From the NCBI RefSeq assembly GCF_001625215.2, contig NC_030385.2, forward strand, positions 44,417,598-44,481,597: 64,000 bases of DNA, written 5' to 3'. This stretch comes from Daucus carota subsp. sativus (lineage: Eukaryota > Streptophyta > Magnoliopsida > Apiales > Apiaceae). The translations under genes and the position numbers were made by a program. The notes below the pieces were generated by a model, which searched no databases, was not told the DNA's origin, and saw nothing but the letters and a program-made list of their open reading frames with translations. Positions 1 through 64,000 of the stretch are shown one piece after another; position 1 is the first letter of the stretch; every line of letters starts with the position of its first letter.

Positions 1-1440
1 TTTATAGTTAATTTTCTAATTTGATTTTAATAAATGTAATTCTTTGAATGTGATGTTTTAAAGCATTCAAATTAGTCCAACTACTTCTTCTCATTTATAA
101 AAATATAAAAAATCTATATTTTCAAAAGTTGGAATTAGGAAGTCGAGCTTGAATGGGTGAATAAATATCAGACCGAATTCTTTATAGTTGATTTATTGTT
201 TGTAATTTTGTTTAATTCATAAATAATAAATGTATCACTGAAAAATATTGGAAAATATTTTAAAAATGATCCAACATGTGTGTTTGATTTAGTTTTAGTA
301 TCCCGTGTTTTGAAAAGCAATATTTAAAAAAACGTTAATGCCTTATATATTAATTCCTTGATTGCTATGCATGGACGTTAATTTCCGGTATTTCTCATCC
401 TGTAATTTTTAATTATTTTTTTAATTATCTTAAAAGTTTAGAATTAATGGATAAGAAGTTTTATTTTTTTTAGATAAAGAAAATCAAATACTTATGAGTT
501 GAACCTTTTATTCAAGATTTTAATTTTGTGGGAGAGATGTTGCTTTTTAGTGCATCCGAGAATTCAAATCATGCTGTGATTTTACTCAAAGCGATTACTG
601 TCATTATTATTCGAGAATTGATTACATTATTTTTTTGTACACTATCATCTTTTTAGATTTTTTTTTTTTATCTTTTTAATTAAGTTACTCTCAGTCGGTT
701 AAGGTATGATTGTATTGTATGATAAGTTTTTAGAATTTGGAACATAAATTTTTAATAATAATAATATTTTAAAGACTTGTATAAATATGAATAATCTATA
801 TCAAATACTTTGTTAAAAAAAAACACAAAAATAAAATGTGATAATACAAAAATAACTTTTGACCGGACATTTGAGTCAAATTTGTTTGTTGAGTACAATT
901 CTCTTTGGTCAAAGATACTTAAGTAATTTTAATTTTAATTTTAATTTGTTAATTTCATTTTTAAGTAAGACTGTTAGAAATTTTATCTTCTCATTTATAA
1001 AGTAATTGTGAAATATATGTCATTTGCATAAGATTGAACAAATAAAATAATATTTTTCAGATAAAAGTTTACTTTTACAATACAACATTTATTTAACCAC
1101 ATTGTTCTATCATAATTTACTTTTACAATAAATTAGCTAAATTTAAAATATATTCGATAAAATAACAAATATATTAATGGCCCGTGCATTGCACAGGTTA
1201 TAAGCTATTTTTTATAATATCAGGGACAATGAACTGACTGAACAATTCACTCTTGAAAATTTAAAACCAAAATAACATTCTGAAGTTGTGGCTTGATTTT
1301 TTTATTTCTTTTGTCAAGAAAGTTGTGCCTTATGAAATTGATTGATATATCACATAATAACAATCATCTTTAGAGTTTTTTATCTATTGATGCACTCGGC
1401 TATTCTTCATATAAACTGTGACTGCATTGAATGTTAATAC
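1..1440. other. AT-rich gene-free flank
   Basis: No open frame with recognisable protein content is seen on either strand. The sequence is AT-rich with homopolymer runs. The only structured piece is a GC-rich inverted repeat near 1,181-1,197, listed separately. Confidence 0.6.
1179..1208 (+). mobile_element. Helitron-like 3' end (degenerate)
   Basis: A short GC-rich hairpin (cccgtgcattgcacagg) stands in otherwise AT-rich DNA and is followed about 8 bases later by 'cta' and a T-run. Plant Helitrons end in a GC-rich hairpin about 10 bases before CTRR, inserted before T. Here the last base of CTRR is not conserved, so this would be a decayed terminus whose body lies to the left. It could equally be an unrelated palindrome. 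Confidence 0.3.
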
Positions 1441-1442
1441 AT

Positions 1443-2410
1443 TCAAGCTATGGCTTCAGCATATGAAGCAAACACCTTCTCCACATGGATGGTATCTCCT
1501 ATCATCTCTCCAAATCCATCAAATGAGTCCTTGTTGCAGACCAGACCTTGTTCGAAGTAGACCTCAAGAAAATTATTTCACAATTCGTATCCGCAAGAAG
1601 ATTTAATGTAAAGGAAGGAAATGAGTGGTTCCAGAGCTTAACCTTTCCATGGTGCCTCGTACTCAGTTGCAAGATTTTATCAGATTGAAACTTCATCAGT
1701 GTTTTATTCGGCTCTGGCCAGGTATTCCATTCTCTTGATTAACTAAGGGTACCTGAAAAGTATAATAAAGTCCACAAAAATTAAATGAAACTCTGCAGCA
1801 AGAATGTGTCAAATGAAATGATATTAAACAAAGGAAAAAAAAAAAGAATCTATAATCAAGCTTAACGTTAATAAGGATGCTAAACTTGCACAAACAATTT
1901 GTTAGATAGACAGAGCATTTAAAGTAAAATTTAACCTTTCATCAAGGGCATAACTGAATGCTCATGAAAGTTATATAGTTGAGGTCCTCAGCAAATGGTT
2001 CACACCCATCAATATATATGTTGTAACATTCAAGTGTTTTTCATACTATAGATCACAGCTTATATATGAGACAAAAAGTCCAAAAGATAATAAACCAATA
2101 TTAAGAAATCAGATTAGGATATACATAGCCCTGAAACAAAGTTAGACCTGGGGCGGAAATGATTAATAGGTAAAGGCTCCTCCAGCTGGCTATTAAGTTC
2201 ATCTAAAGATCCCTGCATATGATACATACACATATTAGGCACCAGTTCTGCATTTATATACAAAGATTATCTAAATCATAAATGTTTAAATAACCTGGGA
2301 AAGCATTAGAAACTGATACTGGTCGGTAAACACAAGATTGTATTCGGTTGTAGGAGCATAACCGGGGAGAGGCCTGGAGTCAGACTTTGTATGAGCAAAA
2401 AACTTTATTT
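1443..2410 (-). pseudogene. C-terminal half of a MOSC-domain (mARC-like molybdenum cofactor) protein, decayed
   Basis: Five consecutive exons of the plant MOSC-domain protein family (mitochondrial amidoxime reducing component type) are visible: about 2,295-2,410 (ends FLMLSQ), 2,148-2,212 (GSLDELNSQLEEPLPINHF), about 1,935-2,021 (IDGCEPFAEDL), 1,643-1,752 (VPLVNQENGIPG, then EPNKTLMKFQSDK in another frame) and 1,443-1,562 (VYFEQGLVCNKDS to AEAIA and stop). Intact members bind molybdenum cofactor through a conserved Cys in the SRCK segment. Breaks: two TGA stops replace codons in that SRCK segment, exon 4 is 110 rather than 111 bases (one-base deletion after PG), and the acceptor before IDGCEPF is missing. 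The N-terminal beta-barrel and the first half of MOSC are absent. Retained introns show a DNA-level copy, not a processed retrocopy. The start of the first exon is uncertain. Confidence 0.8.
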
Positions 2411-2419
2411 CCTCTTTCT

Positions 2420-3500
2420 TTCAAACAGATGAAATAGTTTACTTTGTGCCTATAACAGGAGAAGCATTACCATATCGTGCAGATGGATATATGCTGAGAC
2501 TCAAAAGGCAGATAGTGTGCCGGCTTAGCCAATCAAAAGGAGCACTCACTATGTTGATTCTAATTACAGTTTTGGAACTGATTAACATCTATATATGCAA
2601 CTCAATGAACATGTATGTGCAACTGCGGAGGGATTTGTGGGGGCGTGATTACTATAAAAGCAATTAGATATTCAGATATGTACTACTACAACTATTACAT
2701 CCACAGTAACATTAATAAAGCCTCTTCATTAGTTTCAACACAACTCCAAAGATAGCAGATGACCATGATTGTCCAAAACCGGTTCAATGACATAAAAACA
2801 CAGAAAGCAAAAAAAATGTCACTCTATAAACTACTGGCTTGAGTTATATTACTATGTTATTTTATTAAAGAAACCAAAAAATTCTGCTACAATTTACAAA
2901 AACCAAACTATTAACTTGACCAAAACCCCTGCTTTACAATAAAAAGTTCAAATTGAATCCCCTGCTTTATATAAACAAAAATATTCAAAACCCCTGCTTT
3001 ACAATAAAACGTTCAAATCCCCCGCTTATATTAAACTAAAATATATAAAACCAAAAGGAAAATACACCAAATATTCTACTTGATAACAAACATTCGGAAC
3101 GTAGTTGAAGCCCTGCTTTTTAGTATTGTATTTCCTAGCAAAGGAATATAACAAATAATGACAGTAGGGCTCGTAAAAATATAAACATAAAACTTTTACA
3201 TACCAGTGTGTAATATTATGATCAGGTGAAAGCTTGTATATAACTTTTCTTGTATGGAAACAATTTGTTCCCCAGTACATTGGTACTTGAATTCCTGCAA
3301 GTCCATGCCTATAAACTATACAGTTTATGCAATAATAATTAATATTTTAAGTCCAGGTTAAGGCATGTGTATATTCGAGACAGCTTATATTCTTGTAATT
3401 AACCATAATGCAAATAATGCAAAAAGTAATATAAGAATGCTGGCTACATATGTATAGACATAATAAATGGTTTACGAAAGTTATGAATGCCATTGCTTTA
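2420..3500. other. Spacer between gene fragments
   Basis: No exon of the flanking families could be recognised here on the minus strand. A reading of about 84 codons at 3,026-3,280 follows a possible acceptor near 3,286, but it matches nothing I know. Short repeats of 'cccctgctttacaataaaa' type occur near 2,925-3,020. Confidence 0.4.
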
Positions 3501-3505
3501 CCTAC

Positions 3506-3895
3506 CTTAGTTGGTGACGATTGCAGGCTGTGAAGAATGCAACAAAATCGTTTAAGATGCTCAGAACAGCTCGAAAGACCTAGAACAGAAACAATTTAGA
3601 TGCAATTAGAACCAGTTTATAAATGCTCACAATAAATAACAAAAAGGTAAAGACTATAACCTGAGAAAAAAGTGATTCCATAAAGTGCGCCACAAGAAAA
3701 CCTCTGCGTTCACCGTAGCATCTACAGTTGAAGCTAACTGGAAGATGCTACTGATAAAGAACCATATATCTCCAATAATAGCATATACATTGCTAAATAT
3801 GAACACAATAAGATTGCATATCCCGAGAAAAAGGCGAAGGGGAGCGTATAATATTTCCCAAAGAATCCAGAATATAGGGTACAAAAAGAAAGCCA
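3506..3895 (-). pseudogene. Fragment of a small plant multi-pass membrane protein
   Basis: Two exons are visible. The first (3,661-3,895) encodes a very hydrophobic stretch with several membrane segments (FFLYPIFWILWEILYAPLRL and onward to SIFQLASTVDATV). The second (3,506-3,579) reads VFRAVLSILNDFVAFFTAC. I recall an uncharacterised plant membrane-protein family with the order 'LWRxLWN-FSQ-VFRAVRSI-FVAFFxxCNRH', which these exons follow. The junction is out of frame: the first exon ends in a run of six T (minus strand) and needs one more base to read into the next exon in phase. That is either a homopolymer sequencing error or a real one-base loss. The initiating exon and a clear last exon were not found. 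Family identity is from memory and moderate. Confidence 0.5.
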
Positions 3896-4271
3896 CTGCA
3901 ATCCATTCAAATCAGTTAATAATTATTCTTTTCAGTAATTAATTTCATAAAATCCTTAAACTGAAACATTCAGATATGAATAGAGTGTTTATAAGTATAC
4001 TGGCAGAATTACGCACCAATATCCCCAAAAAAGTGACAGCAAAAACCACAGAGGCAACAATACAGTCTCAAATTAGCAAAAACCCAGTTCAATATATACT
4101 AAATTCAACAACGGGTGACTAAAAATGATATAAAGATCGAAACTTGGTGACTCCATCAAAAGAATTAGGCCTACAAAGACAGGCATAAATATCGTTTTAC
4201 ACAAATTCTTGGGAAAATTATCAAACAATTACTGAATAAGAGACTCATAATTCAAAGGAAGCATAGATTAC

Positions 4272-4419
4272 CATACAAAATCAGCATAGGAAGCTCCCCG
4301 AAAAGTCCTATTAAGAACAGCCACTTTACAGATCTCTTGTGGGTCCATGTACTCAAGAACAGAGGCTACACAACTCTCCGGCAAGTCCCGGAGACTTGTC
4401 TCCGGCGACAAACACCCAT
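4272..4419 (-). pseudogene. First exon of an F-box PP2-A-like gene
   Basis: The frame reads CLSPETSLRDLPESCVASVL, then EYMDPQEICKVAVLNRTF and RGASYADFVW, and stops at a donor (tg|gtaatc) that splits the Trp codon. That is the F-box and the exon-1 boundary of the PP2-A (phloem protein 2-type F-box) family, whose members are substrate adaptors of SCF E3 ligases. The ATG (4,417-4,419) is two bases out of phase with the F-box: translation from it ends after 17 codons, whereas an extra two bases would give an MG-x-CLSPETSL start typical of the family. The lectin-like PP2 exons that should follow are absent; the next exon downstream belongs to another gene family. The CT-rich stretch 4,450-4,620 resembles the leader and promoter of the source gene. 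Confidence 0.7.
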
Positions 4420-4619
4420 TTGGGTCTGCAAGAATTGAAGAAAAAATATAAGGCCATCAAGAAAAAACCAAAAATGAAGATTTTAGTGGGGGGTTTTGAA
4501 GAGGAAATGGAGATGGGCAGAGAGAGACAGTGATAAAAAATAAAAAATGCCGAGAGTGAGAGAGGAAGAAGAGAGGATTGGCGTGTGAGATATGTTATCA
4601 ATTACCGATTGTGATGGCT

Positions 4620-5428
4620 GTGATGCTCTAATGGGTCTAAAAAGCTTCACAGACATGGAGATTTAAGGGTTGTGCTATAGAAATAAGGGCAGGGAAGCCT
4701 TTCAATTTGAAATTTGAAATTTGAAACGTTTACGGATCAGGAAGTAAGGCAGAGAAGCTAGTGCTAAAGAACACAGCTGTCGATTTGTTTGTTTCTGAAA
4801 TGGAGAAAGAAGACGTGGATCGATGAATTGTTGCTCTGTGAACATTTGCTCTAATTGCACAGTATCACGTGATTTCATTCTATACATCAAATAGTAGGCA
4901 TAAAAGTTTTCATTTATTGTATGGGTTTTTGTTTTATCAGAAATATATTGTACAAAGATGGTAAAGTTGATGGCATTTTCTGTAATTAATATGCAACTCT
5001 TGGGGTAGGGGGTGTAAAAAGAGCTGGTTTTTGGCAACAGGATTTAATATTTAAGGGATACAAAGCTCAAGGCACCATTTATAGGTCCTTTTTATTTATC
5101 TTTATCACCTTGTTTCTAAATGTCAAAAAAAAACTGAAAAAAACGATACGTTCAAAATATCTGTGTTGTGTTCGTATTTGGCAAGAAAAAAAAAATTATT
5201 TATATCTGATTCAAAATGAATATTATGCGCATTCGAATTCGACAGATATAATCAAAGCATATTCGTATTCGGAAATATCTGTATCCGAATATATAAATAT
5301 ATATAATATTTTAATATCATAAATATTCCAATCTTTATATGTTTATGTTAATATTTTCAACTTTTTCCATCAATATTAATATTTGTAATTAAGAGATTAT
5401 TAATTAAAAACACAATAAATGAAAAAAT
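4620..5428. other. AT-rich intergenic region
   Basis: No gene was recognised. The stretch just right of the F-box fragment may be its former promoter. A degenerate element with repeated 'attcg/aaatatctg' words lies near 5,150-5,300, but no clean terminal repeats or target duplication were found. Confidence 0.4.
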
Positions 5429-5752
5429 TCAATATATGTTATATGTGTACTTTTTTTTTTTTTTAAGAGATTTTATTTCATTAAGAAGAAAGATCATACA
5501 TAAGAGCCTCCACCACACATGAAGGAGAGACGCAAATAAAATCTGGTAATAGGCTAAACAAGGATATCTAGCTAATTGGTGAGCAACCTTGTTTGCACTT
5601 TTCCGAATAAAATTAACTGAAGTAAAATGGAGTTGCCTTAGCTTCTGGCAGCAGCTGGCAATCACATCCCCCACTTCTAAGTAGTTGACATCTCCTTTTT
5701 GAATAGCTCTGGTCGTTAACTGAGAGTCTGTTTCGATGACCACTTTTGCACC
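5429..5752 (-). mobile_element. 3' end of a non-LTR retrotransposon (LINE) with RNase H domain remnant
   Basis: The minus strand encodes KVVIETDSQLTTRAI, then VGDVIASCCQKLRQLHFTSV and FIRKSANKVAHQLAR. This is the C-terminal part of the RNase H-like domain (RVT_3 type) found at the end of plant LINE ORF2, with the conserved acidic IETDS and the ANKVAHQLAR helix. It continues to a LINE-like tail (IFLLNEIKSL) and an A-run (T-run on plus at about 5,452-5,465). An in-frame stop lies just upstream of the fragment, so this is a 5'-truncated copy, as is usual for LINEs. I could not find a convincing target-site duplication. Confidence 0.8.
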
Positions 5753-5772
5753 ATGTCAGTTCATAAACATCC

Positions 5773-6220
5773 GTGTCGTTTGTTTCGAGCAATTTTGGAA
5801 TGAGAAATCAGTTTAGATCATTCCAACCCCATACCCCGTGTTTGGTTGGGAAAATAATAATTTCAAACTCATTCCTCAAACCCCCAAAGTATAGGTTTCT
5901 CATACCCAAAGGGGAGAGGTGGGTATGAGGGAGGGGTATGAGGAATGAACTTTGTTTACATTATTTTCATTTTAATTTTAACATTTTAATGTAAATTTTA
6001 ATACAAATATAATTCATTGAACTAAAAATATATTAAATTAATAATTAACTTAATATTTTAAAATTATTAAAATTAATAATGTAAAAATATTTTAAATCAA
6101 ACATATACATTCCAGCACTCAACCAAACACATGATATCAGAAATGATACCTCAACCCCATACCAACTTAACCCGATTCCTGATTCCAACCCGATACCACT
6201 GTTTGAACCAAACGACCCCT
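5773..6220. mobile_element. TIR element (MITE) with 'gtcgtttg' ends
   Basis: The left end reads gtgtcgtttgtttcg and the right end gaaccaaacgacccc, an imperfect inverted repeat of about 14 bases. The interior is non-coding and rich in polypurine/polypyrimidine words around 'ccccataccccg' and 'tggttggg'. A related element with the same ends lies at 13,253-13,493. No duplication of the target was recognised. The class is uncertain (hAT-like ends are likely). Confidence 0.55.
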
Positions 6221-7830
6221 AAACCCTAAAAATTTACCCAATATCGAACCTCCTTCACTCCCTCCACCGCTCAGCCTAAATCTGATTAATTCAACAAGCT
6301 CGTATAAAGTATATGATTCAATCTTTTCCTACTTGATTATCAATAATTCAGGAATTCTTATCTCCTAATTTAACACAAATTTTATATTTAACACGAGCTT
6401 GTCAAATATATTTGTATTTAGTCGGTCAGTTCATATACAAAAATCTAAACTATTAAACCCAAAAAATCACACAACATCGAGTCTCCTTCACTTCCTCTAC
6501 CACTCAGCGTAAATCGAATTAATTCAACAAGTTCGTATAAGCTATATGATTCAATCTTCTCCCAACATAATTACCAATGATTCAAAGATATTCCATGTTA
6601 TACGTTTTTTCTTGTTCTGAACTCTTGTGTTATGAAATACATAGCGTGTTATATATATGTACATCAATTATAATTTTTTTACTATATTAAAATTACAAAA
6701 AAATAAAATTCTGGTTTAACATAATCGAATTTAGTCAGAAAGATATCGACAAAATATGTTGCAGATATTTTCTAACAATGACCAAGATTGCATAATAATT
6801 CTTGTGAAAGTTGATTTGTCCGACCAAGTTAATGTACAAGCAATCGAAAAACATAAAGTATTGTCATAAGTCGTTCGAGAACATTTTGATCATATTAAAA
6901 ACGAAATTAAAAACTAGATACTGTGAAGTCGTTTTTAAATATTGCCATCAAATTTTTTACCGAGCAAATGAAGAAGGAACAAGTGAACAACTCATGTGAA
7001 GAATCACACTTAAAGATATCAAATATCGAATGAGGAAAGAACAAGTGAACAACTCATGTGAAGAATCACACTTAAAAATATCGAATAAGATTAGTAAAAG
7101 TTCATCTCAAATATTCCTAGAAAAGAAGTTAACAACGAGGATTTTCAACCTAAATTAGGTGTTCGTAAATTATATATAAATAAATTTAAATAAATGAAAA
7201 CACTCTATACAACTCTTAAATCTAATACAAATAAATTCACACATCTTGAAATCCTTTCATAACTACTCACTAAAATTAGTATATTTATAACAGTAAAAAT
7301 AAAAATAAATAAATAAAGTAATGAAACAAATTTATCACATTTGAATCTAGCTATTTAAATAATATTTAGAATATCCAATTTGTTTATAATTAAAACACAT
7401 CATTTCAAAATAATATACGGAAAAATTGAGTTAATAATATGTTATGTATAAATTAAGTATTAATTGGCGATTTTCTTGATCCATTAAATATTTTTGGAAT
7501 AATGCTCCAAATACTAATTGTTTTTTATACATAATAAATAATTATGATCTATTTGATGAAATTTACTTATATTTTGAAAAAAATTACACGGTATAGTACT
7601 TCTTTTTAAAGAAAATTTTGTTTTTCAAGTTAAATATTCATAATCATTATTAAGAAAATATATACAATTTATAGTTTTATATATTCAAAATAATTTTAAT
7701 TTGGAAAAGACAAGATAAATAATTTCTTTTATTTATCGGAGAAAAGGAGCGGGAGAGAAAGGTAACCCAGATCCAACGGCGGAGAACGAGCGTTGATGTA
7801 AGACTAGGGTTTACAACCTATCCCCTCTAT
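6221..7830. other. AT-rich intergenic region upstream of the PABP gene
   Basis: No gene was seen. A direct repeat of about 40 bases (aagaacaagtgaacaact and flanks) occurs at about 6,974-7,015 and 7,035-7,075. A related pair of 'catcgaacctccttcact' words is at about 6,242 and 6,477. The rest is low-complexity A/T. Confidence 0.5.
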
Positions 7831-7837
7831 CGCCTCC

Positions 7838-7852
7838 ACTATATATACTAAC
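7838..7852 (+). promoter_or_regulatory. TATA box of the PABP gene
   Basis: A 'ctatatatacta' motif lies about 140 bases before the ATG, with CT-rich DNA just downstream, consistent with a start of transcription near 7,870. Inferred from sequence only. Confidence 0.5.
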
Positions 7853-7914
7853 ACCATACCAACTCTTTTATCCGTTGCGGTGCAGCTTTTCTCTGCCCTC
7901 CCAACCCTAATAAT

Positions 7915-7981
7915 TTTATCAAACTCATTCAAAAACCACAAAAACAAATCAAATATTTCAAAAAAACCGAAAAAATCGCAA
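7915..7981 (+). promoter_or_regulatory. A-rich 5' leader of the PABP mRNA
   Basis: The leader directly before the ATG is strongly A-rich, with several A4-A7 runs interrupted by C or T (for example tcaaaaaaaccgaaaaaatc). In animals PABP binds an A-rich element in its own 5' leader and represses its own translation. The sequence here has the composition needed for that, but the function in this plant is an inference. Confidence 0.45.
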
Positions 7982-10900
7982 ATGGCTCAGATTCAAGCGC
8001 AGCCGCAGCCGATTCCGGTGACTGGAGCCAACGGCGTGGCGCCGCCCGCCGCCGCTGCAACGACTTCGCTCTTTGTCGGAGACTTGGATTACAATGTAAC
8101 CGATTCGCAGTTGTACGACTTGTTTAATCAAGTCGGACAAGTGGTCTCGGTTAGGGTTTGCAGAGATTTGAGTACGGGGAGGTCGCTCGGTTACGGCTAT
8201 GTGAATTACAGCAATCAGCAAGATGGTGAGTCACTTGCCGTTTGTCTCTAATTTAGTTTGTGTTTTTATCTATTGATATGAGGCTATGTCGTGTTTTAAA
8301 TGTTTGTTAGTTGTTAATTTGTTATGTTTCCTGTATGGAAATGTAATTTGTTGATGCGGTAGGGTTTTTAGTTGTTAATTTGTTATGTTTGTGGAAGCTT
8401 GGTTGGTAGATGAAGATGAATTGTGTCCTGTATGGAAATGTAATTTGTTGATTTGTTGATGCGGCAGGGTTGTTAGTTGTTAATTTGTTATGTTTGTGGA
8501 AGCTTGGTTAGTAGATGAAGATGAATTGTGTCCTGTATGGAAATGTAATTTGTTGAATTGTTGATGCGGTAGGGTTGTTAGTTGTTAATTTGTTATGTTT
8601 GTGGAAGCTTGGTTAGTAGATGAAGATGAATTGTGTCCTGTATGGAAATGTAACTTGTTGATTTGTTGATGCGGCAGGGTTGTTAGTTGTTAATTTGTTA
8701 TGTTTGTGGAAGCTTGGTTAGTAGATGAGGATGAATTGTGTGCTGTATGTAAATGTAATTTGTTGATTTGTTGATGCGGTAAGGTTGTTAGTTGTTAATT
8801 TGTTATGTTTGTGGAAGCTTGGTTAGTAGATGAAGATGAATTGTGTCCTGTATGGAAATGTAATTTGTTGAATTGTTGATGCGGTAGGGTTGTTAGTTGT
8901 TAATTTGTTATGTTTGTGGAAGCTTGGTTAGTAGATGAGGATGAATTGTGTGCTGTATGTAAATGTAATTTGTTGATTTGTTGATGCGGTAAGGTTGTTA
9001 GTTGTTAATTTGTTATGTTTGTGGAAGCTTGGTTAGTAGATGATGATGAATTGTGTCCTGTATGGAAATGTAATTTGTTAGATTTGTTGATACGGTAGGG
9101 TTGAAATTGTGAATGAAATGTGACGGAACGGCGTGGAGCCTAATTGATGGTTTTGGTTTATGTTAATTTGTAATTGAGGCGAAATGTTGATTGTTGTAGT
9201 GTTTTCGATCTGGAATTCAGTGTTTAATGGTTGTCTCAGAAAACTTAATTGGTAAACCAGACTAAAAGTCTTTCCGTGCTTTAATGTGAAACCTAAACTA
9301 TAGTATATGCTTTTTCAGCCCTATTTCTTGTGTTTTTATGTGAAACCTAATCATGTATCCTGTGTTATACCTATTTCCTGTGTATTAATGTGAAAACCTA
9401 AATTGTATATACTTTGTTACCCCTATTGAATGTTTCAACTTCACTTTTTTTTAATCAGTGGATATTAACCACACAAGGGCATGAAAGGTATTTTTGAACC
9501 AGTATTAGTATCGACACGTGTACTAATACTATCACGACAGACCTATCAAACATTTATTATTACAAGCGCATTTATTATTACTAGCATAATGGAACTGTGC
9601 AACAGCTCAATTGATTGACATGCATAAATTTTCTTAATTGGGAATGTTTAAAACATATGTTTCTAATATCGAATTTAAAGACATTACAAACATAACGCTT
9701 CATCTCAGTTAGAATGAATATATGAATATTTGTGCCACTCCCATAGATATAATCATTTCCCTTTCAGCGAGTCCTGTTACCAACATGTACAATTTGCTAT
9801 GTTAATGGACATGGAGAACACCCTGAACCTTTACAGTTATGTGTTTGTACATTATAAGTCCTCCTGAAGTGATATGTAACATTTTCATCTTTATCTGTAT
9901 TCAGGGGCCAGGGCACTCGACGTCTTGAATTTCACTCAGCTGAATAACAAGACTATTCGAGTTATGGTTTCTCATCGCGATCCTAGCAAACGGAGGAGTG
10001 GAACAGCTAATATCTTTATCAAGGTATTAAGAAACATTAGAGTTTTACATGTAATTCTGCGTGGTCATTGATAGCGACTCACCTATTCATCAATATGCTT
10101 TGGTTGCTATGGTTTCACATGGTCAAATTTTGTCCCCCGTAGAATAGAGTTACCTATGTCATTATACTTAAAGTTAATAATTCTTCCAATTTAATATTTG
10201 CGCAGAACTTGGACAAATCGATCGACAACAAAGCCTTGCAGGATACCTTTTCAAGTTTTGGAACTATCCTTTCCTGCAAGATAGCGACCGATAATTCTGG
10301 CCAGTCTAAAGGCTATGGGTTTGTCCAGTATGATAGTGAAGAAGCTGCTAATACTGCAATTGAAAAGCTAAACGGCATGTTAATGAATGACAAACAAGTT
10401 TATGTTGGCATGTTTCTGCGTAAGCAAGATAGAGAGACTGAGATAAGTAAGACTAAATTTAACAACATTTATGTGAAAAATTTGTCCGAAACGACAACTG
10501 AAGAGGAGCTTAGGGAAATTTTTGGTGAGCATGGAACAATTACCAGTGTAGTAGTAATGAGGGACGGAGATGGGAAATCAAAGTGTTTTGGGTTTGTCAA
10601 CTTTGACAACCCTGAAGATGCAGCTAAAGCTGTTGATGCGCTGAATGGAAAGAAGTTTGACGATAAAGAGTGGTATGTTGGCAAAGCTCAAAAAAAATCT
10701 GAAAGAGAAGTCGAGCTAAAAAGTAGATTTGAGCAAAGTGTGAAGGAGCAGGTGGACAAATTTCAAGGGCTTAATCTGTATGTTAAGAACTTGGATGAAA
10801 CCATTGATGATGAAAAACTGAAGGAATTGTTTTCGGAATTTGGAACTATATCTTCGTGCAAGGTTAAATGTTGTTCATTGTTTTTTTTTCCCCATTGTGT

Positions 10901-12731
10901 GTGTGTGGGTGCTCTGTGGAGATGTAAATAATAGACTAAACAAATTGATGTTCATGGTTTTAGGTCATGCGGGATCCCAGTGGTATTAGCCGAGGATCTG
11001 GATTTGTTGCATTTTCGACGCCTGAAGAAGCTTCTCGAGCTGTATGTTCTTTGTCCATGCTTTTTATTAGTATTCCTAAGATCTTATCAGTAATCTCATT
11101 AAAATTAATTCCTTTAACAACAGCTTGGTGAGATGAATGGCAAAATGATTGTGAGCAAACCACTTTATGTTGCTCTTGCTCAGAGGAAAGAAGACAGAAG
11201 AGCAAGGTTACAGGTACACTGTTTTTGTCTTTTTAGTCGCATCTGCATGCATAATGTTGTGCTAATGAGCAATGTTATCTTTTGAATTGTTTCTGATTCT
11301 ACTGCTTGTTTTAAGCAAGATATATAAAATCCTCAATATTTGAACAAATGTTGTTCCTGAATTAATAAGCAAATATGCATGTATGCAGGCCCAGTTTTCC
11401 CAGATGAGGCCCGTTGCCATGGCTCCTTCTATGGCTCCGCGTATGCCGATGTATCCACCTGGTGCTCCGGGTATGGGACAACAACTCTTTTATGGGCAAG
11501 CACCTCCTGCAATGATCTCACCCCAGGTACCAGTTTTGTTTTATGCTTTTGCATGCAGGACTGATAGTTGCTAATTTGAAGCTCTTTATATTTGTTTTGT
11601 TCTTTTAGTTTACAAAATTTTGAGCCATTCTCTGGTGCAGATTTAATCTTGTTATTGCTGGAATAGTTACCAGAGTTTTAGTTGATCCAACAGTTTCTGT
11701 ACCCATTCTATGTAGATAACCCTGCACATTGAATAAGTTGTCTGTTTAACATAAAAAAATTTCCATCAATGCTGAAACACACGATTCTTTTTTAATCCAT
11801 GATTACCAGCTTACGTAGTTCCATTTAGGAACTAGGATTTACTAGTAGCAGTTTCACCATGCAAAAAATCCTGCAATATTTTATTAAATGAAAGACAAAA
11901 GCATTTTTTCTTTAGAAATGTGTTTGGCTCAATCAATTTTCTTTGTAGGCTGGTTTTGGTTATCAGCAACAGCTGGTACCAGGGATGAGGCCTGGTGGAG
12001 GTCCTATGCCAAATTTTTACATGCCAATGGTCCAACAGGGTCAGCAGGGGCAAAGGCCTGGTGGAAGGCGCGGAGCTGGTCCTGCGCCACAAACTCAGCA
12101 ACCTGTTCCTATGATGCCCCAACAGGTTACTTGAACTTCTAGATTGTACTTGTGTTGCCTAATTCTTATCTGGGATTGTGTTGTTTTTAATATGAGTCGT
12201 GTCCTTTTCAGCTCATGCCCAGAGGGCGCATGTATCGTTTTCCACCTGGTCGCAATGTTGGAGATGTGACCATGCCAGGTGTTGGAGGAAGCATGCTTCC
12301 AGTTCCTTACAACATGGGGGGTATGCTTCCTAGAGATTCTGCAATGGGTCAGCCTATGCCAATTACGGCGTTGGCTTCTGCACTAGCCAATGCTCCATCT
12401 GACCAGCAAAGGACGGTAAGCTTCTTTGCAAAAATTTTAGAAACTAGCCAGACTCTTTTAGAAGTTTGTAGCTTACAACTTTATTGTTTGATGGCAGATG
12501 CTTGGGGAAAATCTATACCCACTTGTTGACCAGCTAGAGCATGATCATGCAGCCAAAGTTACTGGCATGCTTTTGGAGATGGACCAGACTGAAGTTTTAC
12601 ATTTACTGGAGTCACCTGATGCTCTAAAGGCGAAAGTTGCTGAGGCAATGGATGTCTTGAGGAACGTTTCACAATCTAATACGGCTGATCAACTAGCTGG
12701 ACTTTCTCTTAATGAGAACCTTGTCTCTTAA
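7982..12731 (+). CDS. PAB: Cytoplasmic poly(A)-binding protein (PABPC, PAB2/PAB8 class), nine exons
   Basis: Binds mRNA poly(A) tails in the cytoplasm and links them to translation initiation and decay. Exons: 7982-8225, 9905-10023, 10206-10862, 10964-11041, 11124-11213, 11389-11526, 11949-12125, 12212-12415, 12498-12731. All junctions are GT-AG and in phase, giving 646 residues, the usual family length. There are four RRMs: RRM1 (RNP2 LFVGDL about 30-35, RNP1 LGYGYVNY about 69-76), RRM2 ([15 protein letters not shown]), RRM3 ([15 protein letters not shown]) and RRM4 ([15 protein letters not shown]). A Met/Pro/Gln-rich linker (about 397-555) follows, then a C-terminal MLLE domain with [10 protein letters not shown] (about residues 595-604), the site that binds PAM2 peptides. 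The ATG at 7982 is the first one after the TATA box. All key RNP aromatic residues are present. Intron 1 carries a minisatellite. Confidence in family is very high; subclass is less sure. Confidence 0.96.
8371..9103 (+). repeat. 105-bp minisatellite, seven copies, in PABP intron 1
   Basis: The word gttgttaatttgttatgttt recurs at 8371, 8476, 8581, 8686, 8791, 8896 and 9001, an exact 105-base period. Copies differ by few bases (for example gcggtaggg, gcggcaggg, gcggtaagg), and pairs of non-adjacent copies share the same variants. A shorter copy lacking the middle of the unit precedes the array at about 8,308-8,370. Confidence 0.95.
9270..9420 (+). repeat. Short degenerate tandem repeat in PABP intron 1
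   Basis: Three or four degenerate copies of a unit like 'ttaatgtgaaacctaaa...ccctatttcctgtg' follow one another. They are unrelated to the 105-base unit upstream. Confidence 0.5.
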
Positions 12732-12734
12732 GCG

Positions 12735-13250
12735 TGGTTGGTTGGTTGGTCGGTCGGTTAGAAGACTGGTGTTATTTTTTGGATCCTTCAGTAGTGAAGG
12801 ATTACATTTTTCTAGAATTAGCTGCCTTGATACTTAGAGATTTTGGATTTAAGACTAAAATCATGTTTTTTGTTCCCTTCCGAAATGTGTGTTACAAAAT
12901 TCCATTGACATATTTCCATAAGAAAATCGAAGTTTGTTTTAAAGCTATTGTGTGTTGATCTTATCATCTATTATTTGTTGCTGATCCATTGCATGGATGA
13001 TCATTTTGTTTCTTTTAGCCAAGTGGATGACCATTTCTTTGATGAAGGTGCTCTGTTATGTCCTTGCATATTCTCGAAAATGTTTCGAAAGTCTAGAGGG
13101 ATTTGTAAACTGTGTAAGTCTCTTTATTAGGCTTAACATGATCTGGTTTTATTCCGAATGTCCTGATGGACAGGGGTAGGGGGTGAGGGGTTAGGGTTGG
13201 AAGCAAGAATCGGATTAAGGTGGTGGAAATTTTATTGGATATAATTTTAC
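12735..13250. other. PABP 3' untranslated region and intergenic DNA
   Basis: The stretch begins with a ggttggttggttggtcggtcggtt low-complexity run straight after the stop codon, which is typical leader/trailer sequence. No further gene was seen. The polyadenylation site cannot be fixed from sequence. Confidence 0.5.
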
Positions 13251-13252
13251 GA

Positions 13253-13493
13253 AGGGGTCGTTTGGTTGAAGAGGAGGTATGATGTTAGAATCAAGAATCG
13301 GGTTTAGGTGGAATGAGGTTGAGGTATCATTTTGGGTTTAGGTGGAATGAGGTTGTGGTAGCATTTTCGCTTTGTGTTAATAATTTACATGAAATGAAAA
13401 AAAAAAAGTTGATTCCTCAAACTTATATTTCATGTATGTGTTTGGAATGAACAAAACCCATACATGATATAAGAATCAACCAAACGACCTCCT
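13253..13493. mobile_element. MITE with 'ggggtcgtttggtt' terminal inverted repeats
   Basis: The left end aggggtcgtttggttga mirrors the right end tcaaccaaacgacctcct (about 16 bases, one or two mismatches). The element is about 240 bases and non-coding; inside there is a short direct repeat of gggtttaggtggaatgaggt. It shares ends with the element at 5,773-6,220, so at least two copies of this family are in the window. The target duplication is unclear. Confidence 0.7.
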
Positions 13494-13499
13494 TAATAA

Positions 13500-14070
13500 T
13501 GATGGTTTCTTTTTTACTAAAATATTCATGAATCAAAAATTTTCACCTGAGAAGTAGTTATTAGATCCAAATCTTTCAATGGAAAGACCTGTTTAAAATT
13601 ATAAAACTCTGATGTGATTGAATTCTTAAGTGAGCTACTACGAAGATGTGATTGAGTTCTCTAGTGAGCGAGGATTATTGGTGTGCATACTGGTTGCCAT
13701 TTCTATTTCAACAGATGATCCCATTTCTTCCACGATCACAGAATTGCTCAAACCGTAATAGCGATATTTTATTTCTGCACTTATTATTTCATAAAATGTA
13801 ATCAACTTGGGGTGTCTTGTAAAGTTGTAAGCAGAAAGTTTTTGGTGCAAGTTGTGAAATCCTTAAAAGATCTTTTGCGGTTTTATGTAGTATCTTGACA
13901 AATGCACAAGATGTTCATTGCATCAGATGCCAGAAGGCAGGCAACTTATTCTGATCAATGTGTCAAACATCCTATACACTTAGCAGAACAGACACTAACC
14001 ATGAAGTGCATGGTTTTGTCAATAAATTATACAACGAAGTCGATTCTAATAAAGTTGGAAGTTGAGGAGT
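13500..14070. other. Downstream of the bHLH gene
   Basis: This is probably 3' untranslated or intergenic DNA for the minus-strand bHLH gene. A 70-codon minus frame at 13,638-13,850 has no recognisable motif and no clear splice link to the bHLH exons. Confidence 0.4.
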
Positions 14071-15969
14071 TCACATTGATTCCGGAATCGAAGGATTCAA
14101 ACCATATGAGGTTTCTGAATTGTTGATATTAGTTGTCGATGGTAGGACGACTGACTGGTTTGATGGATGATGATTCGACATGTATAGTGTTGCATGTGCT
14201 GGGAATTTAGGGTCCGTGGATGCAATTCTTCTGCTCGTATTCATCAGTGGGTTTGCCTCATTGTAGTCTGAACCTCTCTGATGCGTTAGTTGCACTGTCT
14301 GCAGTGTTTCTGGCAAGTAAACTGGATTCAGACCTAATCCATTTCGCATAGTCAGCATCTACAAAACCAGCAATTCTATGAATGATTAGAGCATTGATGA
14401 ACAAAAACTTGAATTATTAACAATGATAGGTAGTGACAACAGAGTAAAGATTCTATAAATTGAGTCTTCAGACACCGGCATATATTGCTAACCACAATTA
14501 CTTCTGTTTGATGTGGTCTATAACGACCTTTCATGAAATTTTTACCTTCAAAGATGTCTAGAGGTTCTTACTTCTGATTGCATCAATAGTTTTTAGATTG
14601 AACTATTCTTTGCTTGCTATTTGATTTCAGCTCGAGACCCCTCTTCTACATCTAACATCTGATGCTATGTTAAAAACCTAATTCTCCCAACACCGTAATC
14701 CTTTAGTATAGTGTGTAACCAAATCATATAAAATTTATAAGCTCAGACATAGTTTTTATTGTTCTTGTAGACTTTCCATGGTCCATTGCAACCTCAAGAA
14801 ACTGCAACTTTCCAGATAATATCTGTTAGCATCAATGAGTCCGCGGCCATAGGTAGAGCTATCAGTGGTTCATGGTTATGTAGCAAGAAATATTTCCAAA
14901 CTGCTGTTTGTGCCTTGTATTATCTTACTTCTTTACCACAAGTTCGAACCAACAAAGAGTGAGCTCACTAAATTACCGTACTCTAAAATTGTTTGTCTTC
15001 TAGTGTCTAACAACGAAATTTCACAATTACACACAGTAGGATATAGCATGTTACTAGCATTAACAACTTCTACCTCCAACAATTAGATGCACAATCTTAC
15101 TAATTCTGCAACAGAAAGATTAAGGTTCATGATGATATAGATCCGGAAAAAAGGCTCTCCTAAAACAGTTTGACAGAAAATGCGTACCTGTACTTGTAGT
15201 TGAAGCTGTTTAAGATACTCAATTGCTTCATCAAGCATAGAAGCCTTATCAGTCTATCACGAGAACAAAAGACGAAAACATTTTTCAGAATATATATTTA
15301 GACATTCAAACCAAATATATAACTTAATTTCTCCCAGGAAAACAACAAAAACACAAAGCACCTTGTTAGAATTCGGAATCAGGTTCTGCAGTGCTTTCAG
15401 TTTTTCGTTAATCCTGCTTCTCCTCCTCTGTCCAAAAAAAAAAAACATATAACTTCATTCATCGAATTATTTCCAATTAAGTTCGAACAACCAACAAGTT
15501 ATAGCCTAACTTTTTCCGATAAATTATGAATCTCCGCTGCTCTAGTCCTCTTCGACGAAGAACGCGGAGGTACTGAATTAGCCGGCACCTCAGGCTCTTC
15601 AGGCTCCTGCAATTTCAAAAAAACAATAAACTACCGATCATCAAAAACAATTGTACATATAACAAATTACACTCACACACTCACCTCGCAGCCAAAATCA
15701 AACTCATCAGCCTCATTACTCCCCGAACCATTCCTCCTGATCGGATCAGAATTCTCCGCGGACGACGAGAAATGCCCGAGCGCATTCTCCTTCATCTCCG
15801 GCGGAAAATAAGCAGCATGATCCGCGAAATCAGAAGTAGTCCTCGGCTTGTATGATCCATAAGGCGCAGCCGCGGCGGAGCTGTGCAGCAGATTATGAAG
15901 AAAAGACGACATATCTTCTGATTCAAGCGCGGGAGAATCACGACCGTTGGTGCCGTACAGATCTGCCAT
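14071..15969 (-). CDS. SPT/ALC: bHLH transcription factor of the SPATULA/ALCATRAZ type, five exons
   Basis: A nuclear DNA-binding factor; in Arabidopsis SPT and ALC act in carpel and fruit-margin development and SPT also in germination and leaf growth. Exons (minus): 15685-15969, 15511-15606, 15362-15427, 15188-15253, 14071-14358, all GT-AG and phase 0, giving 266 residues. The basic region and helix-loop-helix run from RTRAAEIHNLSEKRRRSRI through NEKLKALQNLIPNSNK to KASMLDEAIEYLKQLQLQVQ (about residues 115-171), with the H-E/K-R contacts for E-box binding. The short 22-codon exons match the known gene structure of this class. The N-terminus has an acidic amphipathic segment (SEDMSSFLHNLL) as in ALC/SPT, then an Ala run. 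The tail after MLTMRNGLGLNP is SPT-like (NPSIPES). A further short 3' exon cannot be excluded. SPT versus ALC is not decided. Confidence 0.9.
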
Positions 15970-15999
15970 TGTAAGAGATCACACAGAGATATCTTCTGC

Positions 16000-18900
16000 T
16001 AGGTTTTTGTTTGTTTGTTTGCCGAATTGTGGAGGATTAAATAATAATGTGTGTGCCTGCCGAACCGTTTTTAAACACACGCAGTCTGTGTGTGAATAAG
16101 GAGAGAGAGTGGGTGTTTTATCTGGAGGTTGTTTAAAAGTTTGTTGTGATTATAGAGGGGATTACAGAGGGTTTTAGCTTAAATTTGATTTTCTCCCGCC
16201 TTAATTATGTTGTACGGTTATGTTTAAACCAAATTAACCCGGGATCGTTAGGGGAGGGTTTAAGTCTTTAACTAGTATTCTAGTAAGCCAACATAAAGTT
16301 GCACATAGTTTTCAAGTAAGTGAAATTATAAATTTATAAATTATTATCTTCTAAATTTAAGAGTGAATCATGAATGAATCATATTAAATAGTTTTTATAA
16401 ATTATAAATATTTTCAGTAGTAGTCAAAATTTTAAATTTATTAAATTATCTATTGTGAAAATTGGGTTGGACGATAATCGAATTCACAGTTTAGTATAAT
16501 AATTTCTTGTTATTTGGATAACATAATTTTATAAAAATGATGTTATTATTTCTTTTTTATATTTAAACTAGCATGTTTTTTTTTGAAAGAAACTAGCATG
16601 TTAATATAATAAAATTTTATAAAAATAAGAATTATTATTATTTTTTGATATATATAAACTGGCATGTCAATTTTACATTTAATTGATCAACTTGTAAACC
16701 CTTTTTCTCTCTGATTGTGAATGAATTTTAATCAATACATGGTCTAAGAAACAGAATAAAAATATTTGTTAAATATTTGAGCACGTATATAATAATTGTG
16801 ATAGGCTAATAATTATACAAAACATATATCTTTCATAGGAGGTATCATCTCTATATATAAATCAGACAAAATTAAATTTAATGAGATTTTTATATAATCA
16901 ATAGTCTTTCACGAGTATCAATCCCTTCTATATCATTGCCCTTTAATTTTTTATGAATTTAAGTTCAATATCATCATCACAACAGTATATTTAAATTCTG
17001 AAAATTAGAACCCCACCTCGCTGACAAGCATAAATTGGGGAAAAACATCACATACAAAATGTTATAGCCCATTAGTCCAACAATAACGATAATAATTATA
17101 AAAAACTCTGCATGACAGAACTACTTTAGACTTTATGTGAACAAAAAAGCTAGCAACAGTTAAATAAATAGTGATGTTAATAAAATAAATTTGAACCCAT
17201 TAGTTGACCTAAATAAAACTGGTATGATTTTCGTCCCTTTTGCCAAAATGCAGCATCATCTGCGTCAGAATATAATTCCTGAATCCAGATTACGTGCACA
17301 GACACAGTTGCGTGCATGTAACATGCGCAGTTCTGAATTTTGCGCTTTCATATATGCAGATGTGTCTGGACTTTAATTTTGATGCTAAATCATGTTTTCA
17401 TATTCATTACCAGAGTCATCAACCAGTGCTTATAACTTAATTGGACGTTGATATATTGGTAGGTCAGTAGACACTTTTTCGTCAAAATATTTCGAATCAA
17501 AAAATCTAAGAATTTATATGTCAAGTTAGTAGCTCCCGAGACTCGAGGGATTGGAAGCTGCTTCTGACTTATGCTTTTCTTGACCCGTTTGTATAAATAA
17601 GTATAAACACTTTTAAGAAGTCGAGAATGTTAGCTTCTCTCTCGCTAATTGTCACTAAAAATCCGAAGGAGAGGAGATTGGAAAAGGCAGATGGTAGTGA
17701 GAAATGTGGTGTTTGTAGCAGGAATTGTTGGGTTATCCGAATACTGCAAAATCTCAAAAGAAATCTTATCACGGATGGAATCAGTCGTCACCCTCGGGCT
17801 CGCTTGGCCACCGAAAGGCAATCATTTAGGGACAAGAGGTGCCATTCCCAAGGCCACCTAATATTAATTACTACTACAAACTTGGACTTTCAACTTGCTC
17901 CACATGCCACCCCTCTGCCATCTTTGAATTTTATCTCCTTTTCCTTTTCAAATAAATGCATCTTTTTGAAAATGACAAGGCCCTAATTTTCACATACCAT
18001 CAAGCTTCAAAGCTTTCACCTAAGACCAAACTATTGTATCACAAGAGCTTATTGTAGCTCCATCTGTTTCATAAATGTTACCACCACCCTCTGGAGAAGT
18101 AGTATGTCTCACTCGGAAGTAAAGTAGGTCGAAACTCGAAAGTTCCAGGTCATATATGTACAGAAGCAGAGATCATGGAGCATACACAAGGGCAGGGACT
18201 GTGCTGGATGAGTCGATGACCACTGTCATCTTCTGTTTCTTGCTCTTGGCTGGATGAAATCCTTAAATCTTCGACTGTCATACAAATGTATGCAGTTTTC
18301 AGATTTTCATTCACCCCCCTGTAATGCTATGTTATCCAAATTCCATATGTGTCAGACACTCAACACTTGGACATGAATAACTCCGACATTTATTTTAAGC
18401 CAAAAATATATAAAATTTTCAAATTATTGCCGAGACCGACATTCCAACATGTATCCATGTTGGACACTTTTAGCCGAAACAGGATAACATAGCATAGCTG
18501 CAATGCAAACATGCTTGGTCATCGACTCTGCCTAATGTATAATTATGCTGATCTACCCGCACCCAAGCAAGTCCTAAAGCAAGACATACACCCCCCTTGG
18601 ACATTTGAATGTGAATTGTGACCTAACAAACATAATTTGATGAATACAAGTGTACAATTACAACTAAGAGTAGGTTCAGACATTACCATATGGCTCCCTT
18701 CATTTTCCTCGTCCACCTGTAGATGATAATATGCACAGAGACTTCAGCCAATCATCTTTAGAGGCCGAATTCTCGAAACCATCTTAAATCAAAATGAGCA
18801 TTGAAAGGGAAGGGGGAAAAAAACCCAACTCAAAAAAATCCTTGAATCTTTTAAATCTTTCTATAAGATTGTATGCCTTTCTTACCAAAGGCGAAAAACA

Positions 18901-19128
18901 ACTAGTCTATTTGGAAATTTGAATTCTTAAATTTTAAAAAAAAAAAAATCCTCCACATTGGAGATAATAACAGAGTCGAGAAGCGATGCATGGAAAATTA
19001 TCCAGCTGCTGAAAAGTGGTCCAATTAGGGACATTATTCGCCTAGCAGGTTGATTGAACCGTAGTTAGGCAAAACATAGATCCGCAGACCACTCAATTTA
19101 ATCCGTCTCAGTTGAATTAGGAAGATCA
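16000..19128. other. bHLH promoter side and intergenic region
   Basis: No convincing gene was seen. Overlapping frames at 17,627-17,986 lack recognised motifs. A small inverted-repeat patch (ggaagctgcttctgac near 17,548 and gttagcttctc near 17,630) looks like a short MITE remnant. The right part, from about 18.0 kb, may hold the 3' trailer of the E3-ligase gene, but no signal fixes its end. Confidence 0.4.
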
Positions 19129-22100
19129 TTACTTTTCTTTAGTATCCCCAGTTGTTGCTTTACATATGGGGCACAAATTCTTTTGCTTCAGCCATTGTTT
19201 GATACAGTCAGTATGAAAATCATGCCCACACTTCAGCTTTCCAAGTTCATCTCCGTTGACATACTCCTCCTGAAAAGTCAGTACCCTTGCTTATTAGATT
19301 ACTAGAATACTGCTTTGATAAAACTGTAATTGCAAAATGCTTTAATCAAGACAATGAGAAGAAAATAAGTGACAAGTACCTGACATATGCAGCAAGGTTC
19401 AGACTCCTTTTGATCTTTTGAAGTTGCCTTGTACTTCCTCTTCTTCAGACATTTTTTCATTGCATTTTCACTCAATCCAGTATTCACGTATCCAATGCGA
19501 TCTTCCAGCGCCAACAATTCCTGGAAAGCCAATACATTTGGTGTCAAATAACAAGTACGAAAATAAAGAAGTTAACGAGCATTCAAAACAAAAACTTAGA
19601 ACAAGTCAAAGCTAACCTCATAGGACATGTTATCAATATCAAGCCTCATATCCCTGTGCCCATCGTGATCAGCCATCCCAAATAAGACAGACTGGTCAAG
19701 CATCATAATGTCCTAGAACAAGAAATAAATTTTGTAAGAGGAATGTTAAAAGGATTATCATTTGTAAACCCCAGAACCTCATACGATGATGATAAAAACC
19801 CGACTTCGACTAACCTCAAACCTCAAGCCCTCACCCCTACGCATTTGAGCCAATACATTGCGAATCTGCTGCATAGAAAATAAAAGGTAAGCAGCGTGTA
19901 AAGTGCTTTCCACTGGTAAAGAATTACCAATGCACCTTATAAAGAACATTTTGCAGAAACAGAATTTGACACAACAGTGCCCACATAACTAAATGCTCTT
20001 ATAATGATTCAAACGTAATCAGGATACCAAAATAAATACTTGGCAAGAACTGCCTCGATCTGATAATACATTTTTAGAAGAAACGAAAAAACTGCTGGCA
20101 GAACAAGTAAAAACTATAAACAACATCGTGTATAACAACAAGTCAAAACACATACAATTTAACGAGAACTAACAAGAAAACTGATGGGGCAAGTTCACCG
20201 AACATTATAATCATCACCATACCAGTAAACATGAAAAAGCAGAGATGACACCAATATATGACATAGAAACGAAAAGAGGGAGTTTACATATTATGTCCGG
20301 GTTAACGTGAAACGAATGTCTGTTAAGAATTAGTGCGGACGTGAAGAGATAAATATATGTAAATAGCCTGTTGTGGATACTACAACATACACACTAGCTG
20401 GCCCGATACAATTCTTATAGCTTTGGGACTCTTGGGATAAGAAGAATTACTTAAACTTGCAACTCTATGTATTCATATAAAATATTTACTAGCCAAGTTT
20501 AATACTTTCCTAAAGTTTATGCCCCATTCATATTTATCCTTATATTAAAATAAATATTAAAGTTTATGTAATTAAAATTAATTATAGTTTCAGGTCTTAG
20601 TCTCCATATTAAGCTACTAGTCCTTGTTCAGAATCAGATTAAATGTATTCATTAGTTCATAAGATGTAATATAATTAAAGGAATATAAAAGTGCCTATAC
20701 ATATGAATATAGAAGTAAATAATGTTCCTAAAAAAGCATCGACATATCTACATCACAAAATACTCATTTTTAAATTATGCGGGGAATTGTTACAAAAAAA
20801 TATGCGGGGAATTGTGACAAAAAAATATGCCGGAAATGTTTCAAAAATAAATATGCGGGAGAAAAAAGAATAAATATTAACCATAAGATGCGGATCAAAA
20901 AATTCAAGGCTAGAAAATCTGATCAAAAGGAATAATCCTACTATGAATATATAAATAAATAATTATAATGTGCCAAAAAAGAATTAACTTAATTATAACA
21001 TAAAACACTTATTTTTAAAATAAAAAGGAAAATCATTAATATTAATACCAATCATAAATTATAAATAAAAAACGTAAGGGATAGGAAATCAGACGAAAAA
21101 GAATAATCCTACTACCAGTCAAAATATAGAAATTAATAAATAACATATATAATTCAATGATATGTATTAATATTATTTTTATCTGTAAAAGTTAAATTGT
21201 TTTGAAAAATATATAGTTAAACTAATTTAAAATAAGTGACCAAATTAATATAGAAACTGCAGCTCAATTGAGAAGTAAAGTGACATTAGGATTCTATTAC
21301 CAATGGATTAAAACATTACATGCCTTAACAATCACAAAACAATCATGTTAAAAAAAAGCTATCAAAAGATAAAGAAGTAATGATACAAAAGAAAAAATGG
21401 AAAAGGTTCCTACACACTTGGGAAAATGCTTTAATGCTGAGACCATTAAGAGGGTACCTAATATTTCAAGGGTAAAATTATTAAATTAATCAAGAACATA
21501 CCTCAGACACAAGCCTGCTTCTTCCTTCAGGGGCAGTGGCAGCAGCTAAAGTTCGAAGTGAAACGGGGATTCCAAAAGCACCATCATAACGTCTAGTTGG
21601 TAAATTTGCAGACCTTGACTGAGGCAAATGATGCCCCTGGTCTCCAGATGGAATGTTCGTCCCTTGTGCAGAAGCAGGAGTACCTGAAAGAGCATTGCTG
21701 GTCTGACCTCCAGATTGAATACCAGAAGAGGATAACAAGGATCTTCGAACCAATTCAGACAGTCTGCGTGAATGTTGTGGAGAATTACGAATACGGACCG
21801 CGTTAGGGGCAGAGGTGGGATTGGAACCAGCAGCAGAGCCATTGTGAGGAGCAGCAGCAGAGACACTCTGAGGAGCAGCAGCAGCAGAGACACTGTGAGG
21901 AGCAGCAGCAGAGACAGCAATGTTATTCCCACTGGTCAAACCCCATGGACCTTGTGATTGAGTTGAAGCTGTCATCCCAGATGGTATAAACATGTGATGC
22001 TCCAACATATTTTGCTGCAAGATTCTTGACCTTGCTTCGTAATGAGATGCAATACCTTGATTATCTCCCGGGATTGCAACACCTGAAGAACTGCCAGGTC

Positions 22101-23166
22101 TTAAGCTGGAATTTCTGTTCCACCTAGCAGATTGTAGATTGTGGTGCATAACAGGGACATGTGCAAGGGAGGACTGACTTTGCATTATTCCACTGGACGT
22201 AATTGCTGGTGGTAACAAATCCAAAGGACCATTGACGGGGGTACTCCTTTGTGGTTGATGGCGAGTAAAATAATCAACTGGTCCAACAGCAGTCCCTGCT
22301 GCAAACGCATTAGCTGGTGAGGAATCTAACTGATGTGAAGAGCTGAACCTTAAGCGCAAGTTCCTATGAGAGCTTTCAGAAGTTCTTGCTGCAGTTACAG
22401 CTGGAGGAATCTCTGAAGGAATGCCTCCTGCACTCACTTGAAATCCTTGATTAAACCGCTCCAGTTGACTAGTACCACTAGCATTGTCTGATGGTAATGA
22501 GATGTTTAAGCTGTTGCTGGCATTTGGACGAGCAGTATGCCATGCGCTACCTCCAGCCTGCTGATAGTAGTTTGAAGTACCACTTCCAGACGACTGTCCA
22601 ATGTCTCCGTCCATAGCTTTTCTTTTACGGGATAAATGACGACCTGCTGACGAACTACCTGGTCTTCCATCTCTGTCCTCCACATATCCCCCAAGATGCA
22701 GCCCATAAGGATTAGAAGAACTGCCACTAGACGGTAATCGTGCATTCACTGATGAACCAGACTTGAATATATTGGGGCGTTCCACAATCTGACAATCATC
22801 ACTACCTTGTTCCCCAGATCCTGCATTAATGTTAAAGTCCTGAGAAACAGCAGAACTCTGCACAAACACCGGACCATTTGCATTCTGACTATAACTGTAA
22901 CTACCAGCATTCACAGGGAAAACACTTGCAGTTTCACTTTGCCGGATGGGACCAACTCCAGAAGAACCAATCATTGAAGACCCCCATACAAGCTCAGAGT
23001 TCTGTCCACCATGATCAAAAAGGCTTTGTGCAGCAATAGAACTTGATCCACTCGTATTCCCTACACTTACATTTTGCCCTTCTGAATTGGTAGCATTCAG
23101 ATATGTAAATGCTGTATTACTGAGTGACATATAATCTGGAAGCTGGTTCTGTTGAGAACTCTGCAT
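19129..23166 (-). CDS. MBR1/2: RING-H2 E3 ubiquitin ligase, MBR1/MBR2-like
   Basis: Transfers ubiquitin from an E2; Arabidopsis MBR1/MBR2 ubiquitinate the Mediator subunit MED25 (PFT1) and promote flowering. Exons (minus): 21502-23166, 19815-19868, 19617-19712, 19380-19520, 19129-19269, all GT-AG and phase 0, giving 698 residues. The long first exon is low-complexity and Ser/Asn/Gly/Gln-rich with the family word QLPDYM near the start, a basic patch (LSRKRKAMDGD) and the conserved NSPQHSRRLSELVRRSLLS block. The C-terminus carries the C3H2C3 RING: CCICQEEY, CGHDFHTDC and NLCPICK (residues about 648-690), with all eight ligands present. The ATG at 23,164-23,166 is the first after an acceptor at 23,178, so an untranslated leader exon lies upstream. 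Imperfect Ala/Ser repeats (VSAAAPHSVSAAAAPQ, residues about 420-455) look like local slippage. Confidence 0.93.
20775..20860. repeat. Short tandem repeat in the E3-ligase intron
   Basis: Three to four copies of a 25-26-base unit (tatgcggggaattgtgacaa then an A-run) lie in the long AT-rich intron between 19,868 and 21,502. Confidence 0.7.
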
Positions 23167-24140
23167 CTTATCCCGATTCTGGAAATCAGCAAGCAACAGG
23201 TAAGAACTAAGAAGCCAGTATATTCATTACCACAAGTAACTACATAATGCATAAAATTGGGAGAACCTCAGTGACATAGGTTCGTATGTGAAAGAAAAGA
23301 ATATTTAAACATGGGGCTTCAGCCATAAACATCAATGCCAATCTCAAACAAAACAAATTATATCAATTCAGGAAAGTACATGATGCATAAAACACAGAAG
23401 CTGTATGATGCTCGCCAATGTTAATGGCAAATACAACAAATAACACAAAGTCCTGAGGACATAGTTAGCAAAAGACTTTTCTTTTATGTTTTCATCTTTA
23501 GAAACAAGAGATGGTTTGCAAGACATCTCAGATACTAAAAAACAATTCAAAGCCACCAAAGTAACAGTTCTTGAGCCAAAAGTCAAGAATAGGCAAAACA
23601 TATAACATGTTGATACCTTAATCAAAAGAATAATTAACTTGAAGAAACCAATTTAGCAGTAGCTTATCCCAGAATGTGTAGCCCAACAACAACAAGGATT
23701 AACAGAGATTTTAGAAGAATGAAACCCTTCTAAGAGGGTAGTAAAGTCAAATTAAAATTCAGAACCAAGCCTTAGAATATGTAAAAGTCTCAAACTTTAC
23801 CTACTAAACAACATCCACTCAAACAATTTGCACAACCAATTCACAGCAATGACAAGAAACAGCAAGACAACTATAATCATCAATATATAACACACATAGA
23901 TGGATAGATACACACATATAACACACAAATATACATAAAAGGATGCACAAAGAAAGAATTTTTGAATACAAGAAACACAAAAGAACAAAAACCCATAACA
24001 AAATCATTAAAATCAACAGGAAAACCATGAAAAGATTGTAACTTGATCATGATCAAACATATAAATCCACTTACAAGGTCAGCAGATGGATCTATGGTCA
24101 AAATCTTGACAAATCAAATGATCAAATATATAAAGATATA

Positions 24141-24510
24141 TGTATGTATGTATGTATCTTGATAACAGAACCAAAACTTAGTAAAGAGAGAAAGAGACAA
24201 AGAGAGAAGAGAGGAGAGGGAGGCTCAGAGAGAAATGAAATGAGAATGAATGAAACAAAGGGTGTTTGATAAAAATTAAAAAAATGAGGATTAATTTAAA
24301 TTAAAGAAAAGACAGTAATGTTTGATTTACGAAATGACCCAGAAGATGAAAATGAAATGTAATGACGAGAGAAAAAGATAGTGTGAAAAGGCTCTTCTTA
24401 AGCTTAGCAGTTTTCTTTTCTTTCTTTCAAGAAAACAAGAGAGAGAGAAAGAGGGAGAGAGATTGAGAGAGAGTTGGGAGAGATGAGAGAGGGGGGAGAG
24501 AGATTAATGT
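24141..24510 (-). promoter_or_regulatory. CT/GA-rich leader tract of the E3-ligase gene
   Basis: Two long purine tracts (gagagaaagagacaaagaga near 24,186 and gagagagagaaagagggaga near 24,440) plus a (tgta)n run near 24,141 are pyrimidine tracts on the coding strand. (GA)n/(CT)n tracts in plant leaders are known binding sites of BASIC PENTACYSTEINE factors. The regulatory role here is inferred. Confidence 0.45.
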
Positions 24511-24764
24511 GAGGTATCATATGTATATTCATTCAATACAATTCAATACAACCAAACCCCATTTGCATTGGCTTATAATACATACAATCTACACACATAA
24601 CACAGGCCTTAAAGCAAAGGTGTCATCTTGAGCCGCTTACCAAATGTCTCTTGTCTCTGTCTTTCTTTTCCTTTTTTTAAACGCCTCTCTCTACAAATCT
24701 TCTTACACCTTCTCTCTCTAAAACTCTGAAACTCTGAGAGCAGGCACAAGTACAAAATCTACCG

Positions 24765-24780
24765 CTCTATATATAAAGAG
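24765..24780 (-). promoter_or_regulatory. TATA box upstream of the E3-ligase gene
   Basis: On the minus strand the sequence reads ctctttatatatagag, a good TATA box, followed downstream by a CT/AG-rich leader. Transcription would begin near 24,740, implying a leader with at least one intron before the ATG at 23,166. Confidence 0.5.
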
Positions 24781-24849
24781 AGTATGTACCGTGTATTTTT
24801 TATTCAACGTCTCTCGTTTGTTTCTTTTAGTAAATACAATTTTCCAAGA

Positions 24850-25580
24850 ATATGATCTCACCTAGCTTAATAACAAACAATATGCATTGATTTTGAAATA
24901 TGGAATAAATGCTACCAAAAAGATGGTAGAATCTCTTTTTCTAATTAGTGGTGTGATTATATTTGTAACTGTTATAAATACGTTTTAATATTTTAACACT
25001 ATATGCCAATATATGTGGTGGGCCACTTAGTATTTTTTGGCAAACTGCATGGAATATAATATCTTCCAGTTTTCTCCCAGTTTTAATTTTGTATATTGCT
25101 ATAACTGGCTTAGCACAATGTATATTATATATGCAATTTTATAAAATGGAAATTAGTATAAAATCTGTTTTTTTTAAACAAGGAAGATTATTTATATTTG
25201 AAAGGTAAATATGTTATAAAAAATTGGCATATGTTAGTTCATGCCTTCTGATTTTGAATTATATAATTCAAATATAATATTAACTAAACTACTGTATGCA
25301 TGTTTTTATAAAGAATATAAAATTTATAACATATATATCGTATGATAAATTAATTATGTTTAATAATATATTATATATTTTTTTCAGTTATTATACTAAT
25401 GCCATATTTTAATATGATTGAGTCACCATAAATGGTGATAGTATTTTAGGATAACTTATGTGACAAATATTTGTCATAAATCATAAATTATATAATATAT
25501 TAAAATGATTGACATATCAAATATTTATTTTAGATAATTGATATACGATAAATAAGATAACAGGTATGATTGCTATATGA
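24850..25580. other. AT-rich intergenic region
   Basis: This is low-complexity A/T sequence with no recognised gene or terminal repeats. Confidence 0.5.
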
Positions 25581-25583
25581 ATG

Positions 25584-25775
25584 TTACATCATAGCAGATA
25601 GCTGACATTATGTTGAAATTGTATCCTATCTGCAGATAGTAGATAGCTGACATTATGTTGAAATTGTATCGTATCTGCAGATAGCTGCCATTATGTTGAA
25701 ATAGTATGTATCTGCATATAGCAGATATCTGACATTATGTTGAAATTGTATCGTATCTGTAAGATAATTGATAAA
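25584..25775. repeat. Tandem repeat, four copies of 38-45 bp
   Basis: The word gctgacattatgttgaaatt recurs at about 25,601, 25,646, 25,684 (gctgcc variant) and 25,728 (tctgac variant), with tgtatc(g/c)tatctgcaga between copies. Spacing is 45, 38 and 44 bases. Confidence 0.9.
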
Positions 25776-25799
25776 TTTGTATACGGATATTATAATTTA

Positions 25800-26230
25800 T
25801 ATTAGGGTGATTGATATCGTGTCTTAAGATAATTCATGTGTTAACTTGTGATTAAAGTCATTATTAAGATATGTGAAATAATGATGTTGTTACAACGTAT
25901 CTTAAAGATAACACATGAATATTTAAGATTTGATAACAGAAACGTTATAACTCATTAATTTATAAGACACTTATAAAAATTATTGTCGGTTAGTAATTGT
26001 ATCTTAAGATAACACATGAGTACTGTTTAAAGGCATACTATAATTAATTATAATATAATTTTATATGATACAAGTGAGAACCGTTAGTGGTCGTTATAAC
26101 ATATCTTAAGATAGTACATGAATATTGAATCTTGGATAAGAGACACTCTGTAACTTTTTTTTTTCAAAAACACTAGTAACTTATTATAACATAATTTTAC
26201 GTGACACATATGAAAGATTGCGTCACTTGG
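25800..26230. repeat. Degenerate array of about 76-105-bp units
   Basis: A core like gtatcttaagataacacatg recurs near 25,821, 25,897, 26,001 and 26,102 with conserved flanks (gttataacatatctt; attataatataattttatatga). Copies are diverged, suggesting an old array. It adjoins the younger repeat at 25,584-25,775. Confidence 0.6.
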
Positions 26231-29200
26231 TATTATCATACCCAATGTTATCAGAACACATTAATATTTAATATTTAATAAAAAAAATAAAATCTATTAT
26301 AACATACATGTTTATAGGACAAAGTCAAATATTTAATAAATTTTGAATCGCAAATCCTTTGACACAATCATTGATGTAAAAGTAATTTAAAATATATTAT
26401 AATAATTTTTTTATTATTTAATTATTTAATTATATGTATTGTTATTTAACTATAAATTATAATACAATCATCACGAAATTCATTAAAAACACACTAATAT
26501 ATTATAATTAATAATTAAAAATAGTTTAAGTTAACAATTGACTTGCTAACTATAAAGTAGGTTATTTATTTATATATATATGTTAATGAGTATGAAAATA
26601 GTCATCTTACCAATTTTATTATAATTAACATCTAAAATTTAATAATAAATAATGATTATATACACATTTAACTATGGAATTATCATCGTAACTTATAATC
26701 AATAATAACTAAAATAAATTATTGATTATAATTTATACAGGTAAGTATATTTGATAGATTGTTTAAAAAAAAGTATATTTGATAGATCTAATATAGGTGC
26801 ATATTTTATAAATTTTGACAAGTGCAAAATTGTTATATTTTATATTATATAATAATTATATCATCATTAGATATGTATCACCTAACTTTTTCTTATTTAA
26901 TTAAATTTATATTTTAAATATTTAAATAGTCATTATATTTTGTTATTGTGATGATGATTTATACCTAACTATTATACTAAGATATTTATATTTTAATATA
27001 TTTTACATATTTACGATTTTATATTATCTTATTTTTATGTAAATTAATGTGATGTCATAAATTACATTATATCTTATATTTATATGATATATATCATGTT
27101 TCAATTTATAATATATTTTATAGACAGTATGATATGATATGAGATAATTATACCTTTTTAGTATAATTATGTCACCATTAAATATTTTTTAATATATAAA
27201 TATCATTATTATCAACAGTTGAACCATTTGTATTTCATAATATTTTTTCACTTTTATTATAATAGAAATATATAATTTATCATTCATCTCATATAAATAA
27301 TTTCTCACAATATTATATTATTTGAACTAAAATATCAAATAATAAATTTCGAAACATTAATATTTAAGTCACAACTATAACAAAACAACAAAATTGAAAA
27401 AAATATTATTTTATTAATTCAAAATGTATTATTTAATAAATAAATATCTATTTATTTGATGAAGAAATTTTGACCAATAAAAAATCTCTCTTAAATGATT
27501 TAGGACGCATTGATTTTATATTGTTCAAAAACAAAACAAAAGGCAGACAAAACAAAAGGCAACAAAAGTATATAGTATGTGAGATAAAAATAAAGATCAT
27601 TGATATTTTTTTATTAAATAAACGGAAAGATTACATATTTCAATATTGCATCTTTTCTATTCTATTACTACGAGATACACCCATCCAGAATTATGAGCTC
27701 AACAGTGACATATTGGATAAAAATCAACATGGTTTAATTTGACTGAAAAAAATAAAATACTATAAATTCGCTAATGGGAACGGAAGCAAGTGATAAGCAC
27801 AATCAAAAAATGCGGTAATAGTGCATGATGAGCCCATATGGAACCACCAATCAATGTGCAAGTGATATGCATAATAAAATAGTTATAGCAAGTAGCAAGC
27901 AAGCTGTATTCTCGGTTGTGTAAACTTGACCGCATAATCTATGTACAAGTTTTTCTAGTATCGTATGTATGTATACATAGGCTGGCCTTTAGATGATTTT
28001 AGGTCCCCTAAATATTCTGTCTCGTGTGTGTTTTGGGTAGGAAAGAAGAGAGTAAATGTATAGGATACCCACTAGATAAACCTAAGCCTGTCGGTACATA
28101 TATTGACATGCATACATCTACTTTTGGTGATAATATTTTGTTAACGGAAAATTTAAAGGTGTGTGAATAGCATGACTTGACTCTTGAGTGCTACTTTTGC
28201 ACTCTTATATTGTTCCCATCTTTGGTGCTTCTCTTTCTCCCCCTCTCATCAATAACATAGCACCATTTTGAGTTTGCTTTGCCTTTGCTTATAGTTTTGG
28301 TGGTGCACCTCAAGACACATTTACTACATGTACTTTAAGAGTTTAAAAACTCATATTTTTTACCGTCTTGCTATCGCTAAATAAACTACTAATTTGTGAT
28401 TAAATTAAGCGTAATTGTCACGAGATGAAGGGTCCTAAATATTTTATTATAATATTTATATTTTGTTGGCAATATAGAGGATAAGTTTGAAGGCCTTTTT
28501 TTATGGAAATAAAAAAGTTTATTTTGTTAAAAAATTTCATATTTATAAAATATTCTTTGATATTGCTTATTAAATAGGTATTTAATATTTTTCATTTATA
28601 AAATTAAGTTTATTATTTTTGGAAAAAACACATATTTATGTTTTTTTCAAAATTAATTAATTTAATTCTGTCTGTCAAAAAAATAATAATTTAATTCTGA
28701 AAAATAAGACAAATTAAATAGATCTTCAGTCTCCGGTAAAAGTTATACTCCTATAAAGACATGCAAAATTTATAACATATTATAAACTAAATGTTACAGT
28801 CTTACAGAGTTCTGAAAAATAAAAGAACAGCCGAAAACAATATTTTTATAATAAATTTCACATAAGACAGTTTATTGTTTTTTTTTTTTGAATAAATAAG
28901 ACAGTTTATTATTATACCATGTAACAAACATCATGATGTTCTAAACTGAAGGCCACACCGGTCATTTAAATTAATTTAAAATGCATATTTTATTATTTAA
29001 TAAGTGAAAAATAATTTTTAGTTCATATGTTTGAATAATTTTTTTGAATATTATAATTTATTAGATATAAAGTTATTATAATAATAATAAAATATTATAA
29101 ATTATCTATTAAAATAATCCAATTTTATAAAATTAAATAAGTTATTTCTTACTTGTAAATCTAGAAGCGGGAGGTAAGGCTCAGCCAAAACATGCCATAA

Positions 29201-30855
29201 TACGCTAACAGAAAAGAGTAATACATACAACATACACCTTGGCCTCAACGTTGGCCATTTTGAATTATTTGCATATCCATGCTTTGTGAGGTAAGACATG
29301 ACTTTCATAAGAATCACTTTAATAAGTTTAATGTTTTTGGTTGTGTTAAACATCACACACATTGTCTTCATGTAAGCTTAAAGGATATGCATTATCAGTT
29401 TATCACATAGTCTTCATCCAATTTCATCCAATTTTAAAAGGATATACATTGCCCATTCCAAGCTCATTCACGTATACAAAATGAAGCGTTGCACACACAA
29501 TTTTAACCGTATTAGTAATGCGTGTCACTGATTGATTCGCCAGCACAATTTTTTCTGAAATCGAAAGTTATTTTTATTTCTTTTCCGATAGCAATAAATA
29601 TCGTTAGCGGATTAAAACTAATGTAGTTTATGACTTAGTGGTCAACATTGAACCATTTTGCATAACTTTGATTGTGTAGTTGAGCGTTAGCCAGCTTCGC
29701 ATAGATCCCCACATTGAGCCCAGTCAATACACGGCTTGTATCCGCAAAACAACATAGAATACACAAGTGCTGTTACATCCCAGCTTGCTTATTTTATTTT
29801 ATTGTCAAGATTTTAATTTACTAACTAATGATTTTAATTTACTAACTAATGATTGAATTATAATTTATAAGTTATAACTTACAAGTAATGTCCATGCTGA
29901 TACTTGCTGCTTATCGTTTCCTTTTTACTTTTTTGTGTGTATAAATATCCTGCCTAGCATATACTCTGTGTTGTCTCTGTGTCTTTTCTTCTAGACCCTA
30001 GATGCTATATATTATGCCATACGGATTCATATTATTATTATTATATTTTTTTATTATGCACTGTAGTCACGCATGTGACCTCGTTTGTTTAACCTGAAAC
30101 ACAAAGTTAATTTGAATGTACTGTGTTCTTAAACTAGCATTTGTTTTGATTTTAACGTGTAATATATATTCCTCCTTTCTCTTTATTTTGACCAATTTTT
30201 TAATTTTTATTCTTAAAGTATTGTCTATGTTCAACTAATACAATACATTAAATACTGATTACATTGATTTATTTCAAAGATAATGTTGAATTTCGATTAT
30301 TATTAATTTATTTTATATAATTAGATAGAATGGGAAATCTGATTGTGAACAAAAGAAGGCTGTATTTTAGTGTGAAAGTTATGGTAAATTTAAAAATAAT
30401 TTTATTCATGTAATAAATAATTATTAGATGTATCATGTTAATTTCAGTTTGTCAAACATATATTTAATATTTTAAAAATAGGTTGCAGTTTTTAGTTTTT
30501 GTTTCCGAACAAATTAGATAGTGTCGCAGTAGATAGGAAGAGGCAACAATAAAATAATGATGCATTAATATAATTTGACCCACACTAGTACAAGTCTCTT
30601 ATCATCTAATCTCTGTTCCCTACGTAAATTCCGTGTAATTTTATATTTGCAGGAGTGTCGTGGACATGCATTACAACGTACATTAGTTGACCTGTGTGCA
30701 GGCTAATAAAACAAACACAAACTCAATCCTTCAAAGCAACAACACACCACACAATGCCACAACCCCAAGGCCCCAGCCACAACATTTGAACATACTTGGC
30801 TACAAAGTAAATTCATGGAAAATATATAGCTTAATTTATACTAAATTACATTTTA
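26231..30855. other. Large gene-poor AT-rich interval
   Basis: About 4.6 kb without a convincing gene. Frames at 27,470-27,742 (+) and 29,102-29,371 (-) have A/T-driven composition and no motif. Dispersed TATA-like words are too common here to be meaningful. Confidence 0.5.
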
Positions 30856-30861
30856 CTTAAC

Positions 30862-31018
30862 ATAAGCATGTTTATTCTGCTTACAAGTCGGAAAAGGAAA
30901 AAATATATCTGACAACAAAATTCGACTTGGACTAAGGTTATGAGCATGTTTATTCCGCTTACAAGTCCGGAAAAGAAACAATAATATATCTGACAACGAA
31001 ATCCGACTTGGACTAAGA
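30862..31018. repeat. Two-copy 78-bp tandem repeat
   Basis: A 78-base unit starting gcatgtttatt(c/t)cgcttacaagtc and ending cgacttggactaag occurs at about 30,866 and 30,944. Because 78 is a multiple of three, a 136-codon minus frame at 30,853-31,263 stays open through both units. That protein matches no family I know and is probably spurious. Confidence 0.8.
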
Positions 31019-31946
31019 ACCAAACCGCTTATGATAATGGAACAAGTTGTAAGATTTTCCGGGCACCGGTTGGATTGTACAAGACTGGTCCCAAGATATA
31101 ATATAATTTTCCTCTTGCTTGGTCTATAACATGATAGGATGCAAAACTCATGATCCCTTGTTTGGGTCTGCGTAAACACAAGGACTACATGACCCACCCA
31201 AGTCCACAATGAAGGACCTGGGCAATGGGCATTGCTTGTATATGATAATAAGGGGAAGCACATGGCATTGCTATCTACAATTTCGCCCCAATTATATGCA
31301 TATGAAATCTATAAAAGACATCTTGAAATCTACAATTGAGAAAAATTCCAAGTTTCTGGGTCAACTCAAATAATACACTAAACTACTAAAGACAAGGAGA
31401 CGATTTCTCTAAGAGAAATTTCTATAAATACGAAGGCATATAATTATTCGGGTTTTCCCTCGAAATGAGCCGTGGACTGGTCTATTAAGTGGGCAGTGTT
31501 TGGTTTGTGCCAAGACAATTGAGATGATTGATAATAGAGTCCAGCACATATTACCAACATCAAAGTAGTGATCATGTCACCTAAGCATGTTTAATCAACA
31601 GCATCCCATGCTTTGTGTGCATCATTAACAATTGGTTGGAAAATTCAAAGCAATAGTTTAGTAAAAACCAAAAGGAATACTACAAATTGGCAATCAACCA
31701 GAATATCCTACCTAAATATCTTTTGACCCTTCCAAAGTATCTCCTCACACTCAGAGAGCAGGAATAGCCTACGTTTTATTACAATATTGAAGGGTGAGCC
31801 AAGGACTCGGAACGGTTTGATGGTGCCCAAAGTACTAATACAATAGCTGCTGATCCTCTGATATCTCTTTTTTTCTTCCTTGCACCACAAAAAACCAGAT
31901 TCACTCGACATCAAATTCATTGTACCTGAGGTAGCAGATATTGCTT
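31019..31946. other. Intergenic region and RPL4 3' trailer
   Basis: The left part resembles repetitive DNA but has no recognisable termini. The last few hundred bases are likely the trailer of the minus-strand RPL4 gene. No other gene was seen. Confidence 0.4.
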
Positions 31947-34900
31947 TTAACGGTTGATTGGTGTATGCATCCTCTCAACTATCTTATTAACAGCATCACG
32001 TGACATTACTAAAGTGTCATGCAACAATATGCTATAGACATTCAAGCCCTGCATAAAACATTAAAATCAACGTGAAGCATGAGCACACAGAGGCAAATGC
32101 ACATAAAAAAATAAATTGGAAAACAGATCCCCTGCTAATATTTCCTGCAGAATTTACTGTGATTCAAACAAACAAATTAGCAATTCGTTGCAAGTTTGGG
32201 TATGACCATTCTGTAAACTGTGAGGTGGGCACTAAGAGATATAACAAACCGAAAATTTGATATATTACTGCACAAGATAATACACACACACACAAAAAAA
32301 TAATAATCAAACAGGACTTACAATTGAAGGCAGAACGTTGACATAGTGCAGATTTTGAGTAGACAGTTTCAATTTTTCATCGATGGGACCTCCATCCACA
32401 AGAAGAAGTTTCTTGGTGTTCTCCATATGCTTCAGATAGTTCACAATGTTCTTAGTCTTGTGTGTAGGAACGTCCAGATCATCAAATATTGCTAGCTGTA
32501 AATTAGGCAAATATTTATAGCTAGCTTGCAAGTATGTTTGTAGGAATATTAAAACAAAAATATCTGACAAACAGAATTTTTTTTACAACACACTAGAAAC
32601 TAAGACAAAGTAAAATAGCAAATAGTATTTAACAAACTAAGAATTACAAATTGTGTTCACAGTTACCAAGATGAACCTCGACAATCTTTTTCTGTGTCAT
32701 TCCAATGTTTTGCAGCAGGGGTATTTAACCCTAAATTCATAGCTAAGATTATCTACACCATGTAATATACATGCTTCACTGAGTTCAGCAACTCACGGAA
32801 AAAAGGTAGAAGAGGCAAAATAATTGCAGTGGTTTTCTACTTGCAAATCTATGAGATCTAAATGCAATGCCAAAACTGTAAGCTTTGTTCCCAGGAGTTC
32901 TCAATTTTAATGTTATACCCATATCGTCAACTTACACGTCACTCTTTAGCAGTCCATTCCAGGTAAGATAAAGGCTTAGAGCATCTCCAACTAATAATGG
33001 TCGGCTAAATTATATATAATACCCATTATGTAAAATTCCTGTAAGACATTGTGCTCCGATGAGATTGGCTATATTGATTGGTTATATTTTAAAAATACCA
33101 TGTTATTATTAATTCAAGTTGTTATAAATAAAATATATTATTTTAATATGGTATTAATGATGTGTAATCTAAAAACAGGTCTCCAGAGGTTGGCCAAATA
33201 TAGTCAGTATGAAATGATTAGCTATATTTTTTGCTAAGGGGAACGGTCCATTGGAGTGCCCATTTTATTACATATTATCTATATTTTCTATTCAAGGCAT
33301 GCCACCTAGACTTTTTGCTAAGGGTTTTCTAGCGTTAGAGATGCTCTTATGGCAAGTTGCTGTATATATTATCCTTTTGATCTTTCATGTAATGCACAGT
33401 ACATAAAGTAAAATTATAGGTTGTGACAAAAATAAAGAAGTACAAGTATAGGCACTTTTGAAGACATGTCAAAAAAAATTAAAAAATATATCAAACCATG
33501 AGCGTTAAGCGGAGTCTCACATGAGTCACACCCATGTCCACTTTTGAATTATTGTAAAAAATTCTGACATTTTAAGAAATAAGAATCCGACTCTTTGATC
33601 GATCAAACTCCTGCACCCGGACTAAGATAACATATATTCTAATTGCATTTAGTTGCAGGAACTAGAATTCTATTACATGTTCGGATGCTCCAGGAACCAC
33701 AGCTTTTACAAGTCAGTAGAGGTTGCAAGGTACAGATAGTGAGGATAATTACCTTTCCTTCTGCTGCACGAGCTGTTAATGCAATTTTAAGCCCTAGCCG
33801 ACGAACTTTCTTGTTCAGCTTAATAGCATGACTTCGTGGCTTTGGACCATGCATAGTAGCACCATGTCTCCACTATAACCCGTCAAACAAATCTATCAAT
33901 ATTAGTCCAAGTATATATACCCAAATTGATGAACAACTAAATGGTAATAAAATCACCTGAGGTCCACGCCTTGAACCATGCCTTGCTTGACCTGTGCCCT
34001 TCTGTGGCCATGGCTTTCGCCCAGTTCCACTGACCTCACTGATAGTTTTTGTGGAATGAGTTCCCTGCAGGAACATAATTCCGAATTCCTTAGGTACAAC
34101 TCAAAATTGGAAACTTTAATCATGTGATGCGGAAAGATGATGCCATTATTCCACAAACAAAGACATTTAATCCTCTGTGGCTACTAGCGATGTAATAATT
34201 TAAAATTAAGTAAAGACCAAAGCAAGTGACTCCAGTAATTTAGTATAAGACATCATTATTTATAATTGCCTTGCCAACATATAACTCTCCAGCCAAGTTC
34301 CCTTAATACAAGTTGCAAAACTTGTACCTGTTGTCGTTTTGCAAGTTGCCATCTTACAACCCGGTGAATAATATCCTTTCTAATAGGAACGTCAAATACA
34401 TCACCAGCCAAAACCATAAAGCCCTTATCTTCATTATTAAAGTTGGTAACAGGGATAACCAAATCCTGATAGAGTCCTGGAATATAATGAATGAATTAAA
34501 TTAAAAATAGCAGTCAACAAGTCTATAAGATTCGAAAAAGTATTAGTTATAGGTCCTGTAAATTGAACAGAAACAACTCAAAAAATGATCCTAACTAAAA
34601 CAACTTCATGTCCATCCGTGATCAGACGGCAGTTGTTACCACTTACCCCCATTATACAGATAGAAACTGTTCTTTTCATGACCTTTAGATAAAAGTCCAA
34701 TCCGCTGTATTAAAATCAATTTTTTACCAAAAACATATTGTTTTTCAGAACCATTATGGCGTAGAGATGACATTTCACTGCAAGATGATGGTTCTTGATT
34801 TGGGGCGGGCTACAGTGTAGACCACCAGTCTAGTGTCTACTTTGTCATATATTTTTACATGTCACGTCTTCCTAATGGATCTACAATGTAATCTAGAAAG

Positions 34901-37458
34901 AAAATATATGCTGATAAAATGTAACTGTTTAAGGATCAAAATATAATTTTGTTATCGCAAATGTGTTAGTCTATGCTGCCCAATGTTTGGAGACGACACT
35001 ATACCACCATAAACATATAATTGATAAATTTACAATAGCATCCTAGAAATTGTTAGGTGGATCTAGACTGAAGTACTAGAGGTAACAGGAGTGCTGAAAA
35101 ATGTTCCAAGGCAACCTTATTTACTTGACTTTTGCTGGATTATGTTATATTTATATATGATATATAGCATCAACATGTACGTACAACACAAACATGTAGA
35201 TGAGACAAAGGACTTTACCAAGTTAGTTCACAACGCCAAGTCATAAAAGATGTTTTCTTTAGCTTCTCTTCCTCTTGTACCTATATAGGTACTTATCTTC
35301 CACTTAACAAACACCCCGATAGTCGTACATACACTGGAGTTTCTACTGGAATCTGGATGGTGGTTTATGTATGATTTTAAGCACCACAAACACACACACA
35401 CACACACATTATGTTCATCATGGTGATAAACCTATACATACATGTAACAATCACCTTTTAAGAAAAAATTGCAAAATCTATTAACATTTCTGCGCCCTCT
35501 ACATACCTATCTTACGTTCTGGAGTTATAACTTGTGCGGTGGATAATAAATCAGAGGGAAATGTTCCTTCACTTGATTCAGGAGTTAATATTGAAGTTGA
35601 CAGATTTCGAAAAGCAGAGAAAGGTGATCTAGTCTGCATAAAAAACAAAATAACATGAATTTGATGAGTGCAAAGGCCGATATGAAACTAATATCATAAC
35701 AATATCTATGTGGAGCAAGAAACTGAAATTTGATTATTATATATTTTATGTTGTTCTTCAATATTAAAGTTAGATGTAATTTATCACGAGTTTAATTATA
35801 TTTAAAATTAAAAAATTTTATGTTATGGTAGTATAATAACAATTGACGTATTTTCTTGTTTTACTAGTTTCCTCAGAATTAGTATTTCTATTTTCTACTT
35901 GTTTAAGATTCAGGATTTTCCTTCTATATAAGGAAAAATGCAATCTTTTATTATTGAAATTACAATTTGTTTACGTGTTGTTGGTTTGGGATCGAACAAA
36001 ATCCTCTCTCCACCGGTAGAGATATTTTAGGACTAGTGATTGTTTTGAAGATTTATCACCTTGATAGTTTTTCCGCGCTAATCCACCCAAAACTTATTTT
36101 GTCAATGTTTTCAATATTTTGTCCTCAAGAGTTGCAGAACTAGGAAAACAACACATGCCATAACTTATTCAAACAACACATGCCATAACTTATTCACGTT
36201 CTTATAAAAATCTAGCAATAAAGCAAGTTAAAAAGTACGTGAAGGTTGGGGATGATTTACATTATGGGCGAAAAAAATGTGCACACACACACATATATAG
36301 TGTACAGTTGAAGGTATTAAATAGAGGAAGTACAATTAAAAGTGATCAAGGAAGCACTCAATTAAGATAAAAGACAAATAAACATAACAAAGAGCGTTTC
36401 TGTTTCAAGTTTCAACCAAAAATAAATATATCCCTTTATTAACCCCAAACTGATGCCTATGGAGAAGTAATTAAAATATAAATACTATTTGATCAAAGAC
36501 AGACTGATATTAGAATGCATTAAATACATTCCGCATCATTAGAAAAACTGAAGCACAAGTCTACAGTAATTTAATATTCTTCCTTCATCCAAAGTCTCAT
36601 AGTTATAATGCAAGAACAAAAAAGGTCTCATGGATACATGACATACGTACTCCGATAGTCCTACAATATTTTTGCACAAATCCTATGTAACCAGCAATAT
36701 ATAAGAAAATGGTATAGTATCTTTTAATCTACTTGCAACAGAACTGTGCAAAGGAATGAAAGTAGATTATACTTAGGAATGTCAAATTGTAAATGCTTAT
36801 ATTCTGGACAAACTATCAAAAGACAGTAAAAAAAAAAAATGATTGGAACACAAAAGCACAGTGAAATATACATGATTCTTAAGGAATGTATGAATGTAGG
36901 ACTTCATAGTGATATTTCAAGTAATCTTGATGACTTCTAAACCGAAATGAAAGATGACCTGTAATATGATGCCCTGCAGAAAAATTGGGGGGGGGGGGGG
37001 GGGGGTGGTTTGCTATTTACTAGGCAGTAGGCACCAAAAGCACTTTTGTAAAGCAGTGAAAAGGCACAACACAAACTATACTTAAACAAAGTGTGGAATC
37101 AACTTACAAGAACATAAACACATATAAAGAAGAAATTCTTGGGAGATATTACATTTAGAACATAGGGGATCAAAAGAAACCACGTGACAAATGCACATAT
37201 GCTAGAGTAGTACTATACCTTCTTTTCTGTAGATGATTCCAGAGAAACGTGGCTCTGCGAGGCTGTTTGGCAAAAAAATAATTAAATTTGAACAATGCCA
37301 ACACCATAAACCAAAAGGATGACACTTTTAAGTAAGAAAATTAAACAGCAAGTAGTAGCTGAAATACTCAATGACAAACCCCCGTGATTCCGACAACATA
37401 TTGCCCGAAAGTAACCACCAGAAGAACCGAAAAACTTCCTGGAAATAGACACAGCCAT
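31947..37458 (-). CDS. RPL4: Mitochondrial ribosomal protein L4 (uL4m), eight exons
   Basis: A component of the mitochondrial large ribosomal subunit; its extended loop lines the peptide exit tunnel. Exons (minus): 37380-37458, 37219-37262, 35507-35633, 34328-34476, 33957-34064, 33753-33872, 32322-32495, 31947-32048; every junction is GT-AG and in phase, giving 300 residues. The N-terminus [17 protein letters not shown] is Arg/Ser-rich and lacks acidic residues, fitting a mitochondrial presequence. Family blocks: [20 protein letters not shown], then [20 protein letters not shown] with [18 protein letters not shown] (the tunnel loop), [15 protein letters not shown], and C-terminal [19 protein letters not shown]. 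All are intact. The ATG sits just after an acceptor (ggtag|catgg), so a leader exon probably lies near 37,750-37,870. Introns hold a Tourist-like MITE and a 19-base G-run. Confidence 0.95.
32979..33346. mobile_element. Tourist-like (PIF/Harbinger) MITE in an RPL4 intron
   Basis: The ends are gagcatctccaac and gttagagatgctc (inverted). The element is 368 bases and is flanked on both sides by TTA (32,976-32,978 and 33,347-33,349), the 3-base target duplication of PIF/Harbinger elements. It lies between exons 6 and 7 of RPL4 and is related to the element at 54,220-54,532 (shared tttttgctaagggg block). Confidence 0.85.
35390..35410. repeat. (CA)n microsatellite
   Basis: About eight CA units lie in the RPL4 intron between exons 3 and 4. 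Confidence 0.9.
36987..37005 (+). repeat. 19-base G homopolymer
   Basis: An uninterrupted run of 19 G lies in the RPL4 intron between exons 2 and 3. Its length is likely to be polymorphic or miscounted in sequencing. Confidence 0.95.
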
Positions 37459-37469
37459 GCTACCACCAT

Positions 37470-37900
37470 AACAAATTAAAAAAATAAAAATGAGTAGACC
37501 AAATTAGAACATAACAAGCCATATATCTAAAAAAATCAAAGATCTTTACACAAAAGCAATAACCCATAGATACAAGAAGCTATGATTCTGCTACAAAACT
37601 AGAAACCCATCTACTCAAATTCAATAAAATGCAGTAAATAAAAAGAACATCACTCATATTCTTGTGTTATAGGGTTTTACAAGCTATATATAAGGCAAGT
37701 AACAAAAAAACATATACATAAACACATACATATAATGATGTAAACATACACTGAGCTGAGCTTGCAAGAGTCGTTTTTTGAGTCGCCTGGAGTTGTAATT
37801 GAAGATGCTGGTTTGGGGTTTTAGCCCAAAAGGCTACTAGTTGTAAAACAATGTTCTTGAAAATTAATTAATTCCAACAGAAAACATCGCAAAAACCCAA
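37470..37900 (-). promoter_or_regulatory. RPL4 leader and promoter region
   Basis: On the minus strand a probable leader exon (about 37,750-37,870) ends at a GTATGT donor near 37,747, and the acceptor is one base before the ATG at 37,458. A TATA-like tatatatag near 37,684 would then be intronic. Boundaries are inferred. Confidence 0.35.
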
Positions 37901-38366
37901 ATTACTCTGTGCAACGGTTAATTTAAGAATTTCTGATTTATTATAAAAATTTGGATTTGGATTGATTTTTGATTAATTTATTAATTATATTATAAATTGG
38001 TTAAAATTATTTGATAAATTTTTAAATTGACATTAACTATTTAGTTTTGATTCCATAAATATATATAATTTTAAATTAATGAAAAATATACAATTTTTTA
38101 ATAATGATTCTTTTATACTTTTTCTAATTTTTTTTATTATTTTAATAAGTTATACTATATCAATTTTTATTTTAATATTTGAATCTAATATGCAATAATG
38201 ATTTATTATAAAATTTTATTTATTAAATTAAATGTTTATTTGAAATAAATTTAATAGAATATAATTATAACAAAAATGCTAAAAATAATTATATTATTAT
38301 TATTATTATTTTATCATCATCGTCGTAATAATTATTATATTAAAATTCCAGTCTGCTTTCAAACTA

Positions 38367-38660
38367 GTTAGAGCAAGTCCAATAGGTGTGCTAAATCAAG
38401 TCTTAAATCCAAAAATAGAGAATATGGGATAAAATTGCACTCCAACACTATGCTAGTGATGTGCTAAATCACTAGCACAAGCCTTCCCTTCCCTATTTTT
38501 AGAATATGCTAGCCACTTCTAAACTATTTTTATCATTAAAATATTCATTTTTCTCTCTCCTTCACATCATTTTCCTCTTTTTTTTTCCCTCTCTCTTCCA
38601 CTATTTAATATTATTATAATAATAAGAAATGGATATAGGTAGTACTATTGGAGCTCATGT
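38367..38660. mobile_element. Degenerate MITE upstream of the NUBPL-like gene
   Basis: The left end gttagagcaagtccaatagg mirrors a weaker right end tactattggagctc. The interior is AT-rich with direct and inverted copies of gtgctaaatcactag. It belongs to the common plant 'gagca(a)tctccaa' TIR type, but the right boundary and target duplication are not clear. It ends about 160 bases before the NUBPL ATG. Confidence 0.5.
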
Positions 38661-38817
38661 GCTAAATCTTGTGCTAAATCACTAAGACATATTATTTCAT
38701 AGTGTTGTACTTGCTTTTGCAAAACCCACGAAAACCCCTAAAAAAGTTTGCATTTTTGGATCTTAAATTGCGTCTTTCACTATCTTTGAGACCCAATTGC
38801 TGAGTTGCATATACAAT

Positions 38818-41800
38818 ATGATGACCCCGCTTAATGACCCATTTCAGCGATTGAAGCATATGAAGAAGCTCTCCAGATCTTTCACTGTAGTAAACCAATT
38901 GGGTTTTTAATTTTATTTCATTTTCTTGAAATGTTCTTGATTTTACATGTGAATTTGACTTTAAATTTTTTTAGCTTTGCAGAGATTATAGTGTGCAAAG
39001 TGGGAAGGGCATGAATACTCAGAGTCTAAAGATTAAAGGGGTTAAAGATATCATAGCTGTTGCTTCTGGTAAAGGGGGTGTTGGCAAGTCTACTACTGCT
39101 GGTAATCATTTTAAAGCTTGTTTTTTTATTTGTTTTTTGTATGTAATGGTGAACTCGATTTTATTTCGCAACTGATTTTTTTTTTTTTTTTTTTTTTTTT
39201 GCATTTTTGAATTATGATATGAATACATTTGAGGGTGGTAGTTTGGATTTAGGCCTAGTTCATTTTCGTTAACATTTCAAGATTTTTGCGATTGTAGGAC
39301 TTACTGATATTTGTTAAAATTGAATATGAGCTAATGAGCTTAATGAACAAATTATTGATAAACGAGTAAGTTTGGATCATAATTGGGTTAATCGTGTTGC
39401 GCTTGTCAGTTTTGGGTTTTGTCTCTCAAATTTGTCGATGTTGTGTCGGTTTAGATTCCTGTCAAAAATTCCAAATGTACATTCAATCTCGTGATAACAT
39501 GTGCATGCTTGATAATAATGCCCTCCTTGTGTTTATGCTCTGCTCTCAGCAGTCATATTCGGAGTTAATGTTTCTTATTAAGCACATAGTTTCGTAGTTT
39601 TTGGAGATGAAAGCTTGATTCATGCATGATGTTTTGATATTGGCTTTTGCATAATTGTTGAATTACAGTAAATTTAGCTGTCTCACTTGCTAATAAGTGC
39701 CGGCTTAGTGTTGGTTTGCTTGATGCGGACGTTTATGGACCATCTATACCTACAATGATGAAGCTTCAAGGAAAGCCTGAAGTGAGTGAAGGTGACACTT
39801 GTTTTTCTCCTGGTTCTCCTCATAAATACTTTATATTTCGATAGAAGTTGCTGATGCTATTGTTGCTTAAACTAGTTAGACACTAAGTTGTTTCTGTTCT
39901 GGTATCAAATTAGTTCAAAAAGTATTCCATGACTGCATTACTACTTCATCTCAATTAGCACTCTACATCTAATTATTGAGCCAAGTGTTTATCTTACCAA
40001 AGTATCATATTGCTGTATGCAGTAATAGATGTGCCTTGACATATTCGGCATATTAGGATGATAAATCTCCTCTCTCCCCCTCTTTAAAAATATAAAATGT
40101 ACGAGACCTTGGTAATCAGAGTACATGATACTTTAGTATCTATTGTTAGCACAGTTAACACTTTACATGATGGTATATGTATCTTTATTATATTATTATT
40201 CATTTATTTCACACCTTCACCTTTTCTTAAACAACAAAATGTTATACTCGAAAGAGCGACTAATATCTTACCAGACAACTAAGCTGATGCTCATTTGTTA
40301 AAACCATTGTCAAATTTTCCATTGAGTGAAATGAGTGGTATATGGGATCAAGTTCTTGTACCCTTACATAATAATAGTGTTTGTTTTTTGAACTTTGGTC
40401 TCAGCCAATAAGATGATCCCGATAGAAAACCATGGTGTCAAGTGTATGTCAATGGGATCTTTGGTAGAAAAAGAAGCCCCAATTGTGTGGAGAGGTCCTA
40501 TGGTATGTCTCTGTTTTGTATGGTTTTTGAGTTTTTGTTTTCCATTCCATTCTTTTACCTTCAGAGATACCATTTTGAAGAATGCTTACAAATGGGTCAA
40601 AGTTAAGTTTCACTAGTTTTGCTCGTAGTTGAAGTACAACCAGTTCTAAGTAGTTTTTCTTTTTGCACTTCCTTAACATTAAGCAAACTAGATTTTATTA
40701 TATACTTGCAGGTGATGAAAGCTCTTGAACAATTGACCAGGGGAGTTGATTGGGGAAATTTAGATGTTCTCGTGGTGGATATGCCTCCTGGTACCGGTGA
40801 TGCCCAGATATCAATTTCACAAAGGCTGCAATTATCAGGTAAGCGATTACATTTCAATTTTGTCTTACCTCTATTCAGTTTATCATCTGGTGGTTTTGGT
40901 GAATTATTATGTACAGGGAGTGGGGCATTGTGCCATATAAGCTTCATATGACTAATGTCTGAATAAAGCTCCATTCTTGCTTAAAGTTCAAATGCATTAC
41001 ATTTCAGCTATGTACTGTAATAGATATGTAGCACATCCTTACTCATTTCTTGATAAGGTGGGATGCTTTAGAAGATTTGGAGACAAATTTGACTTTGGCT
41101 TCAACTAATCTTTGTTTGATAATACTTTCTTCATTTTGATACCAGGTGCCTTGATTGTTTCAACTCCTCAAGATGTCGCATTAATGGATGCTCGGAGAGG
41201 AGTAAATATGTTTTCTAAAGTCGCAGTGCCTGTAAGACCATTTTATTTTTTATATTAGTGGGCAATGGCTATAAGCCTAAGATATGTTTGACCTTTTTTT
41301 TACCTAGCATTCTAATATCTAATTTTTGTTTTACTAGCAGTCTAGCACCTTAATGTCTGCTCATTCATACCTCGAAAACCTAATCTGTCTAAATTTATGA
41401 AGATTATAGTACTTGCGTTATACATTCTGGCTGGGGGAAGGGAATTAGCTGTCAAATTCTCCACATTCAAAGCCAAAGGTGGTGGTAAAGGCAAAGATTC
41501 ATCACACAGTTAACATTTCTTATAAATATAGGCGAAAAAAGGGGCTTAAGGTACAGATGAGTCAACCTCAGGGTGCTATAATGTAACTATATGCATCAGG
41601 GAGCTAGAGATGTATTTTAGCCTAAATTAATACTATGTTTTATTAGGTATTTCATAAAAGTCAGATATTGGCTCATGGCAATACTCCTTTTACTGTCCAA
41701 GACCCCTCTTTACTATATTGATTCGTTATCAAACTTTTGGAGTGTATATATTGTTCAATTTCTTAATCCACAACCAAGGCTCATAATTAAGCTAGACCTG

Positions 41801-42726
41801 TCTCTGACTACTGAATCACGCTCTCTGCATGTCATCCATGTCGGTGCTTATTTTTTATATATTGGACAAACTTTTTCCTTTTTGTTTGAATTGAAAGAAA
41901 TATTTCTAGGAAGTTACCTGATAGAATATTGTTACTATTTGACTTGACAATACTGGATAGGTATATCATAGCATATTATATTTGTTTTATAGATTCTTGG
42001 TATCATAGAGAATATGTCCTACTTCAAGTGCCCACACTGTAATGAACCATCATTCATTTTTGGGAAAGGAGGAGCTCGCAAAACTGCTGAAGATATGGGT
42101 CTGAGATTTGTAGGCGAGGTACTTATTTTATTCAACTTCAAAAGTTGAGATAATTATAATTCTGTCAGGCTGTTTAGAGAGTAGCTGGTGTAGGCTTACT
42201 ATGAACTGCATGTTTCTTTTCTTTCCTTGAGATCACCGTTTGTTTATGTCCGAGATAAATTTTAATGAGCTACCTCACTAGTTCTATCATCTATGTTCCC
42301 TTCACAAATTTATATAATCTTATTGGTAGTGTGCTTGTGTTTTTTATCTAGATTTACCTCCCTTATCTATTTATCTGTAAAAAAGGCCAATGCTTCCCCT
42401 TTACCGAATGAAATACTCAGCAAACCCTAATTCATATTGCCAATAGAAGAATGAATCTCTGTGTATTTATTTGCATGTGAGTAGAGGGGCCTCACATGTA
42501 ACTAAATTTGGCTTTTCTGCTTTAGATTATAATCATCCCTCGGTCTGTTTTTCAGATACCATTGGTGGAGGAAGTCAGAAGTGGTTCTGATGATGGTGTC
42601 CCCATAGTAGTGTCCAACCCTGATTCCGCGGTGGCCAAATCATATGGTGATGTGGCTCAAAGCATTATGAGCATACTTGAAGACTTGGCGAAGCAGCGAG
42701 ATGTCCAACCAGAGATAATCATGTAA
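38818..42726 (+). CDS. INDH: Mitochondrial NUBPL/INDH-like Fe-S P-loop NTPase, eight exons
   Basis: An Mrp/NBP35-family ATPase that carries a 4Fe-4S cluster. NUBPL/IND1 helps assemble respiratory complex I, and Arabidopsis INDH is linked to mitochondrial translation and complex I. Exons: 38818-38886, 38975-39101, 39669-39791, 40405-40502, 40712-40838, 41146-41231, 41993-42118, 42556-42726, in phase, giving 308 residues. The P-loop deviant Walker A is GKGGVGKST (about residues 48-56). Walker B-like [10 protein letters not shown], the [11 protein letters not shown] block, [14 protein letters not shown] and the cluster ligand motif FKCPHCNE (CPxC) are all present. The N-terminus is basic ([12 protein letters not shown]) as in a mitochondrial presequence. 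Exon 1 was chosen because its ACT|GTAGTA donor joins exon 2 (LCRDYSVQ) in phase 0; this first junction is the least certain. Two adjacent ATGs (38,818, 38,821) are possible starts. Confidence 0.92.
39176..39200 (+). repeat. 25-base T homopolymer
   Basis: A long T-run in intron 2 of the NUBPL-like gene, otherwise unremarkable. Confidence 0.9.
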
Positions 42727-42729
42727 ACC

Positions 42730-44990
42730 TTGTAGATGGTATGTATGCTCTTCTATGATGTGAGCCGTGTAGATTTGTGACTGTAAGCGCTTCTAGGATG
42801 TGAATGTGTAGATGGTTTTGTTACACTCACATGAAATGCCAGTTACCCTTTTCTTTTCTCTAAATGAAATTCTTGAACTCTATTTTGTAGGGCTAAATAA
42901 GGCCACCATAGCCTCATGAACTGCTCAGTTCAGCTGTTTATTCGTTCACTTGTTCACATCTGAACTGTAAAAAATTTAAATTTTTAAAGCATAGATTTTA
43001 CGGAAAGCTCATCTGCATTCATAGTAAAAGTGTAGTGTACATGGTGATTAGCTAGAGACTGGATTACTATGTGATCTTCTAGCAATAATAAATTAAGTAT
43101 ATTATTCGATATCAATGGACATGATACTCTATTATAAATGTTGTATCAATTCTAATTATAAGTGTCCTAATTAGCATTAATGAGCTATCAGTAAACAGCT
43201 CCATCCCCGAAAGTTGGTGTTCTCAGTTTTGTGGTTCTATTGCCTACAGATGTACAAAAAGTTGTACTGGAGACTATTCAGCAAAACATGTAGGTCTTAG
43301 GCCATTGTGCTGCATGATTCCGTGTTTTTTGCTGCTGAAACAGACTCGGGTCTTTTTGTTAACAATAATATGAACAAATTATCTTGAATTGCCCTAGTAT
43401 AAGTAAAATACGATATGAGTTTTGGACTGCCCCTAATAAATCAGACTTGCAGGATGATGCTCAAATTTTATGTTCTCTAATACATATCGGCCGGTATCCA
43501 AAACATACGAACAATGGTAGCATATATTTAATGAAAAAAAGGCTGAATGTGAAAATTTTCAGAAATAAATAATTTTTTGCTGAATGATATTGAAGCACCC
43601 ATGTATCATCAAAAATTTATTGTTAAGGTGTCTGATCCTTTTTTTCGGCTGAAGGTATTAATATATTTTTGATTGTTAAGGTGTCTGCCCCTTTTTTTCG
43701 ACTGAAAGTATTAATATACACATAATCAGACCGCCGATCAACATAAACTAAACTCTGTCTATGAGTCTTTAGAGACATAGTTCACTTATAAATTTACACA
43801 GAATAACTTTATTTATATTATTAAATGATTAATAATTAAACTCTGGCTCTCTAGCATCAAAACCATAACTTGTTTTTGACGAAAAATCATAACTTGTTTG
43901 TTTGGTGTAAATATTAAAAAGAACAGAGTTGGTGCCTTGGTGGGTACCAAAGAGCTCTGTACTCCAATTAGATAAAATCACCAGCAACATAAAAAAGGCT
44001 AATGAAACCAAAAAACACCTCATTGTTGAACAACATTAAAGAGGCTAATAAAACTAAAAGCACCTAATTGTTGAACAATTATGGAAACAAGAATCTTTAT
44101 CATTTGAACCCAGAACTTGCCTAGGTGATGATTCGTAGAACTTACTAATAAAAACAGATTTTTCTTGCTATGTTTCTAAGTATGTCCTCTTCGTTGTAGT
44201 TATTGTTCATGTCTGAGGTGGTCGATACTTAACAGAGTGAAAGGCAAGAAGCAACATTCAAGGTTATTACAGAGTTAAGCTAGTGGCTCTGGTCCATCAT
44301 GATTGATAGGTTACCGCTAGTGGCTCTGGTCCATCGCGACACTCATATGACACTCCTGGTGTCTGTATCGCTATCATAATATGAATTTATACGAGTCAAT
44401 GGTTTCCCTTTCCGACTTAACTTCCATTAGATATGAACTCTAATCGCCTAAGATATGCCGTAATCCTTCTAGCATTTCTGTTGTTTATGCTGAAGTATGA
44501 GTGATCCCCTGATCCTGTGGTAATTGCAGAAGATATTCTTGATGTTATTACTAAAGATCTCCTAGGTGTATAAATATTACATAAGATCAAATTGATTTCT
44601 AAAGATCAATAGAGTGATTAGTGACATAGTTATACTTACTATTGATTTAGAGGCAAATAATTAAGTTTAGATTGAAATCACTTTCAGATGAAACTGACCT
44701 ACTATAATCTACACATGGCACAGTTGGCTTTTGGGGTTAACCAGTTTGTATCACGTCCAGTTTGAGTTGCAAATCAATTTGACTTGAGGGTGCACACTGA
44801 AGTTGACAGGGCAACTAGACTATAACATAAGGACCTTGGCATGGCGCGCTAGACAAAAGTATTAGCAAGAGACAAAGCCTGAGCCGCCCGGGTTGTTTCT
44901 TTTGTCTAAGGATTAGTTTACACAATTGTTTAAACTTGTCTGGTTTGCGATTGAATATAGATATTTGAACAGACACATCTACGTAGTGGC
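42730..44990. other. Intergenic region between NUBPL and the subtilases
   Basis: No gene was seen. A perfect 20-base direct repeat (gctagtggctctggtccatc) lies at 44,279 and 44,316, and a shorter duplicated word (gttaaggtgtctg) near 43,622 and 43,675. Otherwise ordinary AT-rich DNA. Confidence 0.5.
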
Positions 44991-45079
44991 TGCAAGTGAA
45001 AACACTCTTATTTTTCGTAAGTTCTTGGATAGGAGAGTTGAGTAGATTGAGGCATTACAGAACAATCTGCAGTAAGGGA

Positions 45080-47350
45080 ATGGGATTGGTTAAGGTGAGT
45101 TTTCTGTTATGTGCATGGCTGTTTTTTATGGTTTTTCATGGTAGCTTAACTTTAGCAGATGATGAGAGATCTAGTTATATTGTTCATATGGACAAATCGT
45201 TCATGCCAAAGGCTTTTGCTAGTCATGAGCATTGGTATATGTCTGCGATTGAGTCTGTTAAGTCTACGAGTCATGCTTATGGTCCGACCCTCATCTACAC
45301 TTATGATAATGCATTCCATGGTTTTAGTGCATTGTTGTCTAAGAATGAACTGCAGACTCTTGAGAAGTCGTCAGGATTCGTGTCTGCTTATAGTGACAGG
45401 ACTGTCACACTGGACACAACGCATACTTTTGAGTTCCTTTCGCTCAATCCTGCCACGGGGTTGTGGCCTGCTTCCAATTATGGCAAAGATGTTATCATTG
45501 GTGTCATTGACACGGGAGTCTGGCCTGAGAGCGCGAGCTATAAGGATGATGGGATGACTGCGGTTCCTTCAAGATGGAAGGGGACTTGCGAGGAAGGGCA
45601 AGAATTTAATGCTTCACTCTGTAACTTGAAGCTCATTGGAGCTAGATACTTTAACAAAGGTGTTATAGCTAAGAACCCTGATGTTAAGATAAGCATGAAC
45701 TCTGCCCGGGATTCTATGGGTCATGGTACACACACATCGTCAACTGCAGGTGGGAACTACGTCGAAGGGGCATCCTTTTTTGGCTATGCCTTGGGAACTG
45801 CAAGAGGGATGGCTCCGCGTTCCAGGGTGGCAATGTACAAGGTCCTCTGGGATGAAGGACGATATGCATCTGATGTTCTTGCTGGTATGGATCAGGCAGT
45901 AGCTGACGGAGTTGATATTATATCGATATCCATGGGCTTTGATGATGTGCCTCTATATGAGGATCCTATCGCCATAGCTTCCTTTGGTGCAATGGAAAAA
46001 GGTGTGCTTGTTTCTTCATCCGCTGGAAATGAAGGGCCACGCACCGCAACCTTGCACAACGGCATTCCATGGGTCTTGACTGTTGCAGCAGGCTCAATAG
46101 ACCGATATTTTGCAGGGACCTTGAGTCTGGGCAACGGGTTGGTCATCACCGGATGGACCGTGTTTCCTGCAAGAGCCAAAATCCGAAACTTGCCCTTACT
46201 ATATAACAAAACCATGTCTCTTTGTGATTCCGATGAGGTGTTATCTGGAGCTCCTTCTGCTGTCATTGTATGCAGTGACACAGGCTCATTTAGTTCACAG
46301 TTATACTACATTTCTAGATCAAACGTTGCTGCCGCTATTTTTATCACAGACTCTCCTGACGTATTTAAGTCTCAACTGTTTTCTTACCCTGGAGTTGTGG
46401 TTAATCCCAAAGATGGAGCTGTTGTAATTAAATACGCAAGAAGTTCTTCTGAACCATTGGCTAGCATCAAGTTTCAACAAACATTCGTGGGCACAAAACC
46501 AGCACCTGCAGTTGCCGACTACAGTTCAAGAGGCCCCTCACCAAGTTATCCCGGGATATTAAAGCCAGATATAATGGCACCAGGGACATTAGTCTTGGCT
46601 TCTTGGATACCATATGATAGTGTAGCCTATATAGGTAACAATATCGAGTTGTCAAGCGACTTTAATCCAATTTCAGGGACATCCATGTCTTGTCCTCATG
46701 CTTCTGGTCTCGCTGCTCTCCTAAAAGGTGCACACCCCGACTGGAGCCCTGCTGCTATTCGGTCTGCAATGATGACCACAGCCAACCCCTTGGACAATAC
46801 GCATAACAGTATCCAAGACATTGGAACAGGTTTTAAATCTGCTACCCCATTAGCAATGGGATCAGGCCACGTAGACCCTAATCGTGCACTTAATCCAGGC
46901 CTTGTATACGATGCCACAGCACAAGACTACGCTAATCTTCTCTGTTCTATGAACTTCACGCAAAATCAAATCAATGCAATCACAAGAGCCAGCTACAACT
47001 GCATGAACAAGTCCTCTGATTTAAATTATCCGTCTTTTATCACCTTGTACACTAATCAGACTAGTGGCCGAACATTGCAGCAGACGTTTTACAGGACAGT
47101 CACCAATGTCGGAGATGCAGCAGCTACTTACAAGGTCAAGGTGACAGCGCCAAAGGGTTCAATTATAACGGTTTTGCCAGATACATTGATGTTTCAGAAG
47201 AAAAACGAGAAGAAGAGCTACACCATGACTATTAATTTCAAAGCTGTGACTCCTGCTGTTACACATGGTTCACTTGTTTGGATTGAGAAGAATTCTAAGA
47301 ACACAGTTAGGAGTCCTATTGTAATATCGCCTGCAGTAGATATGTGGTAA
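45080..47350 (+). CDS. Subtilisin-like serine protease, SBT1 (SBT1.9-like) class, intronless
   Basis: A secreted plant subtilase. From the ATG at 45,080 the product is 756 residues with a clean signal peptide (VSFLLCAWLFFMVFHGSLTL). The frame is open upstream to an earlier ATG at 44,996 (784 residues), but that start would put a polar stretch before the signal peptide, so the second is preferred. Order: I9 propeptide (SYIVHMDKSFMPKAF to about TLDTTHT), catalytic Asp144 (VIDTGVWPES), His215 (GHGTHTSS), oxyanion Asn317 (SSSAGNEGP) and Ser535 (GTSMSCPHASG), with a PA domain inserted between His and Ser, then a C-terminal fibronectin-III-like domain (RTVTNVGDAAATYKV). All catalytic residues are intact. 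The mature N-terminus is expected at TTHT. It forms a tandem pair with the next gene. Specific SBT1 subclass is from memory. Confidence 0.93.
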   Translation: MGLVKVSFLLCAWLFFMVFHGSLTLADDERSSYIVHMDKSFMPKAFASHEHWYMSAIESVKSTSHAYGPTLIYTYDNAFHGFSALLSKNELQTLEKSSGFVSAYSDRTVTLDTTHTFEFLSLNPATGLWPASNYGKDVIIGVIDTGVWPESASYKDDGMTAVPSRWKGTCEEGQEFNASLCNLKLIGARYFNKGVIAKNPDVKISMNSARDSMGHGTHTSSTAGGNYVEGASFFGYALGTARGMAPRSRVAMYKVLWDEGRYASDVLAGMDQAVADGVDIISISMGFDDVPLYEDPIAIASFGAMEKGVLVSSSAGNEGPRTATLHNGIPWVLTVAAGSIDRYFAGTLSLGNGLVITGWTVFPARAKIRNLPLLYNKTMSLCDSDEVLSGAPSAVIVCSDTGSFSSQLYYISRSNVAAAIFITDSPDVFKSQLFSYPGVVVNPKDGAVVIKYARSSSEPLASIKFQQTFVGTKPAPAVADYSSRGPSPSYPGILKPDIMAPGTLVLASWIPYDSVAYIGNNIELSSDFNPISGTSMSCPHASGLAALLKGAHPDWSPAAIRSAMMTTANPLDNTHNSIQDIGTGFKSATPLAMGSGHVDPNRALNPGLVYDATAQDYANLLCSMNFTQNQINAITRASYNCMNKSSDLNYPSFITLYTNQTSGRTLQQTFYRTVTNVGDAAATYKVKVTAPKGSIITVLPDTLMFQKKNEKKSYTMTINFKAVTPAVTHGSLVWIEKNSKNTVRSPIVISPAVDMW

Positions 47351-48660
47351 TCCACAGCTGCAACTTAAATTTTATCTGAATAAACTTTTTAAGGTACATT
47401 ATATTTCTCTGTCAATATATCAGTACATTCGCGCTAATTTTGCTTTTCTGCAATAAATTTTGCCCGAATGTGTATCCCCTGCAACGCGATCAAGCAATGT
47501 ACAGAACTGCAGATAATCGCGCTGTTTCTGATATGCAAGTAAAGCGATATCTGCAGAACAGACCTTAAATCCTCTTCTTTCATTTTTCACACATAATCAT
47601 ATTTACGCAGATGTTAATTCAGAAACTACATTGATTAGCTGATAATCTAACAGAGGAATCTATATTATCACAAAACTCCAACCTACCGTTAATAAAATAA
47701 AAGAGAATGATTGGTATTGTTGAAGCAAAAGTCAAGTATCATATCTTGATAGCTTCTCCATGCATACATTGTATGGATACTATAAGATAGGATTGAAGAC
47801 GATTTGTGACCAAACATAATATAAAAACTAAAAAGAAAAGCTTCATTTTCTTAAAGCCAGCCTGCTTTATTTGTTTGTCCAACGAGGTTTCTCCGAACAC
47901 GTCGTCATTTTGTGTGTTTCCTTAAGGTTTTAGATGAACGACGTTTAGAAGTTCAGATTACTCTGATGAATGCTAATGGCTCGATCGAAGGGACTGCCAC
48001 TTGAGCAGTGGTTTCCTGAATTATTGTAACGTGTGGTACCATGAAATTTTTGCACATGTTTATAACTTAATATATTTATTTAATATTGAAAAATTAAAGC
48101 ACTTTTTATCTTAGGGTGATTCTGAATACTAGGATAAAAAGTGATTTGCCTTTTGATCATACTGCCATCTTGCTCCACGATGGCATGGACCAAATCACTC
48201 TACTTTCATAGCTTCATATCTTAGATCGACAACGAAAAAGTTGTAAATTGTATAAATTCTGTGAAACAATTAAAAATATTGATATAAATTATCATAGAAA
48301 ATAGTTACTGAATGATCTGACAAGTACGAGATTTCGATTAATGTCAAAAACAACAGTGATCCTCCAAAGGGTATATACTCAATTTTGGTAGAGTTAATTT
48401 CAGAAAAGAATATGGCTCATGTGATTAATATATTTGTAATTCTTATATACCCATGCTCTCATTCTTAGTCCACAAACCCTCCATTATTTGCTTGGCTCTG
48501 ACAGTATTTGATCATAAAAATCTTCCTTGTAGCCCTTCTTATCACAAAGGAGGGTCCCCAAGTCTTTCCAAAATTCTTTGAAGAATACATCATGCACACA
48601 AACAAGTTGAAATATGGATGTGAAGATTACTTATTAAATTTGCATTTCCATGCTTATACT
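47351..48660. other. Spacer between the two subtilase genes
   Basis: No gene was recognised. The right part holds the promoter of the second subtilase. Confidence 0.5.
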
Positions 48661-48675
48661 CCAGTATATAAGTAT
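48660..48675 (+). promoter_or_regulatory. TATA box of the second subtilase gene
   Basis: The sequence ccagtatataagtatcc lies about 65 bases before the ATG at 48,734, giving a short leader starting near 48,695. Confidence 0.55.
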
Positions 48676-48733
48676 CCATCAACTGAAGTTTAAGCAGCAT
48701 CCCACTTCAGTTTTTAATCACTCAAACTAGACC

Positions 48734-51031
48734 ATGGCTGCACAAATCCATTTCAATGTATGCATTCTCTTGATTACAATTTCACAGTTCATTTTCACTT
48801 CATTAGCTCATGGTACAGATTCTTACATTGTTCATATGGACTTATCAGCCATGCCAAAAGCCTATTCTGACCACCACAGCTGGTACTTGGCCACCCTTGC
48901 CTCAAGAACCGAGGAGTCGAAAATTAGCACAACCACAATTCCCTCATCCTCAAAAATTATTTATACCTACACTAATGCCATGCATGGTTTCAGTGCAGTT
49001 CTTTCTGATTCCGAGCTCGAATCCATCAAAAGCTCACCAGGGTATGTTTCTTCTTTTAGAGATGTTCCTGTGAAACTTGACACAACTCATACCTTCAAGT
49101 TTCTTGACCTCAACTCCAATTATGGTGCATGGCCGGAGTCTGATTATGGCAAAGATGTCATTATAGGCGTAATTGACACCGGGGTTTGGCCAGAGAGTAA
49201 GAGCTATGATGATTATGGCATGGCACCTATTCCATCCAAATGGAAGGGGACATGTGAAATTGGTACACAGTTTAATTCCTCTTTGTGCAACAAGAAGCTT
49301 ATTGGAGCGCGGTACTTTAGTAAAGGCTTGCTAGCAAGGCATCCTAATGCCACCATAGCAATGAATTCTGCTCGCGACACTGATGGACATGGCACTCACA
49401 CCTCCTCCACGGCTGCTGGAAACTATGTAGACAATGCATCATATTTCGGTTATGCCTATGGAACGGCTAGAGGCATGGCCCCAAATGCTCGAGTTGCCAT
49501 GTATAAGGCCTTGTTTGATGAAGGCTCTGCCTCTTCAGATATTTTGGCTGCAATAGACCAGGCAATAGAAGATGGCGTTGATGTCTTATCAATATCCTTG
49601 GGATTAGATGGTGTGGCTTTCTTTGAAGATCCCATTGCAATTTCGACGTTTGCAGCCCTTGAGAAGGGCATATTTGTTTCAACTTCTGCAGGCAATGAAG
49701 GGCCTTATCTAGAGACACTACATAACGGCACACCATGGGTTCTAACAGTTGCAGCTGGTTCAATTGACCGCGAATACCTTGCATACATAACCCTTGGAAA
49801 TGGAGCTGTAATAACAGGCCAAACACTCTACCCGGGGAACTCAACATCCGGCCAGGATTATAACATTCTTTTCAAGGGTGCATGTCACAATGACACAGAG
49901 CTTAAGGAGGCTGGGGAAAATATTGTACTGTGCCAATTTGAGAGTGGTGATGCACTCACTGAGCAAGTGTATGCTTGTGTAAGTGCAAATGTTTCTGCCG
50001 CTATTTTCATAACAAACAGCTCAGACTTGGGGCTCTTTCTTCAGACCTCTTTTCCAGCTCTCTTATTGAATCCACAAGATGGTGAAACAATATTGAATTA
50101 CGTCGACTCAAATGAGAAGGCAAAAGCTAGCTTTGAATATCAAAAAACTAGTTTGGGTACCAAACCAGCACCTAAAGTAGCTGCCTATAGCTCGAGAGGA
50201 CCATCGCCTAGTTGTCCATTTGTGTTGAAACCTGACATTCTGGGACCTGGTGACCTTGTTCTAGCTTCTTGGCCTAGCAATGTGGAAGCCGCTCGAGTTG
50301 GCTCAACTGAATATTTCAGTGACTTCAATCTGTTATCTGGTACCTCAATGTCATGTCCACATTTGGCAGGGCTTGCGGCGCTGCTCAAAGGAGCTCACCG
50401 CGACTGGAGCCCTGCAGCAATCCGGTCTGCAATGATGACCACAGCAGACTTTTTGGACAATACAAACAGCCCAATCCAAGATATTGGTTATAACCAACCA
50501 GCCACTCCTTTTGCCACTGGAGCTGGCCATGTCAATCCGAACAAGGCCTTGGATCCCGGGCTCATATACGATGTAAACGCATTAGATTACATAAATCTCT
50601 TATGTGCTCTGAATTACACCAGCAAGCAAATACAAACTGTTACAAGAACAGGTACAAACAACTGCTCCAGTCCCTCACTGGACCTCAATTACCCTTCTTT
50701 CATCGCCTTCTTCGACGCAAGTGATTCAGGTGTCCTGGCTCAGCAAGAATTTCAAAGGACTGTGACTAATGTTGGAGATGAAATATCAGTCTATGAAGCA
50801 AAAATTACCCCAATGGATGGCTTGGTAGTCAGAGCTGTCCCTGATAAATTGGTTTTTAAGGAAAAATACGACAAGCAAAGCTACAAATTGGTTGTACAAG
50901 GTCCGCGAAAGCTGAAAAGCAGCATCATTCATGGCTCTATCAGTTGGATCCAAGTTGGAGGTAAACATGTTGTCAGGAGTCCGATTTTGGTTACAAATCT
51001 CAGCTCCGATATTTTGCCAGGGGATGACTAA
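48734..51031 (+). CDS. Subtilisin-like serine protease, SBT1 (SBT1.9-like) class, intronless
   Basis: A second secreted subtilase of 765 residues, about 1.4 kb downstream of its paralogue and on the same strand. It has a signal peptide (ICILLITISQFIFTSLAHG-like, residues 1-26), an I9 propeptide (SYIVHMDLSAMPKAY), catalytic Asp148 (GVIDTGVWPES), His219 (DGHGTHTSS), Asn321 (STSAGNEGP) and Ser538 (GTSMSCPHLAG), an inserted PA domain and a C-terminal fibronectin-III-like domain (RTVTNVGDEISVYEA). There are many N-glycosylation sequons (NSS, NAT, NDT, NVS, NYT). The two proteins share long blocks (YGKDVIIGVIDTGVWPES; RDWSPAAIRSAMMTTA), so they arose by tandem duplication but have diverged clearly. 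The ATG is the first after a good TATA box. Confidence 0.94.
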   Translation: MAAQIHFNVCILLITISQFIFTSLAHGTDSYIVHMDLSAMPKAYSDHHSWYLATLASRTEESKISTTTIPSSSKIIYTYTNAMHGFSAVLSDSELESIKSSPGYVSSFRDVPVKLDTTHTFKFLDLNSNYGAWPESDYGKDVIIGVIDTGVWPESKSYDDYGMAPIPSKWKGTCEIGTQFNSSLCNKKLIGARYFSKGLLARHPNATIAMNSARDTDGHGTHTSSTAAGNYVDNASYFGYAYGTARGMAPNARVAMYKALFDEGSASSDILAAIDQAIEDGVDVLSISLGLDGVAFFEDPIAISTFAALEKGIFVSTSAGNEGPYLETLHNGTPWVLTVAAGSIDREYLAYITLGNGAVITGQTLYPGNSTSGQDYNILFKGACHNDTELKEAGENIVLCQFESGDALTEQVYACVSANVSAAIFITNSSDLGLFLQTSFPALLLNPQDGETILNYVDSNEKAKASFEYQKTSLGTKPAPKVAAYSSRGPSPSCPFVLKPDILGPGDLVLASWPSNVEAARVGSTEYFSDFNLLSGTSMSCPHLAGLAALLKGAHRDWSPAAIRSAMMTTADFLDNTNSPIQDIGYNQPATPFATGAGHVNPNKALDPGLIYDVNALDYINLLCALNYTSKQIQTVTRTGTNNCSSPSLDLNYPSFIAFFDASDSGVLAQQEFQRTVTNVGDEISVYEAKITPMDGLVVRAVPDKLVFKEKYDKQSYKLVVQGPRKLKSSIIHGSISWIQVGGKHVVRSPILVTNLSSDILPGDD

Positions 51032-51034
51032 CCT

Positions 51035-51920
51035 GTCTTTTGTACTTAATTTTTCATGTAATAGCCACAGTTACTAATCATATGAATAAACATCACACAA
51101 TGATTCCATTTGAGAACCTAACCTTTTATAGTACACGCATTTTTCTAAAATCACAATAGGATGAGTCATGAAGTGACGGAACTAGAAATTGAAATGACTC
51201 TTAATTCTGAAGTAATAATTTTTTACCTTTGAAACCAACGAATTTTTCTAGTTCAGTCTCAGTCAGTCTCCCTTGTTCCGCCAATGGAATGGAGTCACGA
51301 GTGTGTACTCGTTATTAATTTTTAGTGTAATTTAATATTAGGGGTTCTAACTTCGAAGTCAAGAAACTGTTGAACGTCAAGCTTTTCAAAACTCAATCAT
51401 ATAGAGAATCTTATGCATGTTATATTGAGCTCAAGTGTATTCGGGAAAAATATTTACTCATGTCATCAATGAAGATGATGTACAATCGTATTATTATATT
51501 CATTGATTATGGTTTCAGAAGGACAAAATCTGTAGGACATGCAGGTACAGCTTATCCCAGGGAAGTTGTCAATCTTGCAGAAGTTACACTATGATTTGTT
51601 TTTACATGATTGGAAGGCAAGTTCTCCTATAGCCCACATGAAGAATGGTCGCACTGAAAGTTTAATGAAAAGATATGCTGATCGAAGAAAATTTTAAACT
51701 GGATGAAAAAAGAATGCCTCAAGGGAGGGACACACAGACAGTACACGTGTTTTAATGGTATTTATAATATTTTGTTTGTTTAAATAAAATTTAATATCTA
51801 AAGTTTTATTTGGGAAAAAAATTAATCATATTTTATAGGAACATTAGTATGCGAATCGAATAATGAATTTTTTTTATAAAAATGAAGGCAATGGGAGAAG
51901 TATTTATTTAATTAATTTCA
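51035..51920. other. Downstream of the subtilase pair
   Basis: Trailer and intergenic DNA. A 74-codon frame at 51,370-51,594 has no recognisable feature. Confidence 0.5.
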
Positions 51921-52462
51921 ACAAAATCATTGATTTTCCCAAAGACTCTCTCCCTCTCAAACCCTAGCCTCCATCAAAAGTTTTCGAGGGGGCTTCCATC
52001 GGTTTTTACCGGTGGAAAGCCCCGATTTCTTGTTTCGTTTTGTTTTTCTTTTAATAAGTCCCCAATTTATTTGGGTTTTGTTAGTCTCTCCTTCTTGTGA
52101 ACACAAGAGTTGGTTTTGGTTTTTGTTTTTGTGTGTTTTGATGTTCTTCATGATCGAGGTTATAGATCGGCATGATTTTTTTGAGTTTGATTCAGATTTG
52201 AAGGTTATTATGGAATCGCATCTATGGTCGATTGTTCAGAACACTCAGGTGAAAGCCAATCAGGTGAAAGCCAGTCAGGTGAAAACGGGTACATATATTC
52301 AGATCATCTTCAAATCGCTTAGTTGTCTCTTCAAGAAAGAAGGATTCAACAGCGATATAATATAGCGTCCAATTTCGATTATATTTGTAGATGCCGTATG
52401 GCTTTTGATGAATGAATTATTCCTTTTTATCAAAAACAAAACAAAACAAAATCATTGATTTT
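51921..52462 (+). mobile_element. Non-LTR retroposon with 17-bp target-site duplication
   Basis: An insert of about 509 bases (51,938-52,446) is bracketed by identical copies of acaaaatcattgatttt (51,921-51,937 and 52,446-52,462) and ends in an (A4-5C)n tail. These are the hallmarks of reverse-transcribed insertion by LINE machinery. The 5' part is CT-rich (actctctccctctcaaaccc), followed by a strong hairpin at about 51,988-52,023, and the 3' part ends with gaatgaattattccttttt, resembling plant LINE 3' ends. A frame of 117 codons (52,012-52,365) inside shows no family motif. It may be an internally deleted LINE, a SINE-like element, or a retrocopy of an unidentified transcript. Confidence 0.8.
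52243..52284 (+). repeat. 15-bp tandem repeat inside the retroposon
   Basis: Three copies of a unit like caggtgaaagccaat follow one another, in phase with the open frame around them (QVKAN, QVKAS, QVKT). Confidence 0.8.
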
Positions 52463-53860
52463 ATTATAAAATCTCCATGATTCAATGATTCATGAGAGTA
52501 ATATGATCAGACGGACAGTCTTTCTGCAAATCTGAAATACTGCATCGCTTCGATTTTTTTTATATAAATACGTTTGAAGAACATGAAATCTGATTCCACG
52601 GATTCAAACTGTCAAAGGCTGATGTGATGCTCTCTTCAAATTATAAAGATATCGGTGCAATTATTGTGATGATAACATAAGTCGATGGTCTTACTTAATA
52701 TATTTGAGTTTGTTATACGGCACTGAGATTCATCCATATTTCAGTAGTCTATGGAGCATCTGAGTTCGATTATCTACCCTAGAATCAAGCAAGGATGTGC
52801 ATTACAATTGACTCGTTATGTCATTTATGATGATTACATGTCCGTTGATCCGTTCTATATGTAAGTATAATAAATGTTTTCCCGAGGAGCTGAAGGAAAA
52901 TGTTTCATCCACAAAATTTGGTATTAAATCTTTTACAAAATAATTAATTTGAATTGGTTTTGCTTAAAATGAACTCCAGTAATAAATAATAGTAATTAAA
53001 ATATGTCACCTCAATTATAATTTTTTTAATAATAGTTAAAATATGTCACCTCAATTATAGTTTTGTACATGTAGTACTACTCATTCAAAAACCGAGAATA
53101 ACAAAAAAGAGAGAGTCCGAATTCGAAATCTCTGGCAGAAGTTACTACATAAATTTTTCGTTACTAATGTTGGTGTGATTACAGCCGCTGATTGGAATAC
53201 AGAGTCAAATACATCGTGCTTGGCATCTCAAAAGCTGGAATCTGAGGTTTATGAATCTGAACTTTCCTTCATCTTGTTGCAATCACCGAGCATAATATAT
53301 GACTTTGTAAGTATGTTGGCCACTTTGATATTCCGTGCGAGATGGGGAATTATAACAGGCTACGAAAAGTTGTGATGTAATTAATGATACGGAGTAGCTG
53401 ACAGTAAAACAAGAAGAAATCTGTGGAAGTTTAATTATAGATTAGGGTCGGGAAAGCTAGGGTTTGATTCTCGAATCAGTTGAAATATGTGATCGAGTTA
53501 GGTCTCTCCCTGCATTTTGGAACACAAAATTTTAGATGAATTGTTTATTTAATATGATATCAGAGCTCGATTTAATACTCCTGACAGTAAGTATAAGAGG
53601 GGCATGTGGTGTGGGGAGTGTGGTGGGGTGGTTAAAGAAACGAGTGTTTTTCCTCTTGTGAAATGGACAGTAACGAATAAAGATAAAAAATGAGGGGGAA
53701 TGACAATAACAGCACTTTGCCTCACATGGGAAGAAAAGGTGGCAGAAGCATGGAGTAGAAGTTAAATAAGAACCAGAATCATACACACACACAAAGGAGA
53801 TGGGGACTCAACTGAAGTGTTCGACTGCAAGTGCACTTGCTTTCCATTAACAGATCGATA
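52463..53860. other. AT-rich intergenic region
   Basis: No gene was recognised. A direct duplicate of 'taaaatatgtcacctcaatta' lies at about 52,997 and 53,037. The frame at 53,175-53,375 lacks motifs. Confidence 0.45.
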
Positions 53861-53865
53861 CTTCA

Positions 53866-54009
53866 ATCATAGATTTTTGAGAACTTAGATATCAAGATAT
53901 ATGCCGACGAGACTACAAAGGCCCTATTTGGGGATTAATCATAGATTTTTGAGAACTTAGATATCAAGATATATGCCGACGAGACTACAAAGGTCTTGTT
54001 TGGGGATTA
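53866..54009. repeat. Two-copy 72-bp tandem duplication
   Basis: Unit 1 begins at 53,866 (atcatagatttttgag) and unit 2 at 53,938; each ends tttggggatta. The copies differ at about three positions near the end. The second copy continues straight into DNA rich in the word 'ggggattagctg/agcggattgaatta'. Confidence 0.9.
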
Positions 54010-54219
54010 GCTGTTAGCGGATTGAATTAGATGTTTTGACCTGGGGATTGATGTTTTGACTAGCGGATTGAATTAACTGTTTCTCGTAAAACTGTTTGGT
54101 TAATAACTGATTGATTAGCTTTTTCTGACACAAATCAAAACCTCTAACCTAAAAAGCTCCTCAAAATAGCTTTTTCAAAATTAGTTTTTTGTGTCGAAAC
54201 TTCTATTTCAATCTGCTAA

Positions 54220-54532
54220 GAGCATCTCCAAAGGTGTTATGTATAGTTGTTAGTTATAATATAATATATAGATAATAATCTAAAATTATAGCTAATGGGT
54301 TCTATGTTAACTCCAATGGTGTTATGTATAATCATATTATCTAAAATTATGCATAATTCATTTAGAGATCTTCCAAATCTAACTACCCCAATTTTAGTTA
54401 TCCATATTTTTTGCTAAGGGGTAATGGTTGGAGTATTTCACATTTTACATATCCTCTAAACATGCCAACTAGATGACACATAGATGCCAAATGGATGATA
54501 TAGCTAACAGGTCTCTACCCTTGGAGATGCTC
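54220..54532. mobile_element. Tourist-like (PIF/Harbinger) MITE
   Basis: The ends are gagcatctccaaagg and cccttggagatgctc (inverted), with TAA on both sides (54,217-54,219 and 54,533-54,535). The element is 313 bases and shares a tttttgctaaggggtaa block with the element at 32,979-33,346, so both belong to one family. Confidence 0.85.
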
Positions 54533-54539
54533 TAACTAC

Positions 54540-55560
54540 CAAACACTTATATTAGCAGATTGTAGTGGTTAAATCTCTAAAACACTCCAAACTTCTAATT
54601 TTATCCTAAACCTCTAACTTCCAAATATGGCCAAAATATTCTAAGCTATTCGAGTTATTCGGTCAACGAAGAATATACCAACAGTGTCACAGTGTGCTTT
54701 CGAGTAAAGAGAGGAAGAAAACAGAAAACATATATTAGAAAATTCTAAAATTCCCACCAAAAAGAGGTTAAAAATATATTTTCACGAGATTAAAATCTGT
54801 AAACATATACGGGGGCTGTTTGCCCTAACATAAAATAAAAGAAGTGATTATAATTAATAAATAAAAAGTTAATTATAATTGAGAAGATCTTTATTTTATA
54901 TTTATCGATAAAGTACTAAAAAAATTTAAGATTTTTAATTTTTCATATTCTGACTTATAGATCACAAACTGACTTATAAATTTGTTACACACGATATTAA
55001 TAAACTGTTTTTTACTTAACAAAACTATGTCCAGAAATGACAATAACTTTGTTCTTTGTAGATGATCACAAATTTAACATTTATAATTGAATTTCGGTTT
55101 ATTACCGGTGACTTCTTTTTAAAATTAAACATCATTTTTCTCAAACAAATCGATTTCATGCTTAAAATAATATCATGTTGCCCGTGTTTCGCAAGAAGTG
55201 AATATATCTTCAGTTGTCATATTTGGGCCTTGTATTCACTTTATGACTCTGCATACTTGTATCCACTCAGATTTGCTTAATTCGCAGGAAGTAATGATTG
55301 GGCCTTGCTAGTTGCTACACAAAAATATTCGCAAACAACGATTGATAAGAATTTTTTGGTTGCAAATGTTCATTTCAATGATTAAAGGCTAAATTGGCCA
55401 TTAGCAACACTAAAAATGTTAATGATTGAATGGAAAATAGAAGCTCTCCGAAGCTTCGTCTGTGCATAACAGGCGAGCTCATAGCTGTTTTTGATTTATT
55501 GGAATGCATCTAAATTTCACTGTATTTGAATAACCAGCTGGTCTTGTGGAATTGAAATAA
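54540..55560. other. Intergenic region
   Basis: No gene was recognised; frames are short and without motifs. Confidence 0.45.
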
Positions 55561-55563
55561 CTG

Positions 55564-55815
55564 CTTCCTCCGTCCCTTTTTAGTTAGACATTTAGTTTTG
55601 TGCCGGTCAAACTGATTAAAGTTTGACTAAAATTTATTAATATTTTATCAATTGAAAAAATAAAAAAAAATATTGGAAATAATTTTTAATTTATTTTAAG
55701 ATTTAATTTTTAGTTTTTTAAAATAATGAAAAAATGACTTGTAATCTTCGATCAAAACTTAGTCAATTTGAAAAACAAAACTAAAAACGTGACAACTAAA
55801 AAAAGACGGAGGGTG
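55564..55815. mobile_element. Stowaway-like (Tc1/mariner) MITE
   Basis: The left end cttcctccgtcccttttta and right end aaaaagacggagggtgta form the well-known Stowaway terminal repeat (consensus ctccctccgtccc). The subterminal words gtcaaactgattaaagtttg and aaaacttagtcaatttg are also inverted. Length is about 250 bases and the element is non-coding. The TA target duplication is not unambiguous. Confidence 0.75.
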
Positions 55816-55819
55816 TACA

Positions 55820-56820
55820 ATTCTAATGATGCAGCAATGGCCATCCTATCCACCATGTACAGGAGACGATCAAACCGAAAAAAGTGAAAAGCTAGCTTTA
55901 ATTTCAGCTCAATTTCTATTCAACCTATTGCCCAAATGTGAAATTATATTCAATAGATGCCGTCAAAGACTCGAACAATTCCTACTTCATTCGTACAGGA
56001 TCTTCTGTAATCATTTCACCAAGCAAATATTATCGTACCAATACACGGAGTTGAGAAACGTTGCTTATGCCTTATAGTTGAGACTTGAGAGGTATTATAA
56101 TCGACGACTAAAGCGTATCAAAGTCATTTTATCACTATAACGGAGTTCTGCCATAAAAGGAAAGTTTTGAAACGAGTTTTAAAGTAAGCTCTACGTATTT
56201 TCAAAAAAAAGAAAAGAAAAAGTAAGTTCTACGTTTTTAAGATGAAAGATTAGTTAATTTAAATAGAACAATGTTATAGTATCTAAAATATATTTCAATT
56301 CTTTTTCAAAATACATATTTTAATTTATGTTACTCCCTCCTACCTATTTTAACAGTGCACTTTGCACAAATAGCGATATAAAAATGTTAAATGTGATATG
56401 TTGTTATCATTCTTATGCACTGGTTATACAAAAATAGTATTAAGTTTTCATTCATTTTGTTAAAAGTTAATATACATTGCATCGTAAATCATGAAAATTA
56501 TGTGGGCTAATAAATATTAACATTGAAATTTATATAAAATTTGTATTCTCTTTGGTTCATGACGTTTGACTTTTTACACGTTATATAGGCGAAGCTTAAA
56601 TAAATTACATGAACATATTTCTTAGGACAATAATGTAACGAACCACTACTTCGTTGTTGTTTGAATAAATTTTTATTTCAATGACATATTATTTCCCAAC
56701 CAATACATTATTTACTCAGCACAAAATAAAATTAAGAAAAAGAAACCACATTTCCTTTTTTTTTTTCCTTCTTACACGAGCTGTATTCACTTTCATCTCT
56801 TTCGAACAATAACAACAGGC
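55820..56820. other. Upstream region of the LEA-2 gene
   Basis: No other gene was seen. A 'ctccctcctacctattttaac' word at about 56,334 suggests one end of a second, decayed Stowaway-like element. A TATA-like gcataaaaac lies near 56,823, about 65 bases before the ATG. Confidence 0.4.
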
Positions 56821-56889
56821 TGTGCATAAAAACACAACCCATTAACCCAAAACACTTCATCACTCTCCACCCAAAGCAAACCCCCCAAA

Positions 56890-59246
56890 ATGCACACCAA
56901 AACCGACTCCGAGGCCACCAGCCTCTCCCCCTCCTCCCCCACCCACTCCCCCCGCCGCCCCGTCTACTACGTCCAAAGCCCCTCCCGCGACTCCCACGAC
57001 GGCGAAAAAACCGCCACCTCCTTCCACTCCACCCCCACCGCCTCCCCTCCCCACTCCCACTCCTCCGTCGGCCACCACTCCCGCGACTCCTCCTCCACCC
57101 GCTTCTCCGGCTCTCTCAAACCCGGATCCGCGAAAATCCCGCCCTCTGCAAAACCCGGCCACAAACAAATCGCGGTCATCGATGAAGAAAATTATTATGA
57201 ACACGAGAAGACTAGTAAAGGCGTGCCCAGACGCTGTTACTTTGTTATATTTCTGTTGGGCTTCTTGGTTCTCTTCGGGTTGTTTTCGCTGATTTTGTGG
57301 GGCGTTAGTAAACCGCAGAAGCCTGAGATTACTGTTAAGGTTAGGCTGGTGAATTGAATTTGCAATATTTTGTGGGAATGTGAATGTGTGATTACAATTG
57401 TTGTGGTTTTGGTTTGTAGAGTATAAAGATGGAGACGTTTGTGATCCAAGCGGGCTCCGATGGTACTGGAGTGGCTACTGATATGGTGACTATGAATTCG
57501 ACTGTGAAGCTTGTTTTCAGGAACACTGCTTCGTTTTTCGGTGTTCATGTTGCTTCGACTCCGGTTGATCTGTCTTATTCTCAAATTACTCTGGCTTCCG
57601 GAGCTGTAAGTTTTGCCCAATTATTGATTCTGCATAATTATATGAATTTTCAATTAATAATTTGCTTGTTTGTAATGCACTAGTACTAACTTACTCGGAT
57701 GCATTTAGTAGTAAATATATGAACGTGAGTATTACTACAAGTAGGGGTGATCGCGGTGCGGGCGGTGCGGTTTTTGGCTAAAACCGCAAACCAAACCGTG
57801 TGTGCGGTTTTGTCAATTTCTCAAACCGCAACCGCACCGCAAAGTATTAAAACCACGTAAACCGCACCACAAAAAGGCGGTGCGGTTGCGGTGCGGTTTA
57901 TGCGGTTTATACATTTAAAATAGTCCTTTAAAATCAAATTATAAAATTTGTTAATAATTAAATATTCTTTGGGGAGAATAAAATATAAATGATGAAAAAA
58001 AAAGTCACGAATTGGCTTAAATTGAACTACTGCATTTAAACAAATTTGCAAGCAAAGAATAAGTACAAATTACAAAAACATGCCAGAGGCACTGGCCAAC
58101 ACAAGAGGCACTGGCCTTCTGCTTGCATGTGTTGTAGTAATATATAAACATAGTTCACGAAATGTAATATGTCTTAAGAAAGATAGTGTTAAATAATGGT
58201 ATTCTAATTTAGACATGAGTTTTTTTTTTAAAATTAATTTAGAAATGAGCTTGATAGTTAATGTAGAGTTGTCAAATACATATATCTATAATATATATTA
58301 TTAATAATATATTTTTTAGATAATATATTAAATGCGGTGCGGTGCGGTTTGAACCGCATTTTATAAAAGTAAAACCGCAATCCGCACCGCACCTTGCGGT
58401 TTGACATCAAACCGCACCCGCACCACAAAATTTAAAAACCACGTATCGCGGTGTGGCTTGGTGCGGTGCGGGCGGTTTTTGCGGTTTATGCGGTTTGATG
58501 ATCACCCCTAACTACAAGACTCCAAACCTCTGAGCTCAATTTTAGCTATACTCTTAGTATTGACATGTCTTTCTTAAATATTGTGAAACTAGTAGGTTGC
58601 GACTCAATTTAGTTGACTTGACTCATTCCACATTCCACATTCCAATTGAGCTGAATAAGTTGTGAGTTCGAATATATGATCAAACCAAACCTCTGTGTGA
58701 CACGGGAAAGTGGAAATGTTACTTAGAATTAGAAATTAAATCCATAGTAGGTATGAATTTGAGTAGAATACGATTGAATCTTAGTAGGTGTGGTAAGAAT
58801 TAAGATTGGTATGAGAGGGGAAGGACGGTGAGGTCCTGCACTGTCCTTTGTTGTGGTTCCGCAAATTTTGTTTGGAAACTTTACTCTCCTAAACCATATC
58901 ATTAGCGTTGTTCAACAGTTTGACCTAGTGCAATTTTTTGAATTTTTTGGTGGCGCAGATTAAGAAGTTCTATCAATCAAGGAAGAGTCAGAGAACGTTG
59001 GCAATATCAGTGAATGGAAACAGGATACCATTGTACGGCAGTGGAGCAAACTTAAGCAGCAACACCACAGGAAGTCCGACCCTGCCTGTGGCGCTAAAGT
59101 TAAACATGATAGTGAAATCAAAAGGTTCTGTTCTGGGAAAATTGGTGAAACCAAAATTCAAGAAGAAAATCGAGTGTTCAGTTGTGTATGATCCAAAAAA
59201 ACATAGCGCGCCCATCTCACTCAAGAACTCCTGTACGTATAAGTAA
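56890..59246 (+). CDS. LEA-2 / NHL-like single-pass membrane protein, three exons
   Basis: A plant membrane protein of the LEA-2 (NDR1/HIN1-like) fold, similar to Arabidopsis At1g45688/At5g42860; its molecular role is unknown. Exons: 56890-57339, 57420-57605, 58959-59246, GT-AG and phase 0, giving 307 residues. The N-terminal 100 residues are cytosolic and Ser/Pro/His-rich, with the conserved block RRPVYYVQSPSRDSHDGEKT and a basic stop-transfer motif (GVPRRC). One membrane helix follows (YFVIFLLGFLVLFGLFSLIL, about 119-142), then the LEA-2 beta-sandwich with TMNSTVKLVFRNTASFFGVH, KKFYQSRKSQRT and VLGKLVKPKFKKKIEC. Exon 1 is strikingly C-rich (Ser/Pro codons ending in C), unlike the rest of the gene. 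The protein is slightly shorter than Arabidopsis homologues because the Pro-rich loop is reduced. A hAT element lies in intron 2. Confidence 0.92.
57734..58518. mobile_element. Non-autonomous hAT element with 8-bp target duplication
   Basis: Element 57,742-58,510 (769 bases) starts taggggtgatcgcggtgcgg and ends gcggtttgatgatcaccccta; the outer 11-12 bases are inverted repeats. It is flanked by identical actacaag copies (57,734-57,741; 58,511-58,518), the 8-base duplication typical of hAT. Subterminal regions are packed with direct and inverted gcggtgcggtttgcggtt words, likely transposase-binding repeats. It carries no coding sequence and sits in intron 2 of the LEA-2 gene. Confidence 0.9.
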
Positions 59247-59249
59247 GAT

Positions 59250-60050
59250 TAAGACATTTTGTGGGTAGTTTAATCAAATGATGTTTCCAGCTAAGAAGGT
59301 GTGGCTTTTGAGTTGGCAGGCAGACAGGCCGGACATTACAGAACGCCCTTGTAGAAAAAATGGGTGTACTTTGGTGGTGGTTTTATCAGTGACAACTCAT
59401 AGTTTTTATATTTTCCACTGTTTATGTGAAGTTAATTATTGTACTCAAGGGATAGATTATACCAGTATAGAGTTTTGTATTTTTTTTTGATATTTTATAA
59501 ATAGTATGTATTAAACAACATAGCAGAGTTTCATATTATTTTATATTATCTAGTTAGCTCACATTTTTTTTTTTTGAACAAGCAGCTTATGTCCTCAGTT
59601 CCTCGCATTTAGAAAGCTTTGTAATCTGGGAATGATTGGAGGTTAGCGAGAGTCATAGAGTCGAAGCTTGAACTTGGGATAGATAATAGATTATCTATGA
59701 TGCACCTGGGACAGGTAATATAGTAATCTAATTATCTATGAATTATGATCGCAACAAAAATAGAGGTTTCACTTGGAAACACACTCCAACCATTTTTTCT
59801 GGCTAATAATGCAAGAGGAGAGAAGGGTGTTTAAATTTTTAGGGTTTAATTGCAATTATTATACAAGAACGGACAAAAGTGTAACCAATATTTACAAATG
59901 TTTACCAAAAGTACATAGGTAGATATACATAAACCAGATTAGTAGATGTTTCTAGTTTAAACTGCATCTGTTAAAAACAGCGTTAGAATTTAAATATTGG
60001 CTTAGGATATAAGAGTATGTGCACCGGATTATGTTTTGCGCTTTCAAAAA
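59250..60050. other. LEA-2 trailer and intergenic region
   Basis: Likely 3' trailer to about 59.5 kb, then AT-rich DNA with no gene recognised. Confidence 0.5.
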
Positions 60051-60057
60051 GAGTTAG

Positions 60058-60221
60058 AGTTTCCTGTATATAATAAGTCAATGTATATATATATTTCTAT
60101 TTTTTACGGAGTATTAATTCAAATTGATACTTATTTATAATAAAATTAGAATATAAAACTAGATTTGTTATAATTAATTTGTATTATAATATAAAAAATT
60201 TAAATAATAGAATGATGGGTG
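60058..60221 (+). repeat. 164-bp direct repeat, left copy
   Basis: This copy begins agtttcctgtatataataag and ends agaatgatgggtg. It is matched at 61,990-62,153 with a single difference (attaga versus attgga) and brackets the nested transposon. Confidence 0.95.
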
Positions 60222-60613
60222 ATCACGGTCTGGTTTAAACCGCAAAATCCGCATAAACCAATCCGATGTTAATCCGATCCAAACCGAAACCGAAATGAGG
60301 TTTACGGTTTTGGTTCGACTAATTTAAAAAACCGTGGTTTGTGGGTTGGTTTCGGTTTTATATTAAACCAACCCGTTATAAAACCGAACCGCATATTTAT
60401 ATATATACAATATAAATATTTAATATTATATATATATATATATAATATTAATTTTATATAAATATATTAATTTTTTAATTTATACTTGTTGGATTGTTGT
60501 TTAGTTACATATCTTGTCAATACCAACTACAACTCTACAAGTCATATCAATTCTATGATCCACGACTTCGACTTCGATTCAAGTTTATGCATTTTATTAG
60601 ACTAAAGTTTGTA

Positions 60614-61732
60614 TTTTAATTTAGGGTTAATAATCAAGTGAGTCATCAAAGTGGGCTTGATATATCAAGTTGGTCACCGAACTCAAAACGGTCTCAAATT
60701 GGTCACTCAAGTCAGTTATATGTATCAGTAAATATGAATTCAAGGAGTAAAGATATTATTTATAGAGATTTAAATATTATTTTTGAATGTTACCACAACT
60801 AAATACAAGATTATGACTTCTCGTATTTATGAAAATATATTTAGATTTTATCAAGTTTATTTACTATTTATTTTTTATTAGGGTTAAATATCAAAGTGGT
60901 CACTGAAGTGGAGGTCATATATCACTTTACTCACTAATTTTATCGGGGTCTCATTTCAATCATTAAAGTCACAATAAATATCAATTAAGTACCTCCAAAT
61001 TTCAGTTCAAAGAGTAAAAATATTATTTAGAGAGTTTGACACATTATTTTTGAATACTACCACAACCAATTAAAAGGTTATGACTTCTAGCATTTATGAC
61101 AATATATTCAGATTTTATCAATTTATATTTAGTATTTATTTTTAATTAAAACAAAAAAATGTATTAATATAATAAAAAATAAATAGTAGATAAAATTTAA
61201 AAAATCTCAATATATTATCATAAATAGTAGAAGTCAGAACCTTTTACTTGGTTATGGTAGTATTCAAAAATAATATGTTAAACTCTATAAATAATATTTT
61301 TACTCCTTGAACTGAAATTTGGAGGTACTTAATTGATATTTATTGTGACTTTAATGATTGAAATGAGACCCCGATAAGATTAGTGAGTAAAGTGATATAT
61401 GACCTCCACTTCAGTGACCACTTTGATATTTAACCCTTTTTTATTATATAGTTTTTTTCTTTATTTTAATTATAAATATATAGTAAATAAACTTGATAAA
61501 TCTGAATATATTACCATAAATATCAGAAGTCATGATCTTATACTTAGTTCTGGTAAAATTCAAAAATAATATGTAAACCTCTATAAATAATATATTTACC
61601 CCTTCAACTTATATTTACAGATACATATAACTGACTTTAGTGATCAATTTGACACCGTTTTGAGTTCAGTGACCAACTTGATATTTTGAGCCCACTTTAG
61701 TGACTCACTTGATTATTAACCCTTTTAATTTA
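60614..61732. mobile_element. Mutator-like foldback MITE (outer), split by a relative
   Basis: Element 60,624-61,722 has long terminal inverted repeats of about 110 bases (gggttaataatcaagtgag at the left, gattattaaccc at the right) and is flanked by 10-base duplications ttttaattta (60,614-60,623; 61,723-61,732). A 9-11-base duplication with long inverted repeats indicates Mutator-like elements. It sits inside the second hAT-like element and contains 60,881-61,436. Confidence 0.85.
60871..61446. mobile_element. Mutator-like foldback MITE (inner)
   Basis: Element 60,881-61,436 (556 bases) is almost wholly an inverted repeat: arms of about 250 bases (starting gggttaaatatcaaagtgg, and its mirror ccactttgatatttaaccc) separated by a short centre. 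It is flanked by ttttttatta on both sides (60,871-60,880; 61,437-61,446). Its arms resemble those of the outer element (agtggtcactgaagtgg versus agttggtcaccgaact), so a family member inserted into its own relative. Confidence 0.9.
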
Positions 61733-61989
61733 ACTATGTAAAATTGTGCAAATGGAGAGAAAATGATACTTTATTTTCTAGTATTATTCATGAATTCTCA
61801 TCTCTGATTATAAGTCTTAGTCATAAACCGATCAATCCGCTTAACCGAACCATCAAAAACCGCACCGCTTGGTCCGGGTTAATTGGTTTGCGGGTCACGG
61901 GTTGGTTTGAGATTTTAAAAAACCGCTAATGTACGGTTTGGTTCCGGTTCTACCTACAATCCGAACCAAACCGAACCGCGATCACCCCT

Positions 61990-62153
61990 AGTTTCCTGTA
62001 TATAATAAGTCAATGTATATATATATTTCTATTTTTTACGGAGTATTAATTCAAATTGATACTTATTTATAATAAAATTGGAATATAAAACTAGATTTGT
62101 TATAATTAATTTGTATTATAATATAAAAAATTTAAATAATAGAATGATGGGTG
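61990..62153 (+). repeat. 164-bp direct repeat, right copy
   Basis: It is identical to 60,058-60,221 except for one base. It starts at the right end of the hAT-like element and ends with gatgggtg, the same word that overlaps the left terminus of the element. Confidence 0.95.
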
Positions 62154-62364
62154 TTATTAAATCAAAAATATATACAAATATTATATATTTATAACTAATA
62201 TATAATATAATATTTATATATAAATTTGATATTTATATCATATATGAAAATCGGGACGGAGACGTTGTTCCCTTAATCCGAGCGATCCAAATTTTTTATA
62301 AAATTTTTCCCGATCACTTGAAAAAATTGTGATTCTCCGACTCGAATGAGAAGAGAATAGGATA

Positions 62365-63804
62365 TTATTTATTAGTCTTAAACTTGTTAGTCTTGTACTC
62401 CATAACAAAAACACTAGAGTAGGTCTTTGTCAATATAATGGACAGAGGATGCGCAAAAAACAAGTGAGTTAAGTGTCCATTCTCATCTCGCTTAATATCA
62501 AAAATAAATCCATTTTGACCAAATTCTTCAAACAAAGCCTGAATATTAGAACGCTCATCCAAGCTTTCGTTCTTTATTTTTGCACGAACATTATACAAAG
62601 TCCTGGAAATTGCCTTAAGACTTGAATTACTTTGCCTGAGTAATGTAAGTATTTGGCGTGGTGGAATACCTACTCTTGTCATCACTTGAATTCTTTCAAT
62701 CTCATCTTTACTAAAACGGTGGCAAAAGGGATGACCAGACATATCTGTCGAAGGTTCATGATTATGAGACAAATTTTTTATATCCAACTTCCATACCCCA
62801 TTTTTTTTTCTTTTTCCCCAAACTTCAAATGGACAATCAATTAATCTTGATCCAGTCACTTTTCTTTTTTTCTCTTCGGGTGGTTTGGTTGCATGATATT
62901 TACCACCTCTGTCACAACCAATTATAACATAACGATTTGTCTTCGATTTTTTAATTTTTGTCACGAAACCTTTTTTCAAAACAATTTCACGAACATTGTT
63001 GAGAAGCTCTTCACGATTCAAAAAATCTTTTGTTGTAATAGATAATAGTATATCCGATTCTTTAGGACTTCGATTATCGACTACAGAATCATCTATATAC
63101 AAATGAAAATCACTAAATTAATAATATGTAGAGTGGAAGCGACTAAAGATTCTTTCTGCATTAGATATCAACATGGTAACTAAAATTCATGAATGAAACT
63201 TTAGAGGGGTGTATTCGATTGGAATTTTAATGGATTGTTTTTAGTCTATGGATTTTAATGGATTGTGTCTGATTTTGATTTTGTGCGGATTCTTGATAAA
63301 ATGTCGCAGAGTTGATAGGATTTAAGCACAATGCTTCAAAATCCCATTGATTTTGATGGGATTTCAAAAAACTTAAAATACACTGAAGAATGCCACAAAA
63401 TCCATCATTTTATGAAATGCAAAAAAATCCATCAGCATTTGAATACCATCAGATTTTAATGGATTTTAAACAATCCCAATTGAATACCATCGGATTTTAA
63501 AGTATAATTTAAAATCCCAATTGAATACCACCAGATTTTGTAGTATAATTTGAAATCTCAATTGAATACCTCAAGATTTTAATGGATTTCAAACAATCCC
63601 AATCGAATACCTTCGGATTTCATGAATGCAAAAAAATGCTTTAAAATCCCAATCCAATACACCCCACTTAGTCATGAAAATTACCTCTCTGAATAACCTG
63701 ATTGACATGTCCTAACTCGCATGCTTCGTAGAGCTCTTCCACATTTTTCGTCCGAACGAGTTCGATTATATCATTGAGATCTGCTAAACCTTCATCTTCA
63801 ATTT
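62365..63804 (-). pseudogene. Truncated FAR1-related / MULE transposase-like gene (partial)
   Basis: Exon 62365-63092 and a probable upstream exon 63685-63804 join in phase (NQVIQR|DDSVVDN) through GT-AG sites. The product has a FAR1-type WRKY-GCM1 zinc-finger DNA-binding domain (KKGFVTKIKKSKTNRYVI, GCDRGGKYH, DCPFEVWGKRK, LSHNHEPS). The start of the MULE transposase region follows (THLFFAHPLSIILTKTYSS) and ends abruptly at a stop after VFVMEYKTNKFKTNK. In intact relatives that point reads VFVMDCTYKTNK with the first catalytic Asp; here Asp is Glu and two residues are missing, and the whole DDE catalytic domain and SWIM finger are absent. No start codon is found, so the 5' end is beyond the window. 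It could still encode a DNA-binding-only protein. Autonomous transposase function is excluded by what is seen. Confidence 0.75.
63206..63665. mobile_element. MITE with 'ggggtgtattcgattgg' ends in the FAR1-like intron
   Basis: The left end ggggtgtattcgattggaat mirrors the right end atcccaatccaatacacccc. The 460-base interior is a chain of diverged short repeats of 'aatcccaattgaataccatc ggattttaatggatt' in both orientations. It lies between the two exons of the FAR1-like gene. No clear target duplication. Confidence 0.7.
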
Positions 63805-63809
63805 CTGCT

Positions 63810-64000
63810 AAACGAGTTGGAAGCCAGAGGGGAGATGAAGGGTTTATGTAAAGAAATTAGGTAAGCCTGTTTGTTTGATATTAAATCACCCGTATACTCT
63901 AAAAATGTATTTTAGAAACAGGGACAAGTATGTAATTTATTATTAGAAAAGTCAAGTTTGGAGCTTAAATAGTAAACCAGGAGCTTATTTATCAGTTCCC
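63810..64000. other. Window edge, upstream of the FAR1-like exon
   Basis: Likely intron or 5' flank of the FAR1-like gene. No start codon or further exon was identified. Confidence 0.35.

Follow-up and report, generated by a model that had tools for sequence, protein, structure and literature searches.

Filler DNA was reportedly observed by Rubin and Levy in gap repair after Ds excision. For gap repair after excision, fillers of 13 bp on average (range 1–123 bp) are given by Roffler and Wicker (2015, PMC4423477). Repair-mediated duplications copied from donors less than 5 kb away show, in the account of Pace et al. (2009, PMC2671141), microhomologies of 2–9 nt and deletions of 1–15 nt, and sizes of up to 619 bp are reported there. 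In maize, three cases of a short direct duplication at the element are recorded among 7611 hAT insertions (2013, PMC3744419).

Here we analyze a locus in a 64,000-nt stretch of Daucus carota DNA (the window), in which a hAT-type element, E, lies between two direct repeats of 164 bp. The locus is best read as a known kind, a repair-mediated duplication, which is found here at a transposon end. As in the duplications by synthesis-dependent strand annealing (SDSA) of PMC2671141, the presumed donor is closer than 5 kb (here less than 2 kb away), the size is within the reported range, and the joint combines a microhomology of 5 nt (GGGTG) with a deletion of 3 nt (TAG); unlike in the cases set out there, a transposon terminus is the site of the break, and the element's own 8-bp target-site duplication (TSD) plausibly served as primer. 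The excision gap repair of PMC4423477 resembles it in the SDSA-copied filler at transposon breaks, but in that account the element is gone, whereas here it has been retained and the filler comes from its own other flank. The maize cases share with it a hAT element at which a short direct duplication starts and a TSD shared on one side; as presented in PMC3744419 they need two elements and precise ends, while here there is one element with one damaged end. Finally, Pack-TIR gap filling also involves template switching with microhomology at TIR elements, although the filler described is inside the element and here it is outside the terminus (PMC8277862). Among titles and abstract openings none described a flank copied from a TSD primer at a hAT insertion that was retained; this is a partial coverage, on which we base no claim of priority.

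The duplicated flank and the insert

The features of the locus, with positions in the window, are as follows.

57742..58510 (+): sister hAT-type element, flanked by a normal TSD of 8 bp, ACTACAAG
59900..60058 (no strand): left flank U, with one match in the genome
60058..60221 (+): left 164-bp repeat; within it, 60067-60221 would be an extra copy of fam2 sequence made from a template, and 60067-60217 matches the fam2 consensus
60059..60066 (+): putative left TSD copy, GTTTCCTG, 8 bp
60217..60221 (+): GGGTG, the junction microhomology common to the end of the copied tract and the left terminus of E
60217..61990 (+): E, a non-autonomous hAT-type element, 665 bp without nest1
60624..61722 (+): nest1, a long-TIR MULE-like MITE (GGGTTAATAATC) inside E, 10-bp TSD
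60881..61436 (+): nest2, a related MULE-like MITE (GGGTTAAATATC) inside nest1, 10-bp TSD
61990..62153 (+): right 164-bp repeat, taken as the original; 61999-62153 is the presumed template
61991..61998 (+): putative right TSD copy, GTTTCCTG, directly after the complete right end of E
61999..62256 (+): fam2, an old dispersed MITE, left-truncated here, which runs on across 62153/62154

The two direct repeats with one mismatch that an initial annotation had reported are present at 60058-60221 and 61990-62153. They are in register and have 16% G+C; the sole mismatch is at repeat position 91, with A on the left and G on the right. Both repeats open with A-GTTTCCTG, and the left one ends in GGGTG. 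The full-length sequence has these two places in the window, in which one further match is 74% identical over 81 bp. A search of the host genome (441 Mb, 11 contigs) gave relatives at 35 places, i.e. the two places here and 33 others with 72–95% identity, some across short stretches only. The left flank U (59900-60070) has one match in the same genome, in a search that skips very common words. A plain tandem duplication of 72 bp (53865-54008, 96% identical) occurs elsewhere in the window without an insert.

The initial annotation had also considered that the repeats could be terminal repeats of a defined element. Six aligned relatives run past the right end of the repeat as one continuing MITE. 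Paired ends of an LTR, TRIM or other terminal-repeat element were not seen at the places examined, which are part of the 33, and this reading is rejected.

The element E begins with GGGTGATCACGG at 60217 and ends with GATCACCCCTA at 61990. Its terminal inverted repeats are short and of a type that we take to be Ac-like. The right end is complete to the last base (TAGGGGTGATC, reading inward), and the right repeat starts at this clean terminus, as had been annotated. The left repeat overlaps a damaged terminus, which reads GATGGGTGATC in place of the expected TAGGGGTGATC: GAT stands where TAG is expected, the terminal TAG is missing and the bases outside GGGTG are absent. The inverted insert ends of the initial annotation are thus complete on the right and incomplete on the left. 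No TSD of 6–12 bp with at most one mismatch was detected within a few bp of E's present borders.

These ends bear on reversed-ends (alternative) transposition, as in the tandem direct duplications of maize Ac/Ds, with later loss of the first element. Under this process the repeats should begin precisely at an end of an element and share one TSD, and the published maize repeats include some of 116–148 bp (PMC3744419). The locus does not show the two elements, with a precise joint at the free end of the second, that this requires: it lacks the first element, no E is present at 60058, and the left repeat contains a single GTTTCCTG without a footprint. In addition, the joining (free) end of the middle element is not intact, since it lacks TAG, and a further precise loss would be needed. 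We consider this origin highly improbable.

The triple nesting of the initial annotation is real. The TSD of nest1, TTTTAATTTA, matches 10/10 at 60614-60623 and 61723-61732, and that of nest2, TTTTTTATTA, 10/10 at 60871-60880 and 61437-61446. With long TIR arms (226 and 245 bp) and these TSDs, both are MULE-like MITEs; the TSDs of MULE-like elements range from 9 to 11 bp. A MULE TSD length of 9 is given in PMC4423477. The entry point of nest2 (60881) is near the centre of the nest1 palindrome. Pieces of nest1 elsewhere reach 100% identity over 121 bp, and on this basis it looks like a young family. The nest1/nest2 junction is spanned at one place outside the window, with 85% identity, among the 40 of 1254 candidates that were scored.

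The sister element at 57.7 kb has an 8/8 TSD (ACTACAAG), in agreement with the initial annotation. Its longest BLAST match to the right-hand 212 bp of E is just 76% over 89 bp, and hence it is related but of a different subfamily; what the insert ends have in common with this hAT element is the terminus. Among the four insertions (E, nest1, nest2 and the sister), the odd flank is found at E alone.

Several other features of the window were recorded. An element at 63201-63670 has TTA on either side (TTAGAGGGGTGTATT ... AATACACCCCACTTA) and, inside, repeats at a spacing of 41 bp; presumably it is Harbinger-like. An array of 105-bp tandem units lies at 8241-9170, with inner copies 96–97% alike to the reference copy. 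An ORF of 245 aa on the minus strand (62365-63102) has weak matches to the AFT and FAR1 DNA-binding domains, the FAR1 match being below the cut-off. The ORF at 44996-47350 is subtilase-like and matched to Peptidase_S8; the neighbouring one at 48734-51031 is subtilase-like by eye.

Target-site habit and age of the E family

With the right 256 bp of E as query, 223 candidates came up, and the 40 of them that were scored, E included, stood at 93–100%. For the family sample 60 other loci were fetched; three (L069, L075 and L081) were unusable and 57 were assessed. An 8-bp TSD is present in 47 of these 57 copies (40 exact and canonical, five with one mismatch, two exact and shifted); L056 and L060 have the same TSD and may represent one event. 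The ten copies without a TSD comprise three in which the left end is present (L034, L063 and L082) and seven in which it is lost or eroded, the latter being counted as TSD-less. Exact termini are frequent, with TAGGGGTGATC in 17/24 copies and GATCACCCCTA in 22/24. The 8-bp TSD of hAT elements is hence the rule in this family; in the copy E it would be GTTTCCTG, which does not directly flank the left end.

No direct repeat abutting both ends was found in any of the 57 copies, with at least 1066 bp of left flank and at least 898 bp of right flank searched. Direct repeats at one end occur in three copies (L049, L056 and L060); they are mostly 77–81% alike and accompany canonical TSDs, and one of those in L056 and L060 is an exact match of 22 bp. 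The TSD count and the lack of repeats at both ends together indicate that a 164-bp duplication is not the habit of the E family. The view of the initial annotation that this length is abnormal for a hAT element holds, and the family comparison that it had proposed returns the ordinary 8 bp. Odd left joints were noted in L034, which has an altered terminus and no TSD, and in L063, where two extra bases lie between TSD and element.

The E copy is young. It has no private substitution in 665 positions, compared with 1–10 in seven close relatives, and its terminal branch length is 0.0015. It follows that the insertion and the duplication are of similar age and both recent, as the initial annotation had assumed for the event. 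Neither substitutions nor branch length resolve a time gap between the split of E from its nearest relatives and the duplication. No nest1 match was found inside E in the 57 assessed copies; one weak match in L073 lies outside E. The nearest relative, L030, is without nest1, so that nest1 entered E after that split.

The dispersed MITE at the right repeat

The sequence to the right of E belongs to fam2. A consensus of six copies matches 61999-62256 in one piece with 83% identity. The repeat plus the right flank has 50 matches in the genome, the window's own included; the aligned part of several dispersed copies starts at about 61999, crosses 62153/62154 and reaches about 62252. The alignment has no gap at 62153/62154 and a 1-bp gap 3 bp to the right; five of the six copies in it do not differ in length at this boundary. 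The fact that fam2 continues gap-free across the right end of the right repeat suggests that this copy is in its original context and that the left repeat is the likelier extra copy. At repeat position 91 the consensus has A, which makes the G of the right copy derived.

The same alignment bears on an origin that the initial annotation had listed, namely that flank and E were duplicated in tandem and the second E was later lost. Such an origin would explain GGGTG as a residue of the element, and GGGTG is indeed found in none of the six aligned fam2 copies. At its position these read GAGAA (twice), GAGGA, AAAAA and TTAGA, with one copy one base shorter; GGGTG differs from the consensus GAGAA at three of five bases. 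Judged from this alignment, a target sequence that diverged without a change in length is a more likely source of GGGTG than a residue of the element. The loss of a second E is disfavoured by fam2 itself, which has neither a gap nor a second TSD at 62153/62154 and is of equal length in all but one copy; a footprint at 62153 was looked for in the fam2 alignment and is disfavoured on the same grounds. The joint of the duplication would also have to coincide with the last base of E. We give this explanation very little credence.

Homology to fam2 begins exactly one base past GTTTCCTG at both copies. Either fam2 was already truncated and E inserted within 8 bp of that point, or fam2 was truncated in the same event. 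The missing left arm of fam2 was not found elsewhere in the window by a consensus search, and the two repeats are the only consensus matches in the window above 100 bp with at least 80% identity. The fam2 terminus is hAT-like in appearance (ATGCTCATCCCTA in L011).

Possible origins of the extra copy

We scored 8-mers with a matrix built from 44 distinct TSDs of the E family. GTTTCCTG is at the 94.6th percentile of flank 8-mers, at the 92.8th of window 8-mers and at the 92.0th when G+C is equal; among 401 local 8-mers it ranks 26th, with 25 scoring higher. For comparison, true TSDs that were left out of the matrix have a mean percentile of 77 and 41% of them reach the 90th, while the sister TSD ACTACAAG is at the 87th. 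If the shared A does not belong to E, the right-end site would be AGTTTCCT, with a score at the 12th percentile. The score suggests, weakly, that GTTTCCTG fits the TSD preference of the family. That the repeat starts with the TSD is a partly circular argument, because any model that starts the right repeat at the end of E duplicates these 8 bp; the matrix score alone is independent, and weak.

If GTTTCCTG is the TSD, the puzzle reduces to 156 bp of right-flank sequence inserted on one side, between the left TSD and E; this tract starts where copying from a TSD primer would and stops on GGGTG. The initial annotation had proposed that the insertion itself made a 164-bp target duplication; this is not supported in that form, since an ordinary 8-bp TSD is available at the site and agrees with the site preference. 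The microhomology that it had noted at gggtg is supported: reading from the TSD, no word of 5 bp or more is shared with the 11-bp terminus of E until GGGTG at 62149. In the window, 27 of 63990 positions have a run of at least 5 bases that matches TAGGGGTG, a count that includes the locus itself.

The reading that we favour, at about even confidence, is a normal 8-bp insertion followed by a one-sided repair copy of the flank that closed on GGGTG. Ordinary hAT transposition of E would have placed GTTTCCTG on either side. The left TSD/E junction may have broken at or soon after insertion, either through an unsealed strand-transfer gap or through a transposase cut, and the broken left flank ending in GTTTCCTG could then have annealed to the TSD on the right side of E, in the same chromatid or in its sister. 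The strand would have been extended 156 bp into the right flank, released, and joined to the left end of E via GGGTG, with loss of the terminal TAG. SDSA or polymerase-theta-like templated end joining could account for these steps. The empty site would be simple, with the single copy gagttaga-GTTTCCTG-TATATAATAAG...GGGTG-TTATT. Further points weigh against this repair copy. It leaves the exact start of fam2 after GTTTCCTG as an unexplained coincidence, the event is seen at no other family member (0/57), and the target origin of GGGTG is itself no firmer than likely.

The first of these points is met by a variant in which the insertion itself broke the chromosome and both flank defects are one event; we regard it as rather unlikely. 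Here the 8-nt gaps of the strand-transfer intermediate would have been left unsealed. The right gap would have broken and E-GTTTCCTG joined inside fam2, deleting the left arm of fam2, and the left gap would have been mended by TSD-primed copying over the fresh E-GTTTCCTG/fam2 joint. This would explain why fam2 homology starts directly after the TSD at both copies.

The widely staggered breaks of the initial annotation are a live, though unlikely, rival. Nicks 164 bp apart, filled overhangs and capture of an excised E, with GGGTG on one side and A on the other, would produce both repeats in one step from the same empty site, and E and the duplication would be equally young, as they are. Tandem duplications of small size are known to arise from filled-in overhangs (PMC8355091). 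A staggered break gives no reason for the high matrix score of GTTTCCTG or for the complete right end, and it requires an E that was free and captured, not integrated.

The geometry also permits the mirror image of the favoured repair copy, with E beside GATGGGTG and the right repeat as the new one, made by TSD-primed leftward copying of the left flank. GATGGGTG is likewise exactly 8 bp at the end of the repeat, and a copying error could have produced the G that is derived in the right copy. The six candidate TSD sites at the left end score at the 24th–68th percentile, however; an additional deletion at the left end of E would be needed, and the microhomology at the other joint is 1 bp only. 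The mirror image is very unlikely.

An assembly or haplotype-joining artefact has a slight chance of being the cause. The one mismatch could be a haplotype difference, but the joints fall on the last base of E and on the microhomology, neither of which a mis-join would favour, and the left end of E is damaged as in a repair joint.

The locus shows how an apparent giant target-site duplication can come from an ordinary 8-bp TSD. Such structures can be mistaken for a new element, for terminal repeats or for a new mode of transposition. If the coupled break is the true course of events, failed sealing of hAT insertions would be a source of coupled deletion and duplication. If the TSD acted as primer, every insertion would carry short homology able to misdirect repair at its own ends.
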